A DNA stretch of 40,011 nucleotides from a virus. Made by a program: the position numbers and the translations under genes. Under the pieces are notes generated by a model. That model saw nothing but the letters and a program-made list of their open reading frames with translations. It did not search any database and was not told the origin of the DNA. Positions 1 through 40,011 of the stretch are shown in pieces; position 1 is the stretch's first letter; the number at the start of each line of letters is the position of its first letter. Where the stretch lies: positions 1 to 40,011 of the IMG/VR virus record IMGVR_UViG_3300027759_000178; one strand, 5' to 3'.

Positions 1-88
1 CTTAAAATATCCTACTGCTGTAAGAAGCTATGAGATGTTTGTATCCGGTATCGAGTTGGAAGTACAACCAGTAACAGAAGAAGAATAA
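1..88 (+). CDS. 3' fragment of the small protein gene that is complete at 39784-39972
   Basis: This open frame has no start inside the left edge and ends with TAA at 86-88. It is the last 28 codons of the 62-residue protein that is complete at the right end, because the two regions are the same DNA in the circle. It should not be counted as a separate gene. The TTG start of the primase zinc-finger gene follows directly at position 90. Confidence 0.93.
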   Translation, partial: LKYPTAVRSYEMFVSGIELEVQPVTEEE

Positions 89-127
89 GTTGAATGATTT
101 TAGGATACGCCGTAGTAAAAGAAGTTT
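1..127. repeat. Left copy of 127-bp terminal direct repeat (circular overlap)
   Basis: Positions 1-127 are identical to 39885-40011. The overlap runs across the end of one gene and the start of the next without disturbing either. A length of exactly 127 equals the largest k-mer used by common de Bruijn assemblers, so this is most likely the assembly signature of a circular or circularly permuted molecule and not a biological terminal repeat. The unique circle is then 39,884 bp. Confidence 0.95.
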
Positions 128-452
128 TTCTTCTAGGGAATCTATACCAATAGAACCTGTTGTTGCTTACTACGGTGGGGAAACAAAAGAGGGAAAGAAT
201 GTAAGTGTGCGCTGCTTCTTACACGAGGACACTCGCAAGAGTGCAGTGATAGATACAGTTAAACAGGTTTACTTCTGTCATACTTGCGCTCAGGGTGGGG
301 ATGCAATCGCGCTTATTAAGATTAAAGAGGGAGTGGATTTTAAGGATGCTAAACTTATCGCAGGTAGAATCATTGAGAAGTCGGGCACTGGAATACTGCG
401 AGGGTCGGGATCAAAGAACAACAGAGTACCTAGAAGGACGTGGGATCTCTAG
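90..452 (+). CDS. Primase, CHC2 zinc-binding half (frame 1 of a split primase)
   Basis: The 120-residue product carries a DnaG-type CHC2 zinc finger: C42, H45, C63 and C66, in the context RCFLHED and YFCHTCAQGGD. This domain recognises template DNA for primer synthesis. Resemblance to primases fades after about residue 98, where the frame becomes an arginine/serine tail that looks like out-of-frame sequence. The catalytic Toprim half lies downstream in the +1 frame, so a +1 shift somewhere in about 373-415 would join both parts into one primase of roughly 300 residues. The start is TTG at 90, directly after the upstream stop; no in-frame ATG lies near it. Alternatives are two interacting proteins or a sequencing frameshift. 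Confidence 0.8.
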   Translation: MNDFRIRRSKRSFSSRESIPIEPVVAYYGGETKEGKNVSVRCFLHEDTRKSAVIDTVKQVYFCHTCAQGGDAIALIKIKEGVDFKDAKLIAGRIIEKSGTGILRGSGSKNNRVPRRTWDL

Positions 453-1002
453 TCAGATAGCAGATAACAAGTGGCTTGGAACTATTATCAACAACCATCC
501 AGGACACGAAGGCCATCAAGGATGGCTATCAATTCCTTATGTAACTTTATCTGGAACAGTAGCTGGATATAAGTTCCGCAGATTAGATGATGGTTCACCA
601 AAGTATGGCTCACCTACTGGACAGAAGACTCATCTCTATAATGTTACAGATATAGATAAGGATTCAGATATTATAGTTCTTTGCGAGGGTGAGTTAGATA
701 CGATTGTTTGCTCTGAGCTGTTAGATATACCAGCAGTAGGTTGTCCTGGGGTAGCCAGTTGGAAGCCACACTATGTAAAGATGTTAGAAGGGTATAGAAG
801 TATTTTAATTGTTGGAGATAATGATTTGAAAGATGACGGCTCTAATCCTGGGCAGGACTTTGCTAAGCGTGTCGCAGGTGAATTGCAGAACACTACCATT
901 ATACTATTACCGGCAGGAATGGACATAACGGATTGCTACCTGCAAGAAGGTAAGGAGCGCACTCGTGAGCGGTTGGGATTCCAGTGGAACAAAAGCGAGT
1001 GA
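295..1002 (+). CDS. Primase, Toprim catalytic half (frame 2 of a split primase)
   Basis: The frame contains a Toprim domain: the acidic turn LCEGELDT at about residues 125-132 and the DxD-type motif VGDNDLKDDG at about 173-182, which bind the catalytic metal in DnaG-type primases. A segment EYLEGRGISSQIADNKWLG upstream resembles the start of the primase catalytic core. The first 35-40 residues from GTG 295 look like nonsense, because they overlap the zinc-finger gene in another frame. The protein therefore either starts internally (TTG 373 is possible but has a weak ribosome site) or is made by +1 frameshifting from the gene starting at 90. It works with the helicase-like ATPase and clamp-like protein encoded elsewhere. 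Confidence 0.82.
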   Translation: MGMQSRLLRLKREWILRMLNLSQVESLRSRALEYCEGRDQRTTEYLEGRGISSQIADNKWLGTIINNHPGHEGHQGWLSIPYVTLSGTVAGYKFRRLDDGSPKYGSPTGQKTHLYNVTDIDKDSDIIVLCEGELDTIVCSELLDIPAVGCPGVASWKPHYVKMLEGYRSILIVGDNDLKDDGSNPGQDFAKRVAGELQNTTIILLPAGMDITDCYLQEGKERTRERLGFQWNKSE

Positions 1003-1075
1003 TGATGGAAGCGATCAGAATCCTGAATGGATTGGGCTTTACAGTAATCCAAGCAGACCTAGAGCAAGGACAATT

Positions 1076-1393
1076 ATGGATACAGATTCCCCCAGTACGC
1101 CATTAACAGATCATCCTGCGGTATTAACCTTTCGTAATGATGGAGTATCAACTGAAGATCTAGTGTCCTTTGTTGAATCCTTTGCCTCACTTAGATCAAG
1201 TCGTATCTCCGGTATTGGTGCTAGAGAATACTCAGGTCGTGGTAATCAAAGGTTTGAGAAGTACACACTTGAAGATACAGTGCGTGAGTTAGTTGAAGAG
1301 TTGGCAGATGCCAGTAACTACATAGATTTCTTAGCAATTAAGATCCTATCTCTGGTGAAAGTCACAAAGGATTCAGGTATAGATTGTGACTGA
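1076..1393 (+). CDS. Conserved actinophage-type small protein, function unknown
   Basis: The product has 105 residues from ATG 1076, which has AAGGA five bases upstream. A longer GTG start at 965 would overlap the Toprim gene and lacks a ribosome site. The C-terminal half has the pattern SRISGIGAREYSGRG, then FEKYTLEDTVRELVEELADASNY, which is split here by position as residues about 54-95. The acidic helix with EELAD recalls the second metal-binding helix of MazG-like pyrophosphohydrolases, but the first helix motif is not clear, so no function is assigned. The gene overlaps the next one by 8 bases. Confidence 0.72.
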   Translation: MDTDSPSTPLTDHPAVLTFRNDGVSTEDLVSFVESFASLRSSRISGIGAREYSGRGNQRFEKYTLEDTVRELVEELADASNYIDFLAIKILSLVKVTKDSGIDCD

Positions 1394-2024
1394 CAAACCC
1401 TTTCCAGAAGGGGTGTCGGAGGCTATCTACGGTGTAGTTCTAACTGTCTATCGTAGGTATAATAAGTGGACTGAACGCGATGATATGATGCAAGAGGCTT
1501 GGGCTTGGGCCACCTCTCGCCACCAACAGATAGTAGATGCTACCTCCGAACCAGATCCAGAGATCCGTAAGCATAATGAACGCCGGTTATGGTGGCAATT
1601 AAAGAGAGTGTGCGAGCGTTATGCTCGTAAGGAGAAGGCAGCTAAGTCTGGCTATGTATCTGGTGATGAATACTTCTATGAAACTTCTACCCTGGCACAG
1701 ATGTTGCCACATATCCTTAGTCATATCTTTGATGGTGCGATCTTAGAGCAAGCACAACAGTTAGTAGATGATGGCACTCCAAGGCACACCTCTGCACCAG
1801 CAGAAGGTAGAGGGTTACTTGCTATGCTGATTGATATCAAGCGTGGCTATGAAATGATGGAAGATAAAGATAAGACTTTGTTGGCGGCTAGGTATCACGA
1901 GAACCTAACCTTAGAGAAGGTTGCTGAACGGTTTGAATGTTCTACCTCAACAGCAGATCGCCGTTGCGAGAGCGCACTGCGCTCACTTCAAAGAATTTTA
2001 GGCGGAGATAACCCTTGGCAATAA
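1386..2024 (+). CDS. Sigma-70 region 4-like HTH protein
   Basis: The 212-residue product ends in a helix-turn-helix of sigma factor region 4 type at about residues 163-207, with the core LTLEKVAERFECSTSTADRR following DKTLLAARYHEN. The N-terminal half is rich in aromatic residues (about residues 20-50, WTERDDMMQEAWAWATSRH), as in sigma region 2 of phage and ECF-like proteins. It may direct host RNA polymerase to phage promoters or act as another DNA-binding regulator. The start is GTG 1386, overlapping the preceding stop. The gene lies in the replication unit between the primase and a nuclease-like gene. Confidence 0.72.
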   Translation: MTDKPFPEGVSEAIYGVVLTVYRRYNKWTERDDMMQEAWAWATSRHQQIVDATSEPDPEIRKHNERRLWWQLKRVCERYARKEKAAKSGYVSGDEYFYETSTLAQMLPHILSHIFDGAILEQAQQLVDDGTPRHTSAPAEGRGLLAMLIDIKRGYEMMEDKDKTLLAARYHENLTLEKVAERFECSTSTADRRCESALRSLQRILGGDNPWQ

Positions 2025-2419
2025 TGAAAGAGGCAGAGCTATTCCAGTATCTCAAAGATAGTCACTATCCAGATCTTGTCAAGTCTGAAGGTACTTACGA
2101 TACCTTTGATTGCATTACTGAACAGTTCAAGATGTATATTGAATTAAAATCTAGGCGTACTCATTACCCTACCTTGTTGATTGAGAAGATTAAGTATGAC
2201 AACTTGATCCTTGCAGCCGGAGCTAGGCAACTCGCTCCTTGGTATATCAACTCCACACCGGAGGGTGTATGGGCCTTCCACCTCACTCCAGAGATAGAGA
2301 TCCCTTGGAGTACGCAGTATCTGCCAGTAACTACAGATTTCGCTAACAAATCTAAGATAGATAAGATGGTGGGCTTCCTGCCATTAGAGGCAGGAGTGCA
2401 GTTAGATGCCAGTATATGA
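2015..2419 (+). CDS. PD-(D/E)XK nuclease-like protein
   Basis: The 134-residue product has the spacing YDTFDC then MYIELKSRR (residues about 28-48), which fits the D...ExK active site of the PD-(D/E)XK fold. The rest is a mixed alpha/beta chain rich in aromatic residues. Two starts are possible: TTG 2015 with GGCGGAG a few bases upstream, or ATG 2024 overlapping the previous stop (TAATG). The substrate cannot be told from sequence. It is the second-last gene of the rightward replication unit. Confidence 0.6.
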   Translation: MAIMKEAELFQYLKDSHYPDLVKSEGTYDTFDCITEQFKMYIELKSRRTHYPTLLIEKIKYDNLILAAGARQLAPWYINSTPEGVWAFHLTPEIEIPWSTQYLPVTTDFANKSKIDKMVGFLPLEAGVQLDASI

Positions 2420-2582
2420 ATATAAGTGTGACTTCTGCGCCAGCAGATTAGAAGTTGAACGATCCTTCGATAGTGAAGCTGGATCTCCTACCTGTAGAGA
2501 TTGCGGGATACTTATGTCGCGTGTTTGGCACTCACCACAGATTAAGTTTAACGGTCCTGGGTTCTACTCTACAGACAATTAA
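2406..2582 (+). CDS. FmdB-type zinc-ribbon microprotein
   Basis: This is a 58-residue protein beginning MPVYEYKCDFC, with paired cysteines C8/C11 and C30/C33 and the C-terminal signature FNGPGFYSTD. Both ends match the FmdB putative regulatory zinc-ribbon family very well. It overlaps the end of the nuclease-like gene by 14 bases and is the last gene before the terminator. A role in transcription or DNA binding is usually inferred for the family but not established. Confidence 0.88.
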   Translation: MPVYEYKCDFCASRLEVERSFDSEAGSPTCRDCGILMSRVWHSPQIKFNGPGFYSTDN

Positions 2583-2583
2583 A

Positions 2584-2617
2584 AAAGGCTCCGAAAGGGG
2601 TAGTAAACGGAGCCTTT
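2584..2617. terminator. Bidirectional rho-independent terminator between convergent units
   Basis: AAAGGCTCCG (2584-2593) pairs perfectly with CGGAGCCTTT (2608-2617) around a 14-base loop. The rightward transcript ends in TTTATTTTAT. The leftward transcript, arriving from the opposite strand, ends in a run of six U from the A-tract at 2581-2586. It starts directly after the FmdB-like stop codon and separates the rightward replication unit from the leftward unit. Confidence 0.92.
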
Positions 2618-2620
2618 ATT

Positions 2621-2661
2621 TTATAGTGGAGCGGAAAGGGTTTAACGCTACAACACTATAA
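2621..2661. other. Second nested inverted repeat beside the terminator
   Basis: TTATAGTG (2621-2628) is complementary to CACTATAA (2654-2661), with a nested AGCG/CGCT pair (2630-2633 and 2646-2649) inside. It lies in the 100-base gap between the two convergent units. There is no strong U-tract, so it may only protect an RNA end or be a weak second terminator. Confidence 0.45.
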
Positions 2662-2681
2662 ACCTATCATATCATACTATT

Positions 2682-3101
2682 TCAGTACCATCGGTGCTTG
2701 GAAAAGAACGCCCAACTTCGGCAGGGAGTTCGATATCTTCGTTCAATGTATCTAAGACCGTGAAGAATTTGAATCTCAGCTCGTCTATCCTTCTCTCTAA
2801 GTCGTTGAGCAATTCCGAAAGCGCTTGATCTTGGGTTATCCGACTTTGAATCAAACCTACTTTCAGCGGTCCAAAGGGACTTGAGGCAAGTCCACTCTCG
2901 CCCTCGCCACCCCCATCCAGCACTCGCAAATAACTTGGCAGTTCTCTCATTAGCCTTCCTTTCCTCCGGTGTATCGTGTTTGGATTCCTTTACAATCTTT
3001 TTAGGAGCAGGGATCGCCCTCTCCTTCTCCCCCGCGTGGGGGAGTAACGCAATAATTGAAGTTATTATCAGTAATCCTGACAATAATAGCCTAGCTCTCA
3101 T
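2682..3101 (-). CDS. Lytic transglycosylase with signal peptide
   Basis: The 139-residue product starts with a basic-hydrophobic segment (MRARLLLSGLLIITSIIALL), a likely signal peptide or membrane anchor. The catalytic domain shows LWTAESRFD with the presumed catalytic glutamate E80, then NPRSSAFGIAQ, GLRYIERRYRTPCRSW and a terminal HRWY. This is the layout of small actinobacterial SLT-type transglycosylases, which cleave the glycan strands of peptidoglycan. C72 and C127 could form a disulphide outside the cell. It is the last gene of the leftward unit, coupled to the previous gene by an ATGA overlap, and lies far from the M15 endolysin/holin cassette. Confidence 0.85.
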   Translation of the reverse strand: MRARLLLSGLLIITSIIALLPHAGEKERAIPAPKKIVKESKHDTPEERKANERTAKLFASAGWGWRGREWTCLKSLWTAESRFDSKSDNPRSSAFGIAQRLREKDRRAEIQILHGLRYIERRYRTPCRSWAFFSKHRWY

Positions 3102-3331
3102 CTGCCTCTACCTTGCGCTATTGCTTGCCGGACTATATGAGTCAGGTCAATAGTGTCGCTAGGTGGAGCTAAGTGGTCGCTAGGCCACGCAGTTACTACG
3201 ATCTTAACCTCTCGGTTACGATTAAATATCTCTATCGCATCAGCAGGATTTAGCCCTCTCCAGAGAGGCTTATCGCCCTCCCCTACAATCTCATACTGAA
3301 GCGTTGCTGGTGGTATTAGTATCTGGCGCAT
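3098..3331 (-). CDS. Small protein of unknown function
   Basis: The 77-residue product is not recognised. ATG 3331 has a strong ribosome site (GAGGGAGGATA), and its TGA overlaps the transglycosylase start, so the two are translationally coupled. It has no membrane segment or cysteine motif. The 5' end overlaps the preceding gene by 41 bases. Confidence 0.72.
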   Translation of the reverse strand: MRQILIPPATLQYEIVGEGDKPLWRGLNPADAIEIFNRNREVKIVVTAWPSDHLAPPSDTIDLTHIVRQAIAQGRGR

Positions 3332-3488
3332 TATCCTCCCTCTTACTATTTCTTAACGCTAGGAATATAGCCATACTCTTTAGTTCGATCAACGCCTTCT
3401 CACTCTCCTGTTCCTCCATAAGTTTAATAGCATTAAACTGGTGGAGTCTGCTTTTAGCCATTAAGTATTCTGCCGTTGGATCACTCAT
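3291..3488 (-). CDS. Small helical protein of unknown function
   Basis: The 65 residues are mostly helix-forming and charged (EYLMAKSRLHQFNAIKLMEEQ). The ATG at 3488 overlaps the stop of the preceding gene (ATGAGTGA). The pattern AKSRLHQ...AIKLMEEQESEKAL resembles short helical phage proteins, but no family can be named. It overlaps its downstream neighbour by 41 bases in another frame. Confidence 0.65.
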   Translation of the reverse strand: MSDPTAEYLMAKSRLHQFNAIKLMEEQESEKALIELKSMAIFLALRNSKREDNAPDTNTTSNASV

Positions 3489-3636
3489 TTACTGGACAAT
3501 CGGTATAAGGGTTTTCATTACCTTCATTATCCTCGCAACTACACCAGTTAAATCTTTCAACCTGAGTAGTGTGAGTAAGCTCTAGTAACTCTCCCCAACT
3601 CATTGATTCTTGACTTCGATCAATTAAATTACTCAT
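3481..3636 (-). CDS. Microprotein with C-x-C motif
   Basis: A 51-residue product starting MSNLIDRSQESMSWGELL and ending NENPYTDCPVNE. It has WCSCED at residues 31-36 and a third cysteine near the end, so it may bind a metal. AAGAAGGG precedes ATG 3636. It overlaps the genes on both sides by 8 bases, which argues for a real, co-translated gene. Confidence 0.68.
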   Translation of the reverse strand: MSNLIDRSQESMSWGELLELTHTTQVERFNWCSCEDNEGNENPYTDCPVNE

Positions 3637-3757
3637 TTTCTAACCCTTCTTTATAGGTTCGATCTGGATCTTCTCCACAGCTACACCACTTACCTTCATT
3701 ACCGCAATCGTTACAGGTATCTGCCTTGCCTCTTGCTTCATCATCTTCAAGATACAT
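3629..3757 (-). CDS. Zinc-ribbon microprotein
   Basis: A 42-residue acidic product with CNDC (residues 15-18) and WCSC (24-27), a minimal zinc-binding four-cysteine arrangement. Start ATG 3757 forms TAATG with the preceding stop; the 3' end overlaps the next start. It shares the WCSCxE element with its downstream neighbour, which suggests the two are related. Function unknown. Confidence 0.68.
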   Translation of the reverse strand: MYLEDDEARGKADTCNDCGNEGKWCSCGEDPDRTYKEGLENE

Positions 3758-3912
3758 TACGCAATCGCCCTACCCCTCTTTGCTAGTAGCTCGTAGCAAT
3801 CCTCACAGATTGCCCTATCCTCACCAGTAAACCAATTTTCACTGATGTTATTACAATCGTCGCAGGTAATAGTATCCCCGCAACCTATAATAAACTCATA
3901 TTTATTGCTCAT
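3757..3912 (-). CDS. Zinc-ribbon microprotein
   Basis: A 51-residue product with CDDC (residues 17-20) and CEDC (36-39), consistent with a single zinc site. ATG 3912 overlaps the end of the preceding gene; the stop forms TAATG with the following gene. No family name is supported. Confidence 0.7.
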   Translation of the reverse strand: MSNKYEFIIGCGDTITCDDCNNISENWFTGEDRAICEDCYELLAKRGRAIA

Positions 3913-4054
3913 TATTCGCCCTCTCATAATCTACTATTGCCCAAACATCATTAAGAATAGCGTTCTGCCACTCTCCACAATACTCACAAGAATAATCTGT
4001 ATTTATTGTAGATAGCACTAGCCCACGCAATCCACAGAATCTACATTTATCCAT
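3902..4054 (-). CDS. Zinc-ribbon microprotein
   Basis: A 50-residue product beginning MDKCRFCGLRG, with a second pair CEYC at about residues 24-27. The start at 4054 forms TAATG with the upstream stop and follows a GAGGGCGAG ribosome site. A longer frame from 4117 would run through the upstream gene and is not preferred. The cysteine pairs suggest a zinc ribbon; the target is unknown. Confidence 0.72.
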   Translation of the reverse strand: MDKCRFCGLRGLVLSTINTDYSCEYCGEWQNAILNDVWAIVDYERANNEQ

Positions 4055-4245
4055 TACTCGCCCTCTCTCTCTGGTAGTTCGATCTTGCCCAATGCCTCTC
4101 CTAAAGCGGTTCGCCAATGCGAACCCTCTCCGGTAGCGATCGGTAGCTTATCTAACGCTTCATCTAGCGGGTCGAATATGGATACGCTACTCCACTTCTC
4201 CCCGCGCTCTATTACTACGATTAAGGCACATTGAATCTCGCTCAT
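4054..4245 (-). CDS. Small protein of unknown function
   Basis: A 63-residue product with a beta-rich start (IQCALIVVIERGEKWSSVSIF) and an acidic end. It is joined to both neighbours by TAATG overlaps. The last codons contain GAGAGAGGGCGAG, which serves as ribosome site for the next gene. Not recognised. Confidence 0.72.
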   Translation of the reverse strand: MSEIQCALIVVIERGEKWSSVSIFDPLDEALDKLPIATGEGSHWRTALGEALGKIELPEREGE

Positions 4246-4418
4246 TACGCACTCACCTTCTCTTCAAAGATAGTATCTATAACATCTACACTATCTGGCT
4301 CTTCTCCTTGGATCTCTTTCAAGAATATATCCTGAGCTTGATCTAAACTATCGGCTTCAATTTCCCTGCACCAATAGTTATTTACTCTCTCATAATAATC
4401 AATAGTGAAAGTAGCCAT
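4245..4418 (-). CDS. AdSxeeA-type mini-domain protein (paralogue 1)
   Basis: A 57-residue product with beta-strand then IEADSLDQAQDIFL, the short 'AdS-x-eeA' helix start seen also in the next two leftward genes and in the gene at 39784. The pattern resembles DpnD/PcfM-like mini-domains. Start ATG 4418 follows GGTGAGTGCG and overlaps the previous stop (TAATG). The C-terminus KVSA is encoded by the ribosome-site bases of the next gene. Function unknown. Confidence 0.72.
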   Translation of the reverse strand: MATFTIDYYERVNNYWCREIEADSLDQAQDIFLKEIQGEEPDSVDVIDTIFEEKVSA

Positions 4419-4582
4419 TACGCACTCACCTCCCCTAATAGCTCTACTGTTTCCTCGGTAACATAATAGGCTTTACCTTTATCTCCATAAGAAGGATACA
4501 TAGGCAGAGATCCCTCTGCCTCTTCTGCTGAGTTAGCCCTTACTTCGATCACTTGCTCTACGCTGAACTTATAGGTATTCAT
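4418..4582 (-). CDS. AdSxeeA-type mini-domain protein (paralogue 2)
   Basis: A 54-residue product starting MNTYKFSVEQVIEVRANSAEEAEGSL. The RANSAEEA element matches IEADSAEQA of the neighbour at 4582-4737. The ATG at 4582 forms TAATG with the upstream stop; a longer in-frame start at 4624 lies inside the upstream gene and is not favoured. It ends in EVSA for the same ribosome-site reason as its neighbours. Confidence 0.72.
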   Translation of the reverse strand: MNTYKFSVEQVIEVRANSAEEAEGSLPMYPSYGDKGKAYYVTEETVELLGEVSA

Positions 4583-4737
4583 TACTCCCCCTCTATTGTT
4601 ATATCTGCTATATCGCATAGCCAATTTACATTAGCTTCATTGATAAGGTTACGCGCCTTATCCCTCGCTTGCTCTGCTGAGTCGGCTTCGATATTAGTGC
4701 CGTACTCAATAGATACTGTCATAATATATTCTGGCAT
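4582..4737 (-). CDS. AdSxeeA-type mini-domain protein (paralogue 3)
   Basis: A 51-residue product, MPEYIMTVSIEYG then IEADSAEQARDKARN. The beta-strand followed by the AdSxEqA helix start is the same fold signature as the two genes downstream. The start has the leftward unit's typical ribosome site AAGGGGTA. It is the first gene after RNA element A. Confidence 0.74.
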   Translation of the reverse strand: MPEYIMTVSIEYGTNIEADSAEQARDKARNLINEANVNWLCDIADITIEGE

Positions 4738-4761
4738 ATCTACCCCTTACCCTGCTCTCTC

Positions 4762-4841
4762 CCTCTCCCACTATGGGAGCTGGTCGTAACCATAAGGCTA
4801 CGCTCTAAGGCTAGGATAATCAACTACCCTAGCCCTAGCGT
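4762..4841 (-). ncRNA. Structured 5'-UTR RNA element, copy A
   Basis: On the leftward transcript this 80-nt element has a long hairpin (arms 4800-4815 and 4828-4841, 12-nt loop) followed by a short one (CTCCCA/TGGGAG, 4765-4779). Copy B at 6281-6360 aligns without any gap. The outer ACGCT/AGCGT pairs, the loop and the short hairpin are conserved, while most of the nine inner pairs differ with pairing kept; one pair here becomes G-U only in the leftward RNA. It sits between the genes at 4848 and 4737, just before the AAGGGGTA ribosome site. Confidence 0.7.
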
Positions 4842-4847
4842 GTAATC

Positions 4848-5183
4848 TTATGCGCTTACCTTCTCCTTCTCTAGGAGCTGATCTACTAGCTCCCGTACCA
4901 TATATAGAGCCTTATTATGGTGAGAGATTAAGTGTTGATAGTTATATCGCGTAGCGATAGCAGTATTTATTAGCTTATTAAGATCAGTATGGAGCCTATG
5001 CTTCTCAAAATAGATCCCCGTAGTACCGGAGGGTTCAACGATACACTCGCTAATTACGCTCCAGTAAGCCTTCTTGACCCTATCGTGAGATGTATATACC
5101 TTCACGCGGTAGGCTCCTAGAGTATAGGTATCGGTGATCTTACGGTGAGCGTCATTACTTATCTGATTATAAATTACTTCCAT
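4848..5183 (-). CDS. Protein of unknown function
   Basis: A 111-residue product, beta-rich at the start (RVKVYTSHDRVKKAYWSVISE) and helical at the end (ALYMVRELVDQLLEKEK). Not recognised. It ends in KVSA. ATG 5183 overlaps the upstream stop. RNA element A follows seven bases after its stop, so the element could also act as its 3' end. Confidence 0.75.
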   Translation of the reverse strand: MEVIYNQISNDAHRKITDTYTLGAYRVKVYTSHDRVKKAYWSVISECIVEPSGTTGIYFEKHRLHTDLNKLINTAIATRYNYQHLISHHNKALYMVRELVDQLLEKEKVSA

Positions 5184-5401
5184 TAGGCACTCACCGGCTC
5201 TGGTACGGATAGCCCGAAGATGAACCCTCCGCCATTACCTTCAGGATCTTGGGAGATCTCGATCTGCCCCGTATCTCCATTAGCGAACCTAACGGTGAAG
5301 GTAGGGAAGCCTTCTCCCTCCTCTCCCTCCATACCGCAATAGGCGAGTATTCTCGCTCCTACTAGGGAGGTATAATACTTATTCCAGTATTCATTACTCA
5401 T
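5183..5401 (-). CDS. Small protein of unknown function
   Basis: A 72-residue product containing FPTFTVRFANGDTGQIEISQD, probably a small beta barrel or sheet, and a glycine-rich segment (GNGGGFIFG). It ends in PVSA with GGTGAGTGCC as the ribosome site of the next gene. ATG 5401 forms TAATG with the preceding stop. Function unknown. Confidence 0.74.
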   Translation of the reverse strand: MSNEYWNKYYTSLVGARILAYCGMEGEEGEGFPTFTVRFANGDTGQIEISQDPEGNGGGFIFGLSVPEPVSA

Positions 5402-5571
5402 TACTTGCCCTCCTTCTCTAACTTATATTCAAGTAGCTTCCGATAGGTAGCGCAAGAGCAACTCTCTTGTAAATAGTCCTGCGCGGTATCGTACTCATCA
5501 CCGGTCAATAAAATACCGGCTTCACTCATTAGATCCTCCAGATCTTGCAACTCGCAAGTGATATTACTCAT
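5401..5571 (-). CDS. Microprotein with C-x-C
   Basis: A 56-residue acidic helical product starting MSNITCELQDLEDLMSEAG and containing ESCSCATYRKLLEYKLEKEGK. ATG 5571 has the strong site AAGGGGTAAGTA. It lies directly downstream of the large hairpin at 5588-5650. Function unknown. Confidence 0.72.
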   Translation of the reverse strand: MSNITCELQDLEDLMSEAGILLTGDEYDTAQDYLQESCSCATYRKLLEYKLEKEGK

Positions 5572-5587
5572 TACTTACCCCTTATCT

Positions 5588-5650
5588 ATTCTCCAGCTAA
5601 CTATTAGAAGGAGAATACCCTCCACTAGAGCTATCTAGTGAAGGATATTC
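5588..5650 (-). promoter_or_regulatory. 17-bp leader hairpin with an alternative pairing
   Basis: On the leftward RNA the arms at 5650-5634 and 5629-5613 form 17 uninterrupted pairs around a 4-base loop. Two of the pairs are G-U, allowed only in leftward RNA. A second possible stem, 5616-5610 with 5594-5588, shares four bases with the first, so the two structures compete. The element begins five bases after the clamp-like gene stop and ends beside the ribosome site of the next gene. It could be an attenuator, a processing site or a stability element. Confidence 0.65.
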
Positions 5651-5655
5651 CCGCG

Positions 5656-6255
5656 CTAAGAGGATATTCTCATAGGCATAATTAACGCACTCCACTTGAT
5701 ATTCTTATTCTCCGGTAATTGAACGGTAATAGGCTTACCAGCTCCAGAGAATATAAGTTTAATTCCCTCCTTCTTACCAGCTATCTTGCCATAATCTGCC
5801 AGTAGAGCCGGATTAAGCATTACTTCTCCGATAGGTGAAGGGTTACTGGTATCGGGGAATAGGTGATCGCTAGGAGGGAAAGTACCGGAGCATAATAGGA
5901 TCGTAAGTGTATTAGAGTTATAGGTAACACTTAGCATATCTCCTACGCGGGAGAGCTGAACCTCCCGCTCCCACTTCTCCTCCTTAATTAGCGTGATAAC
6001 ACGCTTAATATCTAATAGTGGGATAAGGCTAGAGGATAGATCTCCCTCTCCTACTACTTCTCCCTTAATTAAGCGATACCTATCGGTAGCGCGAGCGATT
6101 ATCTTGCCCTCTCCCGCTTCGATATTTACCGCGTTAAGGGTAGGGAGGGTACTATCCTTACTAACGCATAGGCTCACTCCTTCTAATAGCTCCCGTAGTA
6201 GCGTAGCCTTCACGCTAATAGTATCGGTAGCCTTCTCTTGAATTGTGCTAGTCAT
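5656..6255 (-). CDS. Half-size DNA polymerase III beta-clamp-like protein
   Basis: The 199-residue product has clamp signatures. TLPTLNAVNIEAGEGKIIARATDRYRL (residues about 37-63) matches the DnaN pattern 'LPvL..v.lea....l.atD', and the chain ends with ALIMPMRI, the typical clamp C-terminus. A bacterial clamp has three domains and about 370 residues, so one domain or more is missing. It may form a trimeric or otherwise altered ring, or bind clamp partners without being a ring. ATG 6255 has AAGGGGTAAGA upstream. RNA element B precedes it and the 17-bp hairpin follows. Confidence 0.8.
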   Translation of the reverse strand: MTSTIQEKATDTISVKATLLRELLEGVSLCVSKDSTLPTLNAVNIEAGEGKIIARATDRYRLIKGEVVGEGDLSSSLIPLLDIKRVITLIKEEKWEREVQLSRVGDMLSVTYNSNTLTILLCSGTFPPSDHLFPDTSNPSPIGEVMLNPALLADYGKIAGKKEGIKLIFSGAGKPITVQLPENKNIKWSALIMPMRISS

Positions 6256-6280
6256 ATTCTTACCCCTTATTTATTCTCGC

Positions 6281-6360
6281 CCTCTCCCACTATGGGAGCC
6301 GGTCGTAGCGTTAAGGCTACGCTCCCCTCCTCCGATAGTCAATCACCGGAGGAGGAGCGT
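6281..6360 (-). ncRNA. Structured 5'-UTR RNA element, copy B
   Basis: This copy aligns base for base with 4762-4841 (offset 1519, no gaps). The long hairpin has arms 6319-6334 and 6347-6360 with a 12-nt loop; its inner nine pairs are perfect and mostly different in sequence from copy A. The short hairpin CTCCCA/TGGGAG (6284-6298) and the linker with GGTCGTA and TAAGGCTACGCT are conserved. It lies 26 bases upstream of the clamp-like gene start in the leftward direction. Confidence 0.72.
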
Positions 6361-6366
6361 GTAGGC

Positions 6367-6468
6367 TTACTCACCCTCCTTCACACAATTACACCAGCCA
6401 CCTAAGTTTAACCTGCCACACTTAGGGCAATTCCAAAATTTATTCTTTAACGGGTCAATATCGCTCAC
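6367..6468 (-). CDS. 33-residue zinc-ribbon microprotein
   Basis: A GTG-started product with WNCPKCGRLNLGGWCNC, two cysteine pairs in 15 residues, a minimal zinc ribbon. GGGGAGGGGTAA lies directly upstream, and the start overlaps the TGA of the preceding membrane microprotein (GTGA). RNA element B begins six bases after its stop. Function unknown. Confidence 0.7.
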   Translation of the reverse strand: MSDIDPLKNKFWNCPKCGRLNLGGWCNCVKEGE

Positions 6469-6599
6469 TTACCCCTCCCCTCTCCCGCTCTCACTCTCTC
6501 TAATCCTTCTCTATGGAATTGCAACGCGCTAGAGATTAGGAGCGGGATCACTACCGCGTAGCCTAGAGCTAGGGTAAGGATCGTTAGAGATCTATTCAC
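6465..6599 (-). CDS. Single-span membrane microprotein
   Basis: A 44-residue product from GTG 6599. It has one hydrophobic segment, about residues 4-25 (LTILTLALGYAVVIPLLISS), followed by a basic tail ending RAGEGRGK. The segment is long enough to cross a membrane. The ribosome site GAGAGGGGTATCTA is good. It overlaps both neighbours. A regulatory or host-membrane role is possible but not shown. Confidence 0.68.
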   Translation of the reverse strand: MNRSLTILTLALGYAVVIPLLISSALQFHREGLERVRAGEGRGK

Positions 6600-6738
6600 T
6601 AGATACCCCTCTCTCTTGCTTGAATAGCCAGACACTCTCGCGTCGCGTGTAGCCGTAATAGGTGCGGGTCAATAGATAGCCGTCTACTATGTCGCAGATC
6701 TGCCACGCTCCCGCGTGGCTTAGCCGTTGAATTGTCAT
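6592..6738 (-). CDS. Microprotein of unknown function
   Basis: A 48-residue product rich in aromatic and basic residues (GYLLTRTYYGYTRRESVWLFKQ). GAAGGGGTAGAG precedes ATG 6738. It overlaps the downstream gene by 8 bases. Not recognised. Confidence 0.66.
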   Translation of the reverse strand: MTIQRLSHAGAWQICDIVDGYLLTRTYYGYTRRESVWLFKQERGVSSE

Positions 6739-6740
6739 CT

Positions 6741-6875
6741 CTACCCCTTCTCCATACCTTCGAGCGTGAGTACTATCGCCCTGATGATCTCCTGATCGTT
6801 GAACCCTTTAGAGCGTAGTTGCTCGATTATGGCGCGGGCGTAATCCTTGCCTAGTTCGCTAGTTTGATTAGTCAT
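6741..6875 (-). CDS. Helical microprotein of unknown function
   Basis: A 44-residue product, mostly helical: KDYARAIIEQLRSKGF then NDQEIIRAIVLTLEGMEKG. The arrangement could be a small helical domain that binds a protein or DNA. The ATG at 6875 has AAGGGGTAAGTA upstream and follows the GC-rich hairpin at 6914-6959. Confidence 0.68.
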   Translation of the reverse strand: MTNQTSELGKDYARAIIEQLRSKGFNDQEIIRAIVLTLEGMEKG

Positions 6876-6913
6876 TACTTACCCCTTACTTATCCGGCTC
6901 CTTGCCAGATAGT

Positions 6914-6959
6914 GCGCGGGTGGGGTATCGCTCCCCGCAAGGCTCCACTAGCCCCGCGC
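6914..6959 (-). promoter_or_regulatory. GC-rich two-level hairpin between leftward genes
   Basis: GCGCGGG (6914-6920) pairs with CCCGCGC (6953-6959), and inside GGGG (6922-6925) pairs with CCCC (6933-6936). It starts ten bases after the stop of the gene at 6969. There is no U-tract on the leftward strand, so it is not a plain terminator. It holds the same position, ahead of an AAGGGGTAAG start, as the other leftward-unit hairpins. Confidence 0.6.
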
Positions 6960-6968
6960 CATTACTTA

Positions 6969-7295
6969 CTAGGCGTTGATCTCCTCCTTATCGTCAATCT
7001 CCTGCTCTAGCTCCTTTACCGCCTCCGAAAATAGATCCGAATAGTAAAGATATAAGTCTAGAGTCATAAGCCGGAGAATATCCGGCTCCCCTTCATAACC
7101 TAACTCTCCTGATCCCCGATTATCATAATCGGAGGGCATCTCTCCCCACTCTTTAAGGATCTGGTAGTTATAGATAGGGAGATGACTATCTATGATCTCT
7201 CCTGATCTATCTTTAATCTCCTCTAGATCTCCTCCTTGTGATAGCTCTAATTGAATCTCCTCTTTAATCTGCTTAACAATTTGGAAGTCCATCAT
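6969..7295 (-). CDS. Acidic protein of unknown function
   Basis: A 108-residue strongly acidic product, with LPIYNYQILKEWGEMPSDYD in the middle and an aromatic/acidic end (LDLYLYYSDLFSEAVKELEQEIDDKEE). Acidic DNA-mimic and antirestriction-type proteins can look like this, but no motif proves it. ATG 7295 overlaps the preceding stop. Confidence 0.75.
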   Translation of the reverse strand: MMDFQIVKQIKEEIQLELSQGGDLEEIKDRSGEIIDSHLPIYNYQILKEWGEMPSDYDNRGSGELGYEGEPDILRLMTLDLYLYYSDLFSEAVKELEQEIDDKEEINA

Positions 7296-7543
7296 TACTT
7301 AATCATCTCCTTTAGTAGAGCCTTACAAGCTCTAGCGGTCTCCCCGCGATAAGAGCCAGCATTAGCTAGAAAATACATCACTACACTCTTGCAACTATCG
7401 GCATAGTAGCTCCCTTCTATGTCGTTGATCTCCTTCATAGCGTTTAGGTAATCAAGCGCATAAGGAGAGATATTTTTCCAATCGTTAGCGATCAAGTGAG
7501 CTATATCGCTTACCTTATATTTATCGGTGATCGTGTTAGTCAT
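7295..7543 (-). CDS. Conserved phage-type small protein, first gene of the leftward unit
   Basis: An 82-residue product with SYYADSCKSVVMYFLANAGS followed by YRGETARACKALLKEM. Proteins of this pattern occur in actinophages as short hypotheticals. GAAGGGGTAACTA precedes ATG 7543. It appears to be the first clear gene of the leftward unit; the region upstream holds repeats and hairpins that may control it. Confidence 0.75.
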   Translation of the reverse strand: MTNTITDKYKVSDIAHLIANDWKNISPYALDYLNAMKEINDIEGSYYADSCKSVVMYFLANAGSYRGETARACKALLKEMIK

Positions 7544-7565
7544 TAGTTACCCCTTCAATAGGCGG

Positions 7566-7649
7566 GAGCTATTCTCTCGCTCTAGTGATAAGTGTAGAGC
7601 TAGGGGTGAGCTTGTCAATAAGCCACGAGCTATTTAATCCGGAGCTATT
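7566..7649. repeat. Three direct GAGCTATT repeats
   Basis: GAGCTATT occurs at 7566-7573, 7627-7634 and 7642-7649, always in the same direction, just upstream of the first leftward gene. Between them GCTCTA (7579-7584) pairs with TAGAGC (7595-7600). These may be operator sites or part of a leader. No coding sequence is convincing in this gap. Confidence 0.55.
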
Positions 7650-7977
7650 ACCGGAGCCAGCTAGGGAATACCTGCCCCGCGTTACCTTGCCAGTTTATTA
7701 TTATTAAGGGGGAACCCTGCCGATCTACTAGCCAGCCCCGCTCTTTATTCTTACCGAACGCCACCGAACCGCCCCGCGTTGCCCCGTATCTGCCCCGCAT
7801 TACCGCCAGAAAATACCCGCCCCGCCTACCGGCAACGACCCGCCTATTGTTGAATTGTGCGTCGCCCTGTACTGTACTCCCCAAATAAATATCTACACTA
7901 AATGGGGGGGCTGTATATACCAGTATGTCCGTATTTAGATAGTGAGTTAGATCACATTCTAAAGATTTATTTTCCAA
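7648..7977 (-). CDS. Doubtful open frame over the repeat region
   Basis: A 109-residue frame from TTG 7977 without a visible ribosome site. Its glycine/arginine-rich middle is encoded by the GCCCCGC-type repeats, so the frame may be a by-product of them. The composition (GGYFLAVMRGRYGATRGG) could still be a small basic protein. It is listed so that the stretch is not left blank. Confidence 0.25.
   Translation of the reverse strand: MENKSLECDLTHYLNTDILVYTAPPFSVDIYLGSTVQGDAQFNNRRVVAGRRGGYFLAVMRGRYGATRGGSVAFGKNKERGWLVDRQGSPLIIINWQGNAGQVFPSWLR
7674..7825. repeat. Iteron-like cluster of GCCCCGC boxes
   Basis: GCCCCGC lies at 7674-7680, 7735-7741, 7771-7777, 7792-7798 and 7819-7825, with a near copy GCCCCGT at 7781-7787, all in one direction. 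Several are followed by a similar GTTACC or ATTACC. In an AT-leaning genome a GC-rich seven-base box recurring six times in 152 bases is striking. It may be a binding array for a replication initiator or a regulator. Confidence 0.6.
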
Positions 7978-7979
7978 AA

Positions 7980-8177
7980 GCGGGAAATAGGGTATTTTTC
8001 CCGCCTTAGTATAAGTAGGGGGCGGAACGCCCCAGAAGTGTAACGATTGGGGCTGACGCCCCCGATTAAGGCTACTTCGGTGTAACCTCCGTAGCCCCTA
8101 TGGCGTAGGAGGTAATAACCCCTATAAACGCCTCCGGCGCTTTTTAGTGCGGATAGCTCTATTGTTTTCCAAACAAT
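7980..8177. other. Non-coding region with six consecutive hairpins
   Basis: Six inverted repeats follow one another: 7980-8004 (8-bp arms GCGGGAAA/TTTCCCGC), 8019-8033 (GGGGCG/CGCCCC), 8049-8062 (GGGGC/GCCCC), 8070-8096 (GGCTAC/GTAGCC), 8129-8139 (CGCC/GGCG, then TTTTT) and 8161-8177 (ATTGTTT/AAACAAT). The region lies between the leftward and late rightward units, directly before the DnaA boxes and the terminase. A leftward open frame spans it, but hairpin content and lack of protein character argue against coding. An origin, a packaging site or divergent control are all possible. Confidence 0.68.
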
Positions 8178-8223
8178 CGCTCCGATGACATTTTCCCTCT
8201 GGTGCAAAACTGATTGCAGCCGG

Positions 8224-8244
8224 TTATCCACAGGTTTATCCACA
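8224..8244 (+). promoter_or_regulatory. Two tandem perfect DnaA boxes
   Basis: TTATCCACA occurs at 8224-8232 and again at 8236-8244 in the same orientation, 12 bases apart. Both match the bacterial DnaA box consensus exactly. They end at the ribosome site of the terminase gene. Host DnaA could act here as replication initiator or as a transcription regulator of the late unit. Confidence 0.75.
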
Positions 8245-8253
8245 AGGAGACTA

Positions 8254-10122
8254 ATGGCTGAAAATACAGCCGACATAGCCAAGCGAATTATTTTAACTTG
8301 CGTGGCAGAAGGTATGACAGTAGAAGAGGCTTGCAAATCCGCAGGCAAATCTATTAAGTCATACGAATACTACCGGCGCACCGATAGGGCATTTGCAGAC
8401 AAAGCCGATCGCACCAGGCTAGGACTTCGGGATAAGGTCTTTGCATCCACAGATGTAATGGACTTAGACTTTATATCTTTCAGGGAGCGCTTCTTGCATT
8501 CCCAGACTTTTCCACACCAGAAGAACTTAATAGATGTTATCCAGGGACGTGAGCCATCTTGGCTCCACCCATCTATGAAATACGAAAAGGGTCAAGATAG
8601 TCGTATCTTGTTAAACATCCCACCAAACCACGCGAAGTCTATGACTATCACTGTGGATTATGTGACCTGGATGCTTTGCCAGAACCCAAACTTTAGAATA
8701 CTTATAGTATCCCAGACTCAACGTTTGGCTGCTGACTTTCTCTACGCCATCAAGCAACGACTGACTCATCCAATGTATGAAGACTTACAAGCAGCTTACG
8801 CTGCTGGCGTAGGGTTTAACACTAAGAGTGCTTCTTGGCAGGCAACTCGCGTCACCTTTGGTGATGAACTACGGGAATCCTCTGAGAAAGATCCCAATAT
8901 AGAAGCCGTTGGTATCGGCGGTCAGATCTACGGTAAACGTGCAGATATGATTATAGTAGATGACGCAGTTACTTTATCTAATGCCAATGACTTTGAACGC
9001 CAGATCAAGTGGTTGAACCAGGATGTTAGATCCCGTCTCAACCCTACCGGTAAATTGATTATTGTCGGTACCCGCGTATCTGCTATTGATCTGTATCGTG
9101 AGCTACGCAACGAAGATCGCTACCCTGGCGGAATAGTTCCTTGGACTTATCTGGCTATGCCAGCTCTATTGGAAACAAATGAGGATCCTGCTAAGTGGGA
9201 AACTCTCTGGCCTTATACCGATGTACCTTTTGATGGACAGACTGAAGAGGATAAACATCCAGAGACTGGACTATATCCTAGATGGAATGGTCAAAACCTT
9301 TGGAATGAACGCCAGCAGATGGATACATCTACTTGGGCTTTGGTTTACCAGCAACAAGATATATCCGATGATGCAATCTTTGATCCGGTTTGTGTGCGTG
9401 GTTCTATTGATGGTATGCGTAAGTCTGGACCATTGACCCCAGGCCATCCTGGTCATCCTAAGAGTATTAATGGTTTTGTAACTGTATGTGGATTAGATCC
9501 TGCTATGGTAGGAGATACCGCAGTTGTCTGTTATGCGATTGATCGCACTACATATAAGAGATACATCGTTGACACAATTAAAATTACGCGGCCTACTCCG
9601 GCCCAGATTCGCCAGATCATATTTGACTGGACTGTTACCTACGCACCCAGTGAGTGGATAGTTGAGAAGAACGCCTTTCAGGCTTTCCTTACCCAAGATG
9701 AAGGTATCAGACAATACCTAGCTAATCGTGGTGTGAGATTAAGAGAACACCATACTGGTAATAACAAATGGGATTCCGGCTTTGGTGTGGCATCTATGTC
9801 CACCTTGTTTGGCACTAAGCAGGAAGATGGTAAACACCATCGAGATAACTTAATACATTTACCTAGCGATCAGACCGAGAATGTTAAATCATTGATTGAA
9901 CAGTTAGTTACTTGGTCACCTACTACAAAGGGTAAAACAGATATGGTGATGGCTCTTTGGTTCTGTGAAATCAGAGCAAGAGAGATTATCAATTACGGTA
10001 ACAACAATGTACATCATATGAAAAACCCTTTCCTATCTAGGGCAGAGTTAAGCAAACGCGCAGTGGTAAATATAGAAGATCTGCTAGAAGCACAACAAGA
10101 CCAAAAGAAACAATTCATCTAA
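8254..10122 (+). CDS. terL: Terminase large subunit
   Basis: The 622-residue product packages DNA into the prohead. The ATPase half has a Walker A-like NIPPNHAKSMT (about residues 120-130) and Walker B MIIVDD (about 232-237). The C-terminal RNase H-like nuclease has GLDPAMVGDTAVV (about 413), WIVEKNAFQ (about 468) and KTDMVMALW (about 562), with the expected acidic residues. ATG 8254 with AAGGAGA upstream is chosen over ATG 8185, whose extra residues overlap the DnaA boxes and look non-coding. No separate small subunit was recognised. This is the first gene of the late unit. Confidence 0.95.
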   Translation: MAENTADIAKRIILTCVAEGMTVEEACKSAGKSIKSYEYYRRTDRAFADKADRTRLGLRDKVFASTDVMDLDFISFRERFLHSQTFPHQKNLIDVIQGREPSWLHPSMKYEKGQDSRILLNIPPNHAKSMTITVDYVTWMLCQNPNFRILIVSQTQRLAADFLYAIKQRLTHPMYEDLQAAYAAGVGFNTKSASWQATRVTFGDELRESSEKDPNIEAVGIGGQIYGKRADMIIVDDAVTLSNANDFERQIKWLNQDVRSRLNPTGKLIIVGTRVSAIDLYRELRNEDRYPGGIVPWTYLAMPALLETNEDPAKWETLWPYTDVPFDGQTEEDKHPETGLYPRWNGQNLWNERQQMDTSTWALVYQQQDISDDAIFDPVCVRGSIDGMRKSGPLTPGHPGHPKSINGFVTVCGLDPAMVGDTAVVCYAIDRTTYKRYIVDTIKITRPTPAQIRQIIFDWTVTYAPSEWIVEKNAFQAFLTQDEGIRQYLANRGVRLREHHTGNNKWDSGFGVASMSTLFGTKQEDGKHHRDNLIHLPSDQTENVKSLIEQLVTWSPTTKGKTDMVMALWFCEIRAREIINYGNNNVHHMKNPFLSRAELSKRAVVNIEDLLEAQQDQKKQFI

Positions 10123-10132
10123 GGAGAATAAA

Positions 10133-10597
10133 ATGCCAGCACCAAAAAAAGGTATGACATCTGCTCAAAAAGCACGTGACAAAGCATCCGGCACATCAGT
10201 TACTAAAGTAACTACTAACAAAAGCGTAAAAGATCAATTATTTAGCCCAATGGTCTCAAGCACCCCATCAAGCAAGGCTAAAGTATTAGCAGCAAACACC
10301 CCGTATACACTTAAAAATAAAAATAGCAAGATGCCTGTAACTAAAGTAAGTGGTCTTACTCGTATGACAACTAAGCGAGTACCATCTGATGCTTATGATA
10401 CTTTGGAAAGACTTGCAGATGCACAAAACTTAACAGGTAAAGCAAAAGAAAAAGCAATCGCTAGTGCTTTCAAAGTTGTTTCTAGTCGTATGCAATCTGA
10501 TCGCAATCGCACAGCCAATCGTGCTGAAGCATCTGAAAAAAGAAATGCAAAAGGAACTAAGAACGTTAGCAATACCTCAAAACTTATCGGCGGTTAG
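10133..10597 (+). CDS. Basic lysine-rich protein between terminase and portal
   Basis: The 154-residue product is rich in lysine, serine and threonine, starts MPAPKKGMTSAQKARDKASG and ends in a charged helix. AAGGAGAATAAA precedes the ATG. Low complexity and basic charge suggest DNA or capsid binding, but no family is recognised. Its position between terminase and portal suggests a head-related role. Confidence 0.75.
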   Translation: MPAPKKGMTSAQKARDKASGTSVTKVTTNKSVKDQLFSPMVSSTPSSKAKVLAANTPYTLKNKNSKMPVTKVSGLTRMTTKRVPSDAYDTLERLADAQNLTGKAKEKAIASAFKVVSSRMQSDRNRTANRAEASEKRNAKGTKNVSNTSKLIGG

Positions 10598-10605
10598 GAA
10601 CTAAT

Positions 10606-12348
10606 TTGTTAACAGCAAAAGAAGTAGCAGCAAAGGTATCGCGTCTTCAATCGCGTTATGCTGCTCGTGACCAAAGGATGCGGGATGTACTATCGGTACG
10701 TCAAGGCGATATTGGTAAAGTTTATCCAGCGATGTTCTCCGAGGATTATCCAAAACCTTTAGTTGCAAACTTTATTGATGTTGCTGCTCGTGATCTAGCA
10801 GAAGCGATGGCACCTCTGCCATCATTCAACTGTTCTGCATCCAATATGGTCTCTGATGCTGCTCGTAAGAGTGCAGATACTCGTACTCGGATTGTAAACT
10901 ACTACGCTAGTTCCTCAGAACTACAGATCCAAATGTACTCCGGTGCTGATTGGTTTAATACCTACGGTATGTTACCTGGTATTGTCGAGGTAGATTATGA
11001 AACAAATACACCAAAGATTCGTTTACTTAATCCATTTGGCGTTTACCCAGAGATGGACCGCTTCGGTCGCACCGTATCTTTAACCCAAGTGGTTCAGATG
11101 GACCCTGAGACTTTGGCTGCTATGTATCCAGAGTTTGCAAAAGATATTCTTCCACGCCAACAGTACGGACAAAGCGCAACCTATATTGATATGGTTCGCT
11201 ACCACGACAAAGAGCAAGATATGATCTTCCTTCCAAGTCGTAACAACTTAGTTCTTGCTAATACACCAAATCAATTTGGCAAGTGTATGGCTCGTGTGGC
11301 ACAGCGCTTCTCTATTGATGGTGAAGCTCGTGGACAGTTTGATGATGTACTAGCAGTACAACTCGCTCGCGCTCGTTTTGCAGTTCTACAAATTCAAGCA
11401 GCAGAAAAATCTATTCAAGCACCGATTGCTATTCCTCAAGATGTACAGGAGTTAGCACTTGGACCTGACGCTATTCTTCGTTCAGCAAACCCACAGTTAA
11501 TCCGCCGAGTTCCATTAGAACTCCCAACGGGTGTATTTGCTGAGTCTGGTGTACTAGAGCGCGAACTTCGTCTCGGCGCTCGTTATCCAGAGACACGTTC
11601 AGGACAGATCAACGCATCTGTCGTTACAGGTCGTGGAGTCCAGGCGCTTCAAGAAGGCTTTGATACGCAGATTAAATCTGCTCAAGCCCAATTCGCTCGG
11701 TTGTTTACTGAATTGCTTGGACTCTGCCTAGAAGTAGATGAAAAAGTTTTCGGTTCAATGCAAAAAACTATTCGTGGCATTGATGATGGAACTCCATACA
11801 TCCTAAAGTACATTCCATCAAGAGATATCAACAAGGATTACGCTATTGATGTTCGCTACGGCATTATGTCTGGTATGGACCCTAACCGCGCAGTTATTGC
11901 ATTACTACAAATGCGTAGCGATAAGTTAGTTTCCCGCGACTATGCTCGTCGTGAACTGCCAATTGATATGAACGTAACCCAAGAAGAACAAAGAATTGAT
12001 ATTGAAGAAATGCGTGACTCACTGCGAGTAGCAGTTGCACAGTACGCACAAGCCATTCCACAAATGGCAGCAGCAGGACAAGATCCTACAGAAGCTATTA
12101 CTCGTATTGCAGCAGTTATTGCAGGCCGTCAAAAGGGTCAACAACTAGAAACTGTAGTCGAAAAAGCATTTGCTCCACCGCCAGCACCAGAGATGCCGCC
12201 TATGGGAGCAGAACAAGTTCCAGCAGCAGGTATGGTTCCCACCGCTGCCTCGCAGGTTCCTCCCTCTCAAGGTGCAACCCCTGCTGCTGGCCCACAAGCT
12301 CGTCCAGATATAGCACAACTACTAGCCTCCATTGGTGGCGCAGCATAA
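10606..12348 (+). CDS. Portal protein
   Basis: The 580-residue product has the size, place and character of a phage portal, the dodecameric ring at the head vertex. It has an alpha/beta N-terminal wing (YYASSSELQIQMYSGADWFNTYG at residues about 100-125), a central NPFGVYPEMDRFGR segment, and a long helical stem/crown with RYPETRSGQINASVVTGRGV before a helical run. The last about 80 residues are a Pro/Ala/Gln-rich tail. The start is TTG 10606 after TAGGAACT. The assignment rests on position after TerL and overall pattern. Confidence 0.85.
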   Translation: MLTAKEVAAKVSRLQSRYAARDQRMRDVLSVRQGDIGKVYPAMFSEDYPKPLVANFIDVAARDLAEAMAPLPSFNCSASNMVSDAARKSADTRTRIVNYYASSSELQIQMYSGADWFNTYGMLPGIVEVDYETNTPKIRLLNPFGVYPEMDRFGRTVSLTQVVQMDPETLAAMYPEFAKDILPRQQYGQSATYIDMVRYHDKEQDMIFLPSRNNLVLANTPNQFGKCMARVAQRFSIDGEARGQFDDVLAVQLARARFAVLQIQAAEKSIQAPIAIPQDVQELALGPDAILRSANPQLIRRVPLELPTGVFAESGVLERELRLGARYPETRSGQINASVVTGRGVQALQEGFDTQIKSAQAQFARLFTELLGLCLEVDEKVFGSMQKTIRGIDDGTPYILKYIPSRDINKDYAIDVRYGIMSGMDPNRAVIALLQMRSDKLVSRDYARRELPIDMNVTQEEQRIDIEEMRDSLRVAVAQYAQAIPQMAAAGQDPTEAITRIAAVIAGRQKGQQLETVVEKAFAPPPAPEMPPMGAEQVPAAGMVPTAASQVPPSQGATPAAGPQARPDIAQLLASIGGAA

Positions 12349-12362
12349 CTAGGAGGTGGAAT

Positions 12363-12494
12363 ATGAATAAAGGATCACACGCACCGGCACCTGTAAGCAA
12401 GGTAGTCGAAGGTAAAATGGATCACTCCAAACCAGCAGGTGGCGAAGTACGTTTTGGATACGCTCCAGCAGGCCGCAAAGGAAAGAAGGCTTAA
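12363..12494 (+). CDS. 43-residue basic microprotein
   Basis: A short product MNKGSHAPAPVSKVVEGKM continuing to GYAPAGRKGKKA. The ribosome site AGGAGGTGG is one of the strongest in the genome, which supports real translation. Basic, probably disordered and virion-associated; function unknown. Confidence 0.72.
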   Translation: MNKGSHAPAPVSKVVEGKMDHSKPAGGEVRFGYAPAGRKGKKA

Positions 12495-12526
12495 TTGTTT
12501 TCAATAGTGCGTACCGGAGGGTGTAA

Positions 12527-12721
12527 ATGAATCGTCCGGTACGTCCTATTCATTTCGGAATGTTATCAATAGTATTCTTTTTTAATATAACAATGTCAGT
12601 TGCAGGTTTCTTTAAGGAACTACTCTGGCTATTAAATAAACACACTGATTTTGAATCAGAACTTGCATCTCGCATAGATGAGATGCACGAAGACTTAGAA
12701 CAAATGATGAAGGAGGAATAA
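12527..12721 (+). CDS. Small membrane-anchored protein
   Basis: A 64-residue product with one hydrophobic segment (about residues 10-34, FGMLSIVFFFNITMSVAGFF) and an acidic helical tail (DEMHEDLEQMMKEE). GGAGGGTGTAA precedes the ATG. It could be a virion or holin-like component; the position in the head region makes a lysis role less likely. Confidence 0.7.
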   Translation: MNRPVRPIHFGMLSIVFFFNITMSVAGFFKELLWLLNKHTDFESELASRIDEMHEDLEQMMKEE

Positions 12722-13140
12722 TGGCAGGTAAAGGCGGATACCAAAAGCCTAATAATCCAGCAACTTTCTCCGGTCCAGGTAAATTCTCACAACGTACAGA
12801 TGGCGGTCCTGGCGATATGCGTCAACCACAAAGAGATATTCCATCTGCCGGTTACGGCGAAGGTGTTGAGACAGCCGCTATTCAAGCAGGCGCTCCGCTT
12901 TCAGCTACCGGTGGTGCCGGTGGTATGCAACCACAAGCAATTCCTTTTAGCGCTCCTACCCAACGACCAGATGAACCTATTACAACAGGCGTAGATATTG
13001 GACCAGGACCTGGATCTAACGTACTTGGTATGCAAACATCAACTGTAAAACTTTCAGATACTTTAGCAAAGATGATTCCGTTTGATCCAACAGGTGAGAC
13101 TGCTGTTCTATATCAGCAGATGCTTGCACGAGGTCTTTAG
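12721..13140 (+). CDS. Gly/Pro/Gln-rich putative virion protein
   Basis: The 139-residue product is largely disordered-looking (glycine, proline, glutamine). A short ordered C-terminus, LSDTLAKMIPFDPTGETAVLY, follows. ATG 12721 overlaps the preceding stop (TAATG). The stop overlaps the GTG start of the giant gene, so both are probably co-translated and work together in the particle. Confidence 0.75.
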   Translation: MAGKGGYQKPNNPATFSGPGKFSQRTDGGPGDMRQPQRDIPSAGYGEGVETAAIQAGAPLSATGGAGGMQPQAIPFSAPTQRPDEPITTGVDIGPGPGSNVLGMQTSTVKLSDTLAKMIPFDPTGETAVLYQQMLARGL

Positions 13141-16100
13141 TGGCTCCTAATCTAAAAGCAGCGGCGACAGCCGCAGGTGTTACGGGAAAAGAATTAGATA
13201 GTATCAATGCTCTTTCTAAAGCCTTTGCTGTACACAATCAATTAACTGCGTTGCCAGCAGCGGTTGCTCAAGAGCAATACAATAAACTGCCAGCAAATCA
13301 ACAACAATCTTTAGTTCAAACATTTGGTAATGAAGATCCAACAGTAACTAGACAATACAATCCTATTGGAACTGCATTTCACTATGCTGGTAACGTAATT
13401 GGCGCAGCTAAAAAAGCTGTAGTGTTTCCATTTAAGGTAGTAGGCGAAGCATCAGATTTTATGACTCGTGCTTATCGCACAGCAGCAATATCGGTAGACC
13501 AAGGTATGGGCATCTCTGATGCTTGGAGAACTGCTGATGATAATGGTAACAAAGTATTTAATCCAAACCGTATTACTAATGCAAAGAATGAGTTTGGTGA
13601 TGACGAAGTAGCAGTTGCTATGGCAGTAGCCGCAGGAACTCCTTTAGCAAAACTTACTCAAGGACAAACATTAACTCCATCGCAACAAGCCTACGCCGCT
13701 TCTATTGTTCCATCAGGTGTAAAAAAAGATGAATTTCAAAACATATTAGATGCAGTTAACGCAGCAAAATATTCTCCTGGTCGTCAAGTTGCAAACTTAG
13801 TTACACCTAAGCAATTAGAAGGATCTGGATTATTTTATCGTGCAATATCTGGTGCTGTTGATGCTGCCTACAGAGTGTTTAGTGATCCAACTCTTGCAGC
13901 AGGTAAAGCAGTCAAGGCAGTTAATGCCGCTAAGTATTCATTAGATGTGGTTTTAGGCACTGCTGGCAAGACCAGATGGTGGCAAGTGGGACCATTAAAC
14001 CCACGAGATTTAGATGAAGTATTTGCAGAACCAAGAGTTGCAAACTTCTGGGATAACTACGGTGCTGAACTTTCTAAACTTCGCGCTGCTCAAAAAGCAG
14101 GTGAAAATGATGCCGCAGTTGCTGCCCGTAATAACTTAAAACTTATTGCACCAGAGTTTGGTCCATCAGTAATTGATGAGATGAATAAATTATCAGTTCC
14201 AGTATCAAATGCTGCAACTGCTAAGGCTTACTTTCAAAACTCTAACCAAATGGTTGAGATATTAAAAGGTCAACCTGGTCGTCCTCGTGTGCTTATTCCA
14301 CGTTTAGACGCATCTCGCAAGGCTCGTATTGCAGCTTTAACAACTGTAAACAAAGTTCTTAATATTGATAAAGTAGGATCTAAACTTGTTGAAGCATTAT
14401 ATTTTGGCACAGTAACCAATGATGGTATTGTTGCAAAAATTACAACTGAAGCAGGTAGAGCAGAAGTTGTTGCTGGCTTAAAGCAAGTTAAACCAAAGGG
14501 TATGGCTAGACTTTCTACAGAACAAGTACAGTATCGCTTAGATCGTTTCAAACAAAAGTTTACTTATGTACCACTTTTTAATGATGGATTTTTTGACGTG
14601 CTTAGCAAAGATGCTTCTGAAAAAATTTATCAATTAGCCCGTACTAATATGCCACAGTATTACTCTAAGGCAGTACGTGAGGCTTTTGATGCAGCGGATG
14701 AAGGAACTCGTAAAGAAATCTTTTACGGTTTATGGCAAACTATTTCTGACTTTAGAGGATTGAAAGTTTCCACTGGTGGAGATAATATAGTCAATCAAGC
14801 ACTTGGTAAAAACCCAGGAAAATATGCAGCAGATGGTGAACGACTACTTCCTAACGGTATGAAAGAAAAATACAACCCGTCTCAGTTTGGTCCTGATGGG
14901 GAATCAATGGCAGTTATCCCATCTCAATTAACATCACTTGTTAGCGCACCAAGTATCGCAGATATTGATCGCTTGGCAGCTAGAGATGGAATCCTCAAGG
15001 GTGTATCAAACCTTGCTCACGCAGACTGGGTAAATAAAATGACCTCTTACTGGTCATTTCTTACCTTAGCAGGACCGCGATATGCAGTGCGTAACGCTAC
15101 TGAAGATCTAATGGTTCACCTTGCTATTGGAAACTCACCTTGGGGATTAGCCAAAGGACGTTTGCTTTCAACCAAGGTTCGCACCTTTGCTAAATATGAC
15201 GCTGATGGAAATATTATTGGTCGAATATCAGCAGATCCACTTGGAGTAATTAACCGTGTAGTACGTGGAGCAGATCGTGACCGTTTTACTGCACAAATAA
15301 CAGCAGCAAAAGGTGATGTTACTAAGATCCGTGAGATATATGCTACAGCAGTAACTGAATCTAAACTTGCTCGTGCTGGCATTACCATTGGTAAAGAAGA
15401 TGCTGAGATACTAGCAGAGCATATTCGCTTTGGTAATTTAGATAACGCACTTGCTGATGTTGTAGAAGGTGGAAAAAACTCTTTTACCGGAACAGACTTT
15501 GCTACTCGTGCGTTGGCAGACCAACGCCGTTATGGTAGAAGCGCAGAACTTAAAGTCAATCTTCCTAAAAAACTTCGTAAATTAAAAGGTGCTGGATATG
15601 ACAATATCACACCTAATGCCTACGATGATACATCTCTTATATCTTGGATGATGCAAGTAAACTTCTTTGCTAATGACAAACTTGGAAGAATTGCTGTTGC
15701 TAACCTAGATAACGAAGCAAAGGCTTTGCCTCTTATTAAAACTTGGTTAACAGAAAATCCAGAGGTAGCAAGCAGATTCCGTTTATACTCACCAGGAGTA
15801 AATGGAAACATTGATATTCACGCTAAAGCAGTATTTGATTCTGCTAAACAGTTGTTTACTAGAAATGATGAGAAGTTAACTCTTAACACGGATTTTCTTA
15901 ACAAGGTAAGAGTTTTTGATGACACAACTCAATCTTACAAAGTAAGTGGCGAACTAAATCTTAGTGATTTGCCTACTGAAGCTATCAATATGCCACCTTC
16001 TATTCTTGGTCCTAAACTTATTCCAGTATCAGATAGCGATAACTACACAGCATCTCTGATGTCACGCGGTTGGGACTGGATGGGTGAGCAAAATGCTCGT

Positions 16101-17900
16101 TTCTCCCGTGAACCAATGGTATTTCAGGAGATAGTCCAGGTTCGTAAGCAAATGAAAGAAACTGGATTCTATGATGCTTATATCGCAGCACATACCAAAG
16201 GCATTACAGATCCTGCTAAGTTACTCAAAGCTGAAACTATAGCCAAAAAGAAAATTGCAGAGATTGCAGAAGAACGCGCTAAGATGCGTGTACTATCTTT
16301 TGTAGATAATCCGCTGATTCAAACACAACTTGCTTTTAACATTAGAAACTTTGCGCGATTCTATCGTGCAACGGAAGACTTTTCTCGCCGTGTTTACAAA
16401 GCAGTACGCTACAACCCAGAATCTATTGCTCGTGCTTCACTTACCTATGAAGGAATAGCACACTCCGGTTGGATACAAGAAGACGATCAAGGTCAAAAGT
16501 ATTTTATCTACCCAGGAACTGCTACAGCCTACAAGGCTATGCAGGGTATGCTCATCGCATTTGGTATAGCACCATCATTTAAGACACCGATGCCTGTTGA
16601 GTTCGGCGCAAAACTTAATATGGTTACTCCATCTCTTAACGTTGATTCTATATTTCCTACCTTTGCTGGTCCTTTAGCAGCAACTGGTATAAAAACAATC
16701 GAAGGTATCTTAAATGTTGCATTTGATAATCCAGCGTGGGTAGATACCGTAGTTGGTGCATCACTTGGTAAGTATGCAGTGGACCAACCAATGATTTCCG
16801 CATTACTTCCTGCACACGTTAACAAAGTTTATGCGTTACTTAATAGAGATGAAAGAGATGGGCAGTATGCCTCTGCATCTCGCAAGGCAGTAACCTACTT
16901 AGAGGCTTCAGGTCACGGTATTCCACAGAAGTTTGATGAAAACGGTGTATTGATTCCACCAACCGCTGGTGAATTAGAAGATTACAGACTTAAACTTAAA
17001 AATGCAACTATTACTGTGCTTGCTCTTCGTGCTTTTTCAGGACTTGTACTACCAGCATCTCCACAAGTAGCTCTTAAATCGGATATGGCTGACTGGGTAA
17101 GAGATAATGGAAGCCAAAGTTTCAAACAAGTCTTTAATCAAATGCTTGCTGATAACAATGGCGACATAGACGCTACTACTCAACGGTGGATAGAACTATT
17201 CCCTAAGCAGATTCCATATACCATTACAGAATCAGATCGTAAGACTGTAGCGCTAGTGCGCTATGCAGAAGAATCTGGTGTATTTGTTGATAACAACAAG
17301 GGATTGTTTAAGCAATATCCAGAAGGCGCAGCCTTCTTAATACCATACCAAGGAGATTTCTCCTGGGATGCGTATCAAACAATGTCAACTATGGGATTAC
17401 GTCCTAACAAGCGTGTAGATGAATTTACTCGTGATATACAAACCGCTGCATCTTTACAGACCTACTATAGCAATAGATCAAATTACCTAGAGTCTGTTAA
17501 AAATGCTATAGATCCGTATACTAAAAAAGATCTTCGTGATCGCTGGCAGTCTTGGTCAACTGAATGGAAAGCAACCCATCCGTTGATTCAAGAAGAATTG
17601 GCTCAAGGTGGCGAAAAAGCTATCAAGCGTCAAAATGCTTTGAAAGATCTGTCAATTATGCTTGACAATCCAGAGATTAGAAATGTTAGACCAAAGGCTT
17701 ACGACAGTCTGAAGCAAATGTTAGGTATCTACAACGGATATATTGAACAAAAAGCGCAGTTTGCGCTACTTGGATCAGTCGGATCACAGTTGCAAGATTC
17801 AGCATTAGCCTCAACCATATCTCAATTAGAAGATATATCAAAAACAAACTCTAATGCTAAAGCAGCATACGACATTTTATTTTCCAGATTGTTAGACTAG
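13140..17900 (+). CDS. Very large virion protein (1586 residues), putative internal/ejection protein
   Basis: This is the largest gene in the genome. It starts at GTG 13140, overlapping the upstream stop. No enzyme motif was found. A hydrophobic stretch WSFLTLAGPRYAVRN with more apolar residues after it lies at about residues 637-665. A second region at about 1060-1150 (NIRNFARFYRATEDFSRRV, then YFIYPGTATAYKAMQ) is rich in aromatic residues. The chain ends in charged helices. Position between portal and scaffold, and length, fit an internal virion or ejection protein of a short-tailed phage better than a tape measure, which would normally follow the tail tube gene. The assignment is inference. 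Confidence 0.75.
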   Translation: MAPNLKAAATAAGVTGKELDSINALSKAFAVHNQLTALPAAVAQEQYNKLPANQQQSLVQTFGNEDPTVTRQYNPIGTAFHYAGNVIGAAKKAVVFPFKVVGEASDFMTRAYRTAAISVDQGMGISDAWRTADDNGNKVFNPNRITNAKNEFGDDEVAVAMAVAAGTPLAKLTQGQTLTPSQQAYAASIVPSGVKKDEFQNILDAVNAAKYSPGRQVANLVTPKQLEGSGLFYRAISGAVDAAYRVFSDPTLAAGKAVKAVNAAKYSLDVVLGTAGKTRWWQVGPLNPRDLDEVFAEPRVANFWDNYGAELSKLRAAQKAGENDAAVAARNNLKLIAPEFGPSVIDEMNKLSVPVSNAATAKAYFQNSNQMVEILKGQPGRPRVLIPRLDASRKARIAALTTVNKVLNIDKVGSKLVEALYFGTVTNDGIVAKITTEAGRAEVVAGLKQVKPKGMARLSTEQVQYRLDRFKQKFTYVPLFNDGFFDVLSKDASEKIYQLARTNMPQYYSKAVREAFDAADEGTRKEIFYGLWQTISDFRGLKVSTGGDNIVNQALGKNPGKYAADGERLLPNGMKEKYNPSQFGPDGESMAVIPSQLTSLVSAPSIADIDRLAARDGILKGVSNLAHADWVNKMTSYWSFLTLAGPRYAVRNATEDLMVHLAIGNSPWGLAKGRLLSTKVRTFAKYDADGNIIGRISADPLGVINRVVRGADRDRFTAQITAAKGDVTKIREIYATAVTESKLARAGITIGKEDAEILAEHIRFGNLDNALADVVEGGKNSFTGTDFATRALADQRRYGRSAELKVNLPKKLRKLKGAGYDNITPNAYDDTSLISWMMQVNFFANDKLGRIAVANLDNEAKALPLIKTWLTENPEVASRFRLYSPGVNGNIDIHAKAVFDSAKQLFTRNDEKLTLNTDFLNKVRVFDDTTQSYKVSGELNLSDLPTEAINMPPSILGPKLIPVSDSDNYTASLMSRGWDWMGEQNARFSREPMVFQEIVQVRKQMKETGFYDAYIAAHTKGITDPAKLLKAETIAKKKIAEIAEERAKMRVLSFVDNPLIQTQLAFNIRNFARFYRATEDFSRRVYKAVRYNPESIARASLTYEGIAHSGWIQEDDQGQKYFIYPGTATAYKAMQGMLIAFGIAPSFKTPMPVEFGAKLNMVTPSLNVDSIFPTFAGPLAATGIKTIEGILNVAFDNPAWVDTVVGASLGKYAVDQPMISALLPAHVNKVYALLNRDERDGQYASASRKAVTYLEASGHGIPQKFDENGVLIPPTAGELEDYRLKLKNATITVLALRAFSGLVLPASPQVALKSDMADWVRDNGSQSFKQVFNQMLADNNGDIDATTQRWIELFPKQIPYTITESDRKTVALVRYAEESGVFVDNNKGLFKQYPEGAAFLIPYQGDFSWDAYQTMSTMGLRPNKRVDEFTRDIQTAASLQTYYSNRSNYLESVKNAIDPYTKKDLRDRWQSWSTEWKATHPLIQEELAQGGEKAIKRQNALKDLSIMLDNPEIRNVRPKAYDSLKQMLGIYNGYIEQKAQFALLGSVGSQLQDSALASTISQLEDISKTNSNAKAAYDILFSRLLD

Positions 17901-17908
17901 GAGTACAG

Positions 17909-18613
17909 GTGAAAAAACAAGATCCTGCAATAATAGGACCTACAGCTTGGCAAGGTGGTGGGACCAACTCTGGTCAATCAACTATAACTACCACTGCTCC
18001 TGGCATAGATGCCGATAGACTTTTTGCTGAATTTTACAAATTACAACCTGAAGGTCTAAAAATATTATCTACTAAATTAAAAAATGCAGGTTATCCTGTA
18101 AAGGTAACAAGCAAACCAACTAATGATCTAAGAGATCAATATCTTAAAGCAAATATTGAATTTATTACTTACAATAAATATAATCCAGCATCAAAAGGTT
18201 TATTAGATTATTTAACAGTAGTATCTGACCCTAACGCTGGTGGTGCTGGTGGACCAAGAGTATCTAAGAGCGTCAGATTATCTGATCCAACTACAGCAGA
18301 GGCACTTATCACTGCTGTTATGCAGGACCAGGTTGGTCGTGGACCAAATAAAGCAGAGTTAAAGAGATACACTCAAGCACTGCAAAGAGCGCAAGCGGCT
18401 GCTCCTACAACTACTGTAACTACAAGCAGAGCAGGTGCTACAACATCACCAATAACCGGTGAAGTCACATCTGGGGCTACTACATCACAGACCACTGGTG
18501 GAATAAATGAACAACAGTTTTTAATAAATGAAATTGCTGGTACTGATGAAGCAAGAGCGCAAAAGGTCAAATCATATTATGATGTATTCAAGCAAGCGAT
18601 TGGGGTTTCATAA
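17909..18613 (+). CDS. Putative virion protein
   Basis: A 234-residue product from GTG 17909 (TAGGAGTACAG upstream). An ordered N-terminal part with DADRLFAEFYKLQPEGLK is followed by a Thr/Ala-rich linker (about residues 165-205) and a short helical tail. Part of a run of three large unknown genes after the 1586-residue protein; overlaps the next by one base (TAATG). Confidence 0.72.
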   Translation: MKKQDPAIIGPTAWQGGGTNSGQSTITTTAPGIDADRLFAEFYKLQPEGLKILSTKLKNAGYPVKVTSKPTNDLRDQYLKANIEFITYNKYNPASKGLLDYLTVVSDPNAGGAGGPRVSKSVRLSDPTTAEALITAVMQDQVGRGPNKAELKRYTQALQRAQAAAPTTTVTTSRAGATTSPITGEVTSGATTSQTTGGINEQQFLINEIAGTDEARAQKVKSYYDVFKQAIGVS

Positions 18614-20214
18614 TGGCTGAACGCCCTGAAGGCACTTACGTTACTAAAGTTTTTAATTTTGGTATTGACAAAAACATACCGTCTGGATTTGTAGATGTAG
18701 TGTATAACAGATCAAATGGTAAAAGTCCTGGATTTATGCAAGATGGAAAATTTTATGCAAATGGTGAAAAACCTCCTGCCAAAATAAAAAAACCTGACAC
18801 TAAAAAAGAAGTTCAAGAAAAAATAAAAGCCCTTGAGGGTTCGATTGAAACAATTGAACAAACCACTGAAGTTGGAAAAACTGCATTTGGGACTGCTGAA
18901 AATAAACAATCTGCCAAAATACAAATTGATAAACTTAAAGCAAAATTAGAACCATTAAAGCAAACTGAAAAAGATATTTTAGGAAAAGAAAAAGCGGCAA
19001 AAGAAAAAGAAATTCAAGAGTCTAAGGCGATATCAGATAGAGGTATATCCGAAGCATCTGTTCGACTAGCAGGTGGAACAACATCGTTTCCTCCTGGAAC
19101 CTTTACTCCAGTAGAACGTCCAGCCTTCACTCCTGCTGCTAAGCCAGCCACAGCCACGCCTGCTGCTAAAACTCCAGGCACTACTGGGGAAACTGGCGCT
19201 GCTGGTGCAACCGGTGCAGGTGTTACAAAACCTGCGGCAAAGAAAAAAGCAGCGGCTCCATCTGCATCTGGTAAAACAAAACCAGCGAATATTGATGAGA
19301 TCTTTGCTTTGGTCCAAAGTCAATATGGCCCTATAGATGCTATCTTTAAGGAAAATCCACAACTTAAAGAACTTATGATAAAAGCAGTTGGAGATCCAAC
19401 CAATGCTAAAGATGATTACACTCCACAAAGATTCTTAAATGAATTACAGACTACAACTTGGTTTGCATCAAATGCCGGACCAATTCGTCAACGTCAGTTC
19501 TATAAAAAGCAATATGAAGATTTATTGAAAAAAGGTGGCAACGCTGAAGAGTTAGCAAAGACTACAGAGTATGGTCGTGGACTTGCCAGTGCTAAACAAG
19601 CTATTGCCGATGCTGGTGTTGTTTATGGATCATCTGTAAATTCAACAGATTTAGATGTGCTTGCTGGCCAAATTTATGATTTGGCAAATGAAGGAAATGC
19701 ACCAATAATTAAAGCAGCAATCCGAGCAAAGATTTCATATAAACCTGGTGCTATTCTTGGCGGAGAAGCCGGAGTAAACCTTGCAGAGTTGCAGAAGACT
19801 GCATCTGCCAATGGATTAAATCTTGAAAAACAATTTGGTTCCAGCCTACAAGGCTGGCTACAAAAGATTGCTCAAGGCGAATCTACAGAAACCTACAAGC
19901 AGATCATCCGTGATACTGCAAAGATTGGTTTACCAGATCGCGTTGCTTCGCTAATTGACAAAGGTGTTGATTTGGAAACCATCTACAACCCATACAGAAA
20001 TATGATGGCAGCTACATTAGAGGTTAATCCTGAAACGATTAAATTAAATGATCCTACGCTTCGTATGGCAATAGGACCAGACAAGGAAATGTCCTTATAT
20101 GACTATCAACGATCTCTACGTAAAGATGCACGTTGGCAATACACCGACAACGCTCGTCAAGATGTATCTTCTATTGCTAAGACCGTTCTTAAAGACTTCG
20201 GATTCCAGGGGTAA
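18613..20214 (+). CDS. Putative virion protein with coiled coil and Ala/Pro linker
   Basis: A 533-residue product in three parts: a small beta-rich start, a lysine/glutamate coiled coil at about residues 60-145, an Ala/Pro/Thr linker at about 155-235, and an all-alpha C-terminal domain from about 238. That domain has VQSQYGPIDAIFKENPQLK and a helical end VSSIAKTVLKDFGF. It resembles the modular internal virion proteins of unclassified phages. TAATG start. No enzymatic motif seen. Confidence 0.75.
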   Translation: MAERPEGTYVTKVFNFGIDKNIPSGFVDVVYNRSNGKSPGFMQDGKFYANGEKPPAKIKKPDTKKEVQEKIKALEGSIETIEQTTEVGKTAFGTAENKQSAKIQIDKLKAKLEPLKQTEKDILGKEKAAKEKEIQESKAISDRGISEASVRLAGGTTSFPPGTFTPVERPAFTPAAKPATATPAAKTPGTTGETGAAGATGAGVTKPAAKKKAAAPSASGKTKPANIDEIFALVQSQYGPIDAIFKENPQLKELMIKAVGDPTNAKDDYTPQRFLNELQTTTWFASNAGPIRQRQFYKKQYEDLLKKGGNAEELAKTTEYGRGLASAKQAIADAGVVYGSSVNSTDLDVLAGQIYDLANEGNAPIIKAAIRAKISYKPGAILGGEAGVNLAELQKTASANGLNLEKQFGSSLQGWLQKIAQGESTETYKQIIRDTAKIGLPDRVASLIDKGVDLETIYNPYRNMMAATLEVNPETIKLNDPTLRMAIGPDKEMSLYDYQRSLRKDARWQYTDNARQDVSSIAKTVLKDFGFQG

Positions 20215-20216
20215 TA

Positions 20217-21575
20217 ATGGCTACTAAACCTGCATACATTGATCCAGTAACTGGAACTCCAATATATGGAGATTATGTAAGTGATGAACAAAAGGTTCAA
20301 ACAGAACCTGTAGCAGCATCTATTGATGCGGCTAGTGGACTTGTTATTGGTTCACCTGAATATCAACGTTTTCAAGATCAAAGAGAAATGCGTTTGCAAA
20401 AAGGAAGCGGTTTAGGTAATGAAATATCGGTTAATACTGAGACTGGTATTGACAATATGCAAGCGATGCAAGGTTTAAGCGCAGCAGACTACAGCGTTGG
20501 CGCTGAAGGATCTACCTATGCTCCAGGGTTAGCCGCTGCTGAAGAGCAATTCAAAGGTTTGCCAGGAACTATAAATCCAAAAATTCCTGCTAATACTGGT
20601 GGTGCAGGTGCTGGTGCTGGTGCTGGTGGTAAAAAAGTAGTTAGCACTATTGTTAACGATAAAGGTGAAAACGTAGCCGTATATGAAGATGGCACAACTC
20701 AAGTTCTTGGTCAAGCAGTAGATAAAGTGGCAGAACGTAAATCTGCTTTTGATCTTCTTAGAGAAGAGTTTACTCGTTATGGACTTCAGGATCTAGTAGG
20801 AGACACTCAAGCATTAGCAGTAGAAGGTGTAAGTCCAGCAGAGTTTACTTTAAGACTTAGACAAACACCTACCTATGTAGCACGTTTTTCTGCAAATGCA
20901 GATAGAATTAAAGCCGGATATCGCTCTTTGAGCGAAGCAGAATACATAACTTTAGAAGATCAATACCAACGCACAATGCGTCAATATGGTTTACCAGAAT
21001 CATTTTACAAGACCGGCACTGCTGGTCGTCAACCAGAGTTAGAGAAGTTTCTTGCTGGAGATGTATCTCCTGCGGAGCTAGAAGACCGTATCCAACTTGG
21101 AGTAAATAGAGTTCAGAACGCTTCACCTGAAGTTCTTGCAACATTAGAACAGTTCTATCCAGGAGTTAACAAGTCTAATCTATTGGCTTATATGCTAGAT
21201 CCGAAGAAGGCTTTGCCTGACATCCAACGTCAAGTACAGGCAGCAGAAATTGGCGGAGCAGCGCGTCTATCAGGATTATCTACAAACTTAGCAGATGCTC
21301 AATACCTAGCAAGTTTTGGTGTTGACCAAGCGCAAGCACGAACTGGATACCAACAGATTGCTGGTGGCTTAGAACGTGGTAGTCAGTTATCAAACATCTA
21401 TGGTCAAACACCATATACACAGACAACTGCTGAGCAAGAAGTATTTGGTACTGGTGGAGCAGCAGATGCCAGACGTAAACGTCAAAAGATTTCAGGACTT
21501 GAACAAGCAACCTTTGGTGGACAGAGCGGGTTATCTAGCTCTGCACTAGATCAGGGACGCGCAGGCGCGTTCTAA
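20217..21575 (+). CDS. Putative virion protein with Gly/Ala linker
   Basis: A 452-residue product. A variable N-terminus is followed by a Gly/Ala run (GGAGAGAGAGG, about residues 127-137) and a helical domain (FTLRLRQTPTYVARF, then EFYKT-like turns and AGDVSPAELEDRI). A YGLPESFY element resembles turns in the C-terminal domain of the preceding gene, so the two may be distant relatives. It starts two bases after the preceding stop, and the stop precedes a 127-base gap before the scaffold. Confidence 0.73.
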   Translation: MATKPAYIDPVTGTPIYGDYVSDEQKVQTEPVAASIDAASGLVIGSPEYQRFQDQREMRLQKGSGLGNEISVNTETGIDNMQAMQGLSAADYSVGAEGSTYAPGLAAAEEQFKGLPGTINPKIPANTGGAGAGAGAGGKKVVSTIVNDKGENVAVYEDGTTQVLGQAVDKVAERKSAFDLLREEFTRYGLQDLVGDTQALAVEGVSPAEFTLRLRQTPTYVARFSANADRIKAGYRSLSEAEYITLEDQYQRTMRQYGLPESFYKTGTAGRQPELEKFLAGDVSPAELEDRIQLGVNRVQNASPEVLATLEQFYPGVNKSNLLAYMLDPKKALPDIQRQVQAAEIGGAARLSGLSTNLADAQYLASFGVDQAQARTGYQQIAGGLERGSQLSNIYGQTPYTQTTAEQEVFGTGGAADARRKRQKISGLEQATFGGQSGLSSSALDQGRAGAF

Positions 21576-21585
21576 CATAGACCTG

Positions 21586-21608
21586 CTCCAGATCGATCGG
21601 CACTGGAG
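21586..21608 (+). promoter_or_regulatory. Hairpin in the gap before the capsid genes
   Basis: CTCCAG (21586-21591) pairs with CTGGAG (21603-21608) around 11 bases, in the 127-base gap 21576-21702. This gap is among the few longer ones in the late unit and may hold a processing site or a promoter for scaffold and capsid. No clear -35/-10 pair was found, and no tRNA. Confidence 0.4.
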
Positions 21609-21702
21609 AGTGTAATAAGACCGATAGATAGAGCCGTGTCACTACCCCAGGTGAATACGTGGCTATCGAATCCAACTAGAGAAAATGGGAGAAGGACTAA
21701 CT

Positions 21703-22176
21703 ATGTCCAACTACGAGTACGAAGATGATGACGATGACTATGCGGCTCCAGAGGTTAATAACGATCTGGTCAAACAGTTACGTAAAGCCAACAAGCAAAA
21801 AGAAAAAGAACTAGCCGACATAAAGGCGCAGTTTGAAAATCTTACAAAAGCCCAACGGGAACGTGCAGTTAAAGATGTCCTCGAAACTCGCGGAGTAAAT
21901 AGCAAAGTTGCTAAATTTATTCCATCGGATATAGACCCTACTGAAGAGTCTGTATCAAAATGGCTTGAAGACAACGCAGATGTGTTTGGTTTTCAGGTCG
22001 AAGCACAAACTCAGAAACCCAATGTAGATCCAAAGGTAGCCTCTGACTATCAGCGTATGACGAAAGCAGTTGAGCAAGGTGTTACACCTAGCCACTCAGA
22101 AGATATACATCGCCGTCTAATGAACGCTACTAGCAAGGAAGAATTGGATCAAGTCATTAGGGAATCTGGACTCTAA
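21703..22176 (+). CDS. Putative scaffold protein
   Basis: The 157-residue product is acidic at the start (MSNYEYEDDDDDYAAPEV), then has a coiled coil (DLVKQLRKANKQKEKELADIK) and a helical end. Size, charge and place right before the capsid gene fit a scaffold protein that is expelled during head maturation. ATG 21703 is preferred to ATG 21685 because GGAGAAGG lies about 7 bases upstream of it. Confidence 0.8.
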   Translation: MSNYEYEDDDDDYAAPEVNNDLVKQLRKANKQKEKELADIKAQFENLTKAQRERAVKDVLETRGVNSKVAKFIPSDIDPTEESVSKWLEDNADVFGFQVEAQTQKPNVDPKVASDYQRMTKAVEQGVTPSHSEDIHRRLMNATSKEELDQVIRESGL

Positions 22177-22200
22177 TCCAACTAATGAAAGGATAGTCAA

Positions 22201-23376
22201 ATGGCAGTACCTACAGGTACGCTCACTGGCTCGTCTACAATTAGTGCCCTCGTAACTACAGCATACGATCAGTATGTAAGAATGGCGCTTCGCTCCATTC
22301 CAGTTATGAGAGCATTAGCAGACGTAAAACCAGTGCAACAGGCTATGCCTGGATCATCAGTAGTCTTCTCAATTTACTCAGACTTGGCACAAGCCACCTC
22401 TACTTTGACAGAAGCATCAGATGTTTCAAGCATCGCATTAGGTAACCCATCACAAGTTACCGTAACACTAAATGAGTACGGTTCAGCCGTAACAACAACC
22501 AAGAAGTTAAACCTAACTTCTTTCAACGATGTAGATTCAGCTCTTGCTGATATCATCGCTTACAACGCAGCAGACAGCCTTGACAATGTTGTCGGTCAAA
22601 CTCTTGTCGGTGGAACCAACGTAATCTACGGTGGATCTGCTACCTCTTCTGCAACTGTTGTTGCAGCAAGCAAGATGACCGTATCAGACATTCGTGAAGC
22701 AGTCACAGAACTTCGTACCAACAAGGCTTTGCCTCGTATGGGCGAACTCTATGCAGCATATGTACACCCACGTCAAGCAGCGGATCTTCGTGCAGAATCA
22801 GGCACCGGCGGATTCCAAGAGTTGACCAAGTATGTTGACCGTACCCCATTCGTGGCTGGTGCAGTTGGCGTAATTGAAGGCGCTTACATTGTTGAAACCC
22901 CTCGCGTTCTTAATGGATCAGCAGTTGGAACATCTGGTATCCAGACCACCAACTCAATCACCAACCTCGCAATTGCTTCTGGTACCGTAACCGTTACCAC
23001 AGCATCTGCACACGGTCTTGGTGTTGGTCAGGTTGTTACCTTCTCTAACACAGTATCTCCATTCACTGCTGTTACAGGAGCGCAAACAATCCTAACCGTT
23101 CCATCAACAACCACCTTCACAGTTCTAATCGGTTCAAGCACAGTTTCAACTGCTGCTACAACCGGAACTGTTACATTCACAAACAACTACCGCGCAATCA
23201 TCGCCGGTCGTGAAGCACTTGCAGAAGCACAAGCACAAGATATCTCAACCGTTATCGGACCTGAGATTGATGCACTTCGTCGCTTCCGCACAATCGGTTG
23301 GTACTACTTCGGTGGATTCAACCTTCTTCGTCAGGCTGCTCTATACCGCCTCGAAACCTCAGCAACAAACGGCTAA
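22201..23376 (+). CDS. Major capsid protein, N4 gp56-like, with an inserted domain
   Basis: The 391-residue product shows the HK97-fold N4-gp56 pattern: SVVFSIYSDLAQATSTLTE, VTVTLNEYGSAVTTTKKLNL, then a helix AYNAADSLDNVVGQTL. The end has QDISTVIGPEIDALRRFRTIGWYYFGG. Between about residues 250 and 328 lies a Thr/Val-rich beta segment (SGTVTVTTASAHGLGVGQVV), typical of immunoglobulin-like or tail-associated domains and absent in plain gp56. It probably forms a surface decoration. GAAAGGATAGTCAA precedes the ATG. Codon use is well biased, as expected for a highly expressed gene. Confidence 0.9.
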   Translation: MAVPTGTLTGSSTISALVTTAYDQYVRMALRSIPVMRALADVKPVQQAMPGSSVVFSIYSDLAQATSTLTEASDVSSIALGNPSQVTVTLNEYGSAVTTTKKLNLTSFNDVDSALADIIAYNAADSLDNVVGQTLVGGTNVIYGGSATSSATVVAASKMTVSDIREAVTELRTNKALPRMGELYAAYVHPRQAADLRAESGTGGFQELTKYVDRTPFVAGAVGVIEGAYIVETPRVLNGSAVGTSGIQTTNSITNLAIASGTVTVTTASAHGLGVGQVVTFSNTVSPFTAVTGAQTILTVPSTTTFTVLIGSSTVSTAATTGTVTFTNNYRAIIAGREALAEAQAQDISTVIGPEIDALRRFRTIGWYYFGGFNLLRQAALYRLETSATNG

Positions 23377-23391
23377 TAACCGCTTATGGAA

Positions 23392-23416
23392 GGGCAGGGT
23401 GCATAAGCCCCTGCCC
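23392..23416 (+). terminator. Hairpin after the capsid gene
   Basis: GGGCAGGG (23392-23399) pairs with CCCTGCCC (23409-23416) around nine bases, directly after the capsid stop. It lacks a U-tract, so it is more likely a 3' stabiliser or partial terminator that raises capsid mRNA over downstream genes. Confidence 0.65.
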
Positions 23417-23435
23417 AACCTTATGAAAGGAAATA

Positions 23436-23762
23436 ATGTCGGATTACACATTGGTAACTCCTTGGCGTTGGGAAACGTGGGGAGCAGGTCAAGAGTTCAC
23501 ACCTTACTCAAGGTTGGCTGGTCGTCCAGTAACTGGCGGAACCTCCACTGGAACTACTAATCCGTACATAACAGATATACCTCGCGGGTATTCATTACTG
23601 GTTACTGGCACAACAGTAACTGAGATTCAAACTCCAAGTCAAGATCAGTTGGCTGCGGCAGGTTATTACTTTCTAGGTGGACACGAATACGTTGTATCTC
23701 AAGCTCAAGCTACTGTATTGATAAATGCAGGTTACAGTGCTTACCTAACGGTGATCCCATAA
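23436..23762 (+). CDS. Small protein after the capsid gene, unknown
   Basis: A 108-residue aromatic-rich product (TPWRWETWGAGQEFTPYS, then AAAGYYFLGGHEYVVSQ). The C-terminal segment GYSAYLTVIP is beta-rich. Position suggests a head completion or decoration role. GAAAGGAAATA precedes the ATG and the stop overlaps the next start. Confidence 0.7.
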   Translation: MSDYTLVTPWRWETWGAGQEFTPYSRLAGRPVTGGTSTGTTNPYITDIPRGYSLLVTGTTVTEIQTPSQDQLAAAGYYFLGGHEYVVSQAQATVLINAGYSAYLTVIP

Positions 23763-24046
23763 TGAGTAACTGTACATCTGGTTGCAAGACCCAAGACCAC
23801 GACTCTTATGCTGAATGTTTACAAAGTAAAACAATTCAGGCTATTGGGGTATTTGGTAGTAAAAACATAACATTAGATAGAACCTGGCAAAAGAGTGACC
23901 AGAAAGAATTGGAGTCTTACTACTCCGCAGTTAAGCAGGGTATCGAGCCACGCTCTACCCGCAAGAAGGATATTGATAAAGCTGTATCATTATCAAACGA
24001 TGCTGGCAAAGCATTTGACGGAACTACACTAACTTTCAAACCCTAA
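23762..24046 (+). CDS. Conserved small phage protein with N-terminal cysteines
   Basis: A 94-residue product beginning MSNCTSGCKTQDHDSYAEC, with three close cysteines and one histidine that may bind metal. The rest is charged, with a polar tail. Similar short proteins follow capsid genes in actinophages. TAATG coupling to the previous gene. Confidence 0.72.
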   Translation: MSNCTSGCKTQDHDSYAECLQSKTIQAIGVFGSKNITLDRTWQKSDQKELESYYSAVKQGIEPRSTRKKDIDKAVSLSNDAGKAFDGTTLTFKP

Positions 24047-24061
24047 AAGAAAGGTAATCCA

Positions 24062-24322
24062 ATGACTGAACAAGAATTTGTGTTGATGGCGGAGCCATTA
24101 AACCCGATGTTGTCTATGGCGCAGGAAGCGCATAAGTTATTGGAAGCCTATATCAAAGTCGGGTTTACCCGCAAAGAAGCCTTTGATCTAACTGCCAGTC
24201 AACTCCCAGAGTGGGGTTTCCCTGGACATACAGTGATCGAAGAAGAAGAAGATGAAGTAGATGACGATGATTACGAACTAGATGAATCAGAAGAAGAAGA
24301 CCCAATCGAGGAAGGCTACTAA
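24062..24322 (+). CDS. Acidic-tailed small protein
   Basis: An 86-residue product: a helical part with NPMLSMAQEAHKLLEAYIKV followed by a C-terminal run of Glu/Asp (about residues 60-86). It has GAAAGGTAATCC upstream of the ATG. Its last codon overlaps the next gene (TAATG). The acidic tail next to a run of basic microproteins suggests they might pair, but this is a guess. Confidence 0.72.
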   Translation: MTEQEFVLMAEPLNPMLSMAQEAHKLLEAYIKVGFTRKEAFDLTASQLPEWGFPGHTVIEEEEDEVDDDDYELDESEEEDPIEEGY

Positions 24323-24441
24323 TGCAAAAACCAATCCCAGTTGTTGAGATGGAATCTGATGAGTACATCAAAGCATACGATGTCCCAACATATCCAACAT
24401 ATGAATCACTACAGACCGGCGCTTACGGTCCTAAGAAATAG
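24322..24441 (+). CDS. 39-residue tyrosine-rich microprotein
   Basis: A short product, MQKPIPVVEMESDEYIKAYD and a tail PTYPTYESLQTGAYGPKK. It overlaps the preceding stop (TAATG) and is followed by GAAGGAG for the next gene. Not recognised. Confidence 0.6.
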   Translation: MQKPIPVVEMESDEYIKAYDVPTYPTYESLQTGAYGPKK

Positions 24442-24452
24442 AAGGAGTTAAT

Positions 24453-24572
24453 ATGCCAATGGTAAATGGAATGTCATTTCCTTATGACAAAAAAGGTATG
24501 GCTGCTGCTAAGAAAGCAAAGAAGGCAGTAGCAAAGAAGGCTATGCCAAAGAAAATGGGCAAGAAAAAGTAA
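24453..24572 (+). CDS. 39-residue lysine-rich microprotein
   Basis: MPMVNGMSFPYDKKGMAAAK is followed by repeated KKA and GKKK. AAGGAGTTAAT precedes ATG 24453. Its composition is like short DNA-compacting basic proteins. The TAATG overlap couples it to the DUF6496-like gene. Confidence 0.65.
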   Translation: MPMVNGMSFPYDKKGMAAAKKAKKAVAKKAMPKKMGKKK

Positions 24573-24733
24573 TGAAGAAAACCAAAGTGGGAAAAGTAAT
24601 GAGCGAGTTCAAGGCTGGCTCATTACACTCAGGCAAAAAAGGTCCAGTCGTAAAATCCAAAAAGCAAGCAATCGCTATTGCGCTATCAGAGGCTGGTAAG
24701 TCTAAGCCTAAGAGAATGGGTAAAAAGAAGTAA
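24572..24733 (+). CDS. DUF6496-like basic microprotein
   Basis: A 53-residue product with VMSEFKAGSLHSG and KSKKQAIAIALSEAGKS. Both blocks match the short DUF6496-type phage and bacterial proteins. The family has no established role; the basic charge suggests nucleic acid or head contact. Coupled on both sides by TAATG. Confidence 0.78.
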   Translation: MKKTKVGKVMSEFKAGSLHSGKKGPVVKSKKQAIAIALSEAGKSKPKRMGKKK

Positions 24734-25011
24734 TGGCTAAATCTCCAGCGTGGCAAAGAGCCGAAGGTAAGAATCCTAAAGGCGGTCTTAACGCCAAGGG
24801 TAGAGCCTCTGCTAAAGCGCAGGGAATGAACCTAAAGCCTCCAGTCAAAAAGGCTGAGGCTGCTAAATCTCCTAAATCCGCAGCAAGACGCAAATCCTTT
24901 TGCAGTCGTATGTGTGGAATGAAGGCAAAGAATACTTCTAACAAAACTGCTGGAGATCCGAACTCAAGAATCAACAAGTCGCTACGGGCTTGGGATTGTA
25001 GTTGCAAATGA
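24733..25011 (+). CDS. DUF6321-like basic protein
   Basis: A 92-residue product with PAWQRAEGKNPKGGLNAKGR, then RRKSFCSRMCGMK and a terminal SLRAWDC. This order of blocks matches DUF6321-type phage proteins. The cysteines could bind metal. TAATG coupling upstream; overlaps the next gene by four bases (ATGA). Confidence 0.8.
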   Translation: MAKSPAWQRAEGKNPKGGLNAKGRASAKAQGMNLKPPVKKAEAAKSPKSAARRKSFCSRMCGMKAKNTSNKTAGDPNSRINKSLRAWDCSCK

Positions 25012-25169
25012 AAAAGAAAGCATTTTGGGATACACCAAACCCTAAGAAGAAATCAACACCATTAACTCCAAAGCAAAAGACTGCTGCTAAAGCAAGAGCT
25101 AAGGCAGCAGGTCGGCCTTATCCAAATTTAGTAGATAACGCAGCAGCAAAACGATCCAACAAGAAGTGA
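25008..25169 (+). CDS. 53-residue lysine/alanine-rich microprotein
   Basis: MKKKAFWDTPNPKKKSTPLT, then a helix KTAAKARAKAAG and the end RSNKK. Its start overlaps the stop of the previous gene. It is the last of a row of small basic proteins; function unknown. Confidence 0.68.
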   Translation: MKKKAFWDTPNPKKKSTPLTPKQKTAAKARAKAAGRPYPNLVDNAAAKRSNKK

Positions 25170-25177
25170 GGTAAGAG

Positions 25178-25468
25178 GTGCCAACATACGGTACTGCTGG
25201 TTCAACATTTGTAGATGAACTCAATAGGCTCGCCAACGGCGGTGCCTCCTATCCAGCACTTTCTGCGTACAAAGATACTGCCGGTGCAGCAAAGGCTTGG
25301 GCTGCTGCTCGCAGCACCACCTTAACAGTTGGCGATACTGTTGGAGTATTAAACGAAATAGCAGGACTAAGCCGCGCAAGTTGGTTAGATCTTGCTGGAG
25401 TATGTAACTATCTGGCATCAACCACTGGCGCAGAACCTGTAACAGCACTACGGCAGGTAGCCTCTTGA
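25178..25468 (+). CDS. Small putative virion protein
   Basis: A 96-residue product from GTG 25178 (GTAAGAG upstream). LNRLANGGASYPALSAYKD and VGVLNEIAGLSRASWLDLAGVC are helical and resemble short phage proteins that precede fibre genes. It overlaps the next gene by four bases. Confidence 0.72.
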   Translation: MPTYGTAGSTFVDELNRLANGGASYPALSAYKDTAGAAKAWAAARSTTLTVGDTVGVLNEIAGLSRASWLDLAGVCNYLASTTGAEPVTALRQVAS

Positions 25469-25803
25469 GTGCAAAATACAATCTAGTTGCAGATCAAGCA
25501 ACCACATTTAACTTTCAGTTTGTAATTAAAAACGATTCAACTCCTTGGAATCTGACTGGATATGCAATAACTATGACTATCCGTCCATTTGTTGGAGCTA
25601 ACACAACAACCTTAGTTGTAACCAATACCACTGGTGAGATCGTAATAGATGCTGCTAACGGCAGAGTAACTGTAACTTTATCTCCTACCCAGACAGATAT
25701 AACTCCACAACGTTATGCCTACGATATGGTATTTAATTCAGGCACAGTAGTAACTAGAATTTTAGAAGGTAAATTTATTGTAACTCCAGGGGTGACTGTA
25801 TGA
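25465..25803 (+). CDS. Ig-like / BppU N-terminal-like protein
   Basis: A 112-residue all-beta product. [19 protein letters not shown] and the following [26 protein letters not shown] resemble the N-terminal domain of baseplate upper proteins (BppU), an immunoglobulin-like fold linking fibres to the tail. It starts with GTG overlapping the previous stop and ends overlapping the collagen gene (ATGA). Confidence 0.72.
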
Positions 25804-27095
25804 GCGAGACAGTAATTGTCGTTGAGTCAATCACTCCACAGGTATCAGTAACTTTTGCTGCCGATCAGGGTCCACAAGGAACTGGCGGAGCCACCGGACC
25901 TAGCGGTCCGTCTGGCCCATCAGGACCTGTAGGTTTTACAGGAGCTACCGGTGCAACCGGACCTAGTGGTCCTTCTGGTCCTTCTGGTCCTAGTGGACCT
26001 TCAGGTCCATCTGGTCCGTCAGGACCAAGCGGTCCTAGCGGCCCTACAGGGGTTACTGGAGCCACCGGAGTCACTGGTGCAACAGGTCCTTCAGGACCCT
26101 CTGGTCCAAGCGGTCCTAGCGGTCCTAGCGGCCCACAAGGCATACAAGGTATTGTTGGTCCTACTGGTGTAACTGGAGCCACAGGTGTTACTGGGGCAAC
26201 AGGACCTACCGGACCTAGCGGTCCTAGCGGTCCTACAGGAGCAGCATCTACAGTTTCTGGTCCTACAGGACCAAGCGGTCCTAGTGGACCTAGCGGTCCA
26301 ACAGGAGCCACAGGTCCTAGTGGCCCAAGTGGACCTAGCGGAGCAGATGGTGGATCTGCTAACTATTATGATTACAAAGCAGACACAACTGCCACAACAG
26401 GTAATCCTGGAACCGGCGACTTACTTTGGAACAATGCTACGCAGATATCTGCCACCCAGATAAATGTAAACCACATTAACCAAGATGGTGTTGACATTGA
26501 CATCTTCTTAGGTTTAATCAAAACTAATGATATTTTAATTGTCCAAGATAAAAACAATTCTGCAAATTATCAAAAATGGACAGTATCTGCTACACCAACA
26601 ATGCAGGTTGATTATGTACAAATCCCAGTAAGTTTAGTTACTTCAGCCGGTACTGGAACAACAAACTTTGCAAACAACCATCCGTTGATTCTTGCAGTTG
26701 TATCAACTGGTATTACTGGACCAACCGGTCCTAGTGGACCTAGCGGTCCTACAGGTCCTTCCGGTCCGTCAGGTCCTTCAGGACCTTCTGGTCCTACTGG
26801 AGCTGCCTCTACGGTACCTGGGGCTACAGGCCCGTCAGGTCCGTCAGGTCCGTCAGGTCCGTCAGGTCCGTCTGGTCCTTCAGGTCCCAGTGGTCCAACT
26901 GGTACTACAGGAGCAACAGGAGCAACTGGCCCATCCGGTCCTTCTGGTCCTAACGGTACAGGCGATCCGGTAGTTGACTATCTTGATGGCGGTTCATCAC
27001 CAATTATTCCAGATGTAGTGTATGATTCGGGCAGTTCTACAACAGCATCCTGGACTTATACTATTGACGCTGGCGCTTCAATCGTGACATACTAG
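25800..27095 (+). CDS. Collagen-like fibre protein
   Basis: The 431-residue product has two Gly-X-Y regions, about residues 29-183 and 305-386, made of GPSG, GPTG and GATG units. They are separated by a globular domain (about 190-300) with [20 protein letters not shown], and [18 protein letters not shown]; domains of this type occur in phage tail fibres. The end is a short beta segment. Collagen-like triple helices form rigid trimeric stalks. It is probably a tail or head fibre for host attachment. Bacteria do not hydroxylate proline, so charge and repeat choice give stability. Confidence 0.9.
25892..26345 (+). repeat. Collagen-encoding tandem repeat, first block
   Basis: Nine-base units such as GGTCCTAGC and GGTCCTTCT code for Gly-Pro-Ser. 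Synonymous third positions vary, so the repeats are imperfect at the DNA level. The reverse strand also stays open for long stretches only because of this repeat. Confidence 0.9.
26712..26955 (+). repeat. Collagen-encoding tandem repeat, second block
   Basis: This second Gly-X-Y block includes a nearly perfect run of GGTCCGTCA units (about 26836-26876). That stretch is more uniform than the first block and may be a recent expansion or a slippage-prone site. Confidence 0.88.
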
Positions 27096-27109
27096 GTAAA
27101 GGAAGATAA

Positions 27110-27937
27110 ATGACATCACGTTTACAGAACCGCCGCGACACTGCGGCGAACTGGACTACTAACAATCCAACGTTAGCTGCTGGTGAAATAGGGTACGAAA
27201 CTGATACCGGCAAGTTCAAAATTGGTACCGGTTCTGCTAACTGGACAACTCTTGGTTACACACAAAACGGAACAGTTACAAGCATTGTTGCTGGTACTGG
27301 TCTTACTGGTGGAACGATCACAAGCACTGGCACTGTAGCATTATCAACTCCAGTATCTGTTGCTAACGGTGGAACAGGAATCAGTTCTTTTGGAACTGGT
27401 GTAGCTACATTCCTTGGCACACCATCTAGTGCCAACCTTGCTGCTGCCTTAACTGATGAAACAGGAACTGGCGCAAACGTATTTGGAACAAGTCCAACTA
27501 TTGGTACTCCTACCATTAACACTGCAACCATTAAAGATGGTGTAATGCGTGGTCTTGAGGAAGATGTTAACGTTGTTGCTTCTGCTGCAACTGGCACAAT
27601 TAACCTTGAAGTTGATACTGCCTCAGTCTGGTATTACACAACCAACGCAACAGCCAACCACACATTAAACATTAGATACAGCAGCACAGTATCCTTGAAC
27701 ACAGCACTTGCAGTTGGCGATGCAATTACAGTTGTCTGGATGAATACCAACGGAGCTACAGCTTATTATCCTAACGTAATTCAAATTGACGCTACAACCG
27801 TCACTCCAAAGTGGCAGGGTGGCACAGCACCTGCTGCCGGTAACGCATCAAGTATTGATGTTTATGTCTTTACTATTGTCAAGACAGCAGCAACACCAAC
27901 ATATCAAGTTCTTGGCTCACAAACGAAGTTTGCGTAA
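27110..27937 (+). CDS. Tail-fibre-like protein
   Basis: A 275-residue product. The N-terminus (RRDTAANWTTNNPTLAAGEIG and GKFKIGTGSANWTTLGY) is the phage tail-fibre attachment motif often seen before variable tips. The middle is Gly/Thr-rich. The C-terminal ~110 residues (WQGGTAPAAGNASS... to VLGSQTKFA) closely match the end of the protein at 31734-32651, a shared domain that may be the tip. Ribosome site AAAGGAAGATAA. Confidence 0.85.
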   Translation: MTSRLQNRRDTAANWTTNNPTLAAGEIGYETDTGKFKIGTGSANWTTLGYTQNGTVTSIVAGTGLTGGTITSTGTVALSTPVSVANGGTGISSFGTGVATFLGTPSSANLAAALTDETGTGANVFGTSPTIGTPTINTATIKDGVMRGLEEDVNVVASAATGTINLEVDTASVWYYTTNATANHTLNIRYSSTVSLNTALAVGDAITVVWMNTNGATAYYPNVIQIDATTVTPKWQGGTAPAAGNASSIDVYVFTIVKTAATPTYQVLGSQTKFA

Positions 27938-27946
27938 GGGAGAATA

Positions 27947-28516
27947 ATGTCACCACTTATTACAACAAGGGCAGGAGCATCTGCCAATGCTTATGGTTGG
28001 GGTGCGCTTGCTGGTTCCAGCACCTCCTTTGAGTCTATTCAAACCATTGATGTAACCAGCGCAGTAACATCAGTTACATTCACCAGCATCCCTTCTACCT
28101 TCACACATTTACAAATAAGAATGACAACAAAAGACAACACAGGATTGGCTTCGCAGAGCATTAGAATAAATGGCGATAGCGGTGCAAACTATGCTTGGAA
28201 CAGACTTATTGGCGAAGGTTCGGCAGCAAGTTCAACCGCTGGTTCATCTGACACTAAAGCAATTATTGGCATTTCAGATGCACAATTTGGAAGTGGCATT
28301 ATGGATTTCTTAGATTACAAAAATACAAATAAATATAAAACCATAAGAAGTTTTTCTGGCTTTGATAACAATGGAACTGGTTGGATTGGTCTTTGGTCTG
28401 GACTTTGGATGAATACGGCTGCCATAACAGATATTCAAATTATGACGGGATTGTTGTCGCAAAGTTGGACACAGTATTCAACTTTTGCTCTATACGGAAT
28501 TAAGGTGGCGGCATAA
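27947..28516 (+). CDS. Fibre-tip-like beta protein (tandem paralogue 1)
   Basis: A 189-residue product. The segments VTFTSIPSTFTHLQIRM and STFALYGIKVAA recur in the following two genes, defining a family of beta-rich fibre-tip domains. A W-rich middle (GWIGLWSGLWM) is specific to this copy. GGGAGAATA precedes the ATG; one-base overlap with the next gene. Confidence 0.8.
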   Translation: MSPLITTRAGASANAYGWGALAGSSTSFESIQTIDVTSAVTSVTFTSIPSTFTHLQIRMTTKDNTGLASQSIRINGDSGANYAWNRLIGEGSAASSTAGSSDTKAIIGISDAQFGSGIMDFLDYKNTNKYKTIRSFSGFDNNGTGWIGLWSGLWMNTAAITDIQIMTGLLSQSWTQYSTFALYGIKVAA

Positions 28517-29010
28517 TGGCGGCAGGAGCAACATATACACCAATAACAACGCAAACTCTTACAAGCGCACAATCATCAATCACTCTAAATACATTTTCTG
28601 GTTATACTGATTTAGTATTAGTAATTTACGCTAAATTCACTTCTACATCTGCTAATCCTAGAATACAATTTAATGCAGACGCTAGTGCAATTTACAGTGG
28701 TACTTTTGTTTATGGTAGTAATACAACTTCTGGCTCTTACAGATTGAGTGGTTATTCCCATATTTATTTATCTGGTGGAGCAGAGAGTACAACCATTCAC
28801 CCTGTTTATATAGTTAATTTTCAAAATTACGCTAATACAACTGCCTTCAAATCAATTTTAACCAAAAATGCTACTGCGGGAAGACAGGTAATGCCGTCAT
28901 CAGGACTTTATCGTTCCACAAATGCAATTACTTCTATGATTTTATATGCAACAGCCGGTAATTTTGATACAGGCTCAACCTTTACACTATACGGAATTAA
29001 GGCGGCATAA
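28516..29010 (+). CDS. Fibre-tip-like beta protein (tandem paralogue 2)
   Basis: A 164-residue product with ITLNTFSGYTDLVLVIYAKF near the start and STFTLYGIKAA at the end, the family pattern of its neighbours. The middle differs strongly. TAATG junctions on both sides. More AT-rich than the genes around it, suggesting a different recent history. Confidence 0.8.
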   Translation: MAAGATYTPITTQTLTSAQSSITLNTFSGYTDLVLVIYAKFTSTSANPRIQFNADASAIYSGTFVYGSNTTSGSYRLSGYSHIYLSGGAESTTIHPVYIVNFQNYANTTAFKSILTKNATAGRQVMPSSGLYRSTNAITSMILYATAGNFDTGSTFTLYGIKAA

Positions 29011-29534
29011 TGGCAAATACTTATGTAGCAATTAGCACCGTGACTGTTGGTTCTGGTGGCTCTGCCACTATTGATTTTACTTCTATTCCAGCAACTTATA
29101 CTGATTTGCAACTTGTATTATCTTTGCGTACTTCTGGCACAGGTAGTAATTATGGTTCTATTGGTAAAATTACTTTTAATGCCTCTTCCGTAAGTTATGT
29201 TACTACTGACCTTTATGGACAAGGCGGTGGTGCTGGAAATGATGCTTTTCTATCTGTTGTTTATATTGCTACTGGGCGAGATAGCAACGCAAATCAAACA
29301 ACCAGTTCATTTAGCAATCAATCACTTTATATACCAAATTACGCAAGTGCAAATAACAAACCTGCATTACTAGAAGCATCAAATGGTAATAATAATACAA
29401 CATATTACACTTTAACTACTCTTGCCGGCTATTGGAATGTTAGTAGCGCAATAAATCAAATCACTATAACAAGTGGCGATGGTAACTATGTGCAATACAG
29501 TACAGCAACCCTTTATGGTATCAAATCTAGTTAG
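29010..29534 (+). CDS. Fibre-tip-like beta protein (tandem paralogue 3)
   Basis: A 174-residue product with ATIDFTSIPATYTDLQLVLS near the start and STATLYGIKSS at the end, again matching the two preceding genes. The body is rich in Ser, Thr and Asn. TAATG start. Probably alternative or additional receptor-contact domains on the fibre. Confidence 0.8.
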   Translation: MANTYVAISTVTVGSGGSATIDFTSIPATYTDLQLVLSLRTSGTGSNYGSIGKITFNASSVSYVTTDLYGQGGGAGNDAFLSVVYIATGRDSNANQTTSSFSNQSLYIPNYASANNKPALLEASNGNNNTTYYTLTTLAGYWNVSSAINQITITSGDGNYVQYSTATLYGIKSS

Positions 29535-29543
29535 GAGATATAA

Positions 29544-29768
29544 ATGACAAGACCAACCAAATTAGTAGTTGATTGCTCAACTGGTATTCAAGAAATTATT
29601 GAATTAACAGATGCAGAAATTGCTCAGATGGAAATTGACAGAGCAGCCACAGAAGCAGAACGCACAGCGCGTGAAGCAGAAGCAGAAGCAAAGGCAGCAG
29701 CCAAGGCATCTGCATTGGCAAAGTTAGCAGCCCTTGGTTTAACTGAGGATGAACTAGCTACGCTATAG
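29544..29768 (+). CDS. Small helical protein, possible fibre chaperone
   Basis: A 74-residue product. A short N-terminus with EIIELTDAEIAQMEIDRAA leads into an Ala/Glu-rich helix (about residues 34-66) and LGLTEDELATL. This pattern occurs in short proteins next to tail-fibre genes that may help fibre assembly. AGGAGATATAA precedes the ATG. Confidence 0.75.
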   Translation: MTRPTKLVVDCSTGIQEIIELTDAEIAQMEIDRAATEAERTAREAEAEAKAAAKASALAKLAALGLTEDELATL

Positions 29769-29775
29769 TACGGGT

Positions 29776-30828
29776 ATGAGATTTCACGTTGTTGGTCTGC
29801 CACACGCTCAAACTACTACTGAATATATGTCCTGTGCCTTTACCCAAAAGGTAAGGCTGTTCTCTAAGATGATGTATGAGGCAGGTCATACTGTCTATCT
29901 ATACGCCGGAGAATATAACGATGCTCCTTGTACGGAGTTAGTTACCTGTATAGATGAGCAGATGCGTGAGGAATCATTAAATGGAAAGCACTACACCAGC
30001 GCATCCTTCAACACAGAACTGCCACACTGGAAACACTTTACTAAAAATGTTATCACTGAGATCAGCGCTAGGGCAGAAGAAAAAGATTTCCTTTGCTTTA
30101 TTGGTGGGACGGCTCATAGGGAAATTGCTCAAGCGTTACCTCAATACATCTCGGTAGAGTTTGGTATTGGCTACGGAGCTACCTTTGCTAAGTACAGAGT
30201 CTGGGAGTCTTACTCTTGGATGCACAGCAACTACGCAGGGTTCAAAGATCCGACGCAAGTAGATGGACAATTCTTTGACACTGTTATTCCTGGATATTTT
30301 GAGCAAACAGATTTTCCACTATGCCTGGATAAAAAAGATTACTTGCTCTATGTCGGAAGAATCATTCCCCGCAAAGGAATAGAGATAGCAGTCCAAGTTG
30401 CTAAAGAGCTTGGTAAGACGTTAGTAATGGCAGGACCTGGAGATCCACCTAAAGGTGTGGAGTATGTTGGAGTAGTCGGCGCTAAGAAAAGAGCCGAACT
30501 AATGGGTAAGGCGCAAGCCTTATTAGCCCCAACGCTTTATATAGAACCGTTTGGGAATATTGTGCCAGAGGCACACTTCACTGGAACTCCGACAATCACC
30601 ACTGACTGGGGTGCCTTTGTAGAAACCAATCTACACGGGGTAACAGGATATAGATGTAGAACTTTTGATGAGTTCTGCAAGGCTGTGGATAATGTGTGGA
30701 CATTAGATCCAAATGTAATTCACCGTAGAGCTGTACAGAACTACTCATTAGAAGCAATACAACCGCAGTATGAAAAGTATTTTACAAAGTTATTAACACT
30801 CTGGAACAACGGATGGTATGAAAGGTAA
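29776..30828 (+). CDS. GT4-type glycosyltransferase (GT-B fold)
   Basis: The 350-residue product has a Rossmann-like C-terminal half: YVGRIIPRKGIEIAVQVAKEL and VMAGPG, followed by the EX7E motif EPFGNIVPE at about residues 257-265. It then has TPTITTDWGAFVE, typical of GT4 retaining glycosyltransferases that use nucleotide-sugars. It sits between fibre and connector genes. A role could be glycosylating fibres or capsid, or altering host surface sugars. There is a poor ribosome site before ATG 29776, eight bases after the previous stop. Confidence 0.88.
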   Translation: MRFHVVGLPHAQTTTEYMSCAFTQKVRLFSKMMYEAGHTVYLYAGEYNDAPCTELVTCIDEQMREESLNGKHYTSASFNTELPHWKHFTKNVITEISARAEEKDFLCFIGGTAHREIAQALPQYISVEFGIGYGATFAKYRVWESYSWMHSNYAGFKDPTQVDGQFFDTVIPGYFEQTDFPLCLDKKDYLLYVGRIIPRKGIEIAVQVAKELGKTLVMAGPGDPPKGVEYVGVVGAKKRAELMGKAQALLAPTLYIEPFGNIVPEAHFTGTPTITTDWGAFVETNLHGVTGYRCRTFDEFCKAVDNVWTLDPNVIHRRAVQNYSLEAIQPQYEKYFTKLLTLWNNGWYER

Positions 30829-30830
30829 CA

Positions 30831-31727
30831 ATGGCAACACTATCGGATATGATAGATGAGGTACGATCAAACCTAGCAGGCTACACTCTGCGTCAAGATC
30901 GGATTACTTATCTAAACGCTGCTATCACCACCACTAATACCGCTATTCAGGTTGGTTCTTCATCTAACTTAGCAAAAGGTATTATTGAGATTGATGATGA
31001 ACTCATCTGGATTGACAACTTTGCTAAAGCAACTAACACACTAAACGCTGCTCCAGGCTTTGGTCGTGGCTTTCAGAACTCTACACCTGCGCCACACGCA
31101 CAGTATGCACAGATAACTTTAAGTCCTACCTTTCCTAGAATGATGGTTAAGCAGGCTATCAATGACACTATCAACAGTGTCTATCCTAAGCTCTGGGCAG
31201 TAACATCTACTACCTTTACCTTTAACGCAGCACAAACTACCTATGCCTTGCCTGACGATCTAGAGTCAATCCTTTATATCTCTTGGCAAACCACAGGTTC
31301 TAGCCAAGAGTGGCTACCAGTTAACAAATGGCGAGCAGATCCTATGGCTAATATCTCTACCTTTAATAGTCAAAATACTGTAAACATCTATGAGAATATC
31401 CAACCAGGACGTACAGTTCAGGTTTACTACACAACCACACCTACTACTTTAGATTCATCTACTGATGATTTTACAGATGTTTCAGGATTACCTGAAACCT
31501 GTAGAGATGTTATTACCCTAGGCGCAGCCTATAAGTTGCTTTCATATATTGATTCAGGTCGTATCAATCTTACCTCTGCGGAAGCAGATTCTCAAGATAG
31601 CAAGATCCCTTCAACTGCTGGAACATCATCATCTCGTTATATTTATGCGGTTTACCAAAACCGTTTGAACGAGGAAGCATTAAAGTTACAAGACAAATAC
31701 CCAATCCGTCTTCACTATACAAAGTAG
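30831..31727 (+). CDS. Head-tail connector / adaptor-like protein
   Basis: A 298-residue product. The start LSDMIDEVRSNLAGYTLRQDRITYL is followed by a small beta domain (IIEIDDELIWIDN, then FGRGFQNSTPAPHAQ) and FPRMMVKQAINDTINSVYPKLW. The order helix, beta domain, helices occurs in actinophage connector proteins between portal and tail. It lies far from the portal, as adaptors of short-tailed phages often do. GAAAGGTAACA precedes the ATG. Confidence 0.7.
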   Translation: MATLSDMIDEVRSNLAGYTLRQDRITYLNAAITTTNTAIQVGSSSNLAKGIIEIDDELIWIDNFAKATNTLNAAPGFGRGFQNSTPAPHAQYAQITLSPTFPRMMVKQAINDTINSVYPKLWAVTSTTFTFNAAQTTYALPDDLESILYISWQTTGSSQEWLPVNKWRADPMANISTFNSQNTVNIYENIQPGRTVQVYYTTTPTTLDSSTDDFTDVSGLPETCRDVITLGAAYKLLSYIDSGRINLTSAEADSQDSKIPSTAGTSSSRYIYAVYQNRLNEEALKLQDKYPIRLHYTK

Positions 31728-31733
31728 GTAGAA

Positions 31734-32651
31734 ATGGCATCCAGACAATACTCAACAATCTCTATTGATACTACATTAGCGAGTTCCATAAATTCTAGCG
31801 TAACTTCTATGACAGTTGCCTCTGGCACTGGCACTACCTTAATGGGCGGTATAACTTTAACAGCAGGTGATACCTTTGCTTTGGCTATTGATCCAGATAC
31901 TTCCAGTGAAGAAATTGTTTATGTAACTGCCGTATCTAGCGATACTCTTACTATTACAAGAGCGCGAGCTGGTACTGCTGGTATCGCACATAATGCTGGA
32001 GCAACCGTTCAGCACGTATTTACTGGTAATGATGCCCAACACTTTGAAGATACAGTAGTTATCGCTGTAACAACCTCTGGTTCACAGACAATTACTGGCG
32101 CTAAGACATTTTCTACAGCACCTGTGATATCAACAATCACTAACACTGGAACTCTTACATTACCTACCTCAACTGACACTCTTGTTGGTAAAGCAACAAC
32201 AGATAATCTTACAAACAAAACCCTTACTTCTCCAAATAGTAATTATGCAACCTTAAAATCTCCACAGGAGATTAACACAATATCTGCAACAGCAGCCACA
32301 GGTACCATAAACTATGATTACAAAACACAAGCAGTTCTTTATTACACTACAAATGCAAGCGGTAACTTCGTAGTAAATGTTCGTGGAGATGGAAGCACTA
32401 CTCTTGCATCCCTTATGGATATTGCTGATTCAGTAACTGTTGTCTTCTCAGTAACCAATGGAGCAACTGCTTACTACAATACTTCAGTGCAAATTGATGG
32501 CACAACAACTGGTGTTACCACCAGATGGCAGGGTGGCACAGCACCAACAGCAGGTAATGCTTCCTCTGTAGATGTTTACACATACAACATTACAAAACTG
32601 TCTGCTACTCCCACATACTCTGTTCTTGCATCGCAAACAAAGTTTGCATAA
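31734..32651 (+). CDS. Second tail-fibre-like protein sharing the C-terminal domain
   Basis: A 305-residue product. A beta domain with ITLTAGDTFALAIDP and RARAGTAGIAHNAGA leads to a fibre linker (TITGAKTFSTAPVIS, TDNLTNKTLTSPN). The C-terminal about 130 residues match those of 27110-27937 (RWQGGTAPTAGNASSVDVY to VLASQTKFA). The beta domain resembles that in the connector next to it. Start follows GTAGAA. Confidence 0.85.
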   Translation: MASRQYSTISIDTTLASSINSSVTSMTVASGTGTTLMGGITLTAGDTFALAIDPDTSSEEIVYVTAVSSDTLTITRARAGTAGIAHNAGATVQHVFTGNDAQHFEDTVVIAVTTSGSQTITGAKTFSTAPVISTITNTGTLTLPTSTDTLVGKATTDNLTNKTLTSPNSNYATLKSPQEINTISATAATGTINYDYKTQAVLYYTTNASGNFVVNVRGDGSTTLASLMDIADSVTVVFSVTNGATAYYNTSVQIDGTTTGVTTRWQGGTAPTAGNASSVDVYTYNITKLSATPTYSVLASQTKFA

Positions 32652-32656
32652 GGGTA

Positions 32657-32770
32657 ATGTCTTTACTGACAGGTAATTGCACAACAGAAGATATCCCTAC
32701 TTGGGAATACAGATATGACCCATTAGATGAACAGATGAAATCAAAGGAGAATAATGGCATACGGTTCTGA
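32657..32770 (+). CDS. Possible 37-residue microprotein
   Basis: ATG 32657 opens MSLLTGNCTTEDIPTWEYRY and ends in ENNGIRF. It follows AAGGGTA closely and overlaps the next gene by 17 bases. Short, with no recognised motif; it may be translated or may be only part of the leader of the next gene. Confidence 0.45.
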   Translation: MSLLTGNCTTEDIPTWEYRYDPLDEQMKSKENNGIRF

Positions 32771-34676
32771 CATTACTGAAAGCGGTGCCTACCGCGATAT
32801 TGCTTTTCCACTGTCAAATCCTTCATCATCTGTATCGTACCTACCTTCTGACTTTGGTTACGATGTAGCAATCAATACTCAGCCATTCTTTATGAGTACC
32901 AGTGATGAGACTCCTTATCGCAGAGTAACTGCTCAATATCGAAAGCAACAATACGATCAAACGCGAGAAGCAGGTGAGCAATCGCTCACTGGCTGGTGGT
33001 TTAGATCCCAATCCTCGTTCCACTTAGGAGCGGGGATTAAGTATTTTGAGCCTGCTCAGGATGAATCTTTGCGATTCCAGTTCACTGAGTCTAAAGGTTT
33101 AGATGTATGGACTAAGGGACAAGCAACTCTTCTTAATGATACAGCAATATTCTATGATGGAACTAACGCTGGTCAGTTGATTGGTGTCAATGATGGTACC
33201 AATGACTGCATCTATATTACAGATGGTACTGCATTAAAAAAGATCACTTCTGCTGGATCATCTTCAACTATTACTCAGGCTGGTACAGCATCAACTATCT
33301 ATTCACTTACCACAGATGGTTCTAATTACTATTTTATTAACGCCACAAAGGTACACAGAGGCTCCGTAGGGGCAAGTCCAGCAGACTCTGAGATCTACAA
33401 TACTCCTACTACAACCAGAGCCACTATCCGTTATGTCAAGCAACGGTTACTGCTGGCTAAGGAAAATGTTTTATATGAACTTAATGCTAACGCTTCAGCT
33501 TCTGCTGCATTACCTACTGCTCTATACACCCATCCGAACACAGCGTGGGTATGGTCTGCTATCGCTGAGGGACCGGCTGCTATCTATGTAGCAGGATATG
33601 ATCCTAATGGAACCTCAAGTTCCATCTTCAAGATTACTTTAGATCCAACTGTACCTAACACACTTGGGTTTCCAACTCTTAGTACACCTACAGTAACTAT
33701 TGACTTACCAGCAGGTGAACGGATCAACGGATTTGATGTTTATCTTGGAACTTATGCAGTCCTTGCTACCAGCAAGGGAGTCCGAGTTGGTGTGGTATCC
33801 GCAGATGGAGATATCTCCTACGGTCCATTACTTTACAGCGATGCTGCTTGTAATGATGTTTCTTTTGCTGATCGTTTTGCTTATGTAACTACCACAATAG
33901 ATGGCGAAGCAGGGTTGCTTCGTATAGATCTATCCACAGTTATCGGTAATGCAATAGTATTTCCTTATGCTTGGGACTTGATTGCTGCTGGCGTTAGTGC
34001 TGCCGCTACTCAAGTTGCTTTCTTTGGCAACTCAGATCGTATAGCATTTACAACAGGTACTGATGTCTGGGCTGAATCAACAACATCATTGGTAGCTAGT
34101 GGCTATTTACAGACTGGTTACATCAGATATAACACATTAGAAAATAAGATATTCAAGTTGCTGTTACCTAAGATTGATAATACAAATGGTGCTTTTCAAA
34201 TCAACTCTGTTGATAGTTCTAATACTGAATACAATATTGGTACCTTTGCACAAGGATCTGGCGTAAGCGAGATAGGTATTCCATATCCTGCTGGTGGTCA
34301 ACAGTATCTAGGCTTCAAGTTTACAATAAATAGATCAAGCACTAATCCATTGTTAGGACCTTTATTTACTGGCTATCAACTTAAATCATTACCTGGCATA
34401 CCACGCCAGCGCTTAATTCAATACCCTCTAGCTTGTTATGACCACGAATCAGATGCCTTTGGTAATGAAGTTGGTTATGACGGACGAGCCTACGACAGAT
34501 TGTATGACATAGAGACTTTAGAAAACCAAGGCAATACAGTCAGAGTTGAGGACTTTCGTACCGGAGAAGTTTACATCGGGTTGATTGAAGAGATGGATTT
34601 TGTAAACAAAACTCCAACGGATAAAAGGTTTACTGGATTTGGCGGTATTTTATTAGTAACAGTTAGAACAGTCTAA
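32754..34676 (+). CDS. Putative tail hub / nozzle-like protein
   Basis: A 640-residue product. The N-terminus (about residues 50-110) has the pattern FFMSTSDETPYRRVTAQYRKQQ and GWWFRSQSSFHLGAGIKYFEP, seen in actinophage tail proteins. The centre looks like repeated beta blades (TDGTALKKITSAGSS, LTTDGSNYYFINATKVH, and further similar turns), a possible beta-propeller. The end has RVEDFRTGEVYIGLIEEMDF. Could be the nozzle of a short tail or the hub of a longer one. AAGGAGAATA precedes the ATG. Confidence 0.75.
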   Translation: MAYGSDITESGAYRDIAFPLSNPSSSVSYLPSDFGYDVAINTQPFFMSTSDETPYRRVTAQYRKQQYDQTREAGEQSLTGWWFRSQSSFHLGAGIKYFEPAQDESLRFQFTESKGLDVWTKGQATLLNDTAIFYDGTNAGQLIGVNDGTNDCIYITDGTALKKITSAGSSSTITQAGTASTIYSLTTDGSNYYFINATKVHRGSVGASPADSEIYNTPTTTRATIRYVKQRLLLAKENVLYELNANASASAALPTALYTHPNTAWVWSAIAEGPAAIYVAGYDPNGTSSSIFKITLDPTVPNTLGFPTLSTPTVTIDLPAGERINGFDVYLGTYAVLATSKGVRVGVVSADGDISYGPLLYSDAACNDVSFADRFAYVTTTIDGEAGLLRIDLSTVIGNAIVFPYAWDLIAAGVSAAATQVAFFGNSDRIAFTTGTDVWAESTTSLVASGYLQTGYIRYNTLENKIFKLLLPKIDNTNGAFQINSVDSSNTEYNIGTFAQGSGVSEIGIPYPAGGQQYLGFKFTINRSSTNPLLGPLFTGYQLKSLPGIPRQRLIQYPLACYDHESDAFGNEVGYDGRAYDRLYDIETLENQGNTVRVEDFRTGEVYIGLIEEMDFVNKTPTDKRFTGFGGILLVTVRTV

Positions 34677-34894
34677 TGAGTGCCTCCGACTGGGTTATTT
34701 TTGTATCTGGACTTCTAGGTGTACTGGCTACTGTCAGTATGGGAATCCGATGGATGGTAAAATCTTTTCTAATGGAACTTCGTCCCAATGGCGGATCAAG
34801 TATGAAGGATTCCGTTACTAAAAATACCCTTCGACTAGAAAGACTAGAGAACAGAGTTGATGACATCTACCGACTACTACTGGAGAACAAATGA
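34676..34894 (+). CDS. Membrane protein of the lysis cassette (DUF2746/holin-partner-like)
   Basis: A 72-residue product with one transmembrane segment at about residues 5-27 (WVIFVSGLLGVLATVSMGIRW) and a charged helical coil (RLERLENRVDDIYRLLLENK). This single-span plus coiled-coil form occurs next to endolysin genes in actinophages. TAATG start, ATGA overlap with the endolysin. A second holin or antiholin is plausible. Confidence 0.75.
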   Translation: MSASDWVIFVSGLLGVLATVSMGIRWMVKSFLMELRPNGGSSMKDSVTKNTLRLERLENRVDDIYRLLLENK

Positions 34895-35334
34895 TACCGT
34901 TAGCAAAGGCTGCAACACCGGCTGCGATTGCTGTGCTTCGTCAAGCGACAGCTCTGAAACCAAAGCGCAAGAAGGCATCAGATGGTTTGCTGCCAAGCAA
35001 GGCCCATTTATCCAAAAATCCTAACTCAGATCACAACTCAGGCTATGCCTGCGATCTAACTCACGATCCTAAAGATGGCATTGATTGCCGTCAAGCATAT
35101 ATAGAATTACAAAATGACCCAAGGGTCAAGTACTTGATTTTCCAAGGTCGCATCTGGTCCGAGGAAAAGGGTGATCGTGACTTTGACGGTTACGCACACC
35201 CAGTACATATTCACATATCAATCAAAGAAGGCTGCGGGAAGGATACTTCTCCTTGGTTTCCTTGGCTTGGTAAGGCGAAGGTAGTAAACAAAGTAAAGGC
35301 TAAGGTAAAACCTTTACCTAAAAAGGAAGGCTAA
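34891..35334 (+). CDS. Endolysin, peptidase M15-like (VanY type)
   Basis: The 147-residue product has the zinc-peptidase motif SDHNSGYACDL (H48 and D55) and HPVHIHIS (H108 as third ligand). These are the signatures of M15 D-Ala-D-Ala or L-Ala-D-Glu peptidases, which cut peptide bonds in peptidoglycan. The tail is lysine-rich (VNKVKAKVKPLPKKEG), perhaps for binding the wall. There is no signal peptide, so it needs the neighbouring holin to reach the wall. Confidence 0.9.
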   Translation: MIPLAKAATPAAIAVLRQATALKPKRKKASDGLLPSKAHLSKNPNSDHNSGYACDLTHDPKDGIDCRQAYIELQNDPRVKYLIFQGRIWSEEKGDRDFDGYAHPVHIHISIKEGCGKDTSPWFPWLGKAKVVNKVKAKVKPLPKKEG

Positions 35335-35336
35335 TA

Positions 35337-35531
35337 ATGACTCAAATTACCAAAGATAAAGCACAAGCTATGTTGATGTCCTACCTACGGGCTGGCGTAG
35401 CATCTTGTATTGCTTTGTATATGGCTGGAATTACAGATCCAAAGGCATATGCCACTGTATTTTTATCTTCATTTGCTGGTCCAGGAATGAAGGTATTAGA
35501 CAAGAAAGCCAAGCACTACAGCAAAGTATAA
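35337..35531 (+). CDS. Holin (r1t-like)
   Basis: A 64-residue product with a Gly/Ala-rich membrane segment: LRAGVASCIALYMAGITDPKAY followed by TVFLSSFAGPGMKVL, two possible spans with a short turn and a basic end. This matches the r1t-type holin layout, which opens the membrane for the endolysin. It is last in the late unit, directly before the terminator. Confidence 0.85.
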   Translation: MTQITKDKAQAMLMSYLRAGVASCIALYMAGITDPKAYATVFLSSFAGPGMKVLDKKAKHYSKV

Positions 35532-35549
35532 GTTTTACTGCGAGGCAAA

Positions 35550-35583
35550 GGGCCGTTCCCGTAAGGGGCGGCCCTCTTTTTTT
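35550..35583 (+). terminator. Strong rho-independent terminator of the late unit
   Basis: GGGCCG pairs with CGGCCC, with an inner CCC/GGG around GTAA (35550-35574), followed by eight T (35576-35583). It lies 18 bases after the holin stop. Confidence 0.93.
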
Positions 35584-35588
35584 ATGCC

Positions 35589-35813
35589 TTAAATTAGTGA
35601 GTCTTGGTCATAATCCACTGGAGTAGGCAGAGTCACCAGATTCCCACAGTTAAGGCACTCGGCATCTAGGAAGTAGAAGGCTAATTCACTATCCTCGAAA
35701 GCACCGATCATTACAAAAAGTCCATTACCACATACGCATTTATGAGTAGGAGTACCTCGGAGATCAATACCCCGTTTATCGGGGAGGTGAGCCTCCCAAA
35801 TGTCCTTACCCAA
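35589..35813 (-). CDS. Isolated leftward zinc-ribbon protein
   Basis: A 74-residue product with CVCGNG (C26, C28) and CLNCGN (C53, C56) and a beta-rich middle. Similar short zinc proteins occur in actinophages. The likely start is TTG 35813 after GGTGATTG. It is the only leftward gene outside the leftward unit and stands head to head with the control region of the replication unit. Confidence 0.72.
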   Translation of the reverse strand: MGKDIWEAHLPDKRGIDLRGTPTHKCVCGNGLFVMIGAFEDSELAFYFLDAECLNCGNLVTLPTPVDYDQDSLI

Positions 35814-35894
35814 ACAATCACCCTACCTCGTAGAAAAAACGGCCCGACACGCCTTAAAGCAGGGCGATTTAGGCCATTCTAGGCGGTACCGTAT

Positions 35895-35913
35895 GGGTGG
35901 CCTCAAGCCACCC
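35895..35913. promoter_or_regulatory. Perfect 7-bp hairpin in the control region before the replication unit
   Basis: GGGTGGC (35895-35901) pairs with GCCACCC (35907-35913) around a 5-base loop. It lies in the 222-base gap 35814-36035 between the leftward zinc-ribbon gene and the rightward replication genes. It may be an operator or a divergent control element. The leftward open frame over this gap is not convincing. Confidence 0.5.
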
Positions 35914-35989
35914 CTGTACTGTAACTCGCCTATGGCTCGTATTGTACACACATTCTCCGAAGCGACACGCCGAGGGTGACACACAATGT

Positions 35990-36018
35990 TTGGATTACTT
36001 CTCCGGTGGGAGTACACT
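35990..36018 (+). promoter_or_regulatory. Putative promoter of the replication unit
   Basis: TTGGAT (35990-35995) and TACACT (36013-36018) are separated by 17 bases, a good sigma-70-type layout. Transcription would begin near 36025, which is directly on the TAGGAGG ribosome site (36025-36031), giving an almost leaderless mRNA for the nuclease gene. Alternative promoters further upstream are possible. Confidence 0.4.
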
Positions 36019-36035
36019 CGCTCTTAGGAGGAACA

Positions 36036-37010
36036 ATGAATGTAATAGATGAGCTAATCACGGCGCTACGGAACAAAGATTCCGGTCGCGCCAGATCACT
36101 ACAACCAGAGATCGGTCCATCGGAGTTAGGTTCGTGCCGTAGAAAAGTATTCTACCGGTTAAATTCACAACCTGAAACTAACACCAATGACCTTAAACTC
36201 GCAGCGATTATGGGTACTGCTATTCATACTGAGATAGAAGCAGCTTTAAGTAAGGCAGATCCGCAGGGTATTAAGTTCTGGCTTGAAACTGAGGTGGCTT
36301 TCAATGATATGAAAGCACACGTTGACTGCTACATCCCTGAAGAAAAGATGATTGTGGATTGGAAGACAGTAAAGTCCAAGACACTAGGATACTTCCCAAG
36401 TAAGCAACAGATCTGGCAAGTCCAGACATACGGATACCTGATGAAACACGGTGCAGGTAATCCTGTTGACACAGTAGCACTGGTGGCTATCTCCCGTGAT
36501 GGTGATGAGCGCGATGTAATTATGCACTCAGAACCATATAACGAATCAATCGCGCTAGAAGCACTTGCCTGGTTAGATGAAATCAAAGCAACAGATACAG
36601 TCCCAGAACCAGAGAAGGATGCAGTTTCTTACTGCCGGTTCTACTGTAAGTTTTATGATGAATCTGGTGAGGTTGGTTGTACCGGTATAAAAAAAGATGA
36701 AGCACCTATGGTGCGTCTAGCTGAGTACAGTGCAAGTGATGCAGCAGTTAAATACCTTGATACAGATCAAAAGATAAAAGAGTTGACGAAGATCAAGGAT
36801 GAGATTAAGGTTCTACTAGAAGGCCACACTGGAGTTACAGATGACGGTATTCAAGTTAGCTGGACACCAATTGCCGGAAGGCGCACAGTGGATTCTGATG
36901 AAGTAGAAAAGTTACTTGGTTTTCTACCAACAAAGACAGGTAAAGAAAGTCTCCGGCTTGAAGTCAAGTCGGTTAAACAAACGGGAGGAACTGATTTAGA
37001 TGGCGAGTGA
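36036..37010 (+). CDS. Cas4/RecB-like PD-(D/E)XK nuclease with a cysteine cluster
   Basis: A 324-residue product. The nuclease core has GTAIHTEIEAAL, then HVDCYIPEEKMIVDWKTVKS with D and the DWK signature, and QQIWQVQTYGYLM. Cysteines are found early (LGSCRRKVFYR) and late (SYCRFYCKFYDESGEVGC), as in Fe-S-containing Cas4/AddB-type nucleases. It probably degrades or processes DNA ends in replication or recombination. ATG 36036 with TAGGAGG is preferred to ATG 35976, which lies in the control region. Confidence 0.85.
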   Translation: MNVIDELITALRNKDSGRARSLQPEIGPSELGSCRRKVFYRLNSQPETNTNDLKLAAIMGTAIHTEIEAALSKADPQGIKFWLETEVAFNDMKAHVDCYIPEEKMIVDWKTVKSKTLGYFPSKQQIWQVQTYGYLMKHGAGNPVDTVALVAISRDGDERDVIMHSEPYNESIALEALAWLDEIKATDTVPEPEKDAVSYCRFYCKFYDESGEVGCTGIKKDEAPMVRLAEYSASDAAVKYLDTDQKIKELTKIKDEIKVLLEGHTGVTDDGIQVSWTPIAGRRTVDSDEVEKLLGFLPTKTGKESLRLEVKSVKQTGGTDLDGE

Positions 37011-37377
37011 TCCAAGCACAAAGTTACAGATTAACTTTAAGTGGGAAAAAGATGGGGATATGATAAATATCTATGCTGTTAATCAAGCAGAGCTTGAACA
37101 ACATCTTACTACCATTCAAGATCTTGCTACTCTAATTATGTCAACATCACAATCATTACGTGGAGTGGCATCTCTTAGACCAGCATCATCAATAACACCT
37201 TCAGCACCAGCATCTGCACCATCAGCAGCTTCTGCTAGTGCTGCTGCTAATGCACCAGATTGCCGTCACGGAGGAATGACTTATCGTGAAGGTGTAGGAA
37301 ACAAGGGACCTTGGAGAGGTTATATGTGCGCGGCTCCTAAAGAGTCAACGGACAAATGTAAAAACATTTACCTGTAG
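37000..37377 (+). CDS. Unknown protein with Ala/Ser linker and C-terminal Cys/His motif
   Basis: A 125-residue product: a small domain LQINFKWEKDGDMINIYAV, then an Ala/Ser/Pro linker (about residues 58-86), and DCRHGGMTYREG, YMCAAPKES, DKCKNIYL. The Cys/His spacing suggests a zinc site. Overlaps the nuclease gene by 11 bases. Possible ssDNA- or nuclease-associated protein; not proven. Confidence 0.75.
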   Translation: MASDPSTKLQINFKWEKDGDMINIYAVNQAELEQHLTTIQDLATLIMSTSQSLRGVASLRPASSITPSAPASAPSAASASAAANAPDCRHGGMTYREGVGNKGPWRGYMCAAPKESTDKCKNIYL

Positions 37378-37388
37378 TCGGGGTAAAT

Positions 37389-37670
37389 ATGTTGCCACCT
37401 TGGGAATTTGAAAACCCACCCTGTAGAGAAATGGGTACGGATGTTTTCTACGCAGATCAAACGGTTGGTGCGACAACCAAGTACGGATTTAGACAGTTGG
37501 CAACTGTTAAAAAAGTATGTGGTAACTGTCCGTTCCAGAAAGATTGTTTAGACTGGGGAGTAAAGCACGAATCCTTTGGTATCTGGGGTGGGGCTACAGA
37601 GTATGAACGAAGTATGATCCGAAAGAAAACAGGAACAAAGTTTAAGTCATTGGAGAATCACTTTGCTTGA
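37389..37670 (+). CDS. whiB: WhiB-family transcriptional regulator
   Basis: The 93-residue product has the four WhiB cysteines C12, C44, C47 and C53 (CX2CX5C after the first) and GIWGG at residues 64-68. The C-terminal part is basic (RKKTGTKFKSL). WhiB proteins carry a 4Fe-4S cluster, bind the housekeeping sigma factor and change host transcription; phage versions such as WhiB of mycobacteriophage TM4 can repress host WhiB genes. The family is restricted to Actinobacteria and their phages, which identifies the host phylum. It has GGGGTAAAT upstream of the ATG. Confidence 0.95.
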   Translation: MLPPWEFENPPCREMGTDVFYADQTVGATTKYGFRQLATVKKVCGNCPFQKDCLDWGVKHESFGIWGGATEYERSMIRKKTGTKFKSLENHFA

Positions 37671-38493
37671 TTTACAGCGAGCGTGGAAAGGTACGCAGTC
37701 TAAGGCTGTGCCTCTTCCCGATGCGTGGCGCTCACTAGCAGCCAAGCAGATCAAGTTCCGTAGGGGACAGGTCTGTATGGTTGCAGCGCAACCAAATGCT
37801 GGTAAGTCTATGTTTGCTTTGATCTATGCAATTAAAACCAAAGTTCCAACCTTATTCTTTTCTGCTGATACTGATACAACTACAGTTGCAATTAGATCAG
37901 CAGCGCATTTAAGTAACCACAGTCAGTTAATGGTAGAGCAGAACTTGGAGCTAACTCCAAACTTCTATCGCTATCAATTAAGTCAGCTCGATAATATCCG
38001 TTGGGTATTTAATCCGTCACCTAGCCTGGATGATATCGAGCTGGAAGTTAAGGCATATATAGAACTTTATGGTATGCCACCAGAGTTAATAGTTGTAGAT
38101 AACTTGTCTAACGTGGTAGCAGAACAAGAGAACGAGTGGTCTGGACTTCGGACAATTATGACTGAGTTCCATCACCTTGCTCGTACTACCGAGGCTTGCT
38201 TGCTGGTACTTCATCACACCAGCGAACAGAGTGAGTTTGGTAAGTCTGATTTGCCACCACCTAGACGAGCTATTCACGGTAAGATCTCACAGTTACCTTC
38301 ACTGATAGTTACGTTGGCTTTTAATCCAATGGAATCTATATTAAGAGTTGCTCCAGTCAAGAACAGATTTGGACCACACTCTGCTGATGGAAGCGATTAC
38401 GCTTCCTTATTTGTAAACTATTCGACTTGTCAAATCGGAGATTCCGATGCACAAGGTAGAAGTTATAGACATTCAGCGATGGGAGAGTTATGA
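37663..38493 (+). CDS. RecA/DnaB-like ATPase (putative replicative helicase or recombinase)
   Basis: The 276-residue product has Walker A AAQPNAGKSM (residues 41-50) and Walker B PELIVVDNLSN (about 140-150). HHLARTTEACLLVLHHTSEQ gives the RecA-type histidine motif. This is the DnaB C-terminal/RepA core without an N-terminal primase-binding domain. It could load or unwind DNA together with the split primase. TTG 37663 has TGGAGAATCAC upstream and overlaps WhiB by 8 bases. Confidence 0.85.
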   Translation: MLDLQRAWKGTQSKAVPLPDAWRSLAAKQIKFRRGQVCMVAAQPNAGKSMFALIYAIKTKVPTLFFSADTDTTTVAIRSAAHLSNHSQLMVEQNLELTPNFYRYQLSQLDNIRWVFNPSPSLDDIELEVKAYIELYGMPPELIVVDNLSNVVAEQENEWSGLRTIMTEFHHLARTTEACLLVLHHTSEQSEFGKSDLPPPRRAIHGKISQLPSLIVTLAFNPMESILRVAPVKNRFGPHSADGSDYASLFVNYSTCQIGDSDAQGRSYRHSAMGEL

Positions 38494-38657
38494 ACGTAGA
38501 ATTATTTTGGACAGGTGTTGCACTGTTAGCGGTATGGCATATTGTTTCTTACCTTAGATCAGAGATCCAAGAGTTCTTTGCACTACGTCAGTTTGATAAA
38601 TGGGCAGAAGAACTTGAAGATGTAAAGCCAGTCAAGAAGGTAGCGAAGAAGAAGTAA
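38490..38657 (+). CDS. Single-span membrane microprotein
   Basis: A 55-residue product with a hydrophobic segment at about residues 5-21 (LFWTGVALLAVWHIVSYL) and a lysine-rich tail (VKKVAKKK). The ATG overlaps the ATPase stop (ATGA). Function unknown. Confidence 0.7.
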   Translation: MNVELFWTGVALLAVWHIVSYLRSEIQEFFALRQFDKWAEELEDVKPVKKVAKKK

Positions 38658-38803
38658 TGTCAGAAGTATTCCATCCTTGCAGCCTTTGTAATGCTCACGC
38701 ATCTTTCTATAAAGATCCAGAGCAATCTATTAGAGAGGCTGTAGCGTTGGAGATTGCAGAACTTATAGTTAAAACGATTGTAGGCAAAAATGACACACGA
38801 TGA
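38657..38803 (+). CDS. Microprotein with CxxC near the N-terminus
   Basis: A 48-residue product, MSEVFHPCSLCNAHASFY with a CxxCxAH pattern that may bind zinc, and a helical tail ALEIAELIVKTIVG. TAATG coupling upstream and an overlap of 14 bases with the next gene. Confidence 0.65.
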   Translation: MSEVFHPCSLCNAHASFYKDPEQSIREAVALEIAELIVKTIVGKNDTR

Positions 38804-39008
38804 ACTATTATTTATTGTAAACAGTGAGCAGTATATGAATAGTCGTACTCCAGAAACTCCATACTTTGCTCTTCGTGCAGTAATAGAGTTGCATAAGCCA
38901 CATAAAATACCTGATTGGGTGCCAACAAAGAATGAATATATCTGTGAAGGATGTACTCGTCTTTATCCTTGTCCAACTATTCAGGCTATTGAGAAAGAGT
39001 TGGCGTGA
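38790..39008 (+). CDS. Small actinophage-type protein with cysteine-rich end
   Basis: A 72-residue product with KIPDWVPTKNEYICEGCTRL followed by YPCPTIQAIEKEL. The end, CEGC...CPT, occurs in short actinophage proteins and suggests a zinc site. It overlaps both neighbours. Confidence 0.72.
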   Translation: MTHDELLFIVNSEQYMNSRTPETPYFALRAVIELHKPHKIPDWVPTKNEYICEGCTRLYPCPTIQAIEKELA

Positions 39009-39349
39009 GTCAGGCTCGTAAACATAGAGGCTATCGCTCTCAAAAAGTACTCGCTATGTACTTAGCGGAGAACGGTTTTCCTTTTGCTGAAAGCACCGGA
39101 GCTGGAAGATCAGGCTCTGATGTTACTGGTACGGTGGGTATTGACTGGGAGGTCAAGGCTCGCACAGGCTTCTCACCTGCGGAAACGATGCGACAGATGA
39201 AGGACAGGGCTAAGGATGGGGATATCCGTATCGCTGTGCTACGTCTGAACGGTCAAGGTGAGAAGTCAATCAGTGACTGGGTATGTATGCTGACAGTAGA
39301 ACAGTTAGTTAATCTGTTGCGAGATGCAGGTTATGGAGATAGGAAATGA
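39005..39349 (+). CDS. Holliday-junction-resolvase-like PD-(D/E)XK nuclease
   Basis: A 114-residue product with SGSDVTGTVGIDWEVKART, giving D39, E49 and K51 of the PD-(D/E)XK site, in a short chain typical of phage resolvase-like or VRR-type nucleases. It may cut branched DNA before packaging. GTG 39005 overlaps the previous stop (GTGA), and its own stop overlaps the next ATG. Confidence 0.75.
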   Translation: MSQARKHRGYRSQKVLAMYLAENGFPFAESTGAGRSGSDVTGTVGIDWEVKARTGFSPAETMRQMKDRAKDGDIRIAVLRLNGQGEKSISDWVCMLTVEQLVNLLRDAGYGDRK

Positions 39350-39564
39350 AAAAATATGTAGAAACAATCCAATGTAATAATTGTCATTACACCAGAGCAA
39401 ACAGTAATTGGTACACCAGTAAAGAAACCAAAGTACTTTACTGCACTAAAGATTGTTATTTAGCAAAAGAAAAAGGTATTAATAGTTGGTGGAATGAAGA
39501 TGGTTCTATGAATGAAACTGCTTTCTTTTCCAGTAGAGTTCTTACAGTAATAGACTTAGGTTAA
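39346..39564 (+). CDS. Zinc-finger-like small protein
   Basis: A 72-residue product with CNNC (C10, C13) and CTKDC (C33, C37) and a polar/aromatic tail. The arrangement suggests one zinc site. Start ATG 39346 overlaps the resolvase stop. Function unknown. Confidence 0.7.
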   Translation: MKKYVETIQCNNCHYTRANSNWYTSKETKVLYCTKDCYLAKEKGINSWWNEDGSMNETAFFSSRVLTVIDLG

Positions 39565-39566
39565 AG

Positions 39567-39794
39567 ATGAAAGCCGGAGTTGCCAAGAGAGTAAGACAGT
39601 TTCAATCAACCGGTAGTGATATGTTTGATCAAGGATACAATGCAGGTTGGGAAGCAGCCAAAAAATACTACACACAAGGAGAACAAATGCCAGTACCAGA
39701 GGGAATCATCACAACAACTGAGATACTACAAGCAGTAGTACCAACAGAACCAGAGGTAGAAGATACCGAAGAGGAAGCAGAAGATGCTAAATAA
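39567..39794 (+). CDS. Small protein with acidic tail
   Basis: A 75-residue product: basic start MKAGVAKRVRQFQST, an aromatic region FDQGYNAGWEAAKKYY and an acidic end (PEVEDTEEEAEDAK). Starts two bases after the preceding stop and overlaps the next gene by 11 bases. Not recognised. Confidence 0.68.
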   Translation: MKAGVAKRVRQFQSTGSDMFDQGYNAGWEAAKKYYTQGEQMPVPEGIITTTEILQAVVPTEPEVEDTEEEAEDAK

Positions 39795-39972
39795 GTACGA
39801 AGTTATTGGTAGGGAACGAGTAGTCTATAAAGGTGTTGTCCTTGCTAACTCATCAGATGAAGCAGAGGAAAAGTTTAGAGGCTACTTAAAATATCCTACT
39901 GCTGTAAGAAGCTATGAGATGTTTGTATCCGGTATCGAGTTGGAAGTACAACCAGTAACAGAAGAAGAATAA
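39784..39972 (+). CDS. AdSxeeA-type mini-domain protein (paralogue 4)
   Basis: A 62-residue product. A beta-strand KYEVIGRERVVYKGVVL is followed by ANSSDEAEEKFR, the same 'A-x-S-x-eeA' element found in the three leftward paralogues at 4245-4737, and then FVSGIELEVQPV. Its last 88 bases are repeated at the left edge. Function unknown. Confidence 0.75.
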   Translation: MLNKYEVIGRERVVYKGVVLANSSDEAEEKFRGYLKYPTAVRSYEMFVSGIELEVQPVTEEE

Positions 39973-40011
39973 GTTGAATGATTTTAGGATACGCCGTAGT
40001 AAAAGAAGTTT
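39885..40011. repeat. Right copy of the 127-bp terminal direct repeat
   Basis: Identical to 1-127. It covers the end of the last gene and the first codons of the primase zinc-finger gene. Confidence 0.95.
39974..40011 (+). CDS. 5' fragment of the primase zinc-finger gene (continues at 90-452)
   Basis: TTG 39974 corresponds to TTG 90 in the repeated region and opens MNDFRIRRSKRSF before the window ends. It is the same gene as the one at 90-452 in the circle. Confidence 0.9.
   Translation, partial: MNDFRIRRSKRS

Follow-up and report, generated by a model that had tools for sequence, protein, structure and literature searches.

Two leftward elements of a phage genome, here termed WA and WB, are members of a larger RNA family, and it is near certain that the element is a selected RNA structure. 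From 5' to 3', the family core is composed of a strand "a" that bears a stop codon, a short linker, a long hairpin of 10-17 bp (P2), and, directly after it, a second hairpin (P3), the loop of which matches a by complementarity. These parts are conserved as pairings and not as letters, and together they span the distance from the stop codon of one gene to the Shine-Dalgarno sequence of the next. Functionally, we tentatively read the element as a portable, cis-acting intercistronic mRNA leader, sensitive to ribosomes and acting on the translation or stability of the next gene; we give this reading nearly an even chance, its mechanism being one that we infer.

The window, i.e., the whole stretch of DNA that was analysed, is the 40,011-base record IMGVR_UViG_3300027759_000178. 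Its ends are identical over 127 bp (1-127 and 39885-40011), and this terminal repeat indicates that it is probably a whole phage genome, circular or terminally redundant. A near DNA relative was not found in the INPHARED collection. The large terminase is 42-45% identical to the terminases of Streptomyces phages and to that of one unclassified phage, and this likeness suggests an actinobacterial host; the phages carrying the element are freshwater phages, probably of actinobacteria. Between ~8.3 and 2.7 kb, the window harbors small leftward genes mostly not assigned to a family, with the exception of a short beta-clamp. The latter is unusually short and matches mainly the central domain of bacterial clamps. 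A search for its relatives in GTDB genomes and INPHARED phages returned none, versus more than 100 in IMG/VR. Upstream of the clamp lies a 48-aa "YYGY" small protein (6592-6738, - strand); in several relatives, its homologues instead come immediately after the element located behind the clamp. Elsewhere, a long collagen-like repeat region made of 9-base units, GPS/GPT-like (25873-26957, + strand), lies inside a rightward gene.

The two 80-nt leftward copies described in the first-pass annotation are borne out: the reverse complements of 4762-4841 and 6281-6360 align without gaps. Its count of six differing positions with pairing kept, once as G-U, also holds, since six of the 14 pairs of P2 changed on both sides (one of them to G-U); two further pairs changed on one side only, and none is broken. 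In the energy-based register, the main hairpin reads CTCCTCCTCCGGTG/TATCGGAGGAGGGG in one copy and CTAGGGCTAGGGTA/TATCCTAGCCTTAG in the other. The arm lengths proposed earlier and the placing of an outer ACGCT/AGCGT helix stand as one of two possible registers, and the "TAGTTGAT-like" loop, then listed as conserved, is not conserved family-wide. Three features had been absent from that description. The first is P3, a hairpin inside the conserved 3' half, ahead of the CTCCCA/TGGGAG hairpin (CGTAGC-CTTAAC-GCTACG and CGTAGCC-TTAT-GGTTACG). The second is the complementarity of the P3 loop to a TAAG located just 5' of the 80-nt unit, the TAA of which serves as the stop of the upstream gene and occupies an identical position in the two copies (6367-6369 and 4848-4850). 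The folding energies of the 111-nt regions lie far below those of dinucleotide shuffles (z = -4.3 and -5.8), with none of 200 shuffles reaching so low a value, and the earlier claim that selection maintains an RNA structure in the leftward transcript, before genes with a conserved AAGGGGTA-type start, is upheld. The features concerned are as follows.

5656-6255, - strand: short beta-clamp of 199 aa, a DNA polymerase processivity factor; PHROG 12598/947, Pfam PF02767, PDB beta clamps at E 3e-14
6281-6369, - strand: element WB, leader of the clamp gene, from the 5' strand to the end of the third hairpin
6366-6369, - strand: WB strand a (UAAG), holding the UAA stop of a 33-codon upstream ORF (6367-6468); potential pairing partner, CUUA at 6312-6315
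6324-6357, - strand: WB hairpin P2, 14 bp, 6-nt loop
6304-6321, - strand: WB hairpin P3 (CGUAGC-CUUAAC-GCUACG), loop complementary to a
6284-6298, - strand: WB third hairpin (CUCCCA-UAG-UGGGAG), restricted to close relatives of the window
6261-6269, - strand: UAAGGGGUA Shine-Dalgarno motif of the clamp gene
4762-4852, - strand: element WA, serving the small gene 4582-4737 as leader
4847-4852, - strand: WA strand a (CAUAAG), in which the ORF 4848-5183 ends with UAA; potential pairing partner, CUUAUG at 4791-4796
4805-4838, - strand: WA hairpin P2, 14 bp
4785-4802, - strand: WA hairpin P3 (CGUAGCC-UUAU-GGUUACG)
4765-4779, - strand: WA third hairpin (CUCCCA-UAG-UGGGAG)
4741-4749, - strand: UAAGGGGUA Shine-Dalgarno motif of gene 4582-4737

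The remaining feature absent from the first-pass annotation is a third, weaker element, found by eye, which follows the clamp at a position where relatives possess a full element.

5575-5665, - strand: third element, with the clamp stop UAG (5656-5658), a 17-bp P2 (5613-5650), and a poorly formed P3
5576-5584, - strand: UAAGGGGUA Shine-Dalgarno motif of gene 5401-5571

The base of its P2 is UAUCC/GGGUA, as in other classes, and its minimum-free-energy fold also pairs the CCUCUUA around the clamp stop with the UAAGGGG Shine-Dalgarno sequence of the next gene. The start motif itself is unusually frequent: TAAGGGGTA occurs four times in the window, each time leftward at a gene start, for 0.33 expected. 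The UAAGGGGUA sites fall in the three element-bearing gaps and in the 6969-to-6875 gap, and a variant serves gene 7295-7543. The gaps 6875-6969 and 7543-7648 (- strand) share the same AAGGGGTAA start motif and display other hairpins, with no clear family members. The only promoter-like site within a leftward intergenic gap, TTGACA-16-TACACT at 7618-7591, is far upstream of the elements.

IMG/VR holds 118 clamp relatives, 80 of which were fetched, yielding 75 distinct upstream regions. When the pseudoknot is ignored, the P2-P3 tandem is found in 65 of these 75 regions. In relatives L075 and L098, the element is located one small gene further upstream, and L100 shares its intervening small gene with L098. 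Between classes, the letters are too divergent for sequence alignment, and it is the plan that recurs. A scan with a full-plan descriptor returned 71 distinct matches in 1.2 Mb and none in a 0.3-Mb Markov control; a relaxed scan returned 105 matches, 91 of them on the clamp's strand. In twelve long or complete records, this relaxed scan detects one to two copies each, all near the clamp, while other scattered matches are few and mostly lie within coding repeats; the element is confined to the early unit. A search that rewards pseudoknots is biased and was used for exploration only, the less biased approaches being those that look for tandem hairpins first or use patterns with a free P2 or a free loop. 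The class B pattern, for instance, fixes a, the linker, and P3 and leaves P2 as 28-58 free bases. It matches 56 IMG/VR contigs, some already seen, and all 30 distinct P2 sequences thus retrieved fold near full-length (-20 to -27 kcal/mol), although P2 was not used in the search. The same pattern has no match in GTDB genomes, and a direct DNA search of IMG/VR with the window's own 3' conserved block returned none. Rfam 15 gives no match at the gathering threshold on the window and on the loci of 12 relatives; permissive scans yield only chance matches, miRNA-type and similar, far below gathering. The first-pass annotation had named broken pairing in relatives, or a lack of further copies before leftward genes, as grounds against it; on the contrary, homologues keep the pairing, and many further copies before leftward genes were found.

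The pairing between a and the P3 loop shows covariation. In the 23 elements having a 7-nt P3 loop, read at fixed positions, this helix is 99.4% paired, a value slightly favoured by a selection that required P3 and P2 and drew in part on a scan demanding four a:loop pairs. Five of its seven pairs are doubly compensated, and sliding the partner by 1-3 nt lowers the pairing to 16-43%. The double changes and the sets found independently by pattern are safer evidence than the percentage itself. Examples are CUAGGUA:UACCUAG, UUAGGUA:UACCUAA, CUAGGUG:CACCUAG, CUAGACG:CGUCUAG, and CUAAGCG:CGCUUAG. Position-specific complementarity to the loop peaks 11 nt before P2, where 47% of the elements reach at least 4/5 pairs versus 1-12% elsewhere, with the exception of an offset of 7 nt (32%) that stems from a TAGGTAGGT repeat. 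When any position is accepted, the comparison with shuffled or swapped flanks gives a weak signal; flanks within a class resemble one another, and TAG is present in every one. Little a:loop complementarity is seen in class D, i.e., 13 leaders of the GGTTATC type.

Covariation is also seen in P2 and P3. Under a rule blind to pair type, P2 harbors 151 G-U against 38 A-C oppositions, counted over 66 P2 sequences that are not all independent; this count replaces a first one of 141:10, biased by a rule that allowed G-U. Since A-C oppositions are the wobbles of the opposite strand, the excess of G-U indicates that the sense RNA, in which wobble is about fourfold commoner than in the antisense, is the selected form. 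Throughout, related sequences do not represent independent events.

The complementarity between loop and strand a involves the stop codon. The two invariant a:loop pairs involve the U and the A common to UAG and UAA, and loops vary to match UAG, UAA, or UGA. The stop of the upstream ORF lies inside or touches a in 41 of 59 distinct elements; in the pattern-found set, 48 of the 56 contigs have an upstream ORF ending at the first or second stop position of the element (0 or +4). With the loop left free, the class C pattern retrieves 14 contigs, and in 11 of them the codon four bases before the motif and the loop correspond as UAG:CUA, UAA:UUA, or UGA:UCA. The remaining three pair if G-U is allowed, two of them having UGG at this place and a stop further upstream. 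In class B leaders of the clamp, stops are present in two or three of the reading frames. Genome compactness alone could bring a stop close to the 5' edge of the element, but it leaves the joint change of loop and codon unexplained.

Structurally, two competing nested folds are calculated, a long hairpin closed by the a:loop pairing on the one hand and P2 plus P3 on the other. Their energies are at most 5 kcal/mol apart in 49 of 57 elements, with a median difference of -1.6, versus +2.3 with shuffled 5' flanks. Upstream of the clamp, the a:loop and P3 helices are both supported; they may coexist as a pseudoknot or may alternate as folds of similar calculated energy. In the CCGG class, they do not overlap and could therefore form a pseudoknot. 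Alternation is likelier in the window copies, since GUAG belongs there both to the extended form and to P3.

Functionally, a ribosome that reaches the end of the upstream gene would cover a and disrupt the a:loop pairing, which would re-form upon its departure. The leader might thereby sense or reset ribosome traffic at the gene boundary, and could set, couple, or insulate the translation of the following cistron (the clamp, for example) and perhaps affect its stability. In its strict form, an "anti-stop" hairpin would pair its loop with the preceding stop so that termination toggles the next leader, and would define a class of ribosome-gated riboregulators undescribed in the open-access literature searched; we regard this form as possible but somewhat unlikely. 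The family provides dozens of natural variants, supported by covariation and placed before several phage genes, in which the loop changes according to which stop codon lies upstream. Exchanging stop codons and loops thus offers a direct test of what structured leaders between cistrons do in phage operons.

The genes located behind the leaders are diverse. Among the 56 class B contigs, the clamp is next in 25, the others being followed by members of the YYGY small-protein, TPAAVKRL, MKEDLDLR, and MYATKSAV families, among others. The WA-type element precedes three different genes in three close relatives (window 4582-4737, L103:2289, and L104:19183), as if small genes were swapped there. The first-pass annotation had suggested autoregulation by the clamp or by zinc-ribbon proteins, which is unlikely given that the same leader type precedes several unrelated gene families: the element is a portable leader and not a clamp-specific operator. 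From the end of P3 to the start codon, there are usually 18-31 nt. In nested folds, the predictions leave the Shine-Dalgarno region largely open (0.69 unpaired), and therefore simple sequestration does not explain control. Pairing of the window loop CCUUA with UAAGG was considered as such a sequestration and fails in other classes. An intrinsic terminator was likewise rejected, as no U-run follows P2 or P3 and the terminator scan lists none in the elements.

Besides the ribosome-sensitive leader, P2 and P3 might serve mRNA stability or processing by blocking exonucleases or being cut by a double-strand ribonuclease, thereby generating separate stable mRNAs with an indirect effect on translation. 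This is unlikely overall, yet it keeps a sizeable share of the probability. A stable hairpin of 10-17 bp directly after the stop codon is present in every class, and the scarcity of conserved unpaired bases is that of a mechanical structure; such a role alone, however, needs neither the covariation of the P3 loop with the 5' strand nor a fixed spacing to the next start codon.

It is distinctly less probable that the element is the operator of a common RNA-binding protein, from phage or host, co-regulating early genes as one regulator with several operators. The same leader does precede several gene families in related phages, the base of P2 (CUAUC/GGURG, with frequent U-G wobble) recurs across classes, and gp32 of T4 offers the precedent of a structure-recognising repressor (PMC535899). 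The candidate protein is, however, only hypothetical, the letters vary strongly, even within one genome, and a clamp-only version is contradicted by the copies before other genes.

A feature acting at the DNA level (cruciform, recombination hot spot, or DNA-protein site) that would ease the modular exchange of small genes, with an incidental RNA pairing, is very improbable. It would account for the different genes after the same WA-type element in closely related phages, and stops in two to three frames would suit many upstream genes, but it is at odds with the bias to G-U over A-C (151:38), the single orientation relative to transcription (91 of 105 matches), and the restriction to the early unit. 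Finally, for all their compact pseudoknot-like architecture upstream of genes, a metabolite riboswitch, a self-cleaving ribozyme, or a free sRNA, the first and last of which had been put forward earlier, is the least probable of all: an invariant unpaired core is missing (the linkers GGUGA, CGAGA, GCGUA, CUACA, and GUUAU are all found, and almost no unpaired nucleotide is conserved between classes), Rfam holds no match, and an element that fills the gap from stop to Shine-Dalgarno sequence leaves no room for an sRNA promoter of its own, the only promoter-like intergenic site being far upstream.

Among known systems, the coupling pseudoknot of plasmid repY-repZ is one in which upstream termination alters RNA pairing, and hence downstream translation, the pseudoknot activating repZ once another stem is opened. 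In the ribosome-sensitive leader, upstream termination would similarly alter the pairing; unlike in repY-repZ, the stop codon itself is part of the pairing strand.

The T4/RB69 gene 32 translational operator is a pseudoknotted mRNA leader of a phage DNA-replication gene, placed immediately ahead of its Shine-Dalgarno region, and unstructured RNA separates the pseudoknot from the start (PMC535899, PMC3014915). The clamp leader, which may form a pseudoknot, occupies a comparable position. In T4, the 5' end of this pseudoknot overlaps the upstream reading frame segG (PMC535899, PMC3014915). The present element differs by its additional long hairpin P2, by a loop that pairs with the upstream stop, and by widely varying letters. 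The UUAAA/UAAA repeats found 3' of the T4 pseudoknot are absent, the downstream stretch being purine-rich (AAGGGGUAA, GAGAGAGAA). An operator of the T4 type is bound by the product of its own gene; the position of the present leader before several unrelated genes argues against such a gene-specific operator.

In their distribution, the elements resemble the Start-Associated Sequences (SAS) and Extended SAS (ESAS), portable features that recur between genes, immediately before start codons, in mycobacteriophages of Cluster K and Microbacterium phages of Cluster EF (PMC3203893, PMC7302621). Both precede a subset of non-structural genes from different families and accompany an unusually conserved Shine-Dalgarno motif, here TAAGGGGTA. 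For Cluster K, RNA pairing was found not to be supported by the inverted repeats, and DNA binding was preferred (PMC3203893), whereas covariation supports an RNA fold here. The Cluster K consensus GGGATAGGAGCCC with its 17-bp inverted repeats is not found in the elements, which differ in sequence and layout and whose arms covary as RNA. STAXI (RF01728) consists of repeated pseudoknots near genes of DNA-handling proteins (PMC2864571), but it is an enterobacterial motif of two or three tandem pseudoknots, arranged differently, and scanning two loci of two elements each with its model gives no match at E≤5. The nearest mechanism is thus that of the T4 gene 32 pseudoknot and the nearest distribution that of SAS/ESAS, both as likenesses and not as claims of membership.
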